Source: Actinacidiphila guanduensis (GTDB taxonomy: Bacteria; Actinomycetota; Actinomycetes; Streptomycetales; Streptomycetaceae). From it: a DNA stretch of 64,000 nucleotides. Under the pieces are notes generated by a model. The model searched no databases and had not been told where the DNA came from. It worked only from the letters and a program-made list of their open reading frames with translations. The stretch spans positions 186,001-250,000 of the forward strand of contig NZ_FNIE01000001.1 of NCBI RefSeq assembly GCF_900103985.1, given 5' to 3'. The stretch's first letter is position 1; every line of letters begins with the position of its first letter. Made by a program: the position numbers and the translations under genes. Positions 1 through 64,000 of this stretch are shown here, piece by piece.

Positions 1-190
1 CGCCCCCGGACGACCCGGCGACCCGGGGCACCCGTGCTCGCCGGCGCCCTCCCGCGTCCTCCCCCGTCCTGCCGCCGGATCGCCGCGCTCTCCCCCGCAC
101 CCGGCATCGGCGGGCGCGGATCGGGTACCCGCAGGCTGGACGCGACCGGTAAGCGACCGGTGCACGAGCCCGACGATCGGAGCCACCCTC
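1..190. other. Upstream stretch without a recognisable gene
   Basis: I see no coding sequence here with actinobacterial character or family resemblance. The last bases hold a GGAG Shine-Dalgarno-like motif eight bases before the ATG of the next gene. The stretch is probably the leader and promoter region of that gene. Confidence 0.4.
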
Positions 191-433
191 ATGGCGACCA
201 CCCACCCTGCCGCGAACCCGCACCTTGCGGACGAGGGGCTGAGCGTCCCCGAGGACGCCGTCCAGCGGGCCGGCCAGACCCCGCCCGCCGAGTCGGGCGT
301 CTCGGACCTCGGCGGCCCCGAGCGCGGCCCTCTCTCCCGCGGCTGGGCGGCGGCTCCCCTGACCGTGATCCTCTTCTTCGCCGCGCTCTTCGCTGCTGGG
401 CTGCTGGGTTACGCGATCGAGCTGATGGTCTGA
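191..433 (+). CDS. DUF6480-like small single-pass membrane protein
   Basis: An 80-residue protein with an acidic, proline-rich first half and one hydrophobic segment near the C terminus (about residues 54-77, containing PLTVILFFAALFAAG). The composition, the GWAAAPLTVI lead-in and the short polar tail resemble the DUF6480 proteins of streptomycetes, so I expect a single-pass membrane protein of unknown function. ATG is preceded by GGAG at a spacing of eight bases. It is convergent with the next gene, 45 bases away. Family assignment is from memory of the pattern; nothing in the sequence indicates an activity. Confidence 0.7.
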   Translation: MATTHPAANPHLADEGLSVPEDAVQRAGQTPPAESGVSDLGGPERGPLSRGWAAAPLTVILFFAALFAAGLLGYAIELMV

Positions 434-478
434 GCGGGGACGCCGGGCCCCCGGCGGAAGGCCGCGGCCGCCGGCGGG

Positions 479-1237
479 TCAGGAGCGGTGCTGGCCCGCC
501 ATGACCTTGCGCATCGCCCGCACCAGCGCGTCCTGGTAGCCGTCGAAGTCCGCGGGCGCCGTGGCGGCGCCGCGGGGGACGGCCGGGGCGCCGGGAGCCG
601 TGGAGAGCGCGTTGTAGCCGGTGAGGGTGAGAGTGAAGACGGCCCCGCCGTGCCGCACCTTCAGCTCCTCGCTCTGCGCGCCCAGGGTGAGCAGGTACGC
701 CTCGTCGCCGAGGCCGGGGACGGGCCGGGTGGCGGCGGCCGGGGTGAGGGTGTCGGAGTCGAGGCCGCGCTGGTCGTCGAACTCCGCGCGCGGGTCGGTC
801 GTCCGGTGCAGGTCCACGGTGACGAAGATCTCGTAGCGGGCGGTGCCGGCCGGGCGGCTGGGCGCCGAGACGGCCAGGGTGCAGCGCAGCTGGTCCAGGG
901 CGTGGCCGAGGCGGGCGGTGGCGGGCGAGACGGAGGAGACGTCGGTGGCGCCGAGCGCGGTGGTGAGCGGGGCGAGGGTCGTGCCCGCGCAGGGGCTGTC
1001 GCCGAGGACGTAGCCGTGCAGGTCGGGGCCGCCGTGGTGGTAGTGGCCGTACGCGCGCAGCGCCCCCGCCCAGACGGCGGAGGCGAGGACCGCGCCCGCC
1101 GCGCCCCAGGCCAGGGCCCGCCGCCGGCCGGCCCGGCCGCGTCCGGGGCCGGGATCGTCCTCGGGGTCGCCGCTGCCGGCGATCACGTCAGGGCCGGGGG
1201 TGTCGAAACCGCCCGTCATCTCCGGTTCGGATATCAC
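479..1237 (-). CDS. Membrane-anchored hypothetical exported protein
   Basis: A 252-residue protein with a charged N-terminal tail rich in Asp, Pro and Arg (residues 1-40), one membrane segment (about 43-60, beginning ALAWGAAGAVLAS) and a roughly 190-residue outer domain with two cysteines that could pair (in SPCAG and LRCTL). The topology looks like an anchored cell-surface domain. The outer part, with its GLGDEAYLL motif, resembles DUF3558-like exported proteins of actinobacteria, but I cannot name a family with certainty. The GTG start is chosen because GGAGG lies seven to eight bases upstream; an ATG six codons later is the alternative. Confidence 0.75.
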   Translation of the reverse strand: MISEPEMTGGFDTPGPDVIAGSGDPEDDPGPGRGRAGRRRALAWGAAGAVLASAVWAGALRAYGHYHHGGPDLHGYVLGDSPCAGTTLAPLTTALGATDVSSVSPATARLGHALDQLRCTLAVSAPSRPAGTARYEIFVTVDLHRTTDPRAEFDDQRGLDSDTLTPAAATRPVPGLGDEAYLLTLGAQSEELKVRHGGAVFTLTLTGYNALSTAPGAPAVPRGAATAPADFDGYQDALVRAMRKVMAGQHRS

Positions 1238-1313
1238 GGCTGCACCTCCGTCGCGTCCGCCGCCCCATCCCTCCCCCGTCCGCGGCCCGCGGACGCCTCC
1301 GCGGGCCGGCGGT

Positions 1314-1826
1314 TCAGCCGGAGGAGACGATCGCCGAGACGTGGACCAGGCGCGCGACGCCGAACTGCAGGAAGAGCGGGAGCGTGTGGGCGGCGGTGAT
1401 GCCGTGCACGGCGGTCAGCCGGATGCTGGGCCCGGTGCCGCCGAAGGTGACCGTGCTGCCCGCCGGGAGCAGGATGCCGCCGTCGGTCATGGCCCCGTTG
1501 TCGCCCTTGGCGGCGCCGGACAGGGCTCCGCGGCCGGCGTCGGGGGTCGCCACCATGTCCAGGTGCTCGGGGACGGCGGCCCCGTTGTGGACGGTCATGG
1601 TGAGCGTGCCGGTGCCGGCCGGGTCGAGGTGGGCGACGGCCTTGGTGATGGTCAGGTCGCTGCCGCCGGCCTGGACGTCGGCCCGGCCGGGCACGTCGGG
1701 CGCCGAGGTGGTGGGGGCGGGCGGCCCGGAGGCGGCGGAGTGCGAGGAGCAGCCCGCGAGGAGGGCGGCCGCGGCCAGGGCGGTGCCTGCGGCCCGCGCG
1801 CCCCGCGCGGTGGGGTTTCGGCTCAT
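1314..1826 (-). CDS. PCuAC-like copper-chaperone-fold lipoprotein
   Basis: A 170-residue exported lipoprotein: a short positively charged N terminus, a hydrophobic stretch and the lipobox LLAGC near residue 26. The mature part has the order of the PCuAC (DUF461) fold: a TMTVHNGA strand, EHLDMV, an LLPAGSTVTF strand and a closing LPLFLQF strand. PCuAC proteins deliver Cu(I) to cytochrome oxidase using a His/Met set; here the first H and M are present but the later MxM and HxM positions read AMTD and SIRL, so copper binding may be altered. ATG at 1826 is chosen because the leader peptide starts there. Same strand as the following GH76 gene, 188 bases downstream of it. Confidence 0.75.
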   Translation of the reverse strand: MSRNPTARGARAAGTALAAAALLAGCSSHSAASGPPAPTTSAPDVPGRADVQAGGSDLTITKAVAHLDPAGTGTLTMTVHNGAAVPEHLDMVATPDAGRGALSGAAKGDNGAMTDGGILLPAGSTVTFGGTGPSIRLTAVHGITAAHTLPLFLQFGVARLVHVSAIVSSG

Positions 1827-2014
1827 ACCCGGATCATTCCAAAGCCGCGGTCCCGCCCGGTGGGCGCCCCCCTCGCGGACGCCGGCGCCCGGGCACGGCG
1901 GGGGCCGCCGCCCGGCTCGGACGGCGGCCCCGTGCGGGCACGGCCGGGGTTTTGCTGCGCGTCCCCTCACGGGTGCGTGCGGTCCCGCCCGCGGCCGCGC
2001 GGCGAACTTCCCTG

Positions 2015-3538
2015 TCAGCCGGCCGCGTTGAGCAGGTCGAGCGCGCTCTGCTGGCAGCCGTAGTCGCTGCTGCCGGCGCCGCCGGCCCAGTGTGGGCCGT
2101 ACTGGTCGAGGGCGTTGCGGTCGTGCGCGTAGGCGGAGTTCGCCCAAGTGGTGAGGACGCTGCTGTAGGGGTGGTCGGAGAGCTGGGCGTTGAGGTGGCC
2201 GAGGCCGCGGACGTAGGCGCCCTTGAAGCTGGGGCCGTCGCCGGTGCACGAGTCGCCCTCGCCGGGCTCGCGCAGCACGCCGTTGCTCGACAGGTTGACG
2301 GTGGAGGCGTCGGCGAGGGTGCGGGCGGTGGTGAGCAGGCTCTGGTCGCCGGTGGCCTTGGACAGCTCGGTGAGCCCGGCGAGGACGACGCCCTGGTTGT
2401 AGGTCCAGGTGGGCTGGCCGTTGTTGGCGCACGAGTCGTTGAGGCCGTCGTTGATCATGTGGCTGCTGTTGATCATGCCGCTGCTCTGGAACCAGCTCCA
2501 CTCCGCCTTCGCCCGGTTCAGGTAGGCGGTGTCGCCGGAGATGCGGTTGTGCAGGGCCGCGTTGAGGTAGAGGAACAGCTCGTTGGTGATGGCGTTCTTG
2601 TAGGTGCTGGTCTCGTTCCACACCACGCCGCCGCCGCAGGTGCCGTTCCAGTACGCCTGCATGTGGTCGGCGTCCGCGCGGGCGGTGTTGAGGTAGCGGC
2701 TGTCGCCGGTGATGTCGTAGGCGTCCACCCAGGCCAGACCCCACCACCCGGTGTCGTCGAGGTAGTTGTTCTCGAAGTTGCCCTCCTGGGCGTTGATGTT
2801 CTTGTCGTACGTGGAGCTGATCGCGTACTCGTAGCTCGGCATGCCGCTGGTGCGGGCGTTGTCGATGATCGCGGTGAGCGCGTTGGCGGCCGTCCACCAG
2901 CCGTTGCCGCCGAACAGGCCGGTGCCGCGGTCGAAGGACATCATCAGCGCGGTGGCGGCTGCGGTGCTGCGGCTCCAGGCGTTCCAGGTGGTGCGGGCCC
3001 AGGCGGTGCAGGCGATGTCGGGGCGGTCGCCGGCCTTGCCGCAGGCGCGCACCGCGCCGACGCCGTCGTTGTTCCAGTCGTCGACGTTCTGCATCAGGGT
3101 GCGCCAGCCGCGCTGCCCGGTGGGCGTGGTGGTGTCGCCGAGCTTGCTACCCGAGCCCCAGGTCCTGCCGCCGTCGAAGGAGCGGTCGATCCAGACCTCG
3201 TCGCCGGGGTTGCCGTTGTCGATCGAGGCCCAGGCCATCGCGTCGGCGTCGTCGAAGTGCAGCACGATCGAGCGGGAGAAGATGCTCGCGGTCACCGGCT
3301 GGCGGTCGCCGCCGCTGAGCGCGGGGTCGCGGCCGTCGCAGTACTTGTTGCAGATGGTCGCGTTGGCGGCGGGCGCGACCGTCGCCGGGGCCGTGGTGGC
3401 GTGGGCGGTGGAGGAGTCGGTGAGGCCGAGGGCCAGGAGTGCTGACATCGTTATCAGAGCGGCGAAGGCCGCGGAGAGGCGGCGGCGCAGCGAGCGGGGG
3501 TACGGCGGGGTGGGCCGTGGGAGCGGGGTGGGGGGCAT
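2015..3538 (-). CDS. Secreted GH76 family alpha-1,6-mannanase-like glycosidase
   Basis: A 507-residue secreted enzyme. Residues 1-48 form a signal peptide (an arginine-rich start, a hydrophobic core, and cleavage near STAHA). The catalytic alpha/alpha barrel covers the rest. The paired aspartates typical of GH76 lie at 261-262 in NYLDDTGWWGLAW; TNELFLYLNAAL and TYNQGVVLAGL further on also fit GH76. The family cleaves alpha-1,6-mannan backbones of fungal or actinobacterial walls, and some members act as transglycosidases. ATG is preceded by AGGAG five bases upstream. A promoter and a DasR-like palindrome lie upstream. With the GH92 mannosidase nearby it would make a mannan-degrading pair. Confidence 0.9.
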   Translation of the reverse strand: MPPTPLPRPTPPYPRSLRRRLSAAFAALITMSALLALGLTDSSTAHATTAPATVAPAANATICNKYCDGRDPALSGGDRQPVTASIFSRSIVLHFDDADAMAWASIDNGNPGDEVWIDRSFDGGRTWGSGSKLGDTTTPTGQRGWRTLMQNVDDWNNDGVGAVRACGKAGDRPDIACTAWARTTWNAWSRSTAAATALMMSFDRGTGLFGGNGWWTAANALTAIIDNARTSGMPSYEYAISSTYDKNINAQEGNFENNYLDDTGWWGLAWVDAYDITGDSRYLNTARADADHMQAYWNGTCGGGVVWNETSTYKNAITNELFLYLNAALHNRISGDTAYLNRAKAEWSWFQSSGMINSSHMINDGLNDSCANNGQPTWTYNQGVVLAGLTELSKATGDQSLLTTARTLADASTVNLSSNGVLREPGEGDSCTGDGPSFKGAYVRGLGHLNAQLSDHPYSSVLTTWANSAYAHDRNALDQYGPHWAGGAGSSDYGCQQSALDLLNAAG

Positions 3539-3659
3539 CGGGGCTCCTGGTGGGGGCGCGAGTGGGGGGCGGCCTCCGGTGGGCGCGGCGGTTCGCCCGG
3601 GGCGTGGACGGCGGAGCGGTGCTCAAGGGGCGCGGGTGCGCAGGATGTGTCCTCAGGTG

Positions 3660-3700
3660 AAGCTAGCCACGGCCTGACACGGGGTCAATGGTCCGGACAA
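3660..3700 (-). promoter_or_regulatory. Promoter with abutting DasR-like palindrome for the GH76 gene
   Basis: Read leftward, TTGACC (3683-3688), a 17-base spacer and TAGCTT (3660-3665) make a good housekeeping promoter, about 120 bases before the GH76 start. Directly upstream of the -35 box lies TGGTCCGGACAA (3689-3700), close to the TGGTCTAGACCA core bound by the GntR-family repressor DasR. The promoter is seen in sequence; the regulator is an inference from similarity, with one or two mismatches in the half-sites. Confidence 0.55.
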
Positions 3701-3828
3701 ATGGTCGGATCATCACGCACCGGATTTCGCCGCACCGCCTCGGTGTACGGGGACGCTCGCGCGGAGGCGTCCGCTGGGCGGCGGGCCCCGGGTGCGGTGG
3801 CGGCCGCCGGGCCTACGGCGAGGTGGCG

Positions 3829-4419
3829 TCAGGGGCGGCGGTCGGGGCCGGGTCCGCTTCCCGGGTCCGTTGCCGCGCTCGTCCTCGCATGGGTTGCCGC
3901 ACTCGTCGTCTCTGTTGCCGCGTCCGTTGCCGGAGGCGCTGTCAGCGCGAGGTGATACGTCAGGGCCGGGGTGCCGGAGAGGAGGACCGTGCCCGTCGGG
4001 GTGAAGCCGGTGCGGGTCAGGACCGCGCGGGAGGCCGCGTTGTCCACTTTGGCCCGGGCGCGCAGGGAGGTGAGGGCGTAGCGGGTGGCGGCCAGGGCGC
4101 AGACGCGGTGGACGGCCCAGGTGGCGAGGCCCCGGCCGGCGGCCCGTTCGGCGATGCGGTAGCCCAGTTCGGCGGAACCCTCGGCGATGTCCACCAGGTT
4201 GATCCGGCCCAGCACCTCGCCCTCCTCGCCCAGCACGACGTGGAAGCGGCAGACGCCGGCGTCCTGTTCGGCGAGCAGCGCGCGGTGCCGCTCGTCGAAG
4301 CGGGCGAAGTAGTCGTCCCCGCGGTCGGGGATGGTCGCGGCGAAGTACGCCCGGTTCTCGCGTTCGAAGGCGAGGACGGCGGGCCCGTGGTCGGCACGCA
4401 GCAACTCCAGTTCCGGCAC
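3829..4419 (-). CDS. GNAT family N-acetyltransferase (RimJ/RimL-like)
   Basis: A 196-residue acyltransferase. The GNAT core spans about residues 5-155: VLGRINLVDI forms the central strand and GYRIAERAAGRGLATWAV contains the acetyl-CoA pyrophosphate loop (R/Q-x-x-G-x-G/A type), followed by NAASRAVLTRTGF, the usual C-terminal helix-turn. This is the RimJ/RimL subgroup, which often acetylates protein N termini or small amines; the substrate cannot be read from sequence. After residue 160 comes a low-complexity Ala/Thr/Pro tail of about 35 residues that is not part of the fold. The start codon is GTG. Confidence 0.85.
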   Translation of the reverse strand: MPELELLRADHGPAVLAFERENRAYFAATIPDRGDDYFARFDERHRALLAEQDAGVCRFHVVLGEEGEVLGRINLVDIAEGSAELGYRIAERAAGRGLATWAVHRVCALAATRYALTSLRARAKVDNAASRAVLTRTGFTPTGTVLLSGTPALTYHLALTAPPATDAATETTSAATHARTSAATDPGSGPGPDRRP

Positions 4420-4495
4420 GGGGAGGACTCTAGGCCCGCGCGGCGCTCCGCGCCCCTGGATTTCGCGCGGGCGGCGCCGCGCGCCCGTACACCCC

Positions 4496-5371
4496 TCATT
4501 CCGGCGGCGGAAGCCGGGTCGCCGCCAGCCGCGCCGGGTCCGAGAGCGCCTCGATCGCCGTGATGCGGGTGCCGGTCACCGTGAAGGCGATCAGTGCGGC
4601 CGGGGTGCCGTCCGCGCGCCAGGTGAGCACACCGGGACGGCCGTTCACCCGTACCGCGCGGGCCCGCAGCGCGGCGGCCGCCCCCAGCCGGGCGCCCGCG
4701 GCGACAGCGGTGGCGCCGAGGGTGACGACCACACCGCCGGGCGTGTCCGACGTCAGCCGCACCTCGGGGTCGAGGACGCGCAGCAGCCCCTCGAAGTCAC
4801 CGTGCCGGGCCGCCGTCAGGAAGGCGTCGACCACCGCGCGCTGCTCGCGCCCGGCGGCGGCCGGCCGCTCCCCCGCCTGCACCTTCCGGCGGGCGCGGCT
4901 GGCGAGCATCTTGGTGGCGTCGGCGGACCGGCCGAGGATGCGGCCGATCTCCTCGAAGGGCACCGCGAACAGGTCGTGCAGCACGAAGGCGAGCCGCTCG
5001 CTGGGCCGCAGCGAGTCCAGGACGACCAGCAGGGCGATCCCGACCGCGTCGGCGAGCGCCGCGTCCTCCTCGGGTGCGGCGGCGTCGTCGGCGGTGACGA
5101 CGAGTTCGGGCACGTCGTCGTAGGACGCCTCGGGGTGGGCCCGGCGGGAGCGCAGGACGTCCAGGCTGATCCGGCCGACCACGGTGGTCAGCCAGCCGGC
5201 GAGGTTGCGGATCCCGGCGGGGTCCTGGCGGGACAGCCGCAGCCATGCCTCCTGGACGGCGTCCTCGGCGTCGGCGTGCGAGCCGAGCAGGCGGTGGGCG
5301 ACCGCGCGCAGCCGGTCCCGCTCGGCTTCGAACGCCTCGGCCAGGGGGTCCGTCGGGGTGGTCTCGGACAT
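4496..5371 (-). CDS. sigJ: ECF41-type RNA polymerase sigma factor with SnoaL-like C-terminal domain
   Basis: A 291-residue extracytoplasmic-function sigma factor. Sigma-2 covers about residues 8-75 (LLGSHADAEDAVQEAWLRL and the GWLTTVVGRISLD segment), sigma-4 about 110-165 (LRPSERLAFVLHDLF, then an HTH ending ATKMLASRARRKV). A SnoaL/NTF2-like extension occupies about 172-285. That layout, and the neighbouring divergent carboxymuconolactone-decarboxylase-like gene, define the ECF41 group (SigJ-like), in which the C-terminal extension replaces an anti-sigma factor. I do not see an exact DGGGR motif. The promoter region shared with the divergent gene is perfectly symmetrical and lies directly upstream, which suggests autoregulation. 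Confidence 0.88.
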   Translation of the reverse strand: MSETTPTDPLAEAFEAERDRLRAVAHRLLGSHADAEDAVQEAWLRLSRQDPAGIRNLAGWLTTVVGRISLDVLRSRRAHPEASYDDVPELVVTADDAAAPEEDAALADAVGIALLVVLDSLRPSERLAFVLHDLFAVPFEEIGRILGRSADATKMLASRARRKVQAGERPAAAGREQRAVVDAFLTAARHGDFEGLLRVLDPEVRLTSDTPGGVVVTLGATAVAAGARLGAAAALRARAVRVNGRPGVLTWRADGTPAALIAFTVTGTRITAIEALSDPARLAATRLPPPE

Positions 5372-5374
5372 GCT

Positions 5375-5434
5375 GTTACCTTCCTCGGCTCTGCTCCGTC
5401 ACAGGGATGACGGGCCCGGACGGGCACAGGTAAC
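5375..5434. promoter_or_regulatory. Symmetrical face-to-face ECF-type promoter pair
   Basis: Rightward: GTTACC (5375-5380), 15 bases, CCGTC (5396-5400). Leftward: GTTACC (5429-5434 on the minus strand), 15 bases, CCGTC (5409-5413). The two elements are exact mirror images about 5404/5405, so the predicted start sites almost coincide and the two polymerase footprints overlap. The boxes resemble those reported for ECF41 sigma factors (a TGTCACA-like -35 and CGTC at -10). The rightward unit would transcribe the decarboxylase-like gene, the leftward one the sigma factor. Sequence symmetry is observed; use by this sigma factor is inferred. Confidence 0.7.
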
Positions 5435-5453
5435 CGATGAGGGAGCAGGACCG

Positions 5454-5903
5454 ATGGAAGCACGGCTGAAGAACGCGGCGAACCCCGAGGTGATCGCGGC
5501 GATCCAGCAGCTGAACAAGGCGATCTACGGCAGCGGGGCCGACCCGCTGGTGCTGGAGCTGGTCCACCTGCGGGCGAGCCAGATCAACGGCTGCAGCCCG
5601 TGCGTGTACGCCGGGGTGCGCTCGGCGAAGCAGCGCGGGGAGAGCGAGGAGCGGCTGCACAACGTGGTCACCTGGCGCGAGACGCCCTTCTTCAGCGAGG
5701 CGGAGCGGGCGGCGCTGGCGCTGACCGAGGCGGCCACCCGGCTGCAGGACGGCGCGCCGGGCGTGACGGACGAGATCTGGGCGGAGGCCGCCGAGCACTT
5801 CGACGACGAGCAGCTCTCCGGGATCGTCCTGAACATCGCGATCACCAACTTCTTCAACCGGATCAACCGCACGATCCGCGAGCAGGCCGGCAAGACCTGG
5901 TGA
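5454..5903 (+). CDS. Carboxymuconolactone decarboxylase / AhpD-like family protein
   Basis: A 149-residue all-helical protein of the AhpD/CMD superfamily. The diagnostic segment INGCSPCVYAG (about residues 40-50) carries the CxxC pair that acts as a redox couple in AhpD-like peroxidase partners. The histidine normally four residues after the second cysteine is Gly here, so proton relay may differ. LSGIVLNIAITNFFNRIN is the conserved C-terminal helix. ECF41 sigma factors are almost always paired with such a gene (or an oxidoreductase or epimerase), and this one is divergent from the sigma gene behind a symmetrical promoter. ATG at 5454 gives the usual family length. Confidence 0.88.
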   Translation: MEARLKNAANPEVIAAIQQLNKAIYGSGADPLVLELVHLRASQINGCSPCVYAGVRSAKQRGESEERLHNVVTWRETPFFSEAERAALALTEAATRLQDGAPGVTDEIWAEAAEHFDDEQLSGIVLNIAITNFFNRINRTIREQAGKTW

Positions 5904-5945
5904 TCCGCCCGCGGCCCGCCGGCCCGCCCGGGCGGCGACCGCTTG

Positions 5946-5978
5946 CCGCGTACGGCCCCGTCCAACGGCCGTACGCGG
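5946..5978. terminator. Bidirectional hairpin terminator between convergent genes
   Basis: CCGCGTACGGCC (5946-5957) and GGCCGTACGCGG (5967-5978) form a perfect 12-bp stem with a nine-base loop, between the stop codons of two convergent genes. There is no T-tract, as is usual in high-GC actinobacteria. A third half-copy, GGCCGTACGG, follows at 5987-5996. Confidence 0.65.
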
Positions 5979-6047
5979 CGCCGAACGGCCGTACGGAGCA
6001 CTCAACCGCTGTACACAGCAAGCGCGTTGGCAGGGCTTCCGGGCGGT

Positions 6048-7409
6048 TCAGGCCGCCCTGTACGCCGGGGCGTGCCGCAACCAGGGCCGGGCCTGCTCCA
6101 GTTGGGCCGCCAGTTCCAGGAGCAGCTTCTCCCGGCCGGGGCGGGCGACGAGCTGGACGCCGATCGGGGTGCCGTCGGGGCGCGGGACGGCGGGGATGCT
6201 CATCGCGGGCCAGCCCGCGATGTTCCAGGCCGCGAAGAGCCCGTAGGTCCGCACGCTGAGCACGGTGTTGCGTACCGCGCCGCGCTCGCTCCAGCGTTCG
6301 GCCCGCGGCGGCGGCGTGGTGAGGGCGGGCAGGGCGAGGACGTCGAGGTCGCCGAAGAACTCCGCGGCCCCGGTGTGCCGCCAGCGGGCCCTGCTGCCCG
6401 CGGCTCCCAGGTGCGCGGCCTCCAGCGCCCGCCCGACGGCGACCAGTCCGCGGGTGTTGCGCTGCAGGCGGGAGGCGTCCACCCGCTCGGCCGACATCCG
6501 GGCGCTGGCGTACCAGGTCCGCAGCGCGCCCAGGCCCAGCCAGTTGGGGTAGGGGCGGTCGTGCACGACCGCTTCGTGCCCGAGCCGGGTGAGCAGCGGT
6601 GCCAGGTCGTGCACGGCGGCGGCCGCGCGGCGGTCGACGGGGAGCCCGGCGAGCAGCGGCCGTACGCTCATGCCGACCCGCAGCGGGGCCGGTTCGCCGA
6701 GCCGGGCGAGGTCCGGGTCGCCGGCCATCACGGCGAGGCCGGTCGCGGCGTCCTGGACGGTGGCGGCCAGGGGTCCGTTCTCCGACAGGCCGAACCACGT
6801 CGGCTCGGTCGCGGGCACCACGTCGGTGCCGGGCTTGAAGCCCACCAGGCCGCAGCAGGCGGCGGGGATGCGCAGGGAGCCGAAGCCGTCGTTGCCGTGT
6901 GCGAGGGGCACCAGCGCGCTCGCGACGGCGGCCGCGCTGCCGCCGGAGGAGCCACCGGGGGTGAGAGCGAGGTCCCACGGGTTGCGGGCGATGCCGTAGG
7001 GGCTGTCGCAGACGCCGGTCAGGCACAGCTCCGGCACGTTGGTGAGCCCGACGACGATCGCGCCGGCCGCCCGCAGCCGGGCGACGACCTCGGCGTCGGC
7101 GTCGTTCAGTTCCTCGCCGGAGCCGGCGGAGCCGTTGCGGGTCTGCTCGCCGGCGACGTCCACGTTGTCCTTGACCGCCACCGGCACGCCGGCCAGCGGC
7201 AGTTCGGCGAGGTCGGGGCGCGCGGCCAGCTCCTCGGCCTCGGCCAGCGCCTCGTGCCCGCGCACCCGCCGGAAGGCGCCGAGCGGCCCGGCCAGCTCCT
7301 GGATGCGTTCGATGTGTTCGGCGACGACCTCGCGCGGGTCCGCCGTACCGCCGCGGACGGCTTCGGCGATCTCCACGGCACTGCGCCCGGTCCACTTCGC
7401 GCCACTCAT
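6048..7409 (-). CDS. Amidase signature family hydrolase
   Basis: A 453-residue amidase-signature enzyme. The Ser-cisSer-Lys triad can be placed: Lys80 in PVAVKDN, cis-Ser near 154-155 in TPGGSSGGSAAAVA, and the nucleophile Ser178 in DGFGSLRIPA. Family members hydrolyse carboxamides, for example GatA, nylon oligomer hydrolases or aryl amidases. Gly-rich GFKPGT and the C-terminal GWPAMSIPAV segment are conserved, but it has no GatB/GatC neighbours and is shorter than GatA, so it is a stand-alone hydrolase of unknown substrate. Cytoplasmic, since no signal peptide is visible. Convergent with the CMD-like gene. Confidence 0.88.
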   Translation of the reverse strand: MSGAKWTGRSAVEIAEAVRGGTADPREVVAEHIERIQELAGPLGAFRRVRGHEALAEAEELAARPDLAELPLAGVPVAVKDNVDVAGEQTRNGSAGSGEELNDADAEVVARLRAAGAIVVGLTNVPELCLTGVCDSPYGIARNPWDLALTPGGSSGGSAAAVASALVPLAHGNDGFGSLRIPAACCGLVGFKPGTDVVPATEPTWFGLSENGPLAATVQDAATGLAVMAGDPDLARLGEPAPLRVGMSVRPLLAGLPVDRRAAAAVHDLAPLLTRLGHEAVVHDRPYPNWLGLGALRTWYASARMSAERVDASRLQRNTRGLVAVGRALEAAHLGAAGSRARWRHTGAAEFFGDLDVLALPALTTPPPRAERWSERGAVRNTVLSVRTYGLFAAWNIAGWPAMSIPAVPRPDGTPIGVQLVARPGREKLLLELAAQLEQARPWLRHAPAYRAA

Positions 7410-7568
7410 ACCGCGGATTGAAGCCCAGCCGCCCCTCGGCGGGCAACCCCGCCTGCGTGCACGGACGTTGGCGAACGGCGCACCGCCCCGGGCCTGTTCC
7501 GCTCGGCCCGGGGCGGCGCTGGTGCCAATTGCGCGGCGTGCTCGCCGCCTTGATGTGCCCGGCGCGTC

Positions 7569-10500
7569 CTACGCCGTGGCGATGGCGAACAGGTGCATGT
7601 CGCCGCCCTGGACCGTGGCCGGCAGGGTGACGGACTTCAGCTGCTTGCCGGACTGCAGGGTGATCGGCGCGGTGGCGAACACGTCGGTGCCCACCGGGTC
7701 GACGCCGCCGCCCATGACATCGCGGTAGGGGGTGTGCACCGCGATGGTGTTGCCGAAGGACGGGGTGCCCCCGCCGCCGCCCAGGGTCCAGTCGCTGAAG
7801 CCGACGGTGGCCTGCTGGGTGCTGCCGTCGGTGTAGGTGAGGGTGACGGTGCCGCTGGTGTCGCCGAAGGCGGCGCTGCCCAGCAGGCTCAGCTCGGTGG
7901 CGCCGGCGGACGTCTTCGACACGTCGAGGACCTGGTCGCCGCCGCCGACGACGATGTTGTCGGGGGCGCCGGGCGCGACGTCGGGCCAGGTGAAGTCGAA
8001 GCCGTTCACCGAGACCGTGCCGCCCGGGGTGACCCCGGCGTCGGCGAGTGCCTTGCCCGAGTAACTCCAGCCACCGCCGTCGAAGTTGGCGGTGGGGTTG
8101 TCGTCGTCGTAGGAGATGCCGTTGCTGTTGACGTACCAGGTGACGCTGCCGTTGACGCCGACGGTGACGCTCAGCCACACCGTCGGGACCTTCGTGCCGT
8201 GGTCGGCGGTGAGCGTCAGCGGCACGCTGTAGACACCGGACTTGGTGCCGGCGGCGACGTCGACGTCGAGCTTCGCGGTGGCCGCGCCGTCCTTGGGGAC
8301 GGTGACGGTGCCGTGCGACGGCGACAGGGTGATCCCGGCCGGCGCGTCGGCGCTCCAGGAGACCTTCGTCTTCTTGTCCGCGATGGTGGACAGCTTCAGC
8401 GAGGTGGTCGCGGAGCTGCCGGGCTCGATCTTCACCGACGCCGGGGAGGCGGCGGCGAAGAACGGTGCCTCGCCGTCACGGAAGGACGGCGGGGCGTCCT
8501 TGGCGGCGCTGCCCCAGCGGGTGTCGGCGGTGGCGCCCAGGGTGTAGTCCAGGGTGCCGCCGTGGGTGGTGAAGGAGGCGGGCACCCAGGGCTTGTCGGA
8601 GCTGTGGCCGTCGACCTTCAGGCCCTGGATGTAGATGTTGCCGGCCGACGCCTTGGGGGCGTTGACGGTGATGGTGCGGCCGAGGCCGGTGTGGATGACG
8701 GCCTTGGGGAAGATCGGCGCGCTGAGCACGAGGTCGGCGCGGCTGGGCACCTGCGGGTAGAGGCCGAGCGCGGAGAAGACATACCAGGAGGACATGGTGC
8801 CGGCGTCGTCGTTGCCGGGGATGCCGCCGGGGGTGTTCGTCCACAGCTGGTCGGTCTCGGCCCGCACGGTTGCCTGCGTCTTGTAGGGGGCGCCGAAGTA
8901 GTCGTACAGGTAGGGCGCGTTGATGTCGGGCTCGTTCGTCGGGTCGTACTTGGTCTGGTCGTTCGCCGAGAAGTCGAAGCTGCCGTCGGGGGCGTGGAAG
9001 AAGGCGTCGAGCCGGTCGACGGCGGTCTGGTCGCCGCCCATCGCCTGGGCGAGGCCGGCGGCGTCGGAGTAGACCATCCACGTGTAGCGGGCGCTGCTGC
9101 CCTCGACGAAGCCGTTGCCTGTGCTGGGGCTGAACGTGGCCCCGGCCCACGACCCGTTGGAGTTCCGGTCGCGCATGTAGCCGCCCTGCGCGGTGGCGTT
9201 GGGGTCGAAGACGTTCGTCCAGTTGCCGCTGCGGTCGGCGAAGGTCTTCTGGACGGACTTCTGGCCCGCGTCACCGGCGAGTTCGGACAGGCCGAAGTCG
9301 GCCGCCGCGTCCTCCAGGGTCTCGGCGGCGCCGCCCCAGCAGTGGCAGTTGTCCGAGGGGACGTAGCCGTTCTTCAGGTACTGGTCCAGGGCGGGCCGCT
9401 GGCCGACGCACTCGACGTTGCAGCCGGCGCTGGAGGAGTCGTCGGCGGTGGGCACGGTGGCCGCTTTGACCAGCGAGGCAAGGGCGCCCTTGACGTCGAA
9501 GTCGTGGCCGCCGAAGGCGTAGATGCCGGCGAGGGCCGCGTCGGAGGGGTCGCCGGACATGATGCTGGTCTTGCCGTTCTCCAGCAGCCAGCGGTCCCAT
9601 TCGCCGCCGCGCTGGGTGGCGTAGTTGAACAGGGACTGGGCGTAGTCGCTGCCGATCCTCGGTTGCAGGAGCGTCAGCAGCTGGACCTGGGCGCGGTACT
9701 GGTCCCAGCCGGAGAAGGTGCCGTACTGCGCCTGCTGGCCCTTGGCGAGCTGGTGGACGGCCCGGTCGCCGCCGAGGTAGCGCCCGTCCACGTCGCTGGT
9801 GAGGGTGGGCTCCAGCATCGAGTGGTAGAGCGCGGTGTAGAAGGTGCTCAGCTGGTCGGCGCTGCCGCCGGAGACCGCGATGCGGCGCAGGGCGGTGTTC
9901 CAGGCGGACTTCGCGGCCGCGCGCACGGAGTCGAAGGAACGCGACGGCGGGTTCTCGGCGCGCAGGTTCGCCTCGGCGCCGGCCGCGCCGACGTAGGAGA
10001 CGGCGACCTTGACCTGCACCTGGTCGGTGCCGGCAGGGAAGGTGACGTAGGCGCCGGAGCCCTTGCCCGCGGCCGCGTTGCCGTTGGCGTCGTAGCCGGT
10101 GCCGCCGGTGGCGGAGGTGGAGCCGGGCGCCACGGTGCCGTCGGTCCAGGTGCCGACCTTGGCGAACGGCGTGTCGAAGTGGGCCGTGAAGTGCAGGGTG
10201 TAGACGTCGTGCCGGTTGTTGGCGCTCTGCGGGCCGCAGAAGTTGCCGGCGTCCACCGAGCCGGTGACGGTGCGGGTGGCCGCGTCCACGTTCACCGTGG
10301 CGCCGGTGCTGCCGCTCTCGGAGTTGGAGGTGCGCAGCAGCATGGTGGCGGGCTTGTCGGCCGGGAAGCCGAACTCGCCGGTGCCGGTGCGGGCGGTGGT
10401 GGTCAGTTGCGCGGTGGCGCCGCTGTCGAGGGCGACCTTGTAGTAACCGGCCTCGGCGGTCTCGTTGGCGTGCGAGAAGGTGCTCGCGTAGACCGCGTCC

Positions 10501-10925
10501 TTGGTGTCGGAGCTGGGCGAGGTGGTCACGTCGCCGACGTACGGCATGATCGGGATGTCGCCGTTCGCGCCCGAACAGCCCACGCCGTTCAGGTGGGTGA
10601 GGCTGAAGCCGCGGATCTTGGTGGCGTCGTAGCGGTAGCCGCCCGGGGCCGGGGTGGAGAACTGGTTGCCCGTCGAGTTCTGCGGGCTCCAGGCGAGCAT
10701 GCCGAACGGGGTGACGGCACCGGGGTAGGTGTTGCCGGCGTTCGAGCTGCCGATCAGCGGGTTGACGTAGGAGGCCGGGTCGGCGGTGGCCGTGCCGGGG
10801 GCCGCGGCCGCTGCGGACTGCGCGCCCAGGCCGAGGCCCAGCAGGGCGGCTGCCGCGGTGACGGCGACAACGGCGCGGTGCCGCAGGCGCGTTCTGCCGC
10901 CGGAGTGGGTGGGTCTGGCTGACAC
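7569..10925 (-). CDS. Secreted GH92 family alpha-mannosidase
   Basis: A 1118-residue secreted enzyme. Residues 1-45 are a signal peptide ending in an alanine-rich stretch. The GH92 N-terminal beta-sandwich and catalytic alpha/alpha barrel run to about residue 770, with the family markers SGWDQYRAQ, CWGGAAETLEDA, SSARYTWMVYSD and GNDDAGTMSSWYVFSALG. GH92 enzymes are calcium-dependent inverting exo-alpha-mannosidases acting on mannan or N-glycans. After them come a NEW3/Ig-like domain (about 800-890, DKKTKVSWSADAPAG) and a further C-terminal beta domain to the end, the usual accessory layout in streptomycetes. GTG start with AGGAAA upstream. A LacI-type operator lies 114 bases upstream. It could trim the products of the GH76 enzyme. 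Confidence 0.92.
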   Translation of the reverse strand: MSARPTHSGGRTRLRHRAVVAVTAAAALLGLGLGAQSAAAAAPGTATADPASYVNPLIGSSNAGNTYPGAVTPFGMLAWSPQNSTGNQFSTPAPGGYRYDATKIRGFSLTHLNGVGCSGANGDIPIMPYVGDVTTSPSSDTKDAVYASTFSHANETAEAGYYKVALDSGATAQLTTTARTGTGEFGFPADKPATMLLRTSNSESGSTGATVNVDAATRTVTGSVDAGNFCGPQSANNRHDVYTLHFTAHFDTPFAKVGTWTDGTVAPGSTSATGGTGYDANGNAAAGKGSGAYVTFPAGTDQVQVKVAVSYVGAAGAEANLRAENPPSRSFDSVRAAAKSAWNTALRRIAVSGGSADQLSTFYTALYHSMLEPTLTSDVDGRYLGGDRAVHQLAKGQQAQYGTFSGWDQYRAQVQLLTLLQPRIGSDYAQSLFNYATQRGGEWDRWLLENGKTSIMSGDPSDAALAGIYAFGGHDFDVKGALASLVKAATVPTADDSSSAGCNVECVGQRPALDQYLKNGYVPSDNCHCWGGAAETLEDAAADFGLSELAGDAGQKSVQKTFADRSGNWTNVFDPNATAQGGYMRDRNSNGSWAGATFSPSTGNGFVEGSSARYTWMVYSDAAGLAQAMGGDQTAVDRLDAFFHAPDGSFDFSANDQTKYDPTNEPDINAPYLYDYFGAPYKTQATVRAETDQLWTNTPGGIPGNDDAGTMSSWYVFSALGLYPQVPSRADLVLSAPIFPKAVIHTGLGRTITVNAPKASAGNIYIQGLKVDGHSSDKPWVPASFTTHGGTLDYTLGATADTRWGSAAKDAPPSFRDGEAPFFAAASPASVKIEPGSSATTSLKLSTIADKKTKVSWSADAPAGITLSPSHGTVTVPKDGAATAKLDVDVAAGTKSGVYSVPLTLTADHGTKVPTVWLSVTVGVNGSVTWYVNSNGISYDDDNPTANFDGGGWSYSGKALADAGVTPGGTVSVNGFDFTWPDVAPGAPDNIVVGGGDQVLDVSKTSAGATELSLLGSAAFGDTSGTVTLTYTDGSTQQATVGFSDWTLGGGGGTPSFGNTIAVHTPYRDVMGGGVDPVGTDVFATAPITLQSGKQLKSVTLPATVQGGDMHLFAIATA

Positions 10926-11038
10926 TTTCCTGCCCTTCGGGTGTGCGGGGAGGAGACCGGCAGGGGCGCGGGCGGCCCCGCCGGTCGGACGGGGACGGCC
11001 GGCGCCCCGCGAGGTGGGGTCGGGGAGCCGCCGAGGTG

Positions 11039-11050
11039 GACAACGTTGTC
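11039..11050 (-). promoter_or_regulatory. LacI-family operator upstream of the GH92 gene
   Basis: GACAACGTTGTC is a perfect 12-bp palindrome with the central CG of LacI/GalR operators; similar TGACAACGTTGTCA sites precede sugar genes in actinobacteria. A leftward TTGACA (11090-11095) lies 40 bases upstream and could be the -35 element, which would put the operator just downstream of the transcription start. No LacI gene is in the window. Confidence 0.6.
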
Positions 11051-11199
11051 ATGAAGTCGGAAAGTGATGTTCCTCTGGGCTTCACGAGGTGTCAAGGGCG
11101 CCCCGCTCCGCGGGGGTTGGCGGGGTTCCTGACGGGGACGGGACAAGTCCGCACAAGCTTCCGCGAGTCGCGTGGGGCGGGTGGGGTGGGCTTCTGGCT

Positions 11200-11271
11200 G
11201 GGGTGCGGGTTGTGCGGCTGCCGCTGCGGCGGGGTGGGGTGCGGGTTGTGCGGCTGCCGCTGCCGCGGGGT
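11200..11271. repeat. 36-bp tandem duplication
   Basis: Two adjacent 36-base copies (11200-11235 and 11236-11271) beginning GGGGTGCGGGTTGTGCGG differ at one position. They lie in the 660-base gap between the GH92 gene and the orotate phosphoribosyltransferase gene, which contains no convincing coding sequence. Confidence 0.8.
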
Positions 11272-11484
11272 GGGGCGGAATGGCGAGGTACGCGACGACT
11301 GAGGTTGTCACGAGGACGGGCCCCGCGTCGGCTCTGCCGCGTGCCGGGGCCGGTTGTCATGCCGACGGGGTGCGCCCCGTCTCCTGTCGGGGGTCTGCGA
11401 GCCCTCTGCGCTGCCGGCTGTCGAGCGGTCCCGGAATCGCCAGGGCCCCTCCGGGCCGTCGTTTCCCGGAGAGCCGGTGTGCCG

Positions 11485-11575
11485 GGCGGCTGGCGGCTGG
11501 CGACCGGCGGCTGGCGGCTGGCGGCTGGCGGCTGGCGGCTGGCGGCTGGCGGCTGGCGGCTGGCGGCTGGCGGCT
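11485..11575. repeat. Heptanucleotide tandem array (GGCGGCT)13
   Basis: Thirteen contiguous seven-base units occupy exactly 91 bases; twelve are GGCGGCT and the third is GGCGACC. The array ends 10 bases before the TTG start of the next gene, so it forms the immediate leader or promoter region. Seven-base units change frame and spacing when copies are gained or lost. Confidence 0.9.
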
Positions 11576-11585
11576 GGGAGACTAG

Positions 11586-12152
11586 TTGCCTGTGACCCAC
11601 TCCGATCTCGCTCTCCGCATCCATGCCGCCTCTCACCTGACGGGGCAGTTCACGCTCCGGTCGGGACGTACGGCCACGGAGTACTTCGACAAGTACCGGT
11701 TCGAGGCGGACCCCGTCCTGCTGGATGAGATCGCCCGGCGGATGGTCCCTCTGGTGCCCGCCGGCACGCAGGTGCTGGCCGGCCTGGAAATGGGCGGCAT
11801 CCCAGTGGTGACCGCACTCGGCCGGCACACCGGCCTTCCGTGCGCGTTCGTCCGCAAGCAGGCCAAGCCGTACGGCACCTGCCGGCAGGCCGAGGGCGCA
11901 GAGGTGGCGGGCCGGAAAGTGCTGGTCGTCGAGGACGTGGTGACCAGTGGCGGACAGATCGCGCTGTCGGCCGCGGACCTGCGAAACCTGGGCGCGCAGG
12001 TCGATGAGGCGCTGTGCGTGATCGACCGGGAGCAAGGCGGTGGCGAAGCCCTCAAGGCAGCGGGCATCAGCCTGTTGTCACTGCTGACGGCCGAAGACCT
12101 GCGGGCCGCTGCCGCCGGGCCGACCGGGACATCTCGGTGGACTCCGCGGTGA
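11586..12152 (+). CDS. pyrE: Orotate phosphoribosyltransferase-like protein
   Basis: A 188-residue type I phosphoribosyltransferase. YFDKYRFE (33-40) and RKQAKPYGT (90-98) are typical of OPRT, and the PRPP loop VLVVEDVVTSGGQ (112-124) is intact. OPRT joins orotate to PRPP in pyrimidine synthesis. No other pyrimidine gene is nearby, so this is probably a second copy with a salvage or accessory role, possibly in a natural-product pathway. The start is TTG at 11586 (GGGAG five bases upstream) or GTG at 11592. It sits directly behind the heptamer array and in front of transposase relics. Confidence 0.82.
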   Translation: MPVTHSDLALRIHAASHLTGQFTLRSGRTATEYFDKYRFEADPVLLDEIARRMVPLVPAGTQVLAGLEMGGIPVVTALGRHTGLPCAFVRKQAKPYGTCRQAEGAEVAGRKVLVVEDVVTSGGQIALSAADLRNLGAQVDEALCVIDREQGGGEALKAAGISLLSLLTAEDLRAAAAGPTGTSRWTPR

Positions 12153-12249
12153 CGCGGGCTCCCCTGCACGCCGCCGGAGCAGGTCGGAGGCGCCTTCGTC
12201 TGATCATGTGCTCCGGCCAAGGTGCACGTGACCACGATGAAGGCTGACG

Positions 12250-12649
12250 ATGAGTTTGCTGCCTGATGCTGTCCGGAGGGAGGCGCTCGCGGAAGCGTCA
12301 CGCTTCCGGGGCGAGTCCCATGAGTGTCTGGGCGCTCGGCGCGACGAGTTGTTCGAACTGCTCGGGGCCGTGTGCGGACGGTGCGGTGAAGTCCCTGGTG
12401 GATCTGATGTTGCTGCCGGAGCATCGTCGTGGGCTCGGAGCGATGTGCGGCGGTCTGAATCACGGCTGGATCGACGTCGGTCGGCTGCGTACCGTGCTGG
12501 CGGGATTATCGCTGCCGCGGTCCGACGGCGGGCGCCTGGTGCCGGCTGTGGATGTGTCGCCGTGGCTCCGCTCGGACGCGCCGTGCCCGGCGGACCGTCC
12601 GTACTGCCACGTCCAAGGACGGCCGAAGACAGCCGCGCAGGTGCCGGGG
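12250..12649 (+). pseudogene. Decayed IS701-like transposase (N-terminal part, frameshifted)
   Basis: The first frame gives MSLLPDAVRREALAEASRF up to FELLGAV. The next frame continues with CADGAVKSLVDLMLLPEHRR, the GGLNHGWIDVGRLR segment and VDVSPWLRSDA, ending at GRPKTAAQVPG. Together they match the N-terminal third of a transposase family common in Streptomyces, as I recall its sequence. The frame changes around 12363-12372 and similarity stops near 12649, so it is both frameshifted and truncated. Confidence 0.8.
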
Positions 12650-12665
12650 CCCCGACAGCCGGGGG

Positions 12666-13184
12666 TCAGCCAGCGGTCGAGGAGAAGGAGCGGAAAACTC
12701 CGTCCGAGTCCTCGTGCGCCCTCGACGAGAAGTCCTGGAAGTCCATGTTGGCCAGTTCAAGATTGGCATGGATCGAGTGGACCTCCCTCGGCAGCGTGCG
12801 GAATTCACGTCCGAACTCGACCATGGCCTCGTACTCATCATCCTCCTCGTCGTCGTCAAAGTCCTCCCGAGTCATGGTGGTGACCGCAAGCAGGGCGTGG
12901 TGGTCGGCACGCATCGTCGTGCTGTCGGCGACGAACACCACAGGAAGCTGGTCCCACAGCTCCTCGTGGGCCGATATCGCCGCCAGGATCGCGTCTGTGT
13001 CCGCGCCGTCCAGCTCCGGCGCGTCGACCACGTCATAGGATTCCGCGGGGTCGCCGTCGTAGTGGGAGGACCTCTCCAGCTCCGCCGTCATCTCCCGCCA
13101 CGCAGCCTCGTCCGTAAAGTCGGTCCTGATGATCAGGGCTGAGAACGCGTTGCGCTCCGACAGTCCGGACAACGCCACCATCAT
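12666..13184 (-). CDS. DUF6924-like acidic hypothetical protein
   Basis: A 172-residue cytoplasmic protein. It opens with a strand and acidic helix (ALIIRTDFTDEAAWREM) and has a central PVVFVADSTTM strand. It closes with SIHANLELANMDFQDFSS and an acidic EDSDGVFRSF tail, the arrangement I associate with DUF6924 in streptomycetes. An additional very acidic insert, DDDEEDDEYE, lies at about 125-134. Function is unknown; related proteins are scattered in accessory regions. ATG at 13184 has GAGGAG five bases upstream; the ATG directly after it is an alternative. It is wedged between two transposase relics. Confidence 0.72.
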   Translation of the reverse strand: MMVALSGLSERNAFSALIIRTDFTDEAAWREMTAELERSSHYDGDPAESYDVVDAPELDGADTDAILAAISAHEELWDQLPVVFVADSTTMRADHHALLAVTTMTREDFDDDEEDDEYEAMVEFGREFRTLPREVHSIHANLELANMDFQDFSSRAHEDSDGVFRSFSSTAG

Positions 13185-13495
13185 CACCACTCCTCGAACA
13201 ACCCTGTACTCCTGATCAAGGACCAGAAGACAGCGAACGGCACCGACATCGCCTCCGGCACACACAATCCCTCGGGAGGACAGGAAAGCCGTGAGGGAAG
13301 GTGACACAGCGACGCATGATGCCGTCGAGTGTAAGTACCTCGTCTTCTCGCATCCGCTCCAGCCGGCGAGAACTGCCTTGGCGGGCACAAACGGCAGTTC
13401 CGAAGGGCAACCCATCATTGCGCTACTGAACTTGATCGGGTGATGTCGGGGCTGTTCGCCAGAAAACGACCGGACGGCTCCGGTAGCTCTGTGGC
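13185..13495. other. Intergenic stretch with one doubtful small reading frame
   Basis: The only coding candidate is a rightward 50-codon frame from GTG 13291 to 13443, preceded by GGGAGGA about 12 bases upstream. It begins REGDTATHDAVECKYLVF and matches no family I know. The right end of the stretch probably includes the left border of the IS630-like relic. I do not call a gene. Confidence 0.3.
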
Positions 13496-14127
13496 GTGAG
13501 ATACGCGCAGGGCGGTCGGCTGAACGAGGCCGAGAGGGCCGTCCGGGAGCGGATCCGGATGCAGGCCGTGGACCGCTTCCAATGTGGGGACAACAACCGC
13601 GAGATCGCTGCCGCGCTGCGGGTGAGCGAGCGGTCGGTGGAGCGCCGGCGTCGGGCCTGGCGCGCGAGCGCTGCGGATCCGGTGTCCTGTCGAAGGGCTC
13701 GCCAGGTCGGCCTCGGCTCAGCGAAGCCGAGATCACCACGCCGGAAGGAGAGTTGGAGCGTGGCCCGCTGGCCCACGGCTGGGTGGACCAGCGATGGACG
13801 CTGTCGAGGATCAGGACGCTGATCGGTCGGCTTTCCCACGTCTCCTACACCGTCGAGGGCACCTGGCGGCTGCTGAAGCGGCACGGCTGGAGCCGGCAGC
13901 AGCCCGACCGGAGGGCCATCGAGCGCAACGACGATGCGGTCGAGGTGTGGAAGAAGGAGACCCGGCCGCGGGTAAGAGCACGGCGGCGGACCTCGGCGCC
14001 TGGATCCCCTTCGAGGACGAGGCGGGTCAGTCGATGACTCCGCCACGCGCCAGAACCTGGGGCCGAATCGGCCGGACCCCGGTCGTCCGAGAGGCCGGGG
14101 CTCCGGACGGGTGTCGATGGCAGGCTG
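13496..14127 (+). pseudogene. Decayed IS630-family transposase
   Basis: Three reading frames must be joined. The first carries LNEAERAVRERIRMQAVDRF and the HTH REIAAALRVSERSVERRRR. The second carries SKGSPGRPRLSEAEI, RGPLAHGWVDQRWTLSRI and VEGTWRLLKRHGW. The third carries KSTAADLGAWIPFEDEAGQS (the first catalytic Asp/Glu block) and PRARTWGRIGRTPVV. Frameshifts fall near 13690 and 13970, and similarity ends near 14127, before the second catalytic block. It is inactive. GTG at 13496 is the ancestral start. Confidence 0.85.
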
Positions 14128-14199
14128 GCCGAACCAAGCCGGTATCGTCACGCTGCTTGCCGTCCAGGCTGAAGTGCTCAACTGACCGGAGGTTGATCG

Positions 14200-14904
14200 G
14201 TGGCAACGGACGTCTGGGTCGTGCTGGACGAGAGGCAACGCCTGCGATGGATGTTCGCGCCGTTCGAATGCGTGGGACCTCTGGAATTCGGCATGACGCA
14301 CGAGCAGGCAGAGGCGGCAGTCGATGGCATGCTGCAGGCCGCTCTTCGTGAGGGTCCTTCCGGAAACGAGGTACGGGCTGACTACTGGCTGGCGCAGCGC
14401 CCTGATGCAGGGTTCTCCGGGCCGGCGGTAACCGTCTACTACGACCGGGCGATCGGCTTGGCAGGCATCGCGGTCAACGCGCTGCGGGGTCCGCAGGTGA
14501 CCCTGGACGGGATGGGCCTCGTGGGTCAGGTGCCATCACGCCTGGAGGATCAGTTCACCGACTACCTCGAGACGCACAACAAGGACCTCCGGTACTCGCA
14601 GTGCGCCGATCCGTGCTCGGCCCAGCTTGGTTTGGTACTCCGGGCCCAGCGGGCCGGCGACCTCGTATTGAGCCGCCCGGTGATGGTGGCCGAAGGATGG
14701 GCCGACCGTTGCTGGGACACCACGGGGGCTGCATCCCCCAACAGGAGTGGAAGACCTTCGAGTGGTGAGTGCCAGCCGATACCGTCGGACTGTCTGGCCA
14801 GAGGCTCGCCTCTCTGCCCACAGCGGCCCTCCATTTCTTCGATATCACCCTTTCAATTTCACTGGTGCCGTATCCCGACGACGTTCGCCTGCTGGGGGCG
14901 ATGA
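14200..14904 (+). CDS. Hypothetical protein with a probable C-terminal frameshift
   Basis: A soluble protein of unknown function, read here as 234 residues. The first 190 residues look native (WVVLDERQRLRW, PLEFGMTHEQAEAAVDGM, ITVYYDRAIGLAG-like blocks). From about residue 176 the composition turns to Ser/Pro/Cys-rich nonsense. Adding one G to the GGGGG run at 14724-14728 changes the end to GCIPQQEWKTFEW and a TGA at 14766-14768, a plausible native end; this makes a one-base deletion likely. GTG start with GGAGG upstream. I recognise no domain. Genes of this kind often sit in accessory islands, as here. Confidence 0.6.
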   Translation: MATDVWVVLDERQRLRWMFAPFECVGPLEFGMTHEQAEAAVDGMLQAALREGPSGNEVRADYWLAQRPDAGFSGPAVTVYYDRAIGLAGIAVNALRGPQVTLDGMGLVGQVPSRLEDQFTDYLETHNKDLRYSQCADPCSAQLGLVLRAQRAGDLVLSRPVMVAEGWADRCWDTTGAASPNRSGRPSSGECQPIPSDCLARGSPLCPQRPSISSISPFQFHWCRIPTTFACWGR

Positions 14905-14938
14905 GGTTGCGCTGCTGGTCGTAGCAGGAGGGTTGGTG

Positions 14939-15412
14939 TCAGGTGAGGTTGTCTTGGGCCCAACGGGCGAAGCCGGCGAGCTTGGCAGCGGCGGCTTCGA
15001 TGTCGCCGACCGCGATGGGCTGTTCGGTTTGCCCGTCGAAGCCTTCGAGCCCGGTTGCTTCCTCGACTATGCCTGCGACGCGGTACGCCTCCGCGATGAT
15101 CGGCAATGCCGCCTTTCCCGGGTAGCGGTAAGGGATCTCGATGTCGGCCGAGTCCCCGGCGTAGTCCAGCTGGAGGTGGCCGGCAGGGCCGTCCCGCCAC
15201 AAGGTCAGGCTGTAGAGGTACTCCTGTGACGTAACGGGCCCGACCTCCGCAGTGACCCGCCGCAGGATCAGCTCCCATGCGGCGCGCTGGGCCGTGGTCA
15301 AAAGGAGAGGTACCGGTTCGGCGTCCGGGTCGTGCTCCGCTGCGCGATCCTCCAATGTCTCCAGGAGGGTGAGGCCAGGACGCCGGCGCGCGAAGATGAT
15401 GTCGTAGGTCAC
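14939..15412 (-). CDS. Hypothetical protein
   Basis: A 157-residue soluble protein starting at GTG 15412 with TYDIIFARRRPGLTLLE. Acidic and leucine-rich in its first part (LETLEDRAAEHD), then a block LYSLTLWRDGPAGHLQLDY and a region IEIPYRYPGKAALPIIAEAY that suggests a small alpha/beta fold. The layout, a short N-terminal strand followed by YRYPG in the middle and a final helix ending ARWAQDNLT, is seen in conserved streptomycete hypothetical proteins, but I cannot name a family. Upstream codons on the same frame look non-coding and overlap a transposase fossil, which supports the later start. Confidence 0.65.
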   Translation of the reverse strand: MTYDIIFARRRPGLTLLETLEDRAAEHDPDAEPVPLLLTTAQRAAWELILRRVTAEVGPVTSQEYLYSLTLWRDGPAGHLQLDYAGDSADIEIPYRYPGKAALPIIAEAYRVAGIVEEATGLEGFDGQTEQPIAVGDIEAAAAKLAGFARWAQDNLT

Positions 15413-15454
15413 CGTCCCCAAAGTAGAGCCCTCACCTCGATGGCCTCCAAGCCG

Positions 15455-15640
15455 TGGCCGAGCGAGCTTCCCCACCTGGAGCCTGGCCGAGCCGACCGAC
15501 TTCCTGGTCGCCGAGGGGTGGTCGACAACATCAGCCTCGGGACCTGCGCATCCTGCTCCGCGAGGAAGGCGGCACCTTTCAACGCGTGAGGCCTGGAAGA
15601 CTTCCAACGACCCGAGTACGCGACCAGGAAAGCCCGCCAC
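15455..15640 (+). pseudogene. IS630-family transposase fossil
   Basis: Small pieces in shifting frames can be joined as FPTWSLAEPTDFLVAEG, VVDNISL, DLRILLREEGGTFQR and AWKTSNDP, then EYATRKAR. This is the linker region of a second kind of IS630-like transposase (the usual pattern is WSLxKLxDFLV ... LRxLLREEGVSFQR ... KTWKTSxDP). At least four frameshifts separate the pieces, so it is an old relic. No ends can be defined. Confidence 0.65.
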
Positions 15641-15746
15641 CCTGCCGTCGTACGCGCGTCGGTGACGTGCCGTCGGCTGCCCGCACGCGCATCTCGACCG
15701 CCGCCCGGCTGACAATCGAGCGGCTGGGCTACGAGATTGGGCCGCT

Positions 15747-16397
15747 TCAGCTCGGACGAGGGTGCTGCTGGGCCTCGTTCAGAGCTGCCAGCTGGGTGGT
15801 GAAGATGCGGGCGCCGCCTTGGGCGGGGTGGCGGATCGGGGTGGCCGGGATGCCGTTGCGGGACAGGGCGGCCTCGGCTTTGCGGCCCACCGCCGCGAAG
15901 GTCGTGATGCCGAAGGCCTCGGCCAGGGCGAGGGCCACCGGGGTGCCCGCGGCGATCTCCGCGGCGCGCGGGGTGCGGTTGGTGGCGGGGCGGCCCGGCT
16001 CGTGGGGGTGCAGCGGATAGACCCCCCAGAACAGGGGCAGCGGTCCGCGCCAGTCGGCCATCGCGCTCCATACGGTGTCCGAGGACGACTCCCAGGTCGC
16101 CGCCGGGGCCTCCGGCGGCGTGAAGCCGTCGCCCTCGGGCCGCCCGGTGATCAGGCCCGGCCGGGCGCCCACTTGCCGCATGCTCATGAAGGGCACCCCG
16201 GTCACGGTGTGGCCGCGGTACCCGGGGGCCTCGCCGACGAGCATCACCCGCGGCCCGATGTCCGCCAGCAGCTCTAAGTAGTGCCGCAGGTTCGCCTCCC
16301 GCAGCCGCCCGTGCGGGTCGTCCCCGTAGAGGTACTCCGCGTCCTGCGGCACGGGCAGCGCCCGCAGCAGCTCCCAGAACCGCCCGGTGTCGACCAC
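15747..16397 (-). CDS. Uracil-DNA glycosylase superfamily protein
   Basis: A 216-residue protein with the uracil-DNA glycosylase-like fold. VMLVGEAPGYRGHTVTG carries the GEAPG water-activating loop, PFMSM the base-stacking region, and IPATPIRHPAQGG the HP-containing DNA-intercalation loop. Such proteins excise damaged bases or have drifted to other roles. It does not show the four iron-sulfur cysteines of families 4 and 5. GTG at 16397 is chosen because GGAAGGAGA precedes it by a few bases; a longer reading frame upstream lacks such a site. It is close to the DUF4291 gene on the same strand. Confidence 0.8.
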   Translation of the reverse strand: MVDTGRFWELLRALPVPQDAEYLYGDDPHGRLREANLRHYLELLADIGPRVMLVGEAPGYRGHTVTGVPFMSMRQVGARPGLITGRPEGDGFTPPEAPAATWESSSDTVWSAMADWRGPLPLFWGVYPLHPHEPGRPATNRTPRAAEIAAGTPVALALAEAFGITTFAAVGRKAEAALSRNGIPATPIRHPAQGGARIFTTQLAALNEAQQHPRPS

Positions 16398-16500
16398 GGC
16401 TCTCCTTCCGTCGAGGGCCCAGCCTGCCACGCTTGCGGGCCGGTGCCGGACAGCGCCGTTCCGCACCGCGACGTCCCTTCGGGCCCTGACGGGCCGCTGC

Positions 16501-17046
16501 TCAGGCCCGCAGGTGCGCGAGGTCCGCGTCGGGGACGGGGTAGGGTCGCTCGTCGGGCAGCAGGGCGCGGGCGCCGTCCAGGTCGCCGGCCCGGACCCGG
16601 GCGTGCACCGCGTGCGCCAGCGGGGTGACGTCCGTGATGCCCGTGATCCACTCGTCGGCGTACGCGCGGGCCGCCTCGCCCGCGAGGCCGAGTTGCAGCG
16701 AGCGGTAGGGCAACGGGCGCAGGTGCAGGTCGCGTTCGGGGTCCCATTGGACGCGGGCCGGGGAGCGCTTCATCTGCTCCTTCCAGGCCGCATGGTCGCC
16801 GTGCAGCGCCGGCTCGTAGTGGGCGAGGCAGGCGTGCGCGAGGGCCCACGCCAGTCCCTCGCGGGTGATCTCCACCGCGACCACGGTCTCCTGGCCCGGC
16901 TTGGTCGCCCAGCCGCAGCGGTACATCATCCACAGGAACGACGGCTTGATCCACGTCATACGGTCCCGCTGCCACGTGCCCGGGAATCGGCCCGCCCTCG
17001 CCGCGGGCAGCCCGATACCGGGGCTGTACGCCTGGTAGACCGTCAC
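16501..17046 (-). CDS. DUF4291 family protein, N terminus probably frameshifted
   Basis: A 181-residue protein matching DUF4291: VYQAYSPGIGLPAA, DRMTWIKPSFLWMMYRCGWA, then GQETVVAVEITREG and the C-terminal RSLQLGLAG segment. Function is unknown for the family. As read, it starts at GTG 17046 inside the conserved first strand. A second frame just upstream, from GTG 17096, encodes MEEPEHRIRAAHTAT, the expected DUF4291 N terminus, and is out of register by a two-base insertion (an extra AC near 17053). The gene may therefore be damaged, restart internally, or contain a sequencing error. Confidence 0.78.
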   Translation of the reverse strand: MTVYQAYSPGIGLPAARAGRFPGTWQRDRMTWIKPSFLWMMYRCGWATKPGQETVVAVEITREGLAWALAHACLAHYEPALHGDHAAWKEQMKRSPARVQWDPERDLHLRPLPYRSLQLGLAGEAARAYADEWITGITDVTPLAHAVHARVRAGDLDGARALLPDERPYPVPDADLAHLRA

Positions 17047-17166
17047 GGTGGTGTGGCGGTGTGGGCCGCGCGGATGCGGTGCTCCGGTTCTTCCACGCGG
17101 CCAGGGTGGCGCGGCGGCGGTGGGGCGGGCCAGCGGTTTTCCGTGGGGCGCGGGCGGGATGGCGGC

Positions 17167-17586
17167 TCAGCCCGGCTGGTCGTTGTCCTTCATGGCGCCC
17201 CAGCCGTGCCAGCGGTCGATCTCGATCCAGGCGCTGAAGCGCTGGCGGTCGCGGACGGGGTACGGCTTGCCGATGTAGTGCTGGGCGATGCGGTCGATGT
17301 CGACGAGCCCGGCGTCCTCCTGGATGGCGCCGATGTGGCCGACGATGCTGACGTGGGTGTACCAGTCGTCGCCCGCGAGCACGGTCAGGGAGACCCGGGG
17401 GTCGTTGCGCATGTGCTTGAGGCGGGCGCGGACATGGTCCAGGTTCACCAGCACGCGGCCCTCGTCCCACAGGTACCAGGTCGCGGTCGACACGGGCTGG
17501 CCGTCGGGCCGCAGGGTGGTGATGACGGCGGGGTTCGCCTTCTTGAGCAGTTCGACGGCCTCTGCGGTGAGCGGGGGTTTCGACAT
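17167..17586 (-). CDS. PPOX-class F420-dependent oxidoreductase
   Basis: A 139-residue split-beta-barrel flavin/F420-binding protein. LLKKANPAVITTLRPDGQPV is the signature first hairpin of the pyridoxamine-5-phosphate-oxidase-like F420 family; TATWYLWDEGRVLVN, RARLKHMRNDPRVSLTVL (cofactor phosphate contacts) and HVSIVGHIG follow. Such enzymes reduce small molecules such as biliverdin using F420H2 in actinobacteria; the substrate here is unknown. The ATG at 17586 is chosen because GGAAAGG precedes it and the family begins at that point. Monocistronic as far as can be seen. Confidence 0.85.
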   Translation of the reverse strand: MSKPPLTAEAVELLKKANPAVITTLRPDGQPVSTATWYLWDEGRVLVNLDHVRARLKHMRNDPRVSLTVLAGDDWYTHVSIVGHIGAIQEDAGLVDIDRIAQHYIGKPYPVRDRQRFSAWIEIDRWHGWGAMKDNDQPG

Positions 17587-17922
17587 GTCACGCCTTTCCT
17601 GGGTCACGGCTTGAGTCACGGTTCCCGAAGATCACTCTTCCACACCGCGCGGGATCTTCGCGGGGGCCCACCGGGCGTCCGCCGAAAACGCACCGAGCCG
17701 GCTGCTCGGGGGCGGGCGAAGCGTACGGGGGTCACCGTGTGGGCGAGGGAGCGTCCGCGACCGCCGGGGGTTCGGCGCGGACCCGATCGGCCCCCTTCGG
17801 CCCGGGGGCGCCCCGCGGCGCCGTAGCGGGAGAGTGCGCACCAGGCGCCCCTGGCGATCCCGCAGGGCCGGCTGCGGTGGGGCGCCGCGTACAGGGTGGG
17901 GGCGATCCGGGAAACTGAGGGG
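17587..17922. other. Divergent intergenic region
   Basis: This 336-base stretch separates the PPOX gene and the divergent kinase gene. It has one inverted repeat, CGAAGATC (17626-17633) with GATCTTCG (17653-17660), and no coding sequence I can support. Promoters for both genes should lie here but no clear -35/-10 pair stands out. Confidence 0.4.
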
Positions 17923-18843
17923 ATGACGGAATTTCTGGTGATCGGCGAGTGCGTCGCCGATATCGTCCGCGTACCGGGGCGGCCGGACGTGCCCCATCCC
18001 GGCGGGAGCCCCGCGAACGTGGCGTACGGGCTGGCACGGCTGGAGCGGCGGACCGCGCTGCTGACGCAACTGGGCGAGGACGCGGCCGGCGAGCTGATCG
18101 GGGACCACCTGCGCAAGGCCGGCGTGGACCTGCTGGACGACGGGCAGCGCGGGGTCGCCACCCCGACCGCCGTGGTCACGCTGGACGGCGACGGCAGCGC
18201 CTCGTACGACTTCTCGGTCGGCTGGACGCTGCGGCCCGTGCTGCTGCCGGTCGCGCCCCGGCATGTGCACCTCGGTTCGATCGGTGCCGTGTGCGCCCCC
18301 GGCGCGGCCGCGGTGCTCGCGATGGCCGAGCGCCTGCGGCCGTACGCCACCGTCAGCTACGACCCGAACGTGCGCCCCGCGCTGTTCGGCGAGCACGACG
18401 ACGCCGTCGCCCGCGTCGAGGAGTGCGTGGCGCTGGCCGATGTCGTCAAGGCGAGCGACGAGGACCTGGCCTGGCTCTACCCGCACGCCTCCGTCGCGGA
18501 CGTCGCCGCGCGCTGGCTGGAGATGGGACCCGCCGCGGTGTTCGTGACCCTCGGCGCCAAGGGGGCCGTCGCCCACACCCGCACCCACGCGGTCACGGGC
18601 ACGCCCGTCGCCACCCAGGTGGCCGATACGGTGGGCGCGGGCGATTCCTTCATGTCCGCCGCCCTGGACGCGCTCGCCGACCTCGGCCTGACCGGCGGCG
18701 ACGCCCGTACCGCACTGGGCGAACTGGACGAGGCGGCCCTCGCCCGTGTCCTGCGCCAGGCGGGCACCGCAGCCGCGCTCACTGTCTCCCGCCCGGGCGC
18801 GAACCCGCCGGACCGCGCCGAGTTGGCCGTCGCCTTGGCCTGA
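17923..18843 (+). CDS. PfkB family carbohydrate kinase
   Basis: A 306-residue ribokinase-fold kinase. The N-terminal substrate motif GGSPANVAYGLARLERR, the central SYDPNVRPALF and the C-terminal signature DTVGAGDSFMSA (with the catalytic Asp and anion hole) are all present. It phosphorylates a sugar hydroxyl with ATP; the set of residues resembles fructokinase-like members, but specificity cannot be fixed from sequence. ATG at 17923 with GAGGGG just upstream is preferred over an upstream in-frame ATG. It stands alone between unrelated genes. Confidence 0.88.
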   Translation: MTEFLVIGECVADIVRVPGRPDVPHPGGSPANVAYGLARLERRTALLTQLGEDAAGELIGDHLRKAGVDLLDDGQRGVATPTAVVTLDGDGSASYDFSVGWTLRPVLLPVAPRHVHLGSIGAVCAPGAAAVLAMAERLRPYATVSYDPNVRPALFGEHDDAVARVEECVALADVVKASDEDLAWLYPHASVADVAARWLEMGPAAVFVTLGAKGAVAHTRTHAVTGTPVATQVADTVGAGDSFMSAALDALADLGLTGGDARTALGELDEAALARVLRQAGTAAALTVSRPGANPPDRAELAVALA

Positions 18844-18981
18844 CCGACCACCGGGCCCGCCCTCACCGACGGGCCCGCTCCTCCCCCGCTTGCCAACCCG
18901 GGGCGCCGGGCTCGACCGCCGCCGCGTGGACCTCGCTCGACCAACAGCCCGGCGCCTCCCCACAGGTGAGAGACCGCCGTC

Positions 18982-20379
18982 TCAACTGCCGTGGGGCGTA
19001 CGCGCATCCGCCGGCGCCGGCGGCACCTCCGCAGCCGCCGCCTCCGGCCGCGTCGGCTCAACGGCAGCCGTGGCACCCGTCGTCGGGCTGCCGGAGGCGG
19101 ACGCGGGCTCGGAGGTGCTCCCCCGCTCGGAAGTGACTTCATCGGGTGGCGGCACTGTCCGGCGCATCACCGGGTACATCAGCAGGCCCAGCGCCAGCGT
19201 GGGTGCGCCGCCGGCGATCAGGGACCAGCGGCTGCCGAAGGTCTGGCCGATCCAGCCGACCAGGGGGCCGCCGACGACCGTGGTGCCGCCCCACGCCATC
19301 GCCCACAGGGCCATGACACGTCCCCGCATCGAGGGGGCGGCGGCGAGCTGCATGGCCGTCTTGGACAGGGAGTTGAAGGTGATGCTGCCGTAGCCGACGA
19401 AGGGCAGGACGGCCAGCTCGACGGCGAGGTCGGGCGCGAGGGCGGCGGCGAGGATGGCCAGGCCCCAGCCGATGCCCGCGACGGCCAGCGCTCCCGGGCG
19501 CCTCGGGGCGCCCCTCGCGGCGACGATGAGCCCGCCGACAACCGCGCCGACCGCCATCACGGTGACCATCGCGCCGAAGGTGCCCGCCCCGCCGTGGAAG
19601 GCGCCGCGGGCGACCAGCGGGAGAGTGAGGGGGAACTCGTAGGCGAGCATGCCGGTGACGGTGAGCATCAGCAGCGGCAGGAGCAGCGCGGGGGTGCGGC
19701 GGGTGTAGCGCAGGCCGTCGCGGATCTGGCCCTTCTGCCGCGGCGGACGGTCCACCGGGGCCATCTCGGAGCGCCGCATCCGGGCGAGGCTGACGATCAC
19801 GGCGCCGAAGGAGACCGCGTTGAGCGCGAAGCACGTGGTGAGCCCCAAGGCGGCGACGATCGCGCCGCCCGCCGCCGAGCCGATCACCCGCGCCATGTTC
19901 ACCGACACGGAGTTGAGGGTGACGGCGTTGGCGAGCCGCTCGCGCGGGACGAGTTCGCCGATCAGGCTCTGCCGGGCGGGGTTGTCGAAGACGGTGAGCG
20001 AGCCGAGCAGCAGCGAAAGGCCGATCACCAGGCCGACATTGATGGCGTCCAGGGCGGTGAGCACGGCGAAGAGGACCGCGATGCCGGCCGAGGCGGACTG
20101 CGTCAGGTAGAGCAGCCGGCGCTTGTCGTAGCGGTCGGCGACGAGTCCGCCGACCGGGCCGAGGACGACAAACGGCAGGAAGCGGGCGGCGGTCGCGATG
20201 CCGAGGTCGCTGCCGCTGCCGGTCAGGCGCAGCACGAGCAGGGCGAGCGCGAGCGACTGCATCCATGTGCCGGCCACCGATACCGAGTAACCCCAGAAGT
20301 ACAGCCGGTAGTTGCGCACGGACAGTGAGGACAGGGCGCGGGCGAGGGGGCCGGGGGCGGCCGCGGCACCGGCCGTCAC
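18982..20379 (-). CDS. MFS transporter (EntS-like drug/siderophore exporter)
   Basis: A 465-residue major-facilitator protein with twelve predicted membrane segments between residues 20 and 410. The loop VADRYDKRRLL between helices 2 and 3 is the MFS signature, and LFDNPARQSLIGELV-type sequence (here TVFDNPARQSLIGELV) after helix 4 is typical of the MFS_3/EntS subgroup of exporters. A 55-residue Ser/Pro/Ala-rich cytoplasmic tail follows the last helix. GTG start overlaps the stop of the upstream MarR gene by four bases (GTGA), so the two are translationally coupled and MarR probably controls the exporter. Confidence 0.88.
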   Translation of the reverse strand: MTAGAAAAPGPLARALSSLSVRNYRLYFWGYSVSVAGTWMQSLALALLVLRLTGSGSDLGIATAARFLPFVVLGPVGGLVADRYDKRRLLYLTQSASAGIAVLFAVLTALDAINVGLVIGLSLLLGSLTVFDNPARQSLIGELVPRERLANAVTLNSVSVNMARVIGSAAGGAIVAALGLTTCFALNAVSFGAVIVSLARMRRSEMAPVDRPPRQKGQIRDGLRYTRRTPALLLPLLMLTVTGMLAYEFPLTLPLVARGAFHGGAGTFGAMVTVMAVGAVVGGLIVAARGAPRRPGALAVAGIGWGLAILAAALAPDLAVELAVLPFVGYGSITFNSLSKTAMQLAAAPSMRGRVMALWAMAWGGTTVVGGPLVGWIGQTFGSRWSLIAGGAPTLALGLLMYPVMRRTVPPPDEVTSERGSTSEPASASGSPTTGATAAVEPTRPEAAAAEVPPAPADARTPHGS

Positions 20380-20906
20380 GAGGCCCGCCCGCCGGTCCCG
20401 GTCCCGCCGGTGGATGCGGCCGGTGTTCCCGCGGCCGGCACCGCGGCAGGGCTGCCGGAAAGTGCCGGCGCGGGCTCCGGCTCGAACTCCGCGAGCCGCT
20501 GCATCAGTTCGCCCGCCGCCAGCAGCAGCCGCTGCTCCCGCGGGTCGAGCAGGGTCTCCACCGCGCGGCCGAGCCAGCTGTCCCGGTCGTTGCGCACCCC
20601 GGCGACCACGGCCTCGCCCTGCTCGGTGGCGAGCACGAGCACCCGCCGGGCGTCCGCGGCGTCCTTGCGCCGCCGCACATGCCCGGCCGCCTCCAACTCG
20701 CGCAGCGCGGCGGCCACGTTGGAGCTGGTCATCATCAGCTCCTCGGCCAAGTGCCGGGGTTGCGGGGTGCCGGGGAAGCGCACGGTGGCGGCGAGCACCT
20801 GCAGGGCGGTGCGCGACAACCCGTGCTCGGGGAAGGTCTCGCGCCGCAGCCGCCGCTGGAGCAGCTTGATCTGCGTACGGAGCCGGCGCACTTCTTCTTC
20901 GTCCAC
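20376..20906 (-). CDS. MarR family transcriptional regulator
   Basis: A 176-residue winged-helix regulator. LSRTALQVLAATVRF, the recognition region LAEELMMTSSNVAAALRELE and the wing RRRKDAADARRVLVLAT are clear MarR features. The last 35 residues are a low-complexity Ala/Gly/Thr tail. It reads from GTG 20906, without a recognisable Shine-Dalgarno sequence; a TAAGAT box lies six bases upstream, so the transcript may be leaderless. Three evenly spaced ACATAGCTA repeats overlap that start, pointing to autorepression. It is cotranscribed with the MFS exporter. Confidence 0.88.
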   Translation of the reverse strand: MDEEEVRRLRTQIKLLQRRLRRETFPEHGLSRTALQVLAATVRFPGTPQPRHLAEELMMTSSNVAAALRELEAAGHVRRRKDAADARRVLVLATEQGEAVVAGVRNDRDSWLGRAVETLLDPREQRLLLAAGELMQRLAEFEPEPAPALSGSPAAVPAAGTPAASTGGTGTGGRAS

Positions 20907-20939
20907 ATAGCTATCTTACATAGCTATTCGACATAGCCA
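20905..20939 (-). promoter_or_regulatory. Triple 13-bp direct-repeat operator over the marR start
   Basis: ACATAGCTA occurs at 20905-20913 and 20918-20926, and ACATAGCCA at 20931-20939, exactly 13 bases apart. Each of the first two contains the palindrome ATAGCTAT. This AT-rich patch in a GC-rich setting overlaps the marR start codon and presumed -10 box (TAAGAT on the minus strand). It is the best candidate operator for the encoded MarR protein. Confidence 0.65.
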
Positions 20940-20955
20940 CATATCGAGGGGCACG

Positions 20956-21018
20956 CAGGCACGAGGCGCCGCCGCACAGGCACGAGGTGCAGCCGCGCAG
21001 GCACGGGGCATCGCCGAT
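20956..21018. repeat. Three 21-bp tandem repeats
   Basis: Three contiguous 21-base units beginning CAGGCACGAGG (20956, 20977, 20998) fill 63 bases between the marR leader and the end of the phosphatase gene. Units one and two differ at four positions; unit three is more diverged. No function is evident. Confidence 0.75.
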
Positions 21019-21044
21019 CAGCACCGGATACCCGGCCATGCCCC

Positions 21045-23159
21045 TCAGGGCGTCGGCAGCCGCAGCGCGTTCCGCGTGGCCGCCTCCTCCGCGCCCAGCA
21101 CTCGCGTACGGGCCAGCAGCAGCGCGATGTCGTCCTCCGGCCGGAGGATCGGCAGGCGCGAGCCCGGCGGGCGCTGCGGGCGGTGGGCGACGTTCGGCGC
21201 CATCGCGCCGATGATGTGCGTGCACAGGTCGTCCAGCGAGGTGCCGGTGCGGGCCATCGCCCGGCGCAGCCGCTCCAGCCCGACGTCGATGTCGTCCTTC
21301 CTGGTCTCCACCAGGCCGTCGGTGTAGAGGGCGATGACCGTGCCCTCGGGCAGCTCCATGGTCACCGACTCGTACGACATGGTGCCCAGGCCGATCGGCG
21401 GGCCGGACGGCAGGTCGGCGAAGGACACGGTGCCGTCCGGGGTGAGCACCGCGGGCGGCGGATGGCCGGCGCTCGCCATGGTGCAGCGCCGGGTGACCGG
21501 GTCGTACACCGCGTACACGCAGGTGCAGCTCATGACGGGGCCGCCGGGCGGCTCGGCGTCGTCCTGGTCGCCCATGAGCAGCACCCGGCGGTCGAGCCGG
21601 GCGAGCAGGTCGTGCGGGGGCAGGTCGAGGTCGGCGAGCGTGCCCATGACCGTGCGCAGCTGGCCCATCAGGGCGGCCGCGTTGATCCCGTGCCCGACGA
21701 CGTCGCCGACCGCCAGGCCGACCCGGTGCCCCGGCAGGTGGATCACGTCGAACCAGTCGCCGCCGACGCCCTCGTGGGTGTGCGCGGGCAGGTAGCGCGA
21801 GGCGACGTCCACGGCCTTGCCGCCCGACAGGTTGCGCGGCAGCAGGTTGCGCTGGAGGGCGACGGCCGAGGCGCGCTCACGCGTGTAGCGGCGGGCGTTG
21901 TCCAGGCTGAGCGCGGCCCGCCCGGTCAGCTCCTCGATCAGCAGCACGTCGTCGCGCGAGAAGGGCAGGCGGGTGTCGCTGCGGATGAAGACGGCCACGC
22001 CGAGGACGGTGCCGCGAGCCTTGAGCGGGACGACCACCAGCGAGTGCATGCCCGTCTCGGCGATCACCCGGGCGCGGTCGGGGTCCTGGTCCAGCCAGGT
22101 GCCGGGCGAGGTGTCCAGCACCGGTTCGTAGTGCGTGCGGCCGGAGAACAGGGCGTGGGTGAACGGTGAGGACGGCGGGACGAACACCGGCTCGCCCACC
22201 TTCCACAGCGCCTCGGGCATCCCCTCGTGCACCGAGGCGAGGCCCGCCCGGCGGAAGACGGGGATGGCGCCCGGGGTGGACGGCAGGCGCTGCAGCGGCT
22301 CCTCGCCCAGCGGCACGCTCTCGGCGAGGTCGACGGTGACGTAGTCGGCGAGCAGCGGCACCGCGGCGTCGGCGAGCTCCTGCGCGGTGCGGATGACGTC
22401 GAGCGTGGTGCCGATGCGGTTGCCGACCTGGCCGAGGGTGAGCAGGTGCTGGCGGGCGAGCGAGGTCTCGATGTCGGTGGCCATGTTGCACAGGCCGAGC
22501 GGGCGGCCGTCCGGGCCGTCCAGCCGGAAGTACGAGGCGGACAGGATGCGGTCCTGGTCCTCGCCTGGGACCCGCCAGGTGTACTCGCGCTCGATGACCG
22601 GCTCCCCCGTCTCCAGCACCTGGCGCATCGCGGCGGTGATCGCGCGGCCGTTGGCGCCGGGCTGCACCTCGCTCATCAGGCGGCCGATCCGGTGGCGGCG
22701 CAGGACGCCGTCCTGGCGTTCGGCGGCGGCGTTCGCCCAGATGCAGCGCAGGTCGGTGTCCCACAGGGTCAGGCCGACCGGGGAGCGGGCGAGCAGCGCG
22801 GCGCTCACGGTGGAGCCCGCGGGCGGCCACGCGGTCAGGCCCGAGCGGTCGGCTGCCGTCAGCAGCCACGTGTCGTCCCCGGCGCCGTCCAGAGGCCAGG
22901 CCTGGACGTCCATCACGACGCCGCTGCCGTCCTTCCGGCGGAGCTGGGTGCGGGCCGTCCACGGCTCCCCCGTGCGGTTGTGGGCCCGCAGCCCGGCGAC
23001 CTGGGCGGCCGCCGTCCGCTCCGGCAGCAGGTCGGCCACCGGGCGGCCGAGCACGTCCTGGGCGCGGTACCCCAGCGCGTCCTGGGCGGGCGCGGTCCAC
23101 CCCCGGATCGTCCCGGCGCCGTCGAGCACGGCGGTGGCCGGCGTGCTGTTGTGCGCCAT
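21045..23159 (-). CDS. PAS/GAF-domain SpoIIE family serine phosphatase
   Basis: A 704-residue sensor phosphatase. Two PAS domains (about 5-115 and 130-250), a GAF domain (about 270-440, with SLVVVPLKARGTVLGVAVF) and a PP2C/SpoIIE phosphatase domain (about 470-690) can be placed. Metal-binding signatures GGDWFDVIHL, VGDVVGHGINAAALM and ALYTDGLVE are intact. Such RsbU-like proteins dephosphorylate anti-anti-sigma factors and feed general stress or developmental sigma networks in streptomycetes. There is no fused HATPase domain and no membrane segment. ATG at 23159 is the natural start of the first PAS domain; the frame stays open upstream but looks non-coding. Confidence 0.88.
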   Translation of the reverse strand: MAHNSTPATAVLDGAGTIRGWTAPAQDALGYRAQDVLGRPVADLLPERTAAAQVAGLRAHNRTGEPWTARTQLRRKDGSGVVMDVQAWPLDGAGDDTWLLTAADRSGLTAWPPAGSTVSAALLARSPVGLTLWDTDLRCIWANAAAERQDGVLRRHRIGRLMSEVQPGANGRAITAAMRQVLETGEPVIEREYTWRVPGEDQDRILSASYFRLDGPDGRPLGLCNMATDIETSLARQHLLTLGQVGNRIGTTLDVIRTAQELADAAVPLLADYVTVDLAESVPLGEEPLQRLPSTPGAIPVFRRAGLASVHEGMPEALWKVGEPVFVPPSSPFTHALFSGRTHYEPVLDTSPGTWLDQDPDRARVIAETGMHSLVVVPLKARGTVLGVAVFIRSDTRLPFSRDDVLLIEELTGRAALSLDNARRYTRERASAVALQRNLLPRNLSGGKAVDVASRYLPAHTHEGVGGDWFDVIHLPGHRVGLAVGDVVGHGINAAALMGQLRTVMGTLADLDLPPHDLLARLDRRVLLMGDQDDAEPPGGPVMSCTCVYAVYDPVTRRCTMASAGHPPPAVLTPDGTVSFADLPSGPPIGLGTMSYESVTMELPEGTVIALYTDGLVETRKDDIDVGLERLRRAMARTGTSLDDLCTHIIGAMAPNVAHRPQRPPGSRLPILRPEDDIALLLARTRVLGAEEAATRNALRLPTP

Positions 23160-23381
23160 GCGTGCACCTGCCGTTTTGTACTGGATCGGATAGGTACGGT
23201 CCATTGTCCGTGAACCGCTGCCGCGGGCACTTTTTGCGTCCCTGGGCCGCTTGGCCTCGCACGGGGGCCGGGCGGTCCTGTGGAACCCGCTGCTTGCGGG
23301 GCCCGGCGGCCGCCACGCGGAGCCCCCGGGGGCTCTCCGGGGTGGGGTTGCTGTTCCGGGGGGAGGGCGGATGCTGGGGGT

Positions 23382-24413
23382 ATGGGGAAAATGGGCGAGA
23401 TCACCGGGTGGGGGGTGGGACGGCCCGGAAAGATGGACACCCGGCCGCTGGTGAGGGTGCGGCGGGAGCTGCGCGCGCCCCAGGCGGGGGAGCTGGTGGT
23501 GGAGGTGGAGGCCTGCGGGGTCTGCCGTACGGACCTGCACCTGGCCGAGGGGGACCTGGAGCCCCATCTGCCGGGGACGATCCCCGGGCACGAGATCGTC
23601 GGCCGGGTCGTGGCCGCAGGCCCGGGTGCCGAGGGGATCGAGGGCATGGCCGTCGGGGACCGCGTCGGCGGCGCGTGGCTGCGGTACACGTGCGGCACGT
23701 GCGCGTACTGCCGGCGCGGCCAGGAGAACCTGTGCCCCTTTTCGCGGTACACCGGGTGGGACGCCGACGGCGGCTTCGCCGACCGTACGCTGCTGCCAGC
23801 CGCCTACGCCTATCCGCTGCCCGGGGACGCGGACCCCGCCGAACTCGCCCCGCTGCTGTGCGCGGGCATCATCGGCTTCCGGGCGCTGCGCCGCAGCGCC
23901 CTGCCCGAGGGCGGCCGCCTCGGCATCTACGGCTTCGGCGCGTCGGCCCACCTCGCCCTGCAGGTCGCGCTCGCCGACGGCGCCACCGTCCACGTCCTGA
24001 CCCGCTCCCCGCAGGCGCAGGCGCTCGCCCTGGAGCTGGGCGCGGCCTCCGCGCGGGGCGGCTACGACGCGCCCCCCGACGCGCTGGACTCGGCGATCCT
24101 GTTCGCCCCGGTCGGCGACCTGGTGCCGGTGGCGCTGGCGGCGTTGGACCGCGGCGGCACCCTCGCCATCGCCGGCATCCACCTCACCGACATCCCGGTC
24201 CTGAACTACCAGGACCACCTCTTCCAGGAGCGGGACCTGCGCAGTGTCACGTCGAACACGCGCGAGGACGGCCGCGACTTCCTGGCCGCCGCCCACCGCA
24301 TCGGCATCCGGCCCACGATCACCCGGTACCCGATGGACCTGGCCGACGAGGCCCTCGCCGACCTCGCGGCCGACCGCGTCAACGGCGCCGCCGTCCTGGT
24401 CCCGGAGCACTGA
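23382..24413 (+). CDS. Zinc-dependent alcohol dehydrogenase
   Basis: A 343-residue medium-chain dehydrogenase with both zinc sites. Catalytic zinc ligands sit in [10 protein letters not shown] and PGHEIVG, with the third in LLCAGIIGF; the structural site is the four-cysteine loop [15 protein letters not shown]. The NAD(P)-binding Rossmann motif is [10 protein letters not shown]. It oxidises or reduces an alcohol/aldehyde pair; AdhA-like in actinobacteria. ATG at 23382 (GGGGG upstream) or ATG 23391 are both possible. Divergent from the phosphatase gene with 222 bases between them, where I see no strong promoter. Confidence 0.87.
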
Positions 24414-24710
24414 CCCGCCCGTCCCGAGCGCCGGGCCGCCCCTGCACAGGACGGCCCCCTCCCCCGTGCACATGCAGACCGCGCGCCGCCGGCGCCCCCG
24501 CGCTGCCGTGCCGCGCCCGGCGGGTCATCCTGGAGGAGGAGAGCGGGTCGCGTCCGCTCCGCCCGCGGCACCGGGTCCGTACGACCGGGGTACCGCGGCC
24601 GAACGGCCCTTTCGGCGGGCCGCCCGGCGCGAAAGGGTGGACGGCAAGGGGTACGGGGGCGGACGGGGGCCACCGCTCCGGCGTGGATGCTGCCGAAGGA
24701 GCCCGCACTC
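24414..24710. other. Intergenic stretch, nothing recognised
   Basis: Just under 300 bases, very GC-rich, without a coding frame or clear regulatory sequence. AAGGAG at its right end is the likely ribosome binding site of the next gene. Confidence 0.35.
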
Positions 24711-25262
24711 ATGCGTACGACCAGGAGGTTCTGGCGCTGGCGGCGCAACCCGCTCAAGCGCGGTACGGACCGCGTGGAGGCGTGGGTGCTGCTGGCCACG
24801 GGAGCGGCGCTCGTCCTGGGCGCCCCCGCGGCGGGCGCGGCCGTGGGGGTCCACACGGCCGCCGACGCCGAGGCGGCGACGACCGGGCTGCACCAGGTGG
24901 CCGCGACCGTCACCGAGCAGGCGCCCCCGGCGACGGGGACGCAGAGCAGGGTGCACGCCACCGTCACCTGGCACACCCCGCACGGCGCCGAGGTGGCCAC
25001 CGCCGAGGTCGCGCCGGACAGCCCCGCGGGCAGCCGGACGGTGATCTGGCTGGACGCCAAGGGGGCGGTGCACCGGCCGCCGCCGGACCCCGCGCTGACC
25101 CAGTCCCGGGCCGTCGCCTACGGCGCCATCACCGCCAGCGGCGCTGCCTGCGTGATCAGCTGCGGCAGCATCGCCGTCCAGCACTCGATCGACCGCCGCC
25201 GCTCGGAGCGGCTGACCCGCGAGTGGGCGCTGGTGGGCCCGCAGTGGAGCCGCCGCACCTGA
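24711..25262 (+). CDS. Rv1733c-like two-helix membrane protein
   Basis: A 183-residue membrane protein. It opens with the strongly basic MRTTRRFWRWRRNPLKRG, which is typical of Rv1733c-type proteins in mycobacteria and streptomycetes. One membrane helix (about 24-48) and a second (about 125-148) flank an outer domain of about 75 residues containing VHATVTWHTPHGAEV, and a short basic tail follows. Function unknown; relatives are dormancy-regulon antigens in Mycobacterium. ATG at 24711 is favoured by AAGGAG ten bases upstream; another ATG lies eight codons earlier. Confidence 0.8.
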   Translation: MRTTRRFWRWRRNPLKRGTDRVEAWVLLATGAALVLGAPAAGAAVGVHTAADAEAATTGLHQVAATVTEQAPPATGTQSRVHATVTWHTPHGAEVATAEVAPDSPAGSRTVIWLDAKGAVHRPPPDPALTQSRAVAYGAITASGAACVISCGSIAVQHSIDRRRSERLTREWALVGPQWSRRT

Positions 25263-25346
25263 GCACGGCGGCCCCGGCCGGAATGCCACACACCGCGGGT
25301 CCGCGCGTGCGCTGCGTGCGGACCGGCGGCCGGCTGTCCGTACGGG

Positions 25347-26363
25347 CTACGTTGACTTGCCGGTCAGCTCGCCCGGGCCCGGGCTCTCGCCCGGTGTGCG
25401 GCCCGCGGCCGGGCCGGTGCCCTCCCCCTCCGGGACCGGCGCCGTCTGCTCCTTCGGCTCGCGCCTGCGCCACCAGCGGGCGGACTGCGGGCCGTAGCGC
25501 ACCTCGGCGTCGGGGAGTGCGTAGGCGGGGCGGCCGGACAGGGCGCGCTGGAAGAGGAAGCCGATCGTGAGGGTGGCCGCGCCGGCGACCGCGTCGGCCA
25601 GGAAGTGGTTGGCCGTGGAGAGGATCACCACGAAGGTGGCGAGCGGGTAGCAGGCGCCGAGCACCCGCACCCAGGTGCGGCGGGCGAGGTAGGCCAGGGT
25701 GAGCCCGCACCAGGCGGACCACACGATGTGCACCGACGGCATGGCCGCGTACTGGTTGGACACGGCGCTGACGTGCCCGGAGTCCCACGACCCCCACGTG
25801 TGGTGGGTGACGACGGTGTCCACGAAGCCCTGCGACTTCAGGAACCGCGGCGGGGCCAGGGCGAAGAAGGTGAAGCCGATCAGGGCGAGCAGGGTCGCGC
25901 TGTACAGGGCGGTGCGGCCGGCCCGGTAGTAGGCGGGGCGGCAGGCGTACAGCCAGATGAGGACGGTGGGGGTCACCACGAAGTGGAGCGTGGCGTAGTA
26001 GTAGTTCATCCCGACGATCAGCCAGTCGACCCGGTTGACCGCGTGGTTGAGCACCAGCTCGGGATTGAGGTGCACTATGCGCTCGAAGTGCAGCACCTCG
26101 CGGGCGCGGTGCATGGCCGCGGTCTCGTGCCGGGGCACGTACCTGCGGGTGCGGCTGTAGGCGAGGTAGAGCGCGACGGTGAAGCCCAGCTCCAGGGCGA
26201 GCCGGGGGCGGGTCCGGGTGCGCATCCGCTCGGGCAGCAGCGGGCGGGGCCGCAGGCGCCGCCGGGGCTCCCCGGCCCGGGCGGCGTCATCGGCGGTGGC
26301 GGCGGTCTTCTGCGTCATCGGCAGCCGCCCGGACGTCGGCCCGGACCGCTGCCGCCGGGGCAC
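25347..26363 (-). CDS. PAP2 superfamily membrane phosphatase (inositol-phosphorylceramide-synthase-like)
   Basis: A 338-residue polytopic membrane protein. The PAP2 catalytic motifs AMPSVHIVW and STANHFLADAVAG (the histidine and aspartate of C3) are present; the first motif region reads ALAPPRFLK, as in the AUR1-like branch rather than in classic lipid phosphatases. About six membrane segments lie between residues 50 and 280, and a charged Pro/Glu tail follows. Such proteins hydrolyse or transfer phospho-headgroups. Start uncertain: GTG 26363 has GGGAGGAG about 11 bases upstream, while ATG 26318 has no clear site. Confidence 0.83.
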   Translation of the reverse strand: MPRRQRSGPTSGRLPMTQKTAATADDAARAGEPRRRLRPRPLLPERMRTRTRPRLALELGFTVALYLAYSRTRRYVPRHETAAMHRAREVLHFERIVHLNPELVLNHAVNRVDWLIVGMNYYYATLHFVVTPTVLIWLYACRPAYYRAGRTALYSATLLALIGFTFFALAPPRFLKSQGFVDTVVTHHTWGSWDSGHVSAVSNQYAAMPSVHIVWSAWCGLTLAYLARRTWVRVLGACYPLATFVVILSTANHFLADAVAGAATLTIGFLFQRALSGRPAYALPDAEVRYGPQSARWWRRREPKEQTAPVPEGEGTGPAAGRTPGESPGPGELTGKST

Positions 26364-26681
26364 CCCGGCGGGGCTCCTCCCCCGGCGCGCGCGAGCCGTC
26401 CGCGGCCTGCGGACCCCACCCCCGCGTGCCGTACGCTCCTGGAAGGGCTCGAACGGTACACCTGCAGCATTCGGTCGGCCTTTCTCGCCGTACGGTTACC
26501 GGCCGCCGGCCGGGAGACTCGCCGACAGTACAACGATCACAGAACCTTATGCCCCGCGTTACCCGAGGGACGCCTCCGGGTACCGGTTGCCGGGCAGCGG
26601 CTGCCGGAGTGGCACAAAGGTGGCACCGCGGATCGTACCCGGAGACACCAGGCAACCCTGGGCATCTCGGGCAGCCGTGCC
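26364..26681. other. Intergenic stretch between two leftward genes
   Basis: I see no gene. It is somewhat less GC-rich in its middle (about 26500-26560), consistent with promoters for the PAP2 gene, but I cannot point to a convincing box pair. Confidence 0.35.
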
Positions 26682-27665
26682 TCAGGCGACGGCGGGGGCC
26701 TGCGCGCACAGCTCGGCGAAGCGCTTGGTGTCGATGTTCCCGCCCGACAGCACCACGCCCACCCGCGCGGGCAGCCTGCCCGCCTTCCCGGCCAGCAGCG
26801 CGGCGAGCACACTGGCGCCGCTGGGCTCGAGGACGATTTTCAGCCGCTCGAAGGCGAACCGCATGGCCGCGCGGATCTCGTCCTCGGAGACGGCGACGAC
26901 CTCGTCCACGAGCCGCCGGTTGATCGAGAAGGTCAGCTCGCCGGGAGTCTCGGCGGCCAGGCCGTCGGCGATGGTGCGCGGCACCGGGATGGTGACGCGC
27001 TCGCCGGCCGCCAGGGAGCGCCGGGTGTCGTCGCCCGCCTCGGGCTCCACGCCGACCACGCGGATGCCGCCGTCCAGGCCCTTGGCAGCCGTGGCGCTGC
27101 CCGCGATCAGGCCGCCGCCGCCCACCGGGGTCAGCAGCGCGCCCAGCTCGCCCGCCTCCTCCAGCAACTCCAGGGCGGCGGTGCCCTGGCCGGCGATGAC
27201 GTGCGGGTGCTCGTAGGGCGGGATGAGGGCCAGGCCGCGCTCGGCGGCCAGCGCCCCACCGATGGCGACCCGGTCGCCGGTGTAGCGGTCGTAGGTGACG
27301 ATCTCGGCGCCGTAGCCGGCTGTGGCGGCCATCTTGGAGGCGGGGGTGTCCTCCGGCATGACGATCACGGCGCTGCTGCCCAGCTCGCGGGCGGCCAGCG
27401 CGACGGCCTGGGCGTGGTTGCCGGAGGAGTAGGCGGCGATGCCGCGGGAGAGCTGCTCGGGCGACAGGCGGGAGGCGGCGTTGTAGGCGCCGCGGAACTT
27501 GAAGGCGCCGATCCGCTGGAAGTTCTCGCACTTCAGCAGCACCTCGGCGCCGGCGATCCGGTCCAGGGTGCGCGAGCGCAGCACCGGGGTGCGGTGGGCG
27601 ACACCCTTGATCCGCTCCGCGGCGTCGCGGACGTCGTCCAGGGTGACCGGGCCTGCCTGTGTCAT
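26682..27665 (-). CDS. Threonine/serine dehydratase-like PLP enzyme
   Basis: A 327-residue fold-type II PLP enzyme. Lys56 in AFKFRGA binds PLP, SSGNHAQAVALAA is the substrate loop, and GGGGLIAGS the phosphate-binding loop; LSGGNID near the end contacts the pyridine nitrogen. It deaminates threonine or serine to 2-oxo acids, or is a serine racemase; the two cannot be separated by eye. The regulatory ACT domain of biosynthetic IlvA is absent, which fits a catabolic type. ATG at 27665 preceded by AAGGGAG is chosen; the frame continues upstream without coding character. Confidence 0.88.
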   Translation of the reverse strand: MTQAGPVTLDDVRDAAERIKGVAHRTPVLRSRTLDRIAGAEVLLKCENFQRIGAFKFRGAYNAASRLSPEQLSRGIAAYSSGNHAQAVALAARELGSSAVIVMPEDTPASKMAATAGYGAEIVTYDRYTGDRVAIGGALAAERGLALIPPYEHPHVIAGQGTAALELLEEAGELGALLTPVGGGGLIAGSATAAKGLDGGIRVVGVEPEAGDDTRRSLAAGERVTIPVPRTIADGLAAETPGELTFSINRRLVDEVVAVSEDEIRAAMRFAFERLKIVLEPSGASVLAALLAGKAGRLPARVGVVLSGGNIDTKRFAELCAQAPAVA

Positions 27666-27918
27666 CTGCGCGTACTCCCTTGCGGCGCGGTGGTCGCGGT
27701 GCGGCCGGGCGGGCCGCCCGGCCGGCGCGGCCGCCCCCACCGCAGCGCCGAAGGGCGGGCCCGCACGCCGACGGTAGTACGCGGCCCTGCCGCTCCCCCG
27801 GCCGGGTGGCCGATCCGGTGCCCGCGCGGGAACCGCACATGGCCGCAGGGCGGCGGGGCCGGGTCTCGGTCCCGCCGCCCTGCGGCGGTGGTGCGGTACG
27901 GACGCGGCCGGGGGCCGG

Positions 27919-28779
27919 TCAGTACGCGGAGTTGACGTTGTCCATCGAGCCGTAGCGGTCGGCGGCGTAGTTGCAGGCCGCGGTGATGTTGGCGACCGGG
28001 TTGTAGATGTTCCACGAGGTGCCGGCGACGTGGTAGCGGTCGAACGTCGGGTTGATCACCTGCAGCAGGCCCTTGGAGGGGATGCCGTTGCGGGCGTTGA
28101 TGTCCCACAGGTTGATCGCCTTCGGGTTGCCGCTGGACTCGCGGATGATGTTGCGGTGGATGCCCTCGTACGTGCCCGGGATGTGGTGGGCGTGCATGAT
28201 CGCCAGGGACTGGCGGATCCAGCCGTCGAGGTTGTTCGGGTAGGTGGCGGCCACCGGCTTGGCGGCGGGCTTGGCGGGCTTGGCCGCGTGCGCCTTGGCG
28301 TGGTGCACCGCGGGCCGGGCGGCCGAGCGCGAGGCCGGCTTGGCGGCCGTGTGCTCCTTGGCGGCGGCCGCCTTCTTCGCGGCTGCCTTCTTGGCTGCCG
28401 CCTTCTCGGCGGCTGCCTTCTCGGCGGCTGCCTTCTTGGCGGCGTTCTGCTGGGCCACCTGCGCGGCGTGCTTCTTGGCTGCCGCGGTCAGGTCGACCTT
28501 GGGCTGGGCGCTCGGCTTGGCCGCGGGGGCGGCCTTCGGCGCGGCGAAGCCCGTGGTGGCGCCCATTTCCTTCACGTGCTGACCGGTGGAGACGCTGAAC
28601 CCGGTGGCGTCGCCCGCCGCGGTCGCCGATCCGGCCCCGGCGGTCGCTTCCAGGCCGACCACTGCCAGCACGACCGCGGCTGCGGCGCCTGCGCCGGCAG
28701 CGGTGATCTTGTGCTTCTTCGACAGGCGGTTGAACTTGGCAACGGCGGGGAGCTTCTTCGGGATCGTGGGGAGCTGCAT
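27919..28779 (-). CDS. Secreted transglycosylase SLT-domain protein
   Basis: A 286-residue exported cell-wall enzyme. After a basic N terminus (residues 1-28) a hydrophobic segment (about 29-52, ending in an alanine-rich cleavage zone) directs export. Residues 105-190 are an Ala/Lys-rich spacer with repeated AEKAAAEKAAAKKAAAKK, probably helical and wall-binding or wall-spanning. The lysozyme-like SLT domain (about 200-286) has the catalytic Glu in NIIRESSGNP and the family strand KGLLQVINPTF. It would cleave peptidoglycan glycan strands and help in wall remodelling. The start at ATG 28779 lies ten bases after AGAGG, which is buried in a hairpin of the 5' leader. Confidence 0.88.
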   Translation of the reverse strand: MQLPTIPKKLPAVAKFNRLSKKHKITAAGAGAAAAVVLAVVGLEATAGAGSATAAGDATGFSVSTGQHVKEMGATTGFAAPKAAPAAKPSAQPKVDLTAAAKKHAAQVAQQNAAKKAAAEKAAAEKAAAKKAAAKKAAAAKEHTAAKPASRSAARPAVHHAKAHAAKPAKPAAKPVAATYPNNLDGWIRQSLAIMHAHHIPGTYEGIHRNIIRESSGNPKAINLWDINARNGIPSKGLLQVINPTFDRYHVAGTSWNIYNPVANITAACNYAADRYGSMDNVNSAY

Positions 28780-28960
28780 GCGGGATGAACCTCTTCCGTT
28801 TGGGGACTCGTGAATTGTTAGAGGTTCCGAATTCAAGGGTCAAAGGGGACATCTACGGACAATCCCGTAGATGGTTCCGGAAGTGGTTCGCGGCACCCGC
28901 ACTGCCGCTGGACTGCGGCGGAAGCGGTGGGAGAACGGCTACTAATCCCGTTCGTAAGTG
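28780..28960 (-). promoter_or_regulatory. Structured 5' leader of the transglycosylase gene (candidate riboregulator)
   Basis: Read leftward as RNA: a 6-bp stem GAACGG/CCGTTC (28933-28953); TGCCGC (28903-28908), which can pair either with GCGGCA (28890-28895) or, as GCCGC, with GCGGC (28915-28919); a perfect 9-bp hairpin CATCTACGG/CCGTAGATG (28850-28873); and an 8-bp stem GAACCTCT/AGAGGTTC (28787-28794 with 28820-28827) that hides the Shine-Dalgarno AGAGG. Alternative pairing plus an occluded ribosome site is how riboswitches look. I do not recognise the conserved blocks of the c-di-AMP (ydaO) class that precedes some actinobacterial wall hydrolases. Confidence 0.55.
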
Positions 28961-29148
28961 AGCTGCGTTACGTCGAGGGAATCACACAGGGGCCCTTTTC
29001 CGCGCGCGGCACGTGGTCGCACGAGTGCGGGGTGTAGCCGAATTCGGGCCCATTTACCGGGCGGTTCCGCGGCGCTTTTCCAGGAGTTCGGGGCGGCCTT
29101 TTCCGGGGGCTGTCGCACGCGGTGTCGCAAGGTGGTCGGCCGGACACA

Positions 29149-29188
29149 CGAAGAGGGCGGGTCCGTGGTGCCGGACCCGCCCTCTTCG
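29149..29188. terminator. Strong bidirectional hairpin terminator
   Basis: CGAAGAGGGCGGGTCCG (29149-29165) and its exact complement (29172-29188) form a 17-bp stem with a six-base loop. It lies 20 bases after the stop of the leftward DUF6191 gene and separates it from the transglycosylase leader. Confidence 0.8.
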
Positions 29189-29207
29189 ACGCTCTGTGTG
29201 CCGCCTG

Positions 29208-29426
29208 TTACCCGCCTTGTGCTTCGTCGCCCTCCTGCGGCGAGGACTCCTCCTCGTCGGGGTCGCGCCGGGGCGCGCGCACGACCACCGCGCCGGAGTC
29301 CAGATCTATGGGACCGCGCGAGGGGTCGGAGCTGCCCTCCTCGTCCCGGGTCAGCTCCAGCCGATTGTGCTCGTCCTCGGTGTGCTGGCGGCCGGGGTTG
29401 AACAGCTGCTCAAAGACGTTGAACAC
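29208..29426 (-). CDS. DUF6191-like small protein
   Basis: A 72-residue soluble protein, highly acidic in its second half. FNVFEQLFNPGRQHTEDE, LELTRDEEGSSDP and GPIDLDSGAVVVRAP are the conserved blocks of DUF6191 in streptomycetes; its function is unknown. GTG at 29426 is used because AGGGAGG lies six bases upstream and the family begins with this residue. A 17-bp terminator hairpin follows the gene, so it is a single-gene unit. Confidence 0.8.
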   Translation of the reverse strand: MFNVFEQLFNPGRQHTEDEHNRLELTRDEEGSSDPSRGPIDLDSGAVVVRAPRRDPDEEESSPQEGDEAQGG

Positions 29427-29549
29427 CGTGACCTCCCTGGGCCGCGCACGCGGCACACCCCCAGCGTAAGTCGCCGCCGCCGAAAGCCTCCCACCTGTGA
29501 GGCAGGAGTCACTTCCCGTGAGCTGCGAGGTGTCGGAGGCGCGTGGGGT

Positions 29550-29825
29550 TCACGGCGACGGCGGGCGCCAGTCGGGGGCGAGCTGGCACTTCATGTAGTG
29601 GACCTGGGCCCAGCGTTGCCAGACGTCGGCCCGCACCGACGCCTCGCCGGTGGCGAACCGGTCGCACTCGGTGCAGTCGGGGCGGGGGGACGGGACCGTC
29701 TTGTGGTCGTCGAGGTGGTGGGTGGCCCAGGCGTAGAGGAGCGCGCCGGGACTGGGCGTGGCCGGATCGCGGAACCGCGCCCGTAAATCCCGGCACCGCA
29801 CACACGCCACACCCGCATCCCCCAT
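29550..29825 (-). CDS. Small cysteine-paired hypothetical protein
   Basis: A 91-residue protein with cysteine pairs CVRC (near residue 8) and CTEC (near 49) plus a single Cys close to the end, and several histidines (THHLDDH). This suggests a small zinc-binding knuckle. Trp-rich VWQRWAQVHYMKCQ lies near the C terminus. Conserved streptomycete proteins of this form exist, but I know of no function. ATG at 29825 is the likely start; an ATG four codons earlier is the alternative. Confidence 0.6.
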   Translation of the reverse strand: MGDAGVACVRCRDLRARFRDPATPSPGALLYAWATHHLDDHKTVPSPRPDCTECDRFATGEASVRADVWQRWAQVHYMKCQLAPDWRPPSP

Positions 29826-30222
29826 GACACCGATCACATCAACCAGACTAGGACGTGCGGCGGGGCCGTGTACGCGGGTCGCCCGAAAGAATCAGAGCGC
29901 GACCGTGAGCCCCTGGCCGGCGGGCCCGCCGCAGGGCCGCTCCCGGACTGCCCGAACAGGCGGCGCGGCCTGGGCCGTACGGGCAGCGGCGGCCGTCCCG
30001 CACCGGAAGTGAAGGCTCCGTGAAGAGCCCCGACCGGTCGGCGCGGGCCGTCAACGGCCGTATTCCGCGCCCCCGTTCGGGGGTGGGCAGCCGACTGTGC
30101 CAGAGCCGTTGCCAGAGCACGCACGCGAGCCCGGGGTTCCCGGGACCCCGCGGCCGCGGGTTCGGACCGCGCCCACCGGATATCCCTTTGCCCGGGCGCC
30201 CGGGACATGTTTGGCTCGCTGC
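29826..30222. other. Divergent intergenic region, no gene seen
   Basis: About 400 bases, GC-rich, with several short palindromes (for example CCCCCGTTCGGGGG near 30071). A TΨC-arm-like piece at 30156-30172 does not belong to a foldable tRNA. I see no coding sequence. Confidence 0.4.
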
Positions 30223-30717
30223 GTGAAGCCGTTGACCGAGCAGCAGATCCGCGCGTCCTTCGTCAACTGCTCCCGGGGCGAGGCCAAGCGGCTGCCCGTC
30301 CCGCGCGAGCTGGCCGATGTCCCCTGGGAGCACCTCGACTTCCTCGGCTGGCACGACCTGGGCGCCCCCGACCGCACCTACCTGGTGGCCGAACGCGAGG
30401 GCGACCCGGTGGGGATCACCCTGCGGTTCGCCTCCCAGCAGCGCGGCTACCGGCACCGCAGCATGTGCGCGCTGTGCCTGACCACGCACCCGGGCGACGG
30501 CGTCTCCCTGATGGCGGCCGCGAAGACCGGGGCGGCGGGCCGCCAGGGCAACACGGTGGGCACCTACATCTGCACGGACCTCGCCTGCTCCCTCTACGTC
30601 CGGGGCAGGAAGCCGGTGGCCCCGGGCGGCCGCATGGAGGAGTCGCTGACACTGGACGAGCAGATCGCCCGCACCCGCACCAACCTCTTCGCCTTCATCG
30701 ACCGCCTGAGCGCGTGA
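30223..30717 (+). CDS. FBP domain-containing protein (EF-G-binding zinc-finger family)
   Basis: A 164-residue protein of the FBP family. The N-terminal helical part (EQQIRASFVNCSRGEAKRL, DFLGWHDLGAPDRTYLV) leads to a C-terminal treble-clef zinc finger with ligands in CALCLTTHP and YICTDLACSLYV. FusB/FBP proteins bind elongation factor G on stalled ribosomes and give low-level fusidic acid tolerance in firmicutes; the actinobacterial homologues are presumed to act on EF-G too. GTG at 30223 opens the conserved domain (KPLTEQQIR); no clear Shine-Dalgarno sequence precedes it. Confidence 0.82.
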   Translation: MKPLTEQQIRASFVNCSRGEAKRLPVPRELADVPWEHLDFLGWHDLGAPDRTYLVAEREGDPVGITLRFASQQRGYRHRSMCALCLTTHPGDGVSLMAAAKTGAAGRQGNTVGTYICTDLACSLYVRGRKPVAPGGRMEESLTLDEQIARTRTNLFAFIDRLSA

Positions 30718-30751
30718 CCGCCCGGGTCCCCAACCTCACAAGGCACTACGC

Positions 30752-31630
30752 CTAGGGCGTGGCCATCGCGATCAGTTCTTGCAGGCGCAGGCCGTGGGCG
30801 GCGGTGAGGGGGCCGGGGACGCCGCTGCGGACGGCCGCGGCGAACTCCTCGCGCAGCAGGGGCCAGCTCTCCTGGTGGCCGGCGCCCGCGCTGTCCCAGA
30901 CCACCTCCTCGCTCTCGCCGAGCAGTTCGATCCGGGTGCGGGGGCGGGGCAGCCGGACGGCGCCGGACAGCGAGGCCTGGCTGACGGCGCCGTTCTCGTG
31001 CCGGCAGCTCAGCTCGACCCAGCGCCGGGGGTCGCCGGTGGCCCGCACCGAGACGATCGGGCCGACCGCCGCGTCGAGCAGGTCGAGCAGGTGCGGGCCG
31101 AGGTCGAGCAGCGCGCCCTCCTTCAGCCGCCAGCCGGTCGCCATCTCGCCGTCGAGGAAGGCCCCGTGCAGGTAGCACGAGCGGGCTCCGGTGACCTTCG
31201 TCTGCCGGGCGCGGGCCAGGAAGGCCCTGGTGGCCGGGTGGTAGCGCTTGGTGAGGACCATCTGCGAGACGACGCCGCTCTCGGCGACGGCCTGCGCGAC
31301 CGCCCGGGCGCCTGCGAGGTCGGCGCCGAGCGGCTTGTCCAGCAGCAGGGCCTTGCCGGCGCGGGCCGCCCGGACGGCCAGCGGCGCCTGCACGGCCGGC
31401 GGCACCGCGAAAGCGACGGCCTCGCAGCGCTCGAAGAGCTCCTCCACATCTGCCACGGCGACCGCCCCGTGGGCGCCTGCCAGGGCGGCGGCGGCCTCGG
31501 ACCGCCGGGCCCAGACGGCAGTCAGGTGCGTCTGGGGCCCGGCGGCGAGCATGGGGGCGTGCATGGCGCGCGCCCAGGGTCCGGCGCCGATCAGTCCGAC
31601 GCGGACAGGTGCCGAGGCGTTGCTGGTCAC
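30752..31630 (-). CDS. Gfo/Idh/MocA family oxidoreductase
   Basis: A 292-residue NAD(P)-dependent dehydrogenase. The Rossmann motif RVGLIGAGPWARAMHAP opens the chain, and LLDKPLGADL holds the catalytic lysine of the EKP-type motif (here DKP). LLDLGPHLLDLLD carries the conserved DxGxHxxD element of the substrate domain. Such enzymes oxidise a ring hydroxyl of a sugar or cyclitol. It is the last gene of the leftward ABC-importer/ROK operon, 25 bases after the ROK gene, so it probably acts on the imported sugar. GTG 31630 is chosen to avoid a Pro-rich non-coding extension. Confidence 0.85.
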   Translation of the reverse strand: MTSNASAPVRVGLIGAGPWARAMHAPMLAAGPQTHLTAVWARRSEAAAALAGAHGAVAVADVEELFERCEAVAFAVPPAVQAPLAVRAARAGKALLLDKPLGADLAGARAVAQAVAESGVVSQMVLTKRYHPATRAFLARARQTKVTGARSCYLHGAFLDGEMATGWRLKEGALLDLGPHLLDLLDAAVGPIVSVRATGDPRRWVELSCRHENGAVSQASLSGAVRLPRPRTRIELLGESEEVVWDSAGAGHQESWPLLREEFAAAVRSGVPGPLTAAHGLRLQELIAMATP

Positions 31631-31655
31631 AGGGGGTGCTCCGGGAGACGGGGGG

Positions 31656-32885
31656 TCAGGCGGTGGCGGTGGCAAGGGAGTCCAGGCGCCGGTCGGCCTG
31701 CTCGGGTGCGTACAGGTGCTCGACGACCATGGCGGTCGCTCCGGCCAGGGCGGCGCGGTCGCCGAGTCGCGAGGTGACGATCTGCAGGCTGCGGGTGGCC
31801 CGCGGCAGCGCCCGCTGGTACATCAACTCGCGGACGCCGGTGAGGAACTGGGTCTCGGCCAGGTCCCCGGCGATCATCAGCACGCCGGGGTTGAGCAGGG
31901 TGACGGCGGTGGCCAGCACCTCGCCGCAACGCTGGCCCGCCTCGCGGGCGAGCCGTACGGCGTCGGGCTGACCGTCGTCCAGCAGGGCGCGCACGTCGGT
32001 GCCGGACTCGGCCGGCACGCCCGCCGCGGCGAGCTGGCCGGCCACCGCCCGGCCGCTGGCGACGGCGGCGAGGCAGCCGTAGGAGCCGCACATGCAGCGG
32101 GCGTCGGAGCGGTCGTGCAGGCGGATGTGGCCGAGGTCGCCGGCTCCGCCGTCGATCCCGCGGAAGACCTGACCGCCGATCACCACACCGGCGCCGATCC
32201 CGGTGGAGACCTTGACGAGCATGAACGTCGAGCAGTCCGGCCAGCCGCCGCGCTGCTCACCCAGCGCCATCAGGTTGGCGTCGTTGTCGATGAGGACGGG
32301 CAGCGACTGCGGGGTGCCGGCCTGCTCGGCCAGGGCGGCCCGCAGCCGGTCGCGGATCGGGTAGCCGTCCCAACCGGGCATGATGGGCGGGCGGATGACC
32401 AGACCGGAGTCGAACTCGACCGGCCCCGGCACCGACAGGCCCGCCCCGCAGACCGCGGCGGCGGTCCGGCCGCTCTCGGCGAGCAGGCCGGCGAACCAGC
32501 CGGCGAGTGCCGTGAGGACGCTCTCGGGCCCGTCGGCGACCCGCAGTTCGCCGCGCCGCTCGGCAAGGACGGTGCCCGCCAGATCGAGGACCGCGGCGTG
32601 GCCGTGGGTGGTGTCGAGGTCGGCGGCGAGCACCACGGCGTGGCCGGTGTCGAACGTCAGGCGTACCGAGGGGCGGCCGCCGGTGGACAGCTGGCCCGGG
32701 GTGGAGGCGAGCCAGCCGGCGGCGAAGAGCTGGTCGAGCCGGTGTCCGACGGTGGAGCGGGACAGCCCGGTGAGGGCCTGCAGTTCGCCCCGGGTGCCGG
32801 CCTGGCCGGTGCGGATCAGCTCCAGCAAGTGCCCGGCGGTACTGCGCGACGCTGCCATCGGGGCCATCGGCTCGGTTCTCCTCAT
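31656..32885 (-). CDS. ROK family transcriptional repressor
   Basis: A 409-residue regulator. The winged HTH occupies about residues 12-70 (GTRGELQALTGLSRSTVGHRL). The ROK sugar-kinase-like domain follows with LIDNDANLMALGE, the GIGAGVVIGGQVFRG loop, GDLGHIRL and the zinc cluster CMCGSYGCL. ROK repressors release DNA on binding a sugar or sugar phosphate. It starts four bases after the permease gene stops, inside the ABC operon. A perfect palindrome in the divergent promoter region upstream of the importer's binding protein gene is the likely target. Confidence 0.88.
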   Translation of the reverse strand: MRRTEPMAPMAASRSTAGHLLELIRTGQAGTRGELQALTGLSRSTVGHRLDQLFAAGWLASTPGQLSTGGRPSVRLTFDTGHAVVLAADLDTTHGHAAVLDLAGTVLAERRGELRVADGPESVLTALAGWFAGLLAESGRTAAAVCGAGLSVPGPVEFDSGLVIRPPIMPGWDGYPIRDRLRAALAEQAGTPQSLPVLIDNDANLMALGEQRGGWPDCSTFMLVKVSTGIGAGVVIGGQVFRGIDGGAGDLGHIRLHDRSDARCMCGSYGCLAAVASGRAVAGQLAAAGVPAESGTDVRALLDDGQPDAVRLAREAGQRCGEVLATAVTLLNPGVLMIAGDLAETQFLTGVRELMYQRALPRATRSLQIVTSRLGDRAALAGATAMVVEHLYAPEQADRRLDSLATATA

Positions 32886-32889
32886 GGTC

Positions 32890-33756
32890 TCAGCTCTTGT
32901 CCGCACCGGTGGTCAGCCCCTCGGTGAGGAACCGCTCGGCGGCGTAGAACAGGACTATCACGGGGATGGTCAGCACCACCGATCCCGCCATGAGGACCGT
33001 CGTCGGCACCTCGATGGCGTTGTCCATCTGGGAAAGCCCCAGTGAGACCGTCCACTTGGACGGGGTGGCGGCCAGGAAGAGCAGCGCGAAGAGGAATTCG
33101 TTCCAGGCGATCATGAACACGTACAGCCCGGTCGCCATGAGCGAGGGCGCCGCGAGCGGCAGCACGACCCGCCACAGGATCTGCAGCCGCGAGCAGCCGT
33201 CGAGCGCGGCCGCCTCCTCGATGCTGACCGGCACCGTGCTGAAGTAGTTGCGCAGCATGTAGATCGACACCGGCACGGTCTGCGCGATGTAGACGACGGC
33301 GAGGCCGACCAGGCTGCCCTGCAGCCCGATCCTGGAGAACATCACGAACAGCGGGACGGCGAGCAGCGTGGCCGGGAAGAGGTAGACGGCCAGGAACAGC
33401 GCGCTGATCTGCCGGCTGCCGACGAACTTCAGCCGGCTGATCGCCCAGGCTCCCGGCACGGAAGCGGCGAGCGTGAGGACCACCGTGCCGAGCGAGACCA
33501 GCGCGGAGTTGCGCAGCATGCCGAGCAGTCCCTGGCCGCCCTTGGACGTCGGTTCCAGGATCGTCCGGTAGGTGCTGACGGTGATCTCGTGCAGCGGCAC
33601 CCACAGCGAGCCGGGGTGCAGCAGCAGCTGCCCGGTGGGCCGGAAGGAGAGCATCACCATGTAGTAGAAGGGGAAGAGCGTGGCGATCAGCAGGGCCGCG
33701 ATGACGACCCAGCGCAGGGTGCCGAAGAGCCGCTCCTCGAACTGTGCCCGGCTCAT
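32890..33756 (-). CDS. Carbohydrate ABC transporter permease (MalG-like)
   Basis: A 288-residue inner-membrane permease with six predicted helices. The cytoplasmic EAA loop, which contacts the ATPase, reads VPVSIEEAAALDGCSRLQIL, the MalG/CUT1 version. It pairs with the MalF-like permease, whose stop it overlaps by four bases (ATGA). No ATPase gene is in the operon; CUT1 importers of streptomycetes usually share the general ATPase MsiK encoded elsewhere. Together with the binding protein it imports an oligosaccharide. Confidence 0.9.
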   Translation of the reverse strand: MSRAQFEERLFGTLRWVVIAALLIATLFPFYYMVMLSFRPTGQLLLHPGSLWVPLHEITVSTYRTILEPTSKGGQGLLGMLRNSALVSLGTVVLTLAASVPGAWAISRLKFVGSRQISALFLAVYLFPATLLAVPLFVMFSRIGLQGSLVGLAVVYIAQTVPVSIYMLRNYFSTVPVSIEEAAALDGCSRLQILWRVVLPLAAPSLMATGLYVFMIAWNEFLFALLFLAATPSKWTVSLGLSQMDNAIEVPTTVLMAGSVVLTIPVIVLFYAAERFLTEGLTTGADKS

Positions 33757-34724
33757 GCCTCCTCCTCCTGCACGCGCTTGGCGAAGAATCCGAAGTAGAC
33801 GCCGAGCAGCACCATGAGGATCACGGCGAGGACGAGGGCCTGCGCGGCGGCGGCGCCGACGTCGTAGCTGGCGGTCAGGAAGTTGTAGACCCGTACCGAG
33901 ACGACCTCGGTGCCGGAGTCGCCGCCGGTGAGCAGGTAGACGTCGTCGAACTTGTTGAAGGTCATGATGAAGCGCAGCACCGACAGCAGCGCGATGACCG
34001 GCATCAGCTGCGGCAGCAGGATGTAGCGGAAGCGCTGGGTGAGCGTGGCGCCGTCGACCTCGGCCGCCTCCTCGATGCCGGCCGGGACCGCCTGGAGGCG
34101 GGCGAGCAGGAAGAGGAAGGCGAAGGGGAAGTAGCGCCAGATCTCGAAGGCGACGACGGTGAGCAGCGCCAGCGGCAGGTGGACGTGCCAGCCCAGCAGG
34201 TCGGCCCGGTAGCTGCTGGTGGACAGGAACGCGATCGGCTTGTGCCAGCCGAGCAGGTGGGCGCCCCAGTTGTTGATGATGCCGGTCTGCGGGCTCAGCG
34301 CGGTCTCCCACACGAAGGTGACCGCGACGACCGGCGCCACGTAGGGCAGCAGCATGGTGCTGCGGACGATGCCGCGGCCGCGGAACGGGCGGCGCAGCGC
34401 GAGTGCGGCCACCAGGCCGAGCGCGATGGAGCCGACGGTGCCGCCCACGGTGTAGACGAGGGTGGTGCCGAGCGAGCTCCAGAAGCCGGGAGCGGTGAAG
34501 ACCTGCCGGAAGTTGGCGGTGGTCCAGTTGCCGAACAGCCCCATGCCCTGCAGGTCGATGAGCTTGGCATGCTGGAAGGCGAGCAGCACCGTCCACAGGA
34601 TCGGCAGGATGACGATCACCAGGACCACCAGCAAGGTGGGCGAGACGAAGGCCAGTCCGGCCCGGTTCTGGGCGCGCTGGGTCGGGGAGGGCCGGCGGCG
34701 GGTGCCGCCGGTGGCTGTGCTCAT
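33753..34724 (-). CDS. Carbohydrate ABC transporter permease (MalF-like)
   Basis: A 323-residue permease with a basic N-terminal tail (TRRRPSPTQRAQNR) and six predicted membrane helices. The EAA loop is VPAGIEEAAEVDGATLTQRF, the MalF-type of CUT1 importers. Start at ATG 34724, where GAGGAAA lies six bases upstream; an earlier ATG would add a poorly conserved dozen residues. It lies 32 bases after the binding-protein gene and overlaps the MalG-like gene, forming one operon. Confidence 0.9.
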   Translation of the reverse strand: MSTATGGTRRRPSPTQRAQNRAGLAFVSPTLLVVLVIVILPILWTVLLAFQHAKLIDLQGMGLFGNWTTANFRQVFTAPGFWSSLGTTLVYTVGGTVGSIALGLVAALALRRPFRGRGIVRSTMLLPYVAPVVAVTFVWETALSPQTGIINNWGAHLLGWHKPIAFLSTSSYRADLLGWHVHLPLALLTVVAFEIWRYFPFAFLFLLARLQAVPAGIEEAAEVDGATLTQRFRYILLPQLMPVIALLSVLRFIMTFNKFDDVYLLTGGDSGTEVVSVRVYNFLTASYDVGAAAAQALVLAVILMVLLGVYFGFFAKRVQEEEA

Positions 34725-34756
34725 GGGTGTTTCCTCGGGTGCGAGGGTGCCGCTGG

Positions 34757-36160
34757 TCACCGCAGCGTCTTCTGCAGGGCGGAGACCGCGTCATTCGCCT
34801 GCTGGGCGGCGGACTGCGGGGCCAGGTGGTCGCCGCCGGTCATGGCGCCGATGGCCTTGGGCACCGGCAGGGAGCCCTCGGTGGCGCCGACGAGCGCGCC
34901 CTGGCCCTGGGTGATGCCCCAGCGCTGCATGTTGGTGACGCCGGCGAGGATCTGGTCCAGGAAGGAGGCGGGGAAGAGCTTGTCCATCGGCTCGAAGCTG
35001 CTGACGCCGATCTTCATGGACCGCCAGTCGGTGACGTACTTCTTCGGGTCGGCGGCGGTGCCGTTGCGGACCGGGATCTTGCCCTCGGGCTCCATGCCGA
35101 GCCAGCCCTCGTAGCCGCTGGACATCATGAAGGAGACGAACTTCTCGGCGGCGGCGGTGTGGGCGGTCTTGGTGATGGTCCACGAGGAGATCTCGCCGAA
35201 CTGGGCGGGCGCGGCGCCGTCGGGGCCCTTGACGGCGGTGACGATGCCGGAGTTCTTCGACAGGAAGCTCTTGTCGGCCTTGCACTGGGGGCAGTTGGGC
35301 AGGACGTCGTCGCGCAGCCCGGCCAGGGAGTCCAGCAGGTAGGTGGACCAGACCACCATGGCGGACTGGCCGGCCTGGTAGGTGGCGCGGGTGGTGTCGA
35401 CGGTCTGGGTGCCGGCCGGGCCGGTCTTGGCGAGGTCGTCGTAGGTCTTGAACGCCTGGACGCAGCTCGGGCTGGTCAGTGCGACCTTGCCCGCGGCGGT
35501 GGCCATCTGGCAGCCGTTGGCGACCGCGAAGTCCTCGAAGCTCTGCTGGGTGAAGACGTCCTTGGGATCGGTGGCCAGCGAGATGCCGGTCATCGAGCCC
35601 TTGTCCAGGGTCCGCGCCGCCTGGGTGATGGCCTGGTAGGTGTCGGGCACGGGCAGGTGGGCCTTGGCGAACAGGTCCTTGCGGTAGACGAGGATCTGCT
35701 GCCAGGAGTCGCTGGGCACCGCGAGCGGCTTGGCACCGTCGCTGGTGAGCTTCAGCGCGTTGGCGTTGAACGTCGAACGGCCCAGGCCCGCCAGGACCTT
35801 GGCGGTGGCGTCGGTGTCCAGCAGCCCGTTGCTGTACATCTGCCAGACCGGGGCGAGCGGGATGCCGCCCATCACGTCGGGGAGCTTGCCCGCGGCCGCG
35901 GCGGACTCGACCAGCTGCGGCAGCTGGCCCTCGTCGACGCCGACCAGCTTGACCTTGACACCGGTCTGCTTCTCGAAGGTGTCGACGAGCTTCTGCGTCA
36001 CGGCCATCCGGGCCGGCAGGTTCTCCTCGCTCCACACCGTGAGCGTGTTGCCGGAGCGCGGGCCGGAGCCCTGCCCGCCGCACGCGGCCAGCAGTCCGAT
36101 GCCGACCGCGGCCGCGGTACCCGCCGCCAAGCTTCTGCCTCTGAGCGACCACATGAGCAT
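34757..36160 (-). CDS. Extracellular sugar-binding lipoprotein of ABC importer
   Basis: A 467-residue solute-binding protein. A signal peptide with lipobox LLAAC (near residue 27) anchors it to the membrane; the mature part is a family 1 (CUT1) binding protein, with LTVWSEENLPARM, QTGVKVKLVGVDEGQL, SDSWQQILVYRKDLF and a C-terminal ADPKKYVTDW region. It captures the sugar for the MalF/MalG-like permeases that follow in the operon. ATG 36160 or ATG 36154 could start it. Its promoter faces the rightward dehydrogenase operon across a 152-base region with strong palindromes. Confidence 0.9.
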   Translation of the reverse strand: MLMWSLRGRSLAAGTAAAVGIGLLAACGGQGSGPRSGNTLTVWSEENLPARMAVTQKLVDTFEKQTGVKVKLVGVDEGQLPQLVESAAAAGKLPDVMGGIPLAPVWQMYSNGLLDTDATAKVLAGLGRSTFNANALKLTSDGAKPLAVPSDSWQQILVYRKDLFAKAHLPVPDTYQAITQAARTLDKGSMTGISLATDPKDVFTQQSFEDFAVANGCQMATAAGKVALTSPSCVQAFKTYDDLAKTGPAGTQTVDTTRATYQAGQSAMVVWSTYLLDSLAGLRDDVLPNCPQCKADKSFLSKNSGIVTAVKGPDGAAPAQFGEISSWTITKTAHTAAAEKFVSFMMSSGYEGWLGMEPEGKIPVRNGTAADPKKYVTDWRSMKIGVSSFEPMDKLFPASFLDQILAGVTNMQRWGITQGQGALVGATEGSLPVPKAIGAMTGGDHLAPQSAAQQANDAVSALQKTLR

Positions 36161-36220
36161 GAACCGTCCTCACTTGCACGCCTTGCGTAAACGTCGTGTT
36201 GCATAACAGCACCACTTTTG

Positions 36221-36252
36221 CTTGTTGACAAGACTTAAGTCTGAGATATCTT
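36221..36252. promoter_or_regulatory. Divergent promoters with an embedded palindromic (ROK-type) operator
   Basis: Rightward promoter: TTGACA (36225-36230), 16 bases, TATCTT (36247-36252). The perfect palindrome AGACTTAAGTCT (36231-36242) lies inside that spacer, next to a second inverted repeat CTTGT-TG-ACAAG (36221-36232). Leftward, TTGTCA and TGTTAT with a 17-base spacer overlap the same region. A repressor bound here would shut off both operons. The ROK protein encoded in the leftward operon is the natural candidate; that link is inferred. Confidence 0.6.
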
Positions 36253-36312
36253 CGACACAAGTCAGCAGCATCTGACTGTTCATGACCCGCAACCCGTAGC
36301 TCCGGAGTCATC

Positions 36313-37359
36313 GTGGAACGCATCGTCCAGTTCACCGGTCCGCGCACCGTGGAGGTCGCGAGCATCGCCCCGGAGCCGCTGCCGCCGGGCCATCTGCGGG
36401 TGCGCACCCGCTACTCGGGGATCTCGGCCGGCACCGAGCTGACGGCGTACCGCGGCACCAACCCGTACCTGACCCGCACCTGGGACCCGGTCGAGCGGCT
36501 CTTCCACGACGACGTCGCGGGCATCAGCTATCCGGTCGCCGGGTGGGGCTACTCCGAGGTGGGCGAGGTCGTCGAGGTCTCCCCCGAACTCGCGGGAACC
36601 GAGGGTCTGCCGGTGCCGGGCGACCTGGTCTGGGGCATCTGGGGCCACCGCAGCGAGGGCATCGTGCCCGCCGAGCGGATGGTGGGCCACCGACTGCCCG
36701 CCGGGCTCGAACCGCTCGCCGGCGCATTCGCCCGGGTCGGCGCGATCGCGTACAACGCCGTCCTCGCCGCGGACATCCACCTCGGTGAGGACGTCGCCGT
36801 CTTCGGCCAGGGCGTCATCGGCCTGCTCACCACCCGGCTGGCCCGGCTCAGCGGCGCCGCCGTCACCGCGGTCGACGCCCTGGAGACGCGGCTGGCCGCC
36901 GCCCGCGGCTTCGGCGCCGCGCACACCCTCGACGCCCGGCGGGGCAAGGTCGCAGAGGCCCTGCGCGGCCTGACCGGTGGCCGGGGCGCGGACCTCGCCA
37001 TCGAGATCAGCGGCGCCTACCCGGCCCTGCACGAGGCGCTGCGCTCGGTCGCGCCCGGCGGGCGGGTCGTCGCCTCCGGCTTCTACCAGGGCGAGGGCGT
37101 CGGGCTGCGCCTCGGCGACGAGTTCCACCACAACCGGGTCCAGCTGGTCTGCTCCCAGATCGGCGGGGTGCCGCCGCAGGTCGCGCACCGCTGGAGCGTG
37201 AAGCGGCTGCAGCGCACCTTCCTGGAGCTGGTGGCCCGCGGCGAGGTCGACACCGCCGCCCTGGTCAGCCACCGGGTCCCGGTCGCCGAGGCGGCCGGCG
37301 CGTACGCGCTGCTCGACGAGCACCCCGCCGACGCGCTCCAGGTCGTCCTGGAATTCTGA
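36313..37359 (+). CDS. Medium-chain dehydrogenase (zinc-binding-type fold) of sugar locus
   Basis: A 348-residue MDR-family oxidoreductase. SGISAGTELTAYRGT and the GWGYSEVGEVVEV strand belong to the GroES-like domain; DVAVFGQGVIGLLTTRLA is the cofactor-binding motif. The four-cysteine structural zinc loop and the usual catalytic Cys are missing, as in the BchC/sorbitol-dehydrogenase-like branch that is common in sugar-catabolic clusters. It probably oxidises a sugar or sugar-acid hydroxyl. GTG start, CCGGAG upstream. First gene of the rightward operon, behind the palindromic divergent promoter. Confidence 0.85.
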   Translation: MERIVQFTGPRTVEVASIAPEPLPPGHLRVRTRYSGISAGTELTAYRGTNPYLTRTWDPVERLFHDDVAGISYPVAGWGYSEVGEVVEVSPELAGTEGLPVPGDLVWGIWGHRSEGIVPAERMVGHRLPAGLEPLAGAFARVGAIAYNAVLAADIHLGEDVAVFGQGVIGLLTTRLARLSGAAVTAVDALETRLAAARGFGAAHTLDARRGKVAEALRGLTGGRGADLAIEISGAYPALHEALRSVAPGGRVVASGFYQGEGVGLRLGDEFHHNRVQLVCSQIGGVPPQVAHRWSVKRLQRTFLELVARGEVDTAALVSHRVPVAEAAGAYALLDEHPADALQVVLEF

Positions 37360-37388
37360 GCCGCCCCGCCGATCCGAAAGGCCCTTCC

Positions 37389-38189
37389 ATGCTCAAACTC
37401 GCCTGCCAGGAGCAACTGCTGCCCGGCGACACCCTCCAGGCCAAGTGGGACTTCGCCCAGGCCGCCGGCTACGACGGCATCGAACTGCGCGGCAAGGGCG
37501 ACCTGCACTTCCGCGACCGGCTGCCCGAACTGCGCCGGGCGCTCGCCGACGGAGTGGTCATGCCGACGGTGTGCGTGGACATGCTGCACTTCTTCGGCGC
37601 CTTCGACGCCGAGCAGCGCCGCGACGCGATCGAGCAGATGAAGTCCCAGCTGAGTGTCATCGCCGAGATCGGCGGCCTCGGCGCCCAGACCCCCGCCTCG
37701 TACGGGATGTTCTCGCGCCGGCTGCCGCCCTTCGAACCGCCCAGATCCGAGGCCGAGGACCGCGAGGTGCTGCTGGCCGGACTCGCCGAACTCGGCGAGC
37801 ACGCCCGGGCCGAGGGCGTCAGCCTCTTCCTGGAGCCGCTCAACCGCTACGAGGACCACATGGTCAACCGGCTTGAGCAGGCCGTCGACCTGATCCGCGA
37901 GGCAGGATCGGACGCGGTGCGGATCGGCATCGACAGCTACCACATGAACATCGAGGAGGCCGATCCGGCTGCCGCGATCCTGGCCGCCGCCCCGTGGATC
38001 GGGCACGCGCAGGTGAGCGACTCCAACCGGTTCCAGCCCGGTGCGGGGCACCTGGACTGGCCGGCGTGGCTGGGCGCGCTGGACGCCGTCGGCTACAGCG
38101 GCTGGCTGGCGGCCGAGTGCCGGCTGACCGGCGACCCGCGCGACGCGGTGCGCTCGGTGCCCGGCTTCCTGCGGCGGGCGGCGGGATGA
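37389..38189 (+). CDS. Sugar phosphate isomerase/epimerase (TIM barrel)
   Basis: A 266-residue AP-endonuclease-2-fold TIM barrel. Metal-site segments can be recognised: FLEPLNRYEDHM, IGIDSYHMNIEEAD and HAQVSDSNRF, along with the last-strand Glu in LAAECRLTG. Members isomerise or epimerise keto-sugars, and some carry out beta-elimination of 3-keto-glycosides with an Idh-type partner. It follows the dehydrogenase by 29 bases and its stop overlaps the next start by four bases (ATGA), so it is cotranscribed and coupled. Confidence 0.87.
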   Translation: MLKLACQEQLLPGDTLQAKWDFAQAAGYDGIELRGKGDLHFRDRLPELRRALADGVVMPTVCVDMLHFFGAFDAEQRRDAIEQMKSQLSVIAEIGGLGAQTPASYGMFSRRLPPFEPPRSEAEDREVLLAGLAELGEHARAEGVSLFLEPLNRYEDHMVNRLEQAVDLIREAGSDAVRIGIDSYHMNIEEADPAAAILAAAPWIGHAQVSDSNRFQPGAGHLDWPAWLGALDAVGYSGWLAAECRLTGDPRDAVRSVPGFLRRAAG

Positions 38190-39544
38190 CCACCCTTCTG
38201 CAGAGCGGCGCCCGGGACACCGGGTGCGACCACGGACGGCTGCGGGCCGCGGCCGCATCCGTGCTGCTGGGCAACTGGAACGGGACGGGCACCGTGCCCT
38301 CCCGCTCCCTCTACCCGCACCAGTGGAGCTGGGACTCCGCCTTCGTCGCCATCGGGCTGCGCCACCTGTCGCCGCGACGGGCCCAGCAGGAACTCGAGTG
38401 GCTGCTGGGCGCCCAGTGGGCCGACGGCCGCATCCCGCACATCGTCTTCAACCCCGCCGTACCCGCCGGGGCGTACTTCCCCGGCCCCGACTTCTGGCGC
38501 TCCTCGGCCGCCGGAGGGCACCGCGGCGCCCCCGCGTTCGCCGAGACCTCGGGGATCGTGCAGCCGCCGGTGCACGCGCTGGCCGCGTGGCTGGTGCACC
38601 GGGCGGACCCGCACGAGTCGGTCCGCCGCGGCTTCCTGCCGCGCCTGGCGCCCAAGCTGGACGCCTGGCACCGTTACCTGGCCGGCCACCGCGACCTGGG
38701 CGGTCACGGCCTGGCCGCGATCATCCACCCCTGGGAGCCGGGCCTGGACAACAGCCCCTGCTGGGACGCCCCGCTGGCCCGCGTCACCCCCGCAGCCGAG
38801 GACTCCTACCGCAGGGTCGACCTCGACCACAGCGTGGCCGCGGACCGCCCCACCGACCTGGACTACGCCCGCTACGTCCGGCTCGCCCGCGACTACCGCG
38901 ACAGCGGCTACGACGACGCGGCCCCGCACGCCTTCCGGGTCGAGGACCCAGGCTTCAACTCCCTGCTGATCGCCGCCGAGTACGCCCTGGCCGACATCCT
39001 GCGGGCCGTGGGCGGCGACCCCGCCCCCGCGCTGGAGCGCGCCGAGCGGCTGACCGCGGCGCTGACCACCCGGCTGTGGGACGCAGGCCGCGGCATCTTC
39101 GCGCCGCGCGACCTCGGCAGCGACCGCCTGCTCCCGGTCGCCGGCGTGAACGGACTGCTCCCGCTCGCCGTACCCGGTCTGCCGAGCGCCTTCACCGACG
39201 CCCTCGTCACCACCGCGACCGGCGAGCGCTTCGGCCTGGGCCGCACGCACATGGTGCCCAGCTACGACCTGACCGGCGCCGCGTTCGACGCCAACCGCTA
39301 CTGGCGTGGGCCCAGTTGGTTCAACACCGCCTGGCTCGTCCACCGCGGCCTGCAGGCGGCCGGCACCCCCGTGACCCGCCGGCTGGCCGACGACCTGCGG
39401 GCGGGCGTGCTGCGTGACGCCTGGCGCAGCGGCTTCGCGGAGTACGTCAACCCGCACACCGGGGCCGGGCGCGGCATCAAGGACTTCAGCTGGACCGCGG
39501 CACTCGCCCTGGACCTGCTCGCCGGGCAACAGGAGGACCTTTGA
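38186..39544 (+). CDS. GH63-like (MGH1-type) glycoside hydrolase
   Basis: A 452-residue intracellular alpha/alpha-barrel hydrolase. SLYPHQWSWDSAFVAIGL, IPHIVFNP, HPWEPGLDNSPCWD (with the proposed catalytic acid Asp) and ANRYWRGPSWFNTAWL are the hallmarks of the MGH1/GH63 group, which includes glucosylglycerate and mannosylglycerate hydrolases of similar length. Near the end EYVNPHTGAG and KDFSWTAALALDL complete the active site. The exact substrate is unknown. No signal peptide, so it acts on an imported di- or oligosaccharide. Coupled to both neighbours by stop-start overlaps. Confidence 0.85.
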   Translation: MTTLLQSGARDTGCDHGRLRAAAASVLLGNWNGTGTVPSRSLYPHQWSWDSAFVAIGLRHLSPRRAQQELEWLLGAQWADGRIPHIVFNPAVPAGAYFPGPDFWRSSAAGGHRGAPAFAETSGIVQPPVHALAAWLVHRADPHESVRRGFLPRLAPKLDAWHRYLAGHRDLGGHGLAAIIHPWEPGLDNSPCWDAPLARVTPAAEDSYRRVDLDHSVAADRPTDLDYARYVRLARDYRDSGYDDAAPHAFRVEDPGFNSLLIAAEYALADILRAVGGDPAPALERAERLTAALTTRLWDAGRGIFAPRDLGSDRLLPVAGVNGLLPLAVPGLPSAFTDALVTTATGERFGLGRTHMVPSYDLTGAAFDANRYWRGPSWFNTAWLVHRGLQAAGTPVTRRLADDLRAGVLRDAWRSGFAEYVNPHTGAGRGIKDFSWTAALALDLLAGQQEDL

Positions 39545-41523
39545 GCACCGACGGCACCACCCGCGTCCTCGTCGACCAGGGCACTTTCGCCGTTCTCGCC
39601 CCCGACGGCGACATCCGTGACGCCGCCGGGACCTCACCCGAGGGGCTGTTCCTGCGCGACGCCCGGCACCTGAGCCGCTGGCGGCTGACCGCGGGCGGCC
39701 GGGCGCTCACCGTGCTGACCGGCGGGGCCGGCACGGCCGTCCTGGTCCTGCCCGGCACCCGGGACGAGCCCTCGCCCTTCACGGTGCTGCGCGCCCAGGC
39801 CGTCACCGCCGGCGCCCTCGTCGAACGCCTGACGGTGCTCAACAACCTGCCGCGCCCGGTCACCGCCGAACTGGAGCTGCTCGCCGACGCCGACTTCGCC
39901 GACCAGTTCGAGCTGCGCTCCGACCGCCGCCGCTACGACAAGCCCGGTGGAGTACGTCAGGCGGCGCCGCACCCGGCGGGCGTCTCCTTCCGCTACCGGC
40001 GCCCGCCGGACTGGTCGGCCGGGACGACGGTGACGGCCGACCCGCCGCCGGACACGGTGGCACCCGAGGCGGGCGCCGCGACGGCCCACCGGCTCTCCTG
40101 GCGGCTGCGGCTGCCCCCGCACGGCAGCGCCCGGATCCGCGTCACCGCCCGCGCCCTGGCCGGGGGCCTACTGGCCGTCGAGGACACCGCGGCCGGCGGC
40201 GCCGTGCTCGACCCCGACGCCGTGCGCGCGCACCAGGCCCGCGAGACGGCGGAGTTCGTCGGTGCCGCACCCGGCCCGGCCGACCGCGCCGACCGTACCG
40301 GCCTGCCGGGCCTCGCCCACGCCGTCCGGCAGGGACTCACCGACCTGGCCGGGCTGCGGGTGCCCGCCACCGGACCGGACGGCGAGCCGCTGCGGGTGCC
40401 GGGCGCCGGAACGCCGTGGTTCCTCACCCTGTTCGGACGGGACTCGCTGCTCACCTCCCTCTTCTGCCTGCCCTACCGCCCCGGGCAGGCCGCGCACACC
40501 CTGGCCGCGCTCGCCGCCGCGCAGGGCACCCGCGAGGACCCCGCCCGCCTCGAACAGCCCGGCCGCATCCCGCACGAGTTGCGGTACGGGGAGCTGGCAC
40601 ACTTCGGCCAGGTGCCCTACGGCCGCTACTACGGCTCGGTGGACGCCACCCCGCTCTTCCTCGTCCTGCTCCAGGCGTACACCGAGCAGACCGGGGACAC
40701 CGCGACGGCCCGGCGGCTGGAGCCGCACGCCCGCGCGGCGGTGGAGTGGATGTTCCGCGACGGCGGGCTGCGGGACCGCGGCTGGCTGGTCTACCGCTCC
40801 GACGAGCAGGCCGGCGGCCTGGCCAACCAGAACTGGAAGGACTCCGCCGGCGCGGTCTGCTTCGCCGACGGCACCCAGGCCACCGGCGCCATCGCGGTCG
40901 CCGAGGCCCAGGGGTACGCCTACGACGCGCTGCGCCGCACCGCGCACCTGGCCGCCACGGTGTGGGGGGACCCCGCCTGGGCGCGGTCGTTGGACCAGGC
41001 CGCGGCCGACCTGCGCCGGCGCTTCCCGCAGGAGTTCTGGCTCGCGGAGGCCGACTTCCCCGCGCTCGCCCTCGACGGCGAGGGGCGCAGGGTCGACGCC
41101 CTGGCCTCCGACGCCGGCCACCTGCTGTGGTCGCGCCTGCTCGACCAAGGGCGCGCCGAGCGGGTCGCCCGGCGGCTGCTCGCGCCGGACTTCTTCTCCG
41201 GCTGGGGCATCCGCACCCTCGCGTCGGGCCAGGCGCCCTACCACCCGCTCTCCTACCACCGCGGCGCCATCTGGCCGCACGACAACGCGGTGATCGCTCT
41301 CGGCATGGCCGTGCACGGCCTGGCAGCCGAGGCCCGCGAGGTCGCCGAGGCGCTGCTGTCCGCCGCCCGCCCCCACGGCTGGCGCCTGCCCGAGGTCATC
41401 TCCGGCTACGGACGCGACGTCCACCCCGACCCGGTGCCCTACCCCCACGCCTGCTCCCCCCAGGCATGGGCGGCAGCAACCCCCCTGGCCCTGCTCACGG
41501 CAACGAGCCCGCCAGGGCGGTAG
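39541..41523 (+). CDS. Amylo-alpha-1,6-glucosidase-like (glycogen debranching family) enzyme
   Basis: A 660-residue protein with an N-terminal GDE_N beta domain (about 1-230, FAVLAPDGDI and LFLRDARHLSRW) and a catalytic alpha/alpha barrel (about 270-655). Motifs include PWFLTLFGRDSLLTS, QNWKDSAGA, and YHRGAIWPHDNAVIA, all standard for bacterial debranching-like enzymes that act on small alpha-glucosides rather than glycogen. The start is the rare TTG at 39541, with AGGAGG four to five bases upstream; it overlaps the previous stop by four bases. Last gene of the rightward operon. Confidence 0.87.
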   Translation: MSTDGTTRVLVDQGTFAVLAPDGDIRDAAGTSPEGLFLRDARHLSRWRLTAGGRALTVLTGGAGTAVLVLPGTRDEPSPFTVLRAQAVTAGALVERLTVLNNLPRPVTAELELLADADFADQFELRSDRRRYDKPGGVRQAAPHPAGVSFRYRRPPDWSAGTTVTADPPPDTVAPEAGAATAHRLSWRLRLPPHGSARIRVTARALAGGLLAVEDTAAGGAVLDPDAVRAHQARETAEFVGAAPGPADRADRTGLPGLAHAVRQGLTDLAGLRVPATGPDGEPLRVPGAGTPWFLTLFGRDSLLTSLFCLPYRPGQAAHTLAALAAAQGTREDPARLEQPGRIPHELRYGELAHFGQVPYGRYYGSVDATPLFLVLLQAYTEQTGDTATARRLEPHARAAVEWMFRDGGLRDRGWLVYRSDEQAGGLANQNWKDSAGAVCFADGTQATGAIAVAEAQGYAYDALRRTAHLAATVWGDPAWARSLDQAAADLRRRFPQEFWLAEADFPALALDGEGRRVDALASDAGHLLWSRLLDQGRAERVARRLLAPDFFSGWGIRTLASGQAPYHPLSYHRGAIWPHDNAVIALGMAVHGLAAEAREVAEALLSAARPHGWRLPEVISGYGRDVHPDPVPYPHACSPQAWAAATPLALLTATSPPGR

Positions 41524-41556
41524 GGAAGGATGCGTGGAGCCTCGAGCGCCTCCATG

Positions 41557-41580
41557 CGGGACGTTGTGCGGGACGTTGTG
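41557..41580. repeat. 12-bp tandem duplication
   Basis: CGGGACGTTGTG occurs twice in direct succession (41557-41568 and 41569-41580) between the debranching gene and the GH9 promoter. No role is evident. Confidence 0.7.
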
Positions 41581-41640
41581 CGGTGGGACCAGGTCCGTGG
41601 AGTCCGACCGCCCGGGCACCACCGAGGAGCCCAAGGCGTA

Positions 41641-41675
41641 CCACTATTGACCACTCACAGTCCACTGCATACCTT
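41641..41675 (+). promoter_or_regulatory. GH9 gene promoter overlaid by phased CCACT boxes
   Basis: TTGACC (41647-41652), a 17-base spacer and TACCTT (41670-41675) make a good promoter about 60 bases before the GH9 start. CCACT boxes begin at 41641, 41651 and 41662, that is one per DNA turn on the same face, and cover the core promoter. The same arrangement recurs at 62272-62306. Confidence 0.6.
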
Positions 41676-41736
41676 TACGGTCAACGCAGGCCGGCGATCC
41701 GCGCCGGCCGCTTCACCGGGCGGGGTACAGCGGCTG

Positions 41737-43449
41737 ATGACGGTCCGGACGAGGGACGGCGCGCCCCGGGTGCTCACCGCGCACCTGGGATGGAGCGCCG
41801 GCGCCGACAAGGCACTGGTCGCCGAGGTGCCGGACGGGCTCGCCCCGCGCAGCGCCGTGCTCGAAGGGCCGGACGGCACCCGCGAGTTGACCGCCGGGCC
41901 GGTGCAGGCGGTGCCGGGCTGGCACACCGGGCCCTACGTCCGCATCCCGCTGCCGCCGGACCTGCCGCCGGGCCGCCACACGCTGCGCCTCACCGACGGC
42001 AGCGGGCGCACCTGCGCCGCCGAGCCGTTCGAGATCGGCCCCGACCGGCTGCAGCGCCAGACGATGTCCGACGTGCTCGCCTACTTCAAGGCCATGCGCT
42101 CCAGCGGCGAGATCGACCGCAAGGACCGGCACGCGCACCTGTGGGGCGACGAGTCGGGCCGGACGGTCGACGCACGCGGCGGCTGGCTCGACGCCAGCGG
42201 CGACACCAGCAAGTTCCTCAGCCACCTCACCTACACCCGCACCATGAGCCCGCAGCAGACACCGCTGTGCGCCTGGGCGATGGCCGCCGCCCGCGACGCC
42301 GTCGCCCGGCGGCACCCGGCGCTGCTGCGCTCGCTCGGCACGCGCCTTCGCGACGAGGCGCTGTGGGGCGCGGACTTCCTGGTCCGCTTTCAGGCGCCCG
42401 AGGGCTACTTCTACACCGGCATCTTCGACGCGCTCACCAAGCAGCTGGACGAGCGCGTCATCACCGCGCCGCTCGCCGAGTGCGTGCGCACCGACCGCTA
42501 CCAGGCCGCCTACCGCCAGGGCGGCGGCCTCGCCATCGCCGCCCTGGCCCGAGCCTCTACCCTGGACGACACCGGGGAGTTCGGCCGCGAGCGGTACCTG
42601 CGGGCCGCCCTCACCGGCTTCGCGCACCTGGAGGCGCACAACACCGCGTACCTCGACGACGGCACCGAGACCGTCCTCGACGACTACGCGGCCCTGCTCG
42701 CGGCGAGCGAACTCGTCGGCGCCGGGGCGCCGGTGCAGGCCGCCGCCCGGCGCCGGGCCCGCTCGCTGATCGGCCGCTACGTCCGCCCCGGCGACGGGCC
42801 CGGGTGGTTCCGCGCCGATGAGGAGGGCCGGCCCTTCTTCCACGCCGCCGAGCCCGGGCTGCCCGTGGTGGCCCTGGTCCGCTTCGCCGAGGTCCTGGCC
42901 GACGCGCCCGAGGCCCCCGTCGCCCGCGCGCTCGCCGTCGAGGCGATGGAGGACACGCTGCGGCGGACCGCGGCCGTGCCGAACCCTTTCGGGTACCCGA
43001 GGCAGCGCGTGCAGCCCCTCGGCGGCACACCCCGTGACGCCTTCTTCTTCCCGCACGCGAATGAGACGGGCTACTGGTGGCAGGGCGAGAACGCCGGCAT
43101 CGCCTCCTTCGCGGCCGCGGCCGCGCTCACCGCGGGGCTCGACGGCGTCGGCGCCGCCACCGCGGCACGGCTGCTCGCCTTCGCCGACGACCAGCTCGCC
43201 TGGATCACCGGCCGCAACCCGTACGACATGTCGATGCTCCAGGGGCGCGGACGCAACAACCCCGAGTACGAGTCGGACTTCCCGAACCTGCCGGGCGGCA
43301 TCGTCAACGGGATCACCTCCGGGTGGACCGACGAGGAGGACGTCGCCTTCCTGCCGCCGGACGCGCCCGCGGGCGAGAGCTGGCGGTGGGCCGAGCAGTG
43401 GATTCCCCACACCGGATGGTTCCTCCTGGCCGTGGCCACGGCCCGCTGA
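41737..43449 (+). CDS. GH9 family glycoside hydrolase
   Basis: A 570-residue enzyme: an Ig-like N-terminal domain (about 1-100) joined to a GH9 alpha/alpha barrel. ARGGWLDASGDTSKFLSHL stands where GH9 has its catalytic aspartates (usually GGWYDAGD), NPYDMSMLQGRGRNNPEY and PGGIVNGITSG are the conserved C-terminal loop, and a late Glu in RWAEQWIPHTGWF can be the acid. GH9 members are endoglucanases or exo-beta-glucosaminidases/cellodextrinases. There is no signal peptide, so it works inside the cell on imported beta-glycans or glucosaminides. ATG 41737 with its own promoter; the adjacent amino-sugar kinase hints at a glucosaminide. Confidence 0.83.
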   Translation: MTVRTRDGAPRVLTAHLGWSAGADKALVAEVPDGLAPRSAVLEGPDGTRELTAGPVQAVPGWHTGPYVRIPLPPDLPPGRHTLRLTDGSGRTCAAEPFEIGPDRLQRQTMSDVLAYFKAMRSSGEIDRKDRHAHLWGDESGRTVDARGGWLDASGDTSKFLSHLTYTRTMSPQQTPLCAWAMAAARDAVARRHPALLRSLGTRLRDEALWGADFLVRFQAPEGYFYTGIFDALTKQLDERVITAPLAECVRTDRYQAAYRQGGGLAIAALARASTLDDTGEFGRERYLRAALTGFAHLEAHNTAYLDDGTETVLDDYAALLAASELVGAGAPVQAAARRRARSLIGRYVRPGDGPGWFRADEEGRPFFHAAEPGLPVVALVRFAEVLADAPEAPVARALAVEAMEDTLRRTAAVPNPFGYPRQRVQPLGGTPRDAFFFPHANETGYWWQGENAGIASFAAAAALTAGLDGVGAATAARLLAFADDQLAWITGRNPYDMSMLQGRGRNNPEYESDFPNLPGGIVNGITSGWTDEEDVAFLPPDAPAGESWRWAEQWIPHTGWFLLAVATAR

Positions 43450-43479
43450 CCTTTGCTCCCCCTCGAAAGGAGGGTCTCC

Positions 43480-44466
43480 GTGACCCCACCGCCCGCAGCC
43501 GCCCGGGTCGTCGTCGGCATCGACATAGGGGGCACGAAGACGCATGTCCTCGCAGACGGCTCAAGGGGTGCGGCTGCCCGCCGCGAAGGGTCCCTCACGA
43601 CGCCGGGTGCCGCCGGGACCTCGGCCGAGGGCGCAGCCCCCAACTCCCCTGCTGAGGTGGACGTGGTGGTGCCGTCGGAAGGGTGGTCGGCCACGCCAGT
43701 CGAAGGGGCCGCGCAGTGGATCACCGAGGTACTGGCGCGGGCCGGGGTCGGGAAGGTCGATGCGCTGGCTGTCGGCGCGCAGGGGTGCGAGGAGCCCGCA
43801 CACGCCGAGGAGTTGCGGGACGCCCTGCGGGAACGGCTGGGCGGGGTACCGGTCCTGGTCGTGAACGATGCCGAACTGCTGCTGCCCGCCGCCGGGTTGG
43901 AGCGGGGGATCGCCCTGATCGGGGGTACGGGGGCGATCGCCGTACGGTCCGACGGCGCCGGGACGACGTGGCGGGCCGGTGGTTGGGGCTGGGTGCTCTC
44001 CGACGACGGCAGCGCCTCCGCGCTGGTGCGGGACGCGGCTCGGGCCGTACTTGCCGCGGCCGACCTCGGTGGCCCGCCGGGGCTGCTGGCGAGGCGGCTC
44101 CTCGAAGCGGTGGGGGTGCCCGGAATCCCGGAGCTGGCGCTCGCTTTGAGCTGGGGGGAGGCGCCGGAGCACTGGGGGCGGTACGCGCCCGCGGTGGTGG
44201 GGGCCGCGGAGGAGGGCGACGAGACCGCGCGAACTGTTCTTGCCGCGGGGGCCCGTGCGCTCGCGCGTCTGGTCGATGTCCTCACCGCCCGTACGGGCGG
44301 TACCCCCGAACCGGTCGTGGCGGCGGGCGGCTTGCTGACAGGGGTCCCCTCCTACTGGGCCGCGGTCGAGTCCCACCTCCGTACGGCCCACCCCGCCCGC
44401 GACATCCGCCTCCTCACGTCCCCGCCGGCCACCGGGGCGCTCGCGCTGGCGTACGGCCTGCTCTGA
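43480..44466 (+). CDS. BadF/BadG family N-acetylglucosamine-kinase-like ATPase
   Basis: A 328-residue ASKHA-fold kinase. The phosphate-1 loop VVVGIDIGGTKTHVLAD opens the protein; ALIGGTGAIAVR and GGWGWVLSDDGSASALV are typical for the GlcNAc-kinase subgroup, and VVAAGGLLTGVPSYW the adenosine motif. It would phosphorylate an amino sugar or glucose derivative released by the GH9 or GH63 enzymes. GTG 43480 has AAGGAGG seven bases upstream. It follows the GH9 gene by 30 bases and is probably cotranscribed. Confidence 0.85.
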   Translation: MTPPPAAARVVVGIDIGGTKTHVLADGSRGAAARREGSLTTPGAAGTSAEGAAPNSPAEVDVVVPSEGWSATPVEGAAQWITEVLARAGVGKVDALAVGAQGCEEPAHAEELRDALRERLGGVPVLVVNDAELLLPAAGLERGIALIGGTGAIAVRSDGAGTTWRAGGWGWVLSDDGSASALVRDAARAVLAAADLGGPPGLLARRLLEAVGVPGIPELALALSWGEAPEHWGRYAPAVVGAAEEGDETARTVLAAGARALARLVDVLTARTGGTPEPVVAAGGLLTGVPSYWAAVESHLRTAHPARDIRLLTSPPATGALALAYGLL

Positions 44467-44558
44467 GACCGACCGGCAAAGCGATCACTTGAGGCGGCGG
44501 CTGGTGGGTCGGCCGTCCCAGCGGTAGCGGCCGTGGGCCTGCCGGATCAGCGGCGAGT

Positions 44559-45251
44559 TCACCACGGGAGATTCCCGAACCGGTCGATGAACTGTCCCGT
44601 CGGCCCGTCCGGGCCGATCGTCGCCAGGGTCACGATGGACTCCGCGCCGTCGGCGACGCTGTGTCCCAGGCCGCCGGTGAAGTCGGTCGCGGTCTGCCCG
44701 GGGTCCGCGGCGTTCACCTTCACGTCCTTCAGTTCCTTGGCGTACTGCGTCGTGAGCATCGTGACCGCGGCCTTCGAGGCGCAGTAGAGGGGCAGGGCTT
44801 ACTGCGACTCGATCCGCGCCGGGTCCTGCGTCATACCGAAGGAGCCCATCCCGCTGGACACGTTGACGATGACGGGGTTCGGCGACTTGCGCAGCAGCGG
44901 GAGGAAGGCGTGCGTGACGCGCACGATCCCGACGACGTTCACGTCGAGCACAGCGCTCATGTCGGCCGCGGTGTACTCCTCGACGGGGCCGACCTTGCCG
45001 AGGACGCCGGCGTTGTTGACCAGGACGTCGATCGTTCCCTCATGCGCGGCGACATCCGCGGCCGCGGCCCGGACCGAGGCGTCGTCGGTCACGTCGATCT
45101 GAACGAACCGGGCGCCGAGCGACTCGGCCGCGGCCCGACCGCGCTCACGGTGACGGGCACCGAGGAGGACGGTGTGCCCCGCCTCCACAAGGCGACGAGC
45201 GGTTTCAAAACCGAGGGACTTGTTGGCCCCGGTGATGAACGTGGTGGTCAT
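44559..45251 (-). pseudogene. Short-chain dehydrogenase interrupted by one in-frame stop
   Basis: The start (ATG 45251, GGAGGA upstream) opens a normal SDR: TTTFITGANKSLGFETARRL (cofactor motif), VLVNNAGVLG, IVNVSSGMGSFG. At 44799-44801 a TAA follows DPARIESQ; the same frame continues with ALPLYCASKAAVTMLTTQ (the catalytic YxxxK block) and ends at FGNLPW. Changing TAA to TAC or TAT restores a 230-residue SDR. So this is a single nonsense change, either real and recent or a sequence error. An XRE/MmyB-type regulator of the kind that often controls such SDRs lies just upstream. Confidence 0.8.
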
Positions 45252-45400
45252 GGCTCCTCCTGGTCCGAGCAGCACGGTCGTGCGCTGTTCACGCACTCCA
45301 TGCTGGGTTCCCGGGAGGGTCGGCGGGAGCTACGGGACTTCCTGGTACCGCGCGTACCCCCCAGCAGCCCGGTCCGCCGGGCGAAGCAGAACGCGGGCCT

Positions 45401-46234
45401 TCATCCCTGAGGAGACATCGTCTGAACCCCGATGGCCGCAAGGAATTCGAGTTTGCCGCGGGCGTCGGTGTCAGGCTGCGGCGTGTAGACCACGAGGCGG
45501 AGGTCCGTGTCCTGGGTGTTGAGGATGTCGGAGTTCATGGCGATGTCTCCGACATCCGGGTGCCGGACGAGTTTGTGCGCACTCCGGTGACCGCCCACCG
45601 CTCGGCGGCTCCACAACTCGCAGAACCGGGGGCTGAGGTTCAGCCTCGACACCAACGCCGCGAGGTCGGGGTCGCCGGGGTACCGGCTCGTCGTCGCGCG
45701 CAGGTCGGCGACGAGGGACTCCTCGAACGCCGCCCGCTCGGCCGCCGTCTGCCGAACCCGGGGCAGCTCACCGAGGAACTGCCAGACCAGGACGTTGCGG
45801 TCTCCCGCGCCGCGGACCGTGGGATCGCCGAACGTGGCCGCGAACAGCGGATTCCAGTGCAGCAGCTGCCAGGTGGCGTCGTAGACGGCCAGCGGGTTGC
45901 CGACGAGCTGGTCCACGATCCGGTACAGGCTCTCTGGGATCATTCGCGGAACCCGGCTCGGATCCGTTGCGTGACCCGCCATGCGCAAAAGGTGGGCATA
46001 CTCGTCGTCGGACAGATGCAGGGCTCGCGCCAGGGCCGAGCAGACCTGCGCCGAGGGTGTCGCCACCCGTCCCTGCTCCAGCCGGACCACGTACTCGACC
46101 GAGATGCCGGCCAGCGCCGCCAGCTCCGCGCGTCGCAGGCCGGGGACCCTGCGGGGTGAGCCGTGTGCGAAGCCCACCGTCGCGGGGTCCAGCCGGTCCC
46201 GCCACGCCCGCAGCGCGGCACCGAGTTGATCCAT
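45401..46234 (-). CDS. XRE/MmyB-like helix-turn-helix transcriptional regulator
   Basis: A 277-residue regulator. Residues 1-80 hold the XRE-type HTH (PGLRRAELAALAGISVEYVVRLEQGR), and about 100-270 the MmyB-like ligand domain (PLAVYDATWQLLHWNPLFAATFG, NLSPRFCELW, LRLVVYTPQPDT). This architecture is frequent in streptomycetes, where the ligand is thought to be a fatty acid or methylenomycin-like effector and the target is an adjacent SDR gene. ATG 46234 follows GGGAAG by nine bases; an ATG three codons earlier is possible. Same strand as the broken SDR, 149 bases upstream of it. Confidence 0.85.
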   Translation of the reverse strand: MDQLGAALRAWRDRLDPATVGFAHGSPRRVPGLRRAELAALAGISVEYVVRLEQGRVATPSAQVCSALARALHLSDDEYAHLLRMAGHATDPSRVPRMIPESLYRIVDQLVGNPLAVYDATWQLLHWNPLFAATFGDPTVRGAGDRNVLVWQFLGELPRVRQTAAERAAFEESLVADLRATTSRYPGDPDLAALVSRLNLSPRFCELWSRRAVGGHRSAHKLVRHPDVGDIAMNSDILNTQDTDLRLVVYTPQPDTDARGKLEFLAAIGVQTMSPQG

Positions 46235-46424
46235 GCGCACCATCTTCCCGCACACCCCGCCCCGCCGGGTGGTACGCGCTGTACCACGAAGTCCCGGCTG
46301 CCCGCCGCGGGGGTTCCTGTCTCGTCGCGGCCCGCACCTCGCCTTGGGCTGGTGGGGGTGCCCCCTCTGGGGGAGCAGTTCCCCGCGCCCCCAAGAAACG
46401 GCAACCCGCCGTAGGAGCTGCCCA

Positions 46425-46630
46425 CGTTCCCAGCCGCAGGCCGGTGGCCCGCTGAGCGCGCATTTCCTCCCCCAGAGCTTCGCCTGGGACGTACCCCAGC
46501 GCCCCCTGGGTGGTACGGCCTCGCCCTGCGCCAAAGGGCAAGGTTTTCAGGGGCGCTGGGGGTACCCCCACGCGAAGCTGTGGGGGAGGAACTGCGCGCA
46601 CAACCGGCCACCGGGCGGCAGGCGGCGACG
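46425..46630. repeat. Long imperfect inverted repeat (streptomycete intergenic palindrome)
   Basis: The core arms (about 46456-46508 and 46548-46599) are near-exact inverted copies containing TTCCTCCCCCAGAGCTTCGC and its complement GCGAAGCTGTGGGGGAGGAA, separated by about 40 bases; weaker similarity extends on both sides. A related block with GGGGGAGCAGTTCCCCGCG lies at about 46340-46395. Such GGGAACTGCGC palindromes are widespread between Streptomyces genes. It could fold into a cruciform or act as a terminator for the leftward operon ending at 46670. No gene is visible in 46235-46669. Confidence 0.75.
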
Positions 46631-46669
46631 GCGGCGAACCCCAGCGGCGAGATTCCGCCCCCGCCCCTC

Positions 46670-47674
46670 TTACGGCACCTTCGTGTCCGCGTTGTGGAAG
46701 ACGAACTCCTCGATGTCGACGCCGCGGAGTTCCGCGACCGCGGCCACCAGGATCTGGGTGACGAGGATCTCGATCACCGCCCGCTGGGACGCGGGGAGCG
46801 CGGGGACGCGCAAGGGGTGGAGGTGGGGGCGGGGATCGACGGGCTGGGCCGTGACGAGGATGACGGGGTGGCCCGCGTCGGCGAGGGCGGCCGCCGCCGC
46901 GTGCTCGCGGGCGTCGCCGAAGATGACGTGGACCCCGCCCCCGGCGGACTCCATGGCCCCGTGGAGGTACTGCCGCGTGCTCATGCCCGTGGAGGGGATG
47001 CGCGCGACCTCGCGGAAGAGCAGCGCGCTCTCCTCGGCGGAGCCCACCGCGGGGCCGGCCCCGACGAAGTCCGCCGAGGTCGCCTCGGCGAAGAGCGGCG
47101 CCAGCGCCCGTACCGGCTCGTCCAGTTCCTTCTCGGCGGTGGCGAACACCGATCCCAGCTCCGCCCAGCCGGGGTCCACCGTTCCGCCGTCCCAGGCGTC
47201 GGCGAGCAGCCCGAGGGCGGCGACGGTCGCCGTGTAGCCGATCGTCGAGGCGTAGCTGTCGGCGATGCTGCCCAGGTGCAGCAGCCCCTCGCTGGCGTCG
47301 GCGATCGGCGAGGGCACCATGTTGACCACGGCGAACCGCCGCTCGCGCGGCACGGATTCGAGCACGGCCAGCGTCTCGGCGCTGCGCCCGCTCTGCGAGA
47401 CGCCGACGATCGGGTGGGAGCTGGCGGGGAACGGCAGCGGGTGGTCCCCCGCGCCGAGCCGCCACGCGTGCACGCCGCGGGCCCGCAGCTCCCAGACGGG
47501 CGCGCACGCGGCGGCAAGGCTCGCGCCTATCGCGACGAAGACGGGACCGGGGCCACGCAGCCCGCCGGCCGCGGCGAGGTCGCTCACCGAAGCGGTCAGC
47601 CGGGCGACGGCCGCCTCCAGTTCCTCGGCCTGGGTGGCACGGGCGGCCGTGTAGGCGAGGTGTCCGTGGCTCAT
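46670..47674 (-). CDS. SIS-domain sugar-phosphate-binding protein
   Basis: A 334-residue protein with two SIS folds. FVAIGASLAAACA and the motif IVGVSQSGRSAETLAVLES bind a phosphosugar; FVGAGPAVGSAEESALLFREV and the second lobe follow, with TRQYLHGAMESAGGG typical of AgaS/GlmS-like amino-sugar isomerases. It may isomerise or deaminate an amino-sugar phosphate, or act as a sensor; a regulatory HTH is absent. Last gene of the 15-kb leftward operon; its ATG overlaps the stop of the upstream Gfo/Idh gene by four bases. Confidence 0.85.
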   Translation of the reverse strand: MSHGHLAYTAARATQAEELEAAVARLTASVSDLAAAGGLRGPGPVFVAIGASLAAACAPVWELRARGVHAWRLGAGDHPLPFPASSHPIVGVSQSGRSAETLAVLESVPRERRFAVVNMVPSPIADASEGLLHLGSIADSYASTIGYTATVAALGLLADAWDGGTVDPGWAELGSVFATAEKELDEPVRALAPLFAEATSADFVGAGPAVGSAEESALLFREVARIPSTGMSTRQYLHGAMESAGGGVHVIFGDAREHAAAAALADAGHPVILVTAQPVDPRPHLHPLRVPALPASQRAVIEILVTQILVAAVAELRGVDIEEFVFHNADTKVP

Positions 47675-48819
47675 GACTGCTCCGTAGCGTCGTGGATGGC
47701 GTCGTGGGTCCGCGTGGTCGGGTCCCACAGTGGGGGGATCGGGGGCACGGCCGGGGCGGTGCTCTCCACCCGTACCGGCGCCGCGCGGGCGATGGACTCC
47801 TCGACGGCGAGCATGACGTCGAGTACGTGGTAGGCCAGCTCCCCGCCGGCCCGCGGCCGCGTCCCGGCCCGGATCGCGCGGGCCATCTCCAGGACGCCGA
47901 CGCCCCGCCCGCACGGCACGCCCTCGGCCGGGACGGTCCGCCAGGGGGCGTCGCGTTCGGTGCTGGTGAGCAGCCGGGTCGGGCCGTCGAAGCCGCTGAC
48001 GGGGACCTCCAGGACGCCGCCGCTGCCGGTGATCTCGAACAGCTGGCGCCGCACGGCGGAGTCGAAGCTGTAGACGGAGGTGCCGACGACCCCGGAGGCG
48101 AAGGTGGTCACGACGCTGACGTGCGTGGGCACCTCGACCGGGAAGCGGGTGCCCGCGTCGGGCCCGGCCGCGATGGTGCGCACGGCCTGCGCGGTGTGCC
48201 CCTGGGCGCTCACCGACACCACGGGGCCGAGGAGCTGGACAAGCGCGGTGACGTAGTAGGGGCCGATGTCGAGCAGCGGTCCGGCGCCCTTGGCGAAGAG
48301 GAACTGCGGCCGCGGGTGCCACAGGTCGGGTCCCGGCCCCTGCATCAGGGTCAGGACGGTCTGCGGGGTGCCGACGGCTCCGGCGGCCAGCAGCCGGTGG
48401 GAGGTCTGGATCGCCGGGCCGAGCACGGTGTCGGGCGCGTTGCCGACGGCGACCCCGCGGGCGGCGGCCGCGTCCAGGACGGCGCGGGCGCTCTCGCGGC
48501 CGAGCGCGAGCGGCTTCTCGCTCCACACGTGCTTGCCGGCCTCGATGGCGGCGAGCGCCACCTCGGTGTGAGCGGCGGGCACGGTCAGGTTGACCACGAG
48601 GTCGACGTCGTCGCGGCGCAGCACCTCCTGCGGGCTGCCCCAGACCGGCACGCCGAACTCCTCCGCGCGCGCCCGGGCCCGTTCGGGCAGCAGGTCGGCG
48701 ACGGCGGTCACGGCGAGGTCGGGGAAGCCGGCCAGGGTGGTCAGGTACTCCCCCGCGATGTCGCCCGCGCCGATCAGCGCGACCCGGGTGGGCCCCCCGG
48801 CGGGGGCGGCGGGGCTCAC
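47671..48819 (-). CDS. Gfo/Idh/MocA family oxidoreductase
   Basis: A 382-residue dehydrogenase. The Rossmann motif RVALIGAGDIAGEYLTTL lies at the start and WSEKPLALG carries the classic EKP catalytic motif. GPLLDIGPYYVTALVQLLG is the DxGxYxxxx substrate element. The group oxidises sugar hydroxyls, often at C3, with NAD(P). GTG 48819 overlaps the isomerase stop by four bases, and its own stop overlaps the SIS gene, so three proteins are made coordinately. This is one of two Gfo/Idh enzymes in the operon, each beside a TIM-barrel isomerase. Confidence 0.87.
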   Translation of the reverse strand: MSPAAPAGGPTRVALIGAGDIAGEYLTTLAGFPDLAVTAVADLLPERARARAEEFGVPVWGSPQEVLRRDDVDLVVNLTVPAAHTEVALAAIEAGKHVWSEKPLALGRESARAVLDAAAARGVAVGNAPDTVLGPAIQTSHRLLAAGAVGTPQTVLTLMQGPGPDLWHPRPQFLFAKGAGPLLDIGPYYVTALVQLLGPVVSVSAQGHTAQAVRTIAAGPDAGTRFPVEVPTHVSVVTTFASGVVGTSVYSFDSAVRRQLFEITGSGGVLEVPVSGFDGPTRLLTSTERDAPWRTVPAEGVPCGRGVGVLEMARAIRAGTRPRAGGELAYHVLDVMLAVEESIARAAPVRVESTAPAVPPIPPLWDPTTRTHDAIHDATEQS

Positions 48820-49562
48820 GCGGCCGCCCCGGCGAGGAAGTAGCGGGCGTTGGACTCCACCAGCGGCCACACATCGCTGTGGTGGGCGACGACCTCCACG
48901 ACGGGCAGCTCCAGCGCGGGCGCGGCCAGCGCCAGCACCTCGTCCATCCGCCCGGTGGCGTCGACCCCGAGCACGGGCCGGTCGTTGCCGGGTTCGCGGT
49001 CGCGCACGACGTGCAGCAGCCGGACCCGCTCGCCGAGCCGCGGCAGCAGCTCGAAGACGTCCGCGCCGCCGACCCCGGCCCAGTAGACGTCGAGTTCGAG
49101 GACGACGCGGGGGTCGAGGAGCGAGACCAGCAGCTCGTAGGCGGGGACGCCGTCGATGTGCTGGGCGAACTCGAAGTCGTGGTTGTGGTAGCCGATGCGC
49201 AGGTCCCGCCCGGCGGCGAGTTCGGCGGCGCTGTTGAGGGCGTCGGCGAGGCGCTGCACGCCGGAGCGGTCGGCGATGCTCTCCGGCGGCACGTAAGGGG
49301 TGATCACGGTCCGGGCACCGAGTTCGGCGGCGGCGTCCAGGACGGTCGCGGCGGGCTGCCGCAGCACCGAGGAGTGCGCGGTGGTGGCCTCGAGTCCGGC
49401 GTCCCGCAGGGCCGTTGCGAGCCCGGCGGGGTCGGTGAGGATGTCGAAGGGCTCGGCGTGGCTGAACCCCGCGGCCTTCAGCCGGGCGAGGGTGCCGCCG
49501 AGCCGCGCGGGTCCGATGTCGTCGCGCACGCTGTAGAGCTGGATGCCCAGCGGGGCTGTCAT
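48816..49562 (-). CDS. Sugar phosphate isomerase/epimerase (TIM barrel)
   Basis: A 248-residue AP-endonuclease-2-fold barrel: GIQLYSVRDDIG at the first strand, IGYHNHDFEFAQ and VLELDVYWAGVGGAD carrying metal ligands, and RLLHVVRDREPG near the end. This set (NHxxEF, ELDxYW) marks the branch found with ThuA and Gfo/Idh proteins in keto-glycoside pathways. Overlaps of four bases on both sides (with the amine oxidase and the Gfo/Idh gene) show tight translational coupling. Confidence 0.87.
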   Translation of the reverse strand: MTAPLGIQLYSVRDDIGPARLGGTLARLKAAGFSHAEPFDILTDPAGLATALRDAGLEATTAHSSVLRQPAATVLDAAAELGARTVITPYVPPESIADRSGVQRLADALNSAAELAAGRDLRIGYHNHDFEFAQHIDGVPAYELLVSLLDPRVVLELDVYWAGVGGADVFELLPRLGERVRLLHVVRDREPGNDRPVLGVDATGRMDEVLALAAPALELPVVEVVAHHSDVWPLVESNARYFLAGAAA

Positions 49563-51643
49563 GCGTCGGCCTTTCCGTGGTCGGAGTGCGGGTCGTGGTG
49601 CTCGTGGTGCCGGCCTGCGTGCTGGCCTGCGTGCTGGTCGGGGTGCTGGTCTGCGTGCTGGTCGCAGGTCCCCCCGCAGCCGCAGCCGCCCGTGGCGCCG
49701 CCGGCCGGCCCGGGCCCGCAGTGGTCCGCGTGCGAGGGCGGGATGTCGAGGGTGGGGTTGCGGTCGAAGAAGCCGTAGGGCTTCAGGACGAACCCGGCGG
49801 AGTCGACCGGCATCACCGGCCAGTCCTCCGGCCGCGGGAAGTGGGTGAGCCCGAAGGTGTGCCAGAGCACGATGTCGGTGGTGTCGACGTTGCGGTCGGC
49901 CGCGGTCCATGCGGGCAGCCCGGCGCCGCCGGAGTGCATGTTGACCAGGTCGCCGGCCGGGTACGCCTCGTCCGGGGCGTACGGGGTGACCCACAGGTGC
50001 TTGGTGCCGAAGGTGGCGCGGGCGTGGATGTCGGACTGCTCGTCGGCGAGCAGCACCGGCCGCCCCTCGGGGTGCAGCATGTAGCCGACGGGCTGCCCGA
50101 GCCGGTTGCGCACGGCGGGGTTGGTCACCAGCCAGGAGCGGTTGCGGGTGTTGTCGGCCAGGCGCTGCGCCTGCGACTCGGTGCGCAGCCGGACGCTGCT
50201 CTGGGTGAAGCCGCTGCCGGTCGGGTTGTCCGGGCCGCGGGGTACGAGCACGGCCTCCACCTCGTCCACGGCGTTGTCGGTGCCGTCGACGGCCATGTCC
50301 AACCGGGCGCTGAACAGGTGCTGGTGGTAGGGGGCGCCGAGGCCGGGGGCGAGTTCGGAGGCGTAGGCGTAGCCGGGTCCGGGCAGCGCGGAGGTGAAGA
50401 CGACCCCGGTGGCCTTGACCTCCAGGGCGATGGAGCCGTCGAGCGAGAGGTACCAGTAGAAGCCGTAGTCGTAGTTGCCGACGGTGACGAAGAAGGAGAT
50501 CACCAGGCGGCGGTTGCGGCGCGAGTCGCTGTGGCCGTTCCAGTTGTCGGTGTGCTTCCACAGGATGCCGGTGTCCTCCTCATGGATGCAGATCGCCTGG
50601 GGAACGGTGCGCGGGGCGCCGGTGGGGTCGGCGAGCTGCACGTCGAGGTAGGTGATGTCGCCGACGCAGTCGCAGCCGAGTTCCAGGGAGTTGGCGAAGC
50701 CGCCGAGCAGGTATTCACCGCAGTCGAAGAAGTTCTGGAACCAGCGCTGCGGGCTGGGGTCGCCGTAGGGCACGGTCATCTCCGCGATGGAGGCGCGGTA
50801 GAGCACGGATCGGCTCCGGCCGGCGTCGTCCAGGCAGATGTTGCGCAGCACCAGGCCCTCGCGCTGGTCGAAGCCGATCTGCAGGGTCCAGCCGAGCCAC
50901 TCCAGCACCCCGTCGGCGTCGACGGTGAAGCTCGGGCCCTGCGGCTGGGTGATCTCGATGGGCTTGACGCCCGCGCGCGGCGGCAGCCCGACCCAGGCCG
51001 GGTCGTGGTAGTTGCCGTCCTCCTGCGGTACGGGCAGGTCGGCGTGGTCGGAGACGTCCAGGACCTCGCGGGTGACGACGTCCACGACGACGGTGACGCC
51101 GTCCACCGGGTGCGCCCAGCCGAGGTCGTCGGGGTCCTTCTGCACGAAGGTGAAGCAGCGCTGCAGCCGCCGCCCGGCCTCGCCCTCGCCGGCCACGCCG
51201 GCCGACAGGGGGTTCACCCGCAGCTGGGAGAGGTCGGTCAGGCCGCGTCTGCGCATGGCGGCCAGCCAGCGCTCGTCGCGGTGCACGATCTCCTCGACGA
51301 GGCCGAACTCGGCGAGGACCACCGGCACATGGCCCTCGGTGGCGACGTCGATGACCCGCGCCGAGACGATCCGGTCCTCCTGCGGGCAGGCCGTGACGTC
51401 GTGGGACACGCCGGTGCGCAGGTCCACCAGGAGCGCGCGGAAGCGGCGGGCGCCCTGGACGCCTGCGAGCAGGTCGTGCTTGTCGGGTTCGGCCAGGCCG
51501 AAGAAGGACACGTGCGTGTCGGGGCCGAGCAGCCCTTCGCGCGCCATGAGGTCGCGGCAGGCGGTGATCTCCGCCGCGCTCGGGGAGGCCAGGGCGGCGG
51601 CCATGGCGCGGGTGCCGTAGCGGTGGGTGGGTGCAGTGGTCAC
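49559..51643 (-). CDS. Copper amine oxidase with histidine-rich C-terminal tail
   Basis: A 694-residue topaquinone enzyme. The TPQ precursor is Tyr391 in VGNYDYGF, the catalytic base Asp307 in FFDCGEYLLGG, and copper ligands are His440/His442 in PYHQHLF and His601 in THFPRPEDWPVMP. It oxidises a primary amine to the aldehyde with release of ammonia and H2O2. Residues about 638-689 form an unusual tail with a CGCGGTC patch and histidines every fourth residue (QHADQHPDQHAGQHAG). No signal peptide, so it is cytoplasmic. GTG 51643 has GGAG five bases upstream. The stop overlaps the isomerase start within a sugar operon, not an amine or phenylacetate cluster. Confidence 0.92.
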   Translation of the reverse strand: MTTAPTHRYGTRAMAAALASPSAAEITACRDLMAREGLLGPDTHVSFFGLAEPDKHDLLAGVQGARRFRALLVDLRTGVSHDVTACPQEDRIVSARVIDVATEGHVPVVLAEFGLVEEIVHRDERWLAAMRRRGLTDLSQLRVNPLSAGVAGEGEAGRRLQRCFTFVQKDPDDLGWAHPVDGVTVVVDVVTREVLDVSDHADLPVPQEDGNYHDPAWVGLPPRAGVKPIEITQPQGPSFTVDADGVLEWLGWTLQIGFDQREGLVLRNICLDDAGRSRSVLYRASIAEMTVPYGDPSPQRWFQNFFDCGEYLLGGFANSLELGCDCVGDITYLDVQLADPTGAPRTVPQAICIHEEDTGILWKHTDNWNGHSDSRRNRRLVISFFVTVGNYDYGFYWYLSLDGSIALEVKATGVVFTSALPGPGYAYASELAPGLGAPYHQHLFSARLDMAVDGTDNAVDEVEAVLVPRGPDNPTGSGFTQSSVRLRTESQAQRLADNTRNRSWLVTNPAVRNRLGQPVGYMLHPEGRPVLLADEQSDIHARATFGTKHLWVTPYAPDEAYPAGDLVNMHSGGAGLPAWTAADRNVDTTDIVLWHTFGLTHFPRPEDWPVMPVDSAGFVLKPYGFFDRNPTLDIPPSHADHCGPGPAGGATGGCGCGGTCDQHADQHPDQHAGQHAGRHHEHHDPHSDHGKADA

Positions 51644-51681
51644 GAGGGCTCCGCTGGTGCGAGGAGGGGCGGGCATCGCGG

Positions 51682-52443
51682 TCAGTCGCCCAGCGCCCGC
51701 GCGAAGGAGGTGCGCAGCCGGTAGCGGTCGCCGGCGTAGGCGATCACCGAGGACAGCAGCGGCACCTGCGTGCGGTCGCGGACGATCTGCCGCATCTCGA
51801 GGACGGGGGTGCCGGCCGCGGTACCCAGATGGCCGGCGAGCGCCACGTCGGCGGGGCGCGCCTCGATCGTGGTGTCGGCCTGGGCGAGCTGGTGGCCCAG
51901 GCCGGTGAGCGTGTCGTAGAGGGAGCGGGCGGTGAAGTCCACGGCGTCGAAGCCGACGGCGATGCCGGCGGGGACCAGGGAGCGGTCCACGGCGATGGGG
52001 ACGCCGTCGAGCATCCGCACCCGGTCGAGCCGGTAGAGCGGGGTGCCGGGGGCGATGCGGAACGCCTCGGCCTCGTCGAAGCCGGCCGGGCCGGTCTCGC
52101 GGCGCAGCACCTTCGAGGTGGCGGACAGGCCGAGGCGGCGGGCGGTCTCGGTGAAGGACTCCAGGGTGTTGGGCCACTCCTGGCGGCCGGGCTCGCCGAC
52201 GTACCAGCCGCGGCCCTGGGCCGGGTGCAGCACGCCGTCCTCGACCAGCGCGGCCAGTGCCCGGCGCAGGGTGACCCGGGAGATGCCGAGCAGCCGGCAC
52301 AGCTCGCGCTCGGGCGGCAGCCGGGCGCCGGCGGCGACCTCGCCGCCGGCGATCCGGTCCCGCAGCGCGGCCTTGGCCTGCAGCCACAGCGGCTCGGGGT
52401 GGTCCGCGGCGAGCACGTCGCCGGCCGCGCGGCCGGCGCTCAC
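51682..52443 (-). CDS. GntR family regulator, HutC/UTRA type
   Basis: A 253-residue regulator. The winged HTH (residues about 10-75) includes RLPPERELCRLLGISRVTLR and the wing VLHPAQGRGWYVG. The UTRA effector domain (about 95-250) has IAPGTPLYRLDRVRM and the closing VIAYAGDRYRLRTS. It is very similar to the truncated regulator at the right end of the window (shared PPERELCR, GISRVTLRKAL-type helix, GRGWYVS, EWPN-LESF). GTG 52443 overlaps the stop of the upstream Gfo/Idh gene by four bases, so it is made as part of the operon it probably controls. Confidence 0.87.
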   Translation of the reverse strand: MSAGRAAGDVLAADHPEPLWLQAKAALRDRIAGGEVAAGARLPPERELCRLLGISRVTLRRALAALVEDGVLHPAQGRGWYVGEPGRQEWPNTLESFTETARRLGLSATSKVLRRETGPAGFDEAEAFRIAPGTPLYRLDRVRMLDGVPIAVDRSLVPAGIAVGFDAVDFTARSLYDTLTGLGHQLAQADTTIEARPADVALAGHLGTAAGTPVLEMRQIVRDRTQVPLLSSVIAYAGDRYRLRTSFARALGD

Positions 52444-53480
52444 GCCGGGGTCCGGACCCGCTCCCATGTGCCGGAGCGCATGGAGGCGTAGGCGGCGTCG
52501 AGGACGTGGTTGACGACCACGCCGTCCTCGAAGGTCTCCCGGGGCGTCTCGCCGCGCGCGAAGCACTCGGCGAAGTGGCGCATCTGCTGGCTGAAGCCGT
52601 AGGCGCGGGCCTCCTCGGGCACCGGGTAGACCCAGCCGGTCTCGGCGTCGGCCTTCTCCACCAGGTAGCCGGCCGGGTGCTCGATGAAGCCCCACACCGG
52701 GGTGGCGGAGGTGTCGGTGACCAGGCGGCCGGCGCTGCCGACGAGTTCGTGCCGCAGCTGCATGCCGCCCTTCTCGATCCAGGAGGACTCCACGGTGGCG
52801 AGCTGGCCGCCGGCGAACTTCAGCAGCGCGATGGCGGTGTCCTCGCCGGTGGTGCGCTCGCCGTGGGCGAGGGTGGCGCCCCAGGCGAAGACCTCGGTGA
52901 TGGGGTTGTCCTTGCCGAAGAAGTGCCGGGCGGACTCCACGGTGTGGCAGCCCATGTCGAGCAGGGCGCCGCCACCTGCGGTCTCGGCGTCCCAGAAGTG
53001 GGGCGCGTGCGGGCCGGAGTGGGCCTCGCGGGCGCGCATGGTGAGCAGGTCGCCGATGGCGCCCGCGGCGACCATCTCGTGCGCCTTGGCGATGTTGGGC
53101 GAGAACACCGAGCTCTCGGCGTAGCCGTGCCAGATACCGGCGGCGCGCACCACGTCGAGGATGGCGCTCGCCTCGGGCCCGGTGCGCGCGAGCGGCTTGG
53201 TGCACACCACGCCCTTGCCCGCGGCGGCGACCGCCTGCACGGCTGCCAGGTGGGCCTCGTTGGGCACGGCGACGACGACGAGGTCGACGGCCGGGTCGGC
53301 GCACAGCGCGGCCATGTCGTCGTAGGCGCGTGCTGCGGGGGCCCATTTGCGGGTCAGGGCCTCGGCTCGGGTGATGTCGCGCGAGCAGGCGGCCACCAGC
53401 TCCGCGGTGCGCACGTCCTGGAGGGCGTCGGCGTAGGTGTCGCCGATGAACCCCGAGCCGATCAGGCCGATGCCGATCAC
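52440..53480 (-). CDS. Gfo/Idh/MocA family oxidoreductase
   Basis: A 346-residue dehydrogenase: GIGLIGSGFIGDTYADAL binds the cofactor, VVCTKPLARTG is the EKP-type motif with Thr in place of Glu, and GGGALLDMGCHTVESARHFFG is the substrate element. It is similar to 3-keto-sugar-forming dehydrogenases. GTG 53480 is preceded by AAGGAG and overlaps the epimerase stop by four bases (GTGA). Second of the two Gfo/Idh genes of the operon. Confidence 0.87.
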   Translation of the reverse strand: MIGIGLIGSGFIGDTYADALQDVRTAELVAACSRDITRAEALTRKWAPAARAYDDMAALCADPAVDLVVVAVPNEAHLAAVQAVAAAGKGVVCTKPLARTGPEASAILDVVRAAGIWHGYAESSVFSPNIAKAHEMVAAGAIGDLLTMRAREAHSGPHAPHFWDAETAGGGALLDMGCHTVESARHFFGKDNPITEVFAWGATLAHGERTTGEDTAIALLKFAGGQLATVESSWIEKGGMQLRHELVGSAGRLVTDTSATPVWGFIEHPAGYLVEKADAETGWVYPVPEEARAYGFSQQMRHFAECFARGETPRETFEDGVVVNHVLDAAYASMRSGTWERVRTPA

Positions 53481-54457
53481 GTGGTCTCTCCTTGCAGCAG
53501 GGCGTCGAAGGCGCGGTCGAGGGCCTCGTCCGCCGCGCGCAGTTCGGGGTGGGCGTCGTAGTGGGCGATCACCTCGCGGGCGCCCTCGGCCAGCGAGACG
53601 CGGGGGGCGAAGCCGGGCACGAGGGTGCGCAGCCGGGTGGTGTCGAAGAGCATCGAGTGCCGGAAGTCGTGCTCCAGGACGTCGGCCCAGCCGGAGATGT
53701 GGCGGGCGATGTCCTCGCTGGAGCGGTGCCGCAGCAGCGGCGCCCGCACCCCGGCCGCGTTCGCGAGCGCGAGGTGGATCTGGTCCCAGGTGAGGATGTC
53801 GCCGCTGACCACGTTGACGCTCTCGCCGATGGCGTGCCCGTTGCCGAGCAGGGGGACGAAGGCGCGGGCGAAGTCGCTCGCGTGCATCAGGGACCACAGC
53901 GAGGTGCCGTCGCCGTGCACGACGACGGGCTTGCCGGCCCGCATCCGCTCGATCGCGGTCCAGCCGGACAGCAGCGGCACGGCCGTGCGGTCGTAGGTGT
54001 GGAAGGGCCGCACGATCGTCAGCGGCAGGCCGCTGGTGCGGTAGGCGTCCTCCAGCAGCAGTTCGCAGGCGACCTTGTCGCGGGCGTAGCCGAAGACGGG
54101 CTGGCGGCGCGGGCTGGACTCGGTGATGGGCAGTTGCGGCACGGGGCGGCCGAAGACCGAGCAGGTGCTGATGAAGACGTACTGGCCGGTGCGGCCGGTG
54201 AACAGCGCCGGGTGGTCGCGGATGTCGTCGGGGGTGAAGCCGACCCAGTCGACGACCGCATCGAACTCCTCGCCGCGCAGGGCGGCGCGCAGGGCCGCGG
54301 TGTCGCGGACGTCGGCGCGGATCTGCCGGACGGCGTCCGACGGCGGGCGTTTGGGCGCGGAGCGGGTCACGATGGTCAGGTCCGTGCCCTGCTCCACGGC
54401 GTACGCGCCCGCCGCCGAGCCGATCATCCCGGCGCCGCCGAGGAACAGCACCCTCAT
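53477..54457 (-). CDS. NAD-dependent epimerase/dehydratase family protein
   Basis: A 326-residue extended-SDR protein. RVLFLGGAGMIGSAAGAYAV is the N-terminal GxxGxxG motif; ISTCSVFG and the FGYARDKVACE segment give Tyr and Lys of the catalytic YxxxK, with the Ser/Thr nearby. LTIVRPFHTYD and WSLMHASDFARAFV fit nucleotide-sugar epimerases and 3-beta-HSD-like enzymes. In this operon it would modify the imported sugar or its oxidised form. Overlaps by four bases at both ends. Confidence 0.87.
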   Translation of the reverse strand: MRVLFLGGAGMIGSAAGAYAVEQGTDLTIVTRSAPKRPPSDAVRQIRADVRDTAALRAALRGEEFDAVVDWVGFTPDDIRDHPALFTGRTGQYVFISTCSVFGRPVPQLPITESSPRRQPVFGYARDKVACELLLEDAYRTSGLPLTIVRPFHTYDRTAVPLLSGWTAIERMRAGKPVVVHGDGTSLWSLMHASDFARAFVPLLGNGHAIGESVNVVSGDILTWDQIHLALANAAGVRAPLLRHRSSEDIARHISGWADVLEHDFRHSMLFDTTRLRTLVPGFAPRVSLAEGAREVIAHYDAHPELRAADEALDRAFDALLQGETT

Positions 54458-55269
54458 GCCTGCTCCTCGGTCGGCGCCGGGACGTCTCCGCCGCGGGTGA
54501 GGCCGCGGCCGGTCAGGTGGTCGTGGGAGCGGCGCAGCGCCTCGAAGGTGTCGAGGTGCAGGCGTTCCAGCTCCACGATGTGCCACTGGAGTCCGGACGG
54601 TGTGGTGAGCGTGCGCTCCCAGTCGATCCGGCCCTCGCCGATGGGCACCATGACGTCCTCCTCGTAGGAGACGGCGGGGCCGTCCTTGACGTGCAGCAGC
54701 CGGGCGCGGCTGCCGAGGCGGGCGAGCACCTCCGCGGGGTCGGCGCCGCCCATCACCGCCCAGTAGGCGTCGAGTTCGACGACGACGCGCTCGTCGAGCG
54801 CGTCCAGCAGCAGGTCGTAGGCCTGCCGGCCGTCGAAGGTGTTCGCGAACTCGGCGAAGTGGTTGTGGTAGGCGATGGCCATGCCGCGGGCGGCGGCGTT
54901 CTCGGCGGCCTCGTTGACCCGCTGGACGCCGCGGCGGATGGCCTCGGGCGAGTCGAACTCCTCGCGCTCCATGCTCCACACCAGGGTGCGGGCGCCCAGT
55001 TCCTCGTTCTCGTCCAGCAGGCGCTCGGCGTCCTTGCCGGCCGGGAAGGGGGTGTGGGCGCTGGTCAGGGTGAGCCCGGCGGCGGCGATGGCGTCGCGGA
55101 CCCGGGCCGGGCCGAAGTGCTCGACCAGGCCGTAGGTTTCGATGCCGAGGTAGCCGAGGGCGGCCAGGCGGGCGAGGGTGCCCTCCAGGTCGGCGCGGGC
55201 CTGGGCGAGGACGGTGTACATCATGACGCCGAGCGCGGGGCGGGCGTCCTGTGTCGCGGTCTCAGTCAC
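54454..55269 (-). CDS. Sugar phosphate isomerase/epimerase (TIM barrel)
   Basis: A 271-residue AP-endonuclease-2-fold barrel. GVMMYTVLAQARADLEGTL, GIETYGLVEHFG, IAYHNHFAEFAN (the NHxxEF signature), VELDAYWAVMGGADPAEVL and LLHVKDGPAV trace the metal site. It is a paralogue of the isomerase at 48816-49562. Start GTG 55269 lies inside the ThuA-like gene (eight-base overlap). With a neighbouring Gfo/Idh gene it forms an oxidise-then-isomerise or oxidise-then-eliminate pair, an assignment based on gene company. Confidence 0.87.
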   Translation of the reverse strand: MTETATQDARPALGVMMYTVLAQARADLEGTLARLAALGYLGIETYGLVEHFGPARVRDAIAAAGLTLTSAHTPFPAGKDAERLLDENEELGARTLVWSMEREEFDSPEAIRRGVQRVNEAAENAAARGMAIAYHNHFAEFANTFDGRQAYDLLLDALDERVVVELDAYWAVMGGADPAEVLARLGSRARLLHVKDGPAVSYEEDVMVPIGEGRIDWERTLTTPSGLQWHIVELERLHLDTFEALRRSHDHLTGRGLTRGGDVPAPTEEQA

Positions 55270-55936
55270 GGCCGGCCGCCCACAGCATCGCCTGCCGGAT
55301 CAGGGTGCGCACCGGCGGCTCGCCCCAGGACCGCATGTCGTGGCCGAGGGCGAGGTAGACCACCCGCCCGGCGCCGTACTCCTTGGCGTACAGCACCGGG
55401 ATGGCGACGCCGTCCGCGCGGTGGCGCTGCGCGAGGATCTGCACCTCGCCCTCGGCGAACTCGAACTCGTAGTACTCGTCGAAGAGTTCGAAGTCGTCCA
55501 CGCCCTTGGTGATCGGGTGGTCGGCGATGATCTCGATGGTGTGCCGCCCCTCGTGGTGGCCGGGGCCGTGCGAGAGGTAGCGGTTGCCGAGCAGCTCGAA
55601 CAGGGGGCGGTCGGCGGGGTCCAGGCCCTCGCCCTGCCAGCCCATGATGTTGGCGCCGTGCACCCCGACCAGGCCCTTGCCGGCGCGCACGGCGTCGGCG
55701 AGCGCCTGCTGCTGGGCCGTCGCGAAGTGGCCGCCCGCGGTGTAGAAGAGGTAGACCTCCGCCTCGGCCGTCTCCGGTCGGGGGTCGGCGAAGCGGTTGG
55801 TGCCCATGGCCGCGCGGGTGCTGAACCCGGCCTCGGTGCCCAGCTGCCGGAAGACTCCGGCGGCGCTGAGCAGGTCGTGGTGGATGTCGTCGCCGTTGAC
55901 GACGACCATGGCTCTGGGCGTCGAGAGGTGGGGCAT
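55262..55936 (-). CDS. ThuA-like (trehalose utilisation) domain protein
   Basis: A 224-residue class-I-glutaminase-like fold. AMVVVNGDDIHHD, EVYLFYTAGGHF, GLVGVHGANIMGW and IADHPITKGVDDF are standard ThuA segments, and VVYLALGHDMRSWGEP closes the domain. ThuA family proteins take part in 3-keto-disaccharide metabolism in rhizobia and agrobacteria, but their chemistry is not settled. ATG 55936 has AGGAG six bases upstream. It follows the binding-protein gene by 47 bases and heads the run of overlapping catabolic genes. Confidence 0.86.
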   Translation of the reverse strand: MPHLSTPRAMVVVNGDDIHHDLLSAAGVFRQLGTEAGFSTRAAMGTNRFADPRPETAEAEVYLFYTAGGHFATAQQQALADAVRAGKGLVGVHGANIMGWQGEGLDPADRPLFELLGNRYLSHGPGHHEGRHTIEIIADHPITKGVDDFELFDEYYEFEFAEGEVQILAQRHRADGVAIPVLYAKEYGAGRVVYLALGHDMRSWGEPPVRTLIRQAMLWAAGRD

Positions 55937-55983
55937 GGCTCTCCTGACGGGGTGGTGGGGCGGGCGGCCGGACGTGCGCGGGA

Positions 55984-57660
55984 TCAGGCCGGCTTGAGCC
56001 GCAGGGCGACGACGGGGTTGGGCACGGGGCTGAAGTAGGGGTTGTCCGGGCTCGGGAAGCCGGTGGCCTTCGCGGTGCTCCAGTTGCCGTAGGTGCCCCA
56101 GTAGAACATCGGGATCCAGGGCAGGTTCTCCACGAAGATCTTCTCGATGCCGTCGAGGATCTGCTGCCGCTGGGCGTCCGTGGTCGCCTTCGGGTACTCC
56201 TTGAACAGCTGGGCGGCCTCGTCGTTCTTGAACCGCTCGATGTTCTGGTACGTCGGGGTGGCCTTGCCGATCGGGTAGTACAGGTTGGGGTTGATCGTGT
56301 CGTTGTAGTACGAGAAGGCGCGCGGCGCGGAGTCGACCGGGTAGCCCATCGTGGAGTCGAAGTCGCCCTTGGCGGTCAGGGTGTTGATGTCGGTGACCGT
56401 CGTGGTGTCGATGGTGAGCTTGATGCCGATGTCCTTCAGCTGCGAGACCAGCACCTGCACCCGGGAGGCGATGTCGGTGTACGCCGAGGGGAAGGTGATG
56501 GAGAACTCCAGCCGCTTGCCGCCCTTGTGGTAGTAGCCGTCGCCGCCCTTGGTGTAGCCGGCGTCCTCCAGGGTCTGGCGGGCCTTGGCGACGTCCTGGG
56601 TGAAGTCGACGCCCTTGTAGGCGGGGGCGATCGAGGAGGTGTACGCCGGCATCGGCAGGCCGGTGACGGAGGTGGCCGGCGGCGAGCCGGTGGCCCCGCC
56701 GACCTGCTTGCGGTTGACACCGAGGCTGATCGCCCGGCGTACCGCCAGGTCGCTGAGCGGCCAGCGCTCCAGGTTGGGGATGAGGCCGTCGGTGCCGGCC
56801 AGCGGCGCCCAGTAGTGGTAGTCCTTGCTGCGGCTGAGGTAGGTCTTCTCGGCGTTGGCGATGTAGGTGCCGCCCCAGTCCGCCTGGCCCTGCACCAGGG
56901 CGTTGGTCATGCCCTCGTTGTCCTTGTAGGCCACGAACCGCAGCTGCTTGATCTGCGCCTTGGCCTGCCAGTAGTTCTCGTTGCGGACCAGCAGCAGGCT
57001 CTGCGCGGAGAACTGCTTGAGCTGGTAGGGCCCGGTGCCGACCGGGTCGGAGTCGACGTACTTCGTGGGGTCCTTGACGGTGGACCAGATGTGCTTGGGC
57101 ACGATCGCCGAGGAGACGATGTTGGTGAAGAACTGCTCGGAGGGCGTGGCGAAGGTGAAGACGACCTGGGTGGGGCTGGGCGCGGTCACCGTGGTGAATT
57201 CGATGCCGAGCATGTTCAGCGCGGGGAACTTCTTCAGCATGGTGTAGGTGAACACCACGTCGTCGGCGGAGAAGGCCGTGCCGTCGGTCCACTTCACGCC
57301 GGACTGCAGGTCGCAGGTGAGCGTCTTGTTGCCGTCGCTCCACCGCCACGCCTTGGCCAGCCAGGGGATGTCGTGGCCGATGTCCACGGTGTTGATCTGC
57401 ACCAGCGGCTCGTAGATGAAGTTGCCCTGGCCCGGGGAGGCGTAGGTCAGGCCCTGGGCGGTGTTGGGCAGGAAGGGGTTGAAGGTGCGGGCGAGGTTGT
57501 CGGACTGGCCGGCGACGGTGAGCGTGTCGCTGCCGCCGCTGGAGCCGCCGGCGGAGGGCTGGCAGCCGTAGAGGGCGAGGCTGCCCGCGCCCGCCAGGGC
57601 ACCGGCGAGGAGGCCGCGTCTGGTCATGCCCGACGCGAGGGGCGACTGCGAAGTGGTCAC
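55984..57660 (-). CDS. ABC transporter substrate-binding lipoprotein (family 5)
   Basis: A 558-residue solute-binding protein of the DppA/OppA type. The leader contains a twin-arginine MTRRGLLAGALAG and the lipobox LALYGC (near 32), so it may use the Tat route and be lipid-anchored. LTCDLQSGVKWTDGTAFSADDVVFTY is, in shorter pieces (WTDGTAFSADDVVFTY), the family signature; DPVGTGPYQLKQF follows. Family 5 proteins carry peptides, nickel, or oligosaccharides such as cellobiose. In this context a glycoside is more likely than a peptide. GTG 57660 has AAGGAG nine bases upstream. Confidence 0.9.
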   Translation of the reverse strand: MTTSQSPLASGMTRRGLLAGALAGAGSLALYGCQPSAGGSSGGSDTLTVAGQSDNLARTFNPFLPNTAQGLTYASPGQGNFIYEPLVQINTVDIGHDIPWLAKAWRWSDGNKTLTCDLQSGVKWTDGTAFSADDVVFTYTMLKKFPALNMLGIEFTTVTAPSPTQVVFTFATPSEQFFTNIVSSAIVPKHIWSTVKDPTKYVDSDPVGTGPYQLKQFSAQSLLLVRNENYWQAKAQIKQLRFVAYKDNEGMTNALVQGQADWGGTYIANAEKTYLSRSKDYHYWAPLAGTDGLIPNLERWPLSDLAVRRAISLGVNRKQVGGATGSPPATSVTGLPMPAYTSSIAPAYKGVDFTQDVAKARQTLEDAGYTKGGDGYYHKGGKRLEFSITFPSAYTDIASRVQVLVSQLKDIGIKLTIDTTTVTDINTLTAKGDFDSTMGYPVDSAPRAFSYYNDTINPNLYYPIGKATPTYQNIERFKNDEAAQLFKEYPKATTDAQRQQILDGIEKIFVENLPWIPMFYWGTYGNWSTAKATGFPSPDNPYFSPVPNPVVALRLKPA

Positions 57661-57780
57661 GGGCGTCTGCTCCTTGGGGATGGGACGAGCGAAGGGCGGG
57701 GCACAGCTGGGGTGTTCGGGGGGATCGGAGCGGGGGGATCGCGGGCGATGTCGGGGGGCCGGGCGGCGAACGGCCCAGGC

Positions 57781-58904
<1,124 letters not shown>

Positions 58905-58908
<4 letters not shown>

Positions 58909-60977
58909 CGGGCCTCACCTGTGGCCAACTCGTCGGTGCTCTGGCTCTGTTCGCCCGTCAGGCCGTTGGGTGCTCCCGGTTCGTGCAGCAGGCAGGCCGC
59001 CTGGGCGGTGCCGCCGCCGGGGGCGGGGACCGGCACGAGCTGCGGAACCCTGGTGGTGCAGGCGTCGAAGGCCGCCGGGCAGCGCGGGGCGAAGGCGCAG
59101 CCCGCGGGCAGCCGGCGCAGGTCGGGCGGGGAGCCGGGGATGCCGGTCAGCTCCCGTCGCGGCCCGCCGAGGGTCGGGAAGGAGGCCAGCAGCCCGCGGC
59201 TGTAGGGGTGCTGGGGGCGCCGGTAGAAGTCCTCGGCGGCCGCCTGCTCGACGATCCGCCCGCCGTACATCACCGCGATGGTGTCCGACAGTTCGATCAG
59301 CAGCGACAGGTCGTGGGTGATGAAGACCACCGAGAAGCCGAGCCGGTCCTTCAGCTCCATGATCTTCTCGACGATCTGCCGCTGGATGACGACGTCGAGG
59401 GCGGTGGTGGGCTCGTCCATGACGATGATCTCGGGGTCCAGGGCGAGCCCGACGGCGATCATCGCGCGCTGCCGCATGCCGCCGGACAGCTCGTGCGGGT
59501 AGGAGTCGGCGCGGTCGGCGGGGATGCCGACGATGCCGAGCAGTTCGACCACCCGGGCGGCCCGCTCCTGCGCCGTCATCCGCGGCCGGTGGGCGACGAT
59601 CACGTCCTCGATCTGGGCGCCGATCCGCAGCACGGGGTTGAGGGCGTGCATCGCGGACTGGAAGACGATGGACAGCTCCTCCCAGCGGAAGTCCCGCAGT
59701 TCGGCGTCGTCCAGGCCGAGGACGTCCACGGTGGAGCCGTCGGGCCGGGTGTAGTGGATCTCGCCGTGGGAGATCTCGGCCGGCGGCTTGTGCAGCCGGG
59801 TGATGGCGTAGGCGAGGGTGGACTTGCCGGAGCCGGACTCGCCGGCGATGCCGAGCACCTCGCCGCGGCGCAGGGTGAAGGAGACGTCGTCCACCGCGGG
59901 GGTGCGGCCGCCGCCGTCGCCGACGTAGTCCACCTTCAGGTGGCGCACGTCGAGGATGACGTCGGTGCTGTCCTGGGTGAAGGGCGCGGCCGCCGGGCGG
60001 CGCACGGCCGGGGCGCCCTTGCGCACCCGGGGCCTGCGGCGGGCGGTGACCTGGGCGCGCTGGGCCTTCTTGGTGCCGATGCCGGCCTGCCGCAGCCGCG
60101 GGTTGATGAACTCGTCGATGCCGAAGTTGACCAGCGCGAGCGCGGTGCCGACCACGGCGATGGCGAGCCCGGCGGGGACGAACCACCACCAGGCGCCGGT
60201 GAGCAGGGCGCTGCCGGTCTGCGCCCAGTAGAGGATGGTGCCCCAGGACCACTGCGTGACGTCGGCCAGACCGAGGAACGCCAGGCTCGCCTGGGTGAGG
60301 ATGGCGAAGGTGACGGTGCTCAGGAACGAGGCGGCGATCACCGCGACCTGGTTGGGCAGGATGTCGCGGACGATGATCCGCCAGGTCGGCTCGCCGGTGG
60401 CCCGGGCGGCCTCCACGAAGTCGCGTTTGCGCAGGGAGAGGGTCTGCGCCCGCAGCACCCGGGCGCCCCAGGCCCAGCTGGTCACCGTGATCACCAGGAT
60501 GATGCCGAGCGAGCCGCTGTGCGGCAGGTAGGCGGCCAGGATGATGGTCAGCGGCAGGCTGGGCAGGACCAGGAAGACGTTGGCGAGCAGGGAGAGCACC
60601 TCGTCGCCGATGCCGCCGAGGTAGCCGGCGGTCACCCCGACCAGGACCGACAGGGCGGTGGTGAGCACCGCGGCACCGAAGCCGACCGCCATGGAGGCGC
60701 GGGCCCCGTAGAGCATCTGGGACAGCACGTCCTGGCCGTTCTGGGTGGTGCCGAGCCAGTGGGCGCCGGACGGCCCGGCCAGGGTGGTGTCGCTGACCGC
60801 CGAGGGGTCGTAGGGCGAGATCCAGGGGGCCAGGACCGCGAGGACGAGGAAGGCCAGGGTGATCACGAGGCCGGTGACGGTCAGCGGGGAGCGCAGCAGG
60901 CGGCGCCACAGGCGGGCGGCGCCCTGTGCCGGGTCGGCGGCGGCCTCGGGTTCGGCGAGTGCGGCGTGCACGGCCAT
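58905..60977 (-). CDS. Fused ABC permease (DppC-like) and ATP-binding (DppD-like) protein
   Basis: A 690-residue fusion. Residues about 1-300 are a DppC-like permease (six helices; EAA loop [19 protein letters not shown]; start with an OppC_N domain, [15 protein letters not shown]). A basic linker of about 40 residues ([15 protein letters not shown]) leads to a DppD-like ATPase (about 345-690): [41 protein letters not shown], and a Cys-rich end ([14 protein letters not shown]). Normally these are separate genes; the fusion fixes a 1:1 stoichiometry. Coding is continuous, with no sign of frameshift. It starts three bases after the DppB-like stop. Confidence 0.9.
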
Positions 60978-60980
60978 GGT

Positions 60981-61958
60981 TCAGCTCTCCCTTGTCCGCG
61001 GGTCGAGGAAGACGTAGGCGATGTCGGCGGCCAGGTTCGCCAGCAGCACCAGCACGGTGATGAGCAGGAAGATCGCGGACATCAGCGGGTAGTCGGCGGC
61101 TTGGGCGGCCTTGAAGAGCACCGAGCCGATGCCGGGGTAGTTGAAGACCACCTCGGTGACGATGGAGCCGCCGACGACGAAGCCCAGCGACATCGCGAAG
61201 CCGGACAGTGAGGGCAGCATCGCGTTGCGGGCAGCGTAGCTGTACATCACCCGGCGCTTGGGCAGGCCCTTGGCCTCGGCCAGCCGGACGTAGTCCTCGC
61301 TGAGGGTGGTGACCATCATGTTGCGCATGCCGATCAGCCAGCCGCCGACCGAGGCCGCGGTGATGGTGGCGGCGGGCAGGATCGCGTAGTTGACGGCGCT
61401 CTCGATGAAGCCGGCGTTCAGCCCGATGGTCTGGTCGACGGCGTAACCGCCGGACAGCGGGAACCACTTGAGGGTGATCGCGAAGAGGTAGACGACGATG
61501 ATCGCGAACCAGAAGTACGGGATGGACGACAGGAACGTGGTCACCGGGACCAGCGTGGAGTCCAGCCAGGAGCCGCGCTTCCAGCCGGCGAGCATGCCCA
61601 GCGCGGTGCCGAGGACGAAGCCGAGCACGGTGGAGACGGTGACCAGGATCAGCGTCCAGAACATGCTCTGGCCGAGCACGCTGCTGACCGAGGAGGGGTA
61701 GTAGGCGTAGCTGATGCCGAAGTCGCCGGTGAAGATCGAGTGCCAGTAGCCGATGTACTGCTGCCACAGGTTCTGGCCGGACTGCCCGAACAGCACCCGC
61801 AGCGCGTGCACGGCCTGCGGGCTGAGCTTGCCGTGGAACTGGTTGATCAGGTTGTCGGCCGGGTTGCCCGGCATGATCCGCGGGATCACGAAGTTGAGGC
61901 TGATCGCCGCCCAGGCGGTGAGCAGGTAGAAGGCGGCCTTCCGCAGGATGACGCGCAC
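60981..61958 (-). CDS. ABC transporter permease (DppB-like)
   Basis: A 325-residue permease with an N-terminal helix and five further segments. NFVIPRIMPGNPADNL is the conserved start of DppB/OppB proteins, and the EAA loop reads SEDYVRLAEAKGLPKRRVMY. It pairs with the DppC half of the fusion. GTG 61958 is preceded by GGGGGA. First gene of the 15-kb leftward operon; the long upstream region (61959-62387) contains CCACT box pairs. Confidence 0.9.
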   Translation of the reverse strand: MRVILRKAAFYLLTAWAAISLNFVIPRIMPGNPADNLINQFHGKLSPQAVHALRVLFGQSGQNLWQQYIGYWHSIFTGDFGISYAYYPSSVSSVLGQSMFWTLILVTVSTVLGFVLGTALGMLAGWKRGSWLDSTLVPVTTFLSSIPYFWFAIIVVYLFAITLKWFPLSGGYAVDQTIGLNAGFIESAVNYAILPAATITAASVGGWLIGMRNMMVTTLSEDYVRLAEAKGLPKRRVMYSYAARNAMLPSLSGFAMSLGFVVGGSIVTEVVFNYPGIGSVLFKAAQAADYPLMSAIFLLITVLVLLANLAADIAYVFLDPRTRES

Positions 61959-62387
61959 CTATCGGTCCCCCTCTTCGCGGGGGTGTTCCTGGGGCTGTTC
62001 CGCGATCTGCTCGGTGATCTGTCCCGGGAGCGGGGACGGCTGGGGTATCCGCATGCGGCGGCTCGATTCAGTAGATGGCGCGTCCTCGAACGGACCGACA
62101 GTGTTCCACTTGCATACCACTTGCGGACATCGTAGTCAGGAAAGCGACCATGTCCAGAGGGTGCGCACGATGTAACCAGCCGGAAATCGCGGCTTGTTCA
62201 GCCGATGTTTCCACCGTTATGCGAACGAAAGCGGACATCACGCGCTTGAATTCAGCCATGCTCACAGCGCACCACTACTTACCACTGTGGACCACTTGAC
62301 TACACTGGTCCCGTCGCTGTCCCCCACCGGTTCCGCGACCGGCCCCGGTGGTCCGCCCCTTTCCACGGCAGCAGGCAGGAGACGTAC
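61959..62387. promoter_or_regulatory. Divergent control region of the amine-oxidase locus
   Basis: About 430 bases between the leftward importer operon and the rightward dehydrogenase, less GC-rich than its surroundings. It holds CCACTTGC twice, 11 bases apart (62106-62113 and 62117-62124), and a four-box array at 62272-62306. A leftward 65-codon frame at 62068-62265 lacks coding character, and I treat the whole stretch as regulatory. Confidence 0.6.
62272..62306 (+). promoter_or_regulatory. Phased ACCACT array overlying a promoter
   Basis: CCACT at 62272, 62282 and 62292 and the related ACACT at 62302 are spaced exactly 10 bases apart. The promoter TTACCA (62279-62284), 16 bases, TACACT (62301-62306) lies within the array, about 75 bases before the dehydrogenase start. 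A multimeric regulator bound on one DNA face would cover this promoter completely. Confidence 0.6.
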
Positions 62388-63332
62388 GTGAAGATCAGTC
62401 AGCTGGTCGGCCCCCGCACCTCCGAGGTGGTCGACGTCGCCGACCCCGTCCCCGGCGAGCGGCAGGTGCTCGTCGAGGTCGTGGCCTCGGGCGTGTGCAC
62501 CTCCGACATCGGTCCGTGGCTGGCGCGGGACCCGGCCGCGGGGCCGCTGCGGCTCGGCCACGAGATCGTCGGCCGCGTGGTGGACACCGGCCGTGACGCC
62601 GGCCGCTGGCGCCCCGGCGACCTGGTCACCGGGCTCGGCGGCGAGGGCTTCGCGACGCTCGCGGTGATGGACGCCGACGCGGTGCTGCCGGTGCCGCCCG
62701 GGATCGAGCCCGCGCACGCCATCGGCGAGCCGGTGGCCGACCTGGAGGAGGCCCTGTCCCGTACGGGTATACGACCCGGGCACCGCGTCTCGGTGGTCGG
62801 CCTCGGCTTCATGGGTCTCGGCCTGGTGCAGCTCGCCAAGCGGCACGCACCCGGGCTGCTCGTCGGCGTGGACCCCGACCCGGCCCGCCGCGAGCGCGCC
62901 CTCGCCCTCGGCGCCGATCTCGCCTTCGCCCCCGACGAGTTGCCCGAGGAGTACCGCGCCGACACCGGCCGCCGCGGCGAGGGGCGGATGGACATCGTCC
63001 TGGAGGCGACCGGCCGCACCGCGGGCCTGGCCACCGCCGCCAGCATGGCCCGCCCGTTCGGCACCCTGTGCGTCGTCGGCTACCACCACAGCGGCGACGC
63101 TCCGATGGACATGGACCTCTGGTACAAGGCGGTCACGATCGTCAACGGCTTCTGCCCGGACCGCACCCGGCTGATGACCGCGATGAGCACCGCGCTGCGG
63201 CTCGTCGCCGAGCGGCGGTTCAGCTACGCGCCCCTGGTCACCCACCGGTTCGCCCTCCACGAGGTGGACCGGGCGTTCGCGGCCATGGAGGCGGCGGGAC
63301 CGGACTTCGTCAAGGGTGTGCTGCTGCCGTGA
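62388..63332 (+). CDS. Zinc-binding-type medium-chain dehydrogenase
   Basis: A 314-residue MDR protein. VVASGVCTSDIGPW and LGHEIVGRV supply the catalytic-zinc Cys and His/Glu; the structural four-cysteine loop is missing, which explains the short length. VSVVGLGFMGLGLVQLAKR is the NAD-binding motif. It probably oxidises an alcohol on the imported compound or reduces the aldehyde produced by amine oxidation. GTG start with AGGAG seven bases upstream. Divergent from the importer operon behind a shared control region, so likely part of the same regulon. Confidence 0.86.
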   Translation: MKISQLVGPRTSEVVDVADPVPGERQVLVEVVASGVCTSDIGPWLARDPAAGPLRLGHEIVGRVVDTGRDAGRWRPGDLVTGLGGEGFATLAVMDADAVLPVPPGIEPAHAIGEPVADLEEALSRTGIRPGHRVSVVGLGFMGLGLVQLAKRHAPGLLVGVDPDPARRERALALGADLAFAPDELPEEYRADTGRRGEGRMDIVLEATGRTAGLATAASMARPFGTLCVVGYHHSGDAPMDMDLWYKAVTIVNGFCPDRTRLMTAMSTALRLVAERRFSYAPLVTHRFALHEVDRAFAAMEAAGPDFVKGVLLP

Positions 63333-63387
63333 CCGGTCCCCACCCGGCGGCCCCCACGTCGCTGGCACCCCGACGGCAGGTAAAGCT

Positions 63388-64000
63388 ATGGTGATGCGCG
63401 CAGGACGACGACTGCCTGCTGTCCATGTCGGCACCGAGCGTGACGCCGCGGACGTCCGGAACACCATGGGGGCCCTGGCCGAGATGAACGACAGTCCGGA
63501 GACCACCGGCGCGGTGCTGCCCGGTTATCCCGAGCCGCTGTGGGTCCAGGCCGCCGACGTCATCCGCGGCCAGGTGGAGCAGGGTCTGGTCAAGCCCGGT
63601 GGCCGGCTGCCGCCGGAGCGCGAGCTGTGCCGCCAACTCGGCATCAGCCGCGTCACGTTGCGCAAGGCCCTGGGCAGCCTGGTCGAGACCGGGGTGCTCA
63701 GCGCCTCGCACGGCCGCGGCTGGTACGTCTCGCGCGGCGCGCAGAAGAAGGAGTGGCCCAACAGCCTGGAGTCCTTCAGCGAGACCGCGTCCCGGATGGG
63801 CCTGACCCCGCACTCCACCGTCCTCACCTGCGAGGTCAGCGCCTCCACCATCGACGAGGCCGAGGAGCTGGCGATCGCGCCCGGCACCCCGCTGTTCCGG
63901 CTGGAGCGGGTCCGTTTCCTCGGCGAGGTCGCCATAGCGGTGGACCAGACCCGGCTGCGGCAGTCCCTGGTGCCCGGCATCGAGTCCGTCGACTTCACCT
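63388..64000 (+). CDS. GntR family regulator, HutC/UTRA type (cut by window end)
   Basis: The first 204 residues are visible. After a variable N terminus of about 45 residues come the winged HTH (LPPERELCRQLGISRVTLRK, wing SHGRGWYVS) and most of the UTRA domain (IAPGTPLFRLERVRF), ending at IESVDFT. It closely resembles the operon-borne regulator at 51682-52443, indicating a duplication. Start is uncertain: ATG 63388, or a later ATG (63484) that would remove 32 residues not matched in the paralogue. The pair flank or sit within the amine-oxidase locus. Confidence 0.85.
   Translation, partial: MVMRAGRRLPAVHVGTERDAADVRNTMGALAEMNDSPETTGAVLPGYPEPLWVQAADVIRGQVEQGLVKPGGRLPPERELCRQLGISRVTLRKALGSLVETGVLSASHGRGWYVSRGAQKKEWPNSLESFSETASRMGLTPHSTVLTCEVSASTIDEAEELAIAPGTPLFRLERVRFLGEVAIAVDQTRLRQSLVPGIESVDFT

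Follow-up and report, generated by a model that had tools for sequence, protein, structure and literature searches.

A mirrored ECF41-type promoter motif between a sigma factor gene and a CMD-like gene: a candidate bidirectional promoter in Actinacidiphila guanduensis

Can one short stretch of DNA serve as the promoter of two divergent genes when both predicted starts fall in the same few base pairs, and, if so, do the two genes rise together or in turn? The question is raised by a locus of Actinacidiphila guanduensis within the window (the whole 64-kb stretch of DNA analysed), where 82 bp separate the ATG of a sigma factor gene (5371, minus strand) from that of a CMD-like gene (5454, plus strand). 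In this interval GTTACC-N15-CCGTC is found on both strands, and all four boxes share one symmetry axis at 5404.5 (5404/5405). The initial annotation described this mirror and proposed two overlapping ECF promoters, one for each gene. The mirror is borne out by the box coordinates and by counts in shuffled and genomic DNA, and the predicted pair of promoters gains support from the boxes and their conservation. The reading preferred here, to which we give a probability of roughly 0.8, is that positions 5375-5434 (60 bp) are a symmetric bidirectional ECF41 promoter from which one sigma factor would transcribe both its own gene and its target. The features that support it are the mirrored boxes, the locked gap between them, the co-variation of the -35 boxes, the upkeep of the outward arm where a partner is present, and the swapping of partners.

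The mirrored element and its two genes

Table 1. Features of the locus, in coordinates of the window.
Feature	Position	Strand	Basis
ECF41/SigJ-like sigma factor, 291 aa	4496..5371	-	Pfam Sigma70_r2 and Sigma70_r4_2, NCBIfam SigJ model, PDB 5xe7
CMD promoter -35 box, GTTACC (preceded by T, giving TGTTACC)	5375..5380	+	sequence; position shared by many relatives
Sigma gene Shine-Dalgarno-like GAGGAAGG; overlaps the CMD -35 box	5379..5386	-	sequence
CMD promoter -10 box, CCGTC (core CGTC)	5396..5400	+	sequence, relatives
8-bp centre separating the two -10 boxes	5401..5408	.	gap mostly 8 or 9 in relatives
Sigma promoter -10 box, CCGTC (core CGTC)	5409..5413	-	sequence, relatives
Hairpin GCCC-GGAC-GGGC (predicted CMD leader; spacer of the sigma promoter)	5414..5425	+	pairing in relatives
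Sigma promoter -35 box, GTTACC	5429..5434	-	sequence, relatives
Shine-Dalgarno-like AGGGAG of the CMD gene	5440..5445	+	sequence
CMD/AhpD-like protein, 149 aa, with CxxC (CSPC)	5454..5903	+	Pfam CMD, NCBIfam ahpD_dom

The window has two matches to GTTACC-N15-CCGTC, both within the mirror; dinucleotide shuffles of the window (n = 100) have a mean of 0.01 matches, and none of the 100 reaches two. The 8.22-Mb genome has four matches, against one for the reversed pattern, and the two that lie outside the window are at loci L003 and L004; one match to the TGTCACC variant is at L116. For the full mirrored pattern the genome has one match and for its reversed control none, and the same holds when the boxes are relaxed to GTYAC/GTRAC and the gap to 4-24. 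At the locus of the sigma factor's closest paralogue in this genome (L118, 54%), the opposite strand carries a site of the GTCAC type. A wider regulon was among the ideas set aside. The conserved -35 core is GTTAC, not GTTACC, with GTTACG in some relatives. The end of the CMD -35 box is separated by 3 bp from the sigma start codon, the box overlaps the sigma ribosome-binding site, and each -35 box is predicted to sit inside the region transcribed from the opposite arm.

Judged by sequence, the two genes are an ECF41 pair of Wecke et al. 2012 (PMC3426412). The sigma protein has the sigma2 and sigma4 domains of the group (Sigma70_r2, 2.1e-12; Sigma70_r4_2, 1.7e-8). As for the SnoaL-like C-terminal extension typical of ECF41, residues 178-256 give a DUF4440 match below the cut-off (E = 0.00082). 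The best NCBIfam models, SigJ and SigX4, run near full length and both score below their cut-offs, the SigJ match covering residues 10-286 and scoring 222.5 bits where the cut-off is 271; the alignment to the best solved relative, SigJ (PDB 5xe7), reaches residue 218 only. The divergent gene encodes a CMD domain (Pfam, 8.3e-17), as expected of an ECF41 neighbour, and the identified neighbours of the sigma gene are a GNAT acetyltransferase, CMD, and an amidase. In its main text, Wecke et al. 2012 gives the ECF41 promoter as TGTCACA-n16-CGTC and reports that, in 55 <ECF< >COE> loci, the motif precedes 36 sigma genes and 41 partner genes (PMC3426412); the partner promoter described here, TGTTACC-n16-CGTC at 5374-5400, is a variant of that motif in identical register. 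Elsewhere in the window, short tandem repeats lie at about 11480-11590, with RLAAGGW / RQPPAAS repeated in the translations of overlapping ORFs, and the ORF just after them (11586-12152) looks phosphoribosyltransferase-like.

ECF promoters usually start about 7 nt past CGTC. This distance places the predicted CMD start at about 5406-5408 (near 5407) and the predicted sigma start at about 5401-5403 (near 5402), in or beside the centre, so that both open complexes would need 5401-5408. In the bidirectional promoter proposed here, the sigma factor encoded to the left (ECF41 type, with a putative C-terminal extension) would direct RNA polymerase to either of the inverted -35/-10 pairs, one orientation giving CMD mRNA rightward and the other the sigma factor's own mRNA leftward, and either orientation would melt a nearly identical centre. 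From the geometry, one polymerase at the centre should exclude a second, and the sigma factor most likely recognises both arms. The outcome would be a fixed ratio of sigma to target transcription and a capped positive feedback.

Conservation, geometry and partners in relatives

Relatives of the sigma factor were collected by a scan of genome contigs, of which the best 80 of at least 522 were kept. The 68 with an intact promoter toward the sigma gene are the base of the comparison (12 are left out), and homologues of CMD, of DoxX_2, of the FAD oxidase and of the L082 protein are scored as partners, any other divergent gene as none; the DoxX_2 and FAD domain names rest on one protein per type. 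Of the 43 loci that have a recognised divergent partner, 42 keep the outward arm intact; of the 25 that have none, 8 do (Fisher exact p = 3.7e-9, for loci that are related and not independent samples). By partner, the arm is intact at 24/24 loci with CMD (the CMD of L070 being a shortened ORF of 90 aa), 16/16 with DoxX_2 of the L054 type, 1/1 with FAD oxidase, and 1/2 of the L082 type. The partners at the 42 intact loci are 24 CMD, 17 DoxX_2, and 1 FAD oxidase, and the mirror is kept throughout: a DoxX_2-like membrane protein replaces CMD opposite the mirror at L029, L031, L037, L038, L048, L050, L054-L057, L059, L063-L065, L067, and L069. The L082 locus, with a GTCAC/GTGAC mirror, comes from a Bryobacteraceae MAG (Acidobacteriota). 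One more distant divergent CMD pair (L080, CMD 42%) has a degenerate mirror and lacks an intact sigma promoter, which places it outside the 43; scored as a failure it would give 42/44. Conservation of one element only had been named beforehand as an outcome that would count against the two promoters. In these relatives both are conserved, the outward one mostly where a divergent target exists.

The geometry of the mirror is narrow. At the 50 loci with both arms intact, searched over gaps of 7-11 and spacers of 16-18, the gap from CGTC to GACG is 8 (28 loci), 9 (21), or 10 (1), and the outward spacer is 17 (47) or 16 (3). A separate search over gaps of 5-14 gave perfect mirrored pairs at 8-10 only. 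Whole-genome searches that allowed any gap from 4 to 24 listed 34 sites in 151 genomes of one family, of which 29 have a gap of 8 or 9. Among the matches listed in 249 genomes of the window's family the figure is 66 of 75, and among those listed for both families together it is 95 of 109; several of the sites at other gaps look like coding sequence. Of 394 genomes sampled across the class, 25, spread over 14 of 138 genera, carry the strict mirror (reversed control 0), as do 6 of 35 genomes of the genus, and it is thus absent from most genomes in both searches. With GTYAC/GTRAC boxes, in a search covering gaps of 8-10 only, another family has it in 83 of 250 genomes. All 30 loci retrieved by pattern in the genus and class searches, the window's own included, adjoin a relative of the sigma factor.

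The two -35 boxes change together, as expected of arms read by one and the same sigma factor. In the 250-genome family, with either GTTAC or GTCAC allowed in each box, they are matched at 63 of 64 distinct sites (40 GTTAC/GTAAC, 23 GTCAC/GTGAC, and 1 mixed); the 64 were taken from 75 among the matches listed, the 11 left out being already in the strict class-wide set, whose pattern forces matched boxes. At gaps of 8 or 9 the boxes are matched at 29/29 sites in the 151-genome family and, among the matches listed, at 61/66 in the window's family (5/66 unmatched), and mixed boxes at other gaps number 3/5 and, again among the matches listed, 1/9, respectively. The two box types may reflect just a few ancestral changes.

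The same boxes also occur in the opposite arrangement. A control search for back-to-back boxes with gaps of 0-30, in the 250-genome family that gave the 83 mirrored genomes, found them in 59 genomes, with 73 sites listed, of which 39 have -35 boxes 11-14 bp apart and 34 fall outside those gaps; the eight sites at gap 7 seem for the most part to be a single conserved coding sequence. The ten loci retrieved (L135-L144, picked from the 39) all adjoin a relative of the sigma factor, with 37-53% identity. Their divergent partners are CMD in five, a DoxX protein (DoxX_2-like) in one, and other genes in the rest, including some that read, from their translations, as beta-lactamase-like and SDR-like. 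Boxes and an adjacent sigma relative are thus common to both forms; in the back-to-back form, unlike the mirror, the -35 boxes point away from each other, and neither the -10 regions nor the starts overlap. These loci speak against the mirror as the sole ECF41 layout and suggest that loci of the ECF41 type favour two layouts or more. They also divide the statement, made in the initial annotation, that divergent ECF promoters are normally separated: it describes the back-to-back loci correctly and fails for the mirrored ones, where the promoters overlap.

Two other readings of the element were weighed. In one, which is unlikely, a single arm is a promoter and the other is conserved as leader (the ribosome-binding site and start-codon context of the sigma gene) or by descent. 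In the outward arm, GTAAC lies between the Shine-Dalgarno sequence of the sigma gene and the ATG, and since this sigma-side box lies in the sigma leader, its conservation could be partly translational; the arm is also kept at 8 of the 25 loci that have no recognised partner (L035, L042, L044-L047, L053, and L061), which means that target expression alone may not explain its upkeep. At six of these eight (L035, L044, L045, L047, L053, and L061) the nearest callable upstream gene points toward the sigma gene, none was called at L042, and L046 gave an ambiguous picture, such genes being called solely from ORF length and third-position G+C. The palindrome at these loci may serve the sigma factor's own control, an antisense or unseen RNA may be made, or the partner may have been lost recently. 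Against conservation of a single promoter arm, the outward arm is broken at 17 of the 25 loci without a partner and nearly always intact with one, it has decayed at L013 and L032 with the sigma arm left intact, and its spacing and box identity track those of the opposite arm.

In the other reading the inverted repeat binds a dimeric regulator and the promoters are elsewhere, an idea suggested by the centre, CGTCAT-N-ATGACG, which is palindromic by itself in many relatives. The boxes, however, fit the ECF41 consensus and its spacing, and the back-to-back loci reverse the palindrome with each -35/-10 pair kept and a peak where the -35 boxes are 11-14 bp apart. Survival of the box pairs when the palindrome is turned inside out is a strong argument against an operator, and chiefly on these loci the operator palindrome was rejected as having the slimmest of chances.

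A hairpin in the predicted CMD leader (Table 1) is partly supported by its pairing in relatives, with statistics that are moderate. Of 87 distinct GTTAC-class leaders, 56 have Watson-Crick pairs at three or more of the four positions; the off-pairs in these 56 are six G-U, one A-C, and seven others. Paired cells number 266 of 348, where 1000 re-dealings give a mean of 246.8 and a maximum of 261. A stem of at least 5 bp can form in 40 of the 111 target leaders, compared with 5.0% of shuffles, and in 1 of the 111 sigma leaders, compared with 1.1% of shuffles; for sites without a retrieved locus the leader orientation was guessed from a purine-rich ribosome-binding site and is ambiguous (difference <2) in 41 of 94, so counts from such sites are less firm than counts from the 47 loci whose orientation is known. 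Against the hairpin, A-C cells (30) outnumber G-U cells (21) over all 111 sites, and only 2 of 24 leaders of the GTCAC class have a stem of at least 5 bp. If real, the hairpin might, as a speculation, set the protein ratio after a symmetric start.

Exclusive occupancy and the expected output

The initial annotation went further and held that mutual exclusion would make the expression of sigma factor and partner alternate. The predicted footprints do overlap fully, and in a simulation of mRNA correlation (four settings with parameters chosen by the authors, the sigma factor fluctuating with a CV of 0.5) exclusivity lowers the correlation relative to independent sites. At a fixed sigma level the exclusive site gives weakly negative values, from -0.12 to -0.02. 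Both arms should, however, need the same holoenzyme, so both outputs would rise jointly with the sigma factor at a set ratio, not alternately. With a fluctuating sigma factor the modelled correlations for the exclusive site are +0.36, +0.32, +0.10, and, in the most saturated setting, -0.04, against +0.56, +0.70, +0.22, and +0.06 for independent sites. Each output of the one-site model is capped at half that of separate sites. In the model, then, exclusion loosens the coupling, and the outputs still do not alternate; it would act as a ratio lock with capped feedback and not as a toggle. Alternation is left unsupported by a one-site model that gives a joint rise at a constant ratio, and we regard it as very improbable.

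Bidirectional promoters of E. coli, as described by Warman et al. 2026, point the same way (PMC12825309). The two sides compete only under substantial activation of one of them: basal activity was too low for competition in the five promoters tested, strong activation of one side was required to repress the other, and noise was lower under interference. These measured promoters agree in kind with the one-site model.

Joining the two layouts to this model leads to a broader proposal, which is possible and is put forward tentatively. The overlapping mirror and the back-to-back form would be two preferred geometries, of which the mirror would have been selected as a single-site, two-way device in its own right. 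Through it a self-activating sigma factor and its target would stay at a constant ratio, with the ceiling on feedback halved; the geometry would be held and partners swapped, and the mirror could outlive them.

Comparison with known systems

In the main text of Wecke et al. 2012, ECF41 sigma factors are described as lacking an anti-sigma partner (PMC3426412), which makes it fair to ask what restrains their feedback. A two-way promoter built on one conserved site, if true, would be a simple hard-wired check on it. The mirrored loci and their back-to-back counterparts form a natural set for probing the effect of overlap. The loci of that study share with the present one an ECF sigma factor with a C-terminal extension (putative here), a CMD neighbour, and a promoter before both genes. 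They differ in the -35 region, which is TGTCACA there and TGTTACC/GGTTACC here, and DoxX_2 partners also occur in the present set. The main text of that study does not mention mirrored, palindromic or bidirectional promoters, or DoxX. A survey of the literature, mostly of titles and the openings of abstracts, found no description of overlapping or mirrored ECF41 promoters, which does not prove that there is none.

The closest likeness is to the bidirectional promoters of E. coli, again as described by Warman et al. 2026 (PMC12825309): both have symmetric DNA, a polymerase that can bind either way, exclusive occupancy, and divergent mRNAs, which are predicted in the present case. Those promoters use the housekeeping sigma factor and a shared -10 element, and their commonest start distances are 18, 10, and 23 bp, whereas the mirror has two separate -10 boxes, 8-9 bp apart in relatives, two -35 boxes, and a predicted start distance of about 5 bp. 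The shared -10 element by which Warman and Grainger define the type is lacking here, the -10 boxes being distinct and 8 bp apart, so the mirror would work like a bidirectional promoter and is not a strict member of the class. In a further difference, one of the two genes at the mirror most likely encodes the sigma factor that reads it. The mirror would thus extend bidirectional promoters from the housekeeping sigma factor to an alternative one, with full -35/-10 pairs on both strands.
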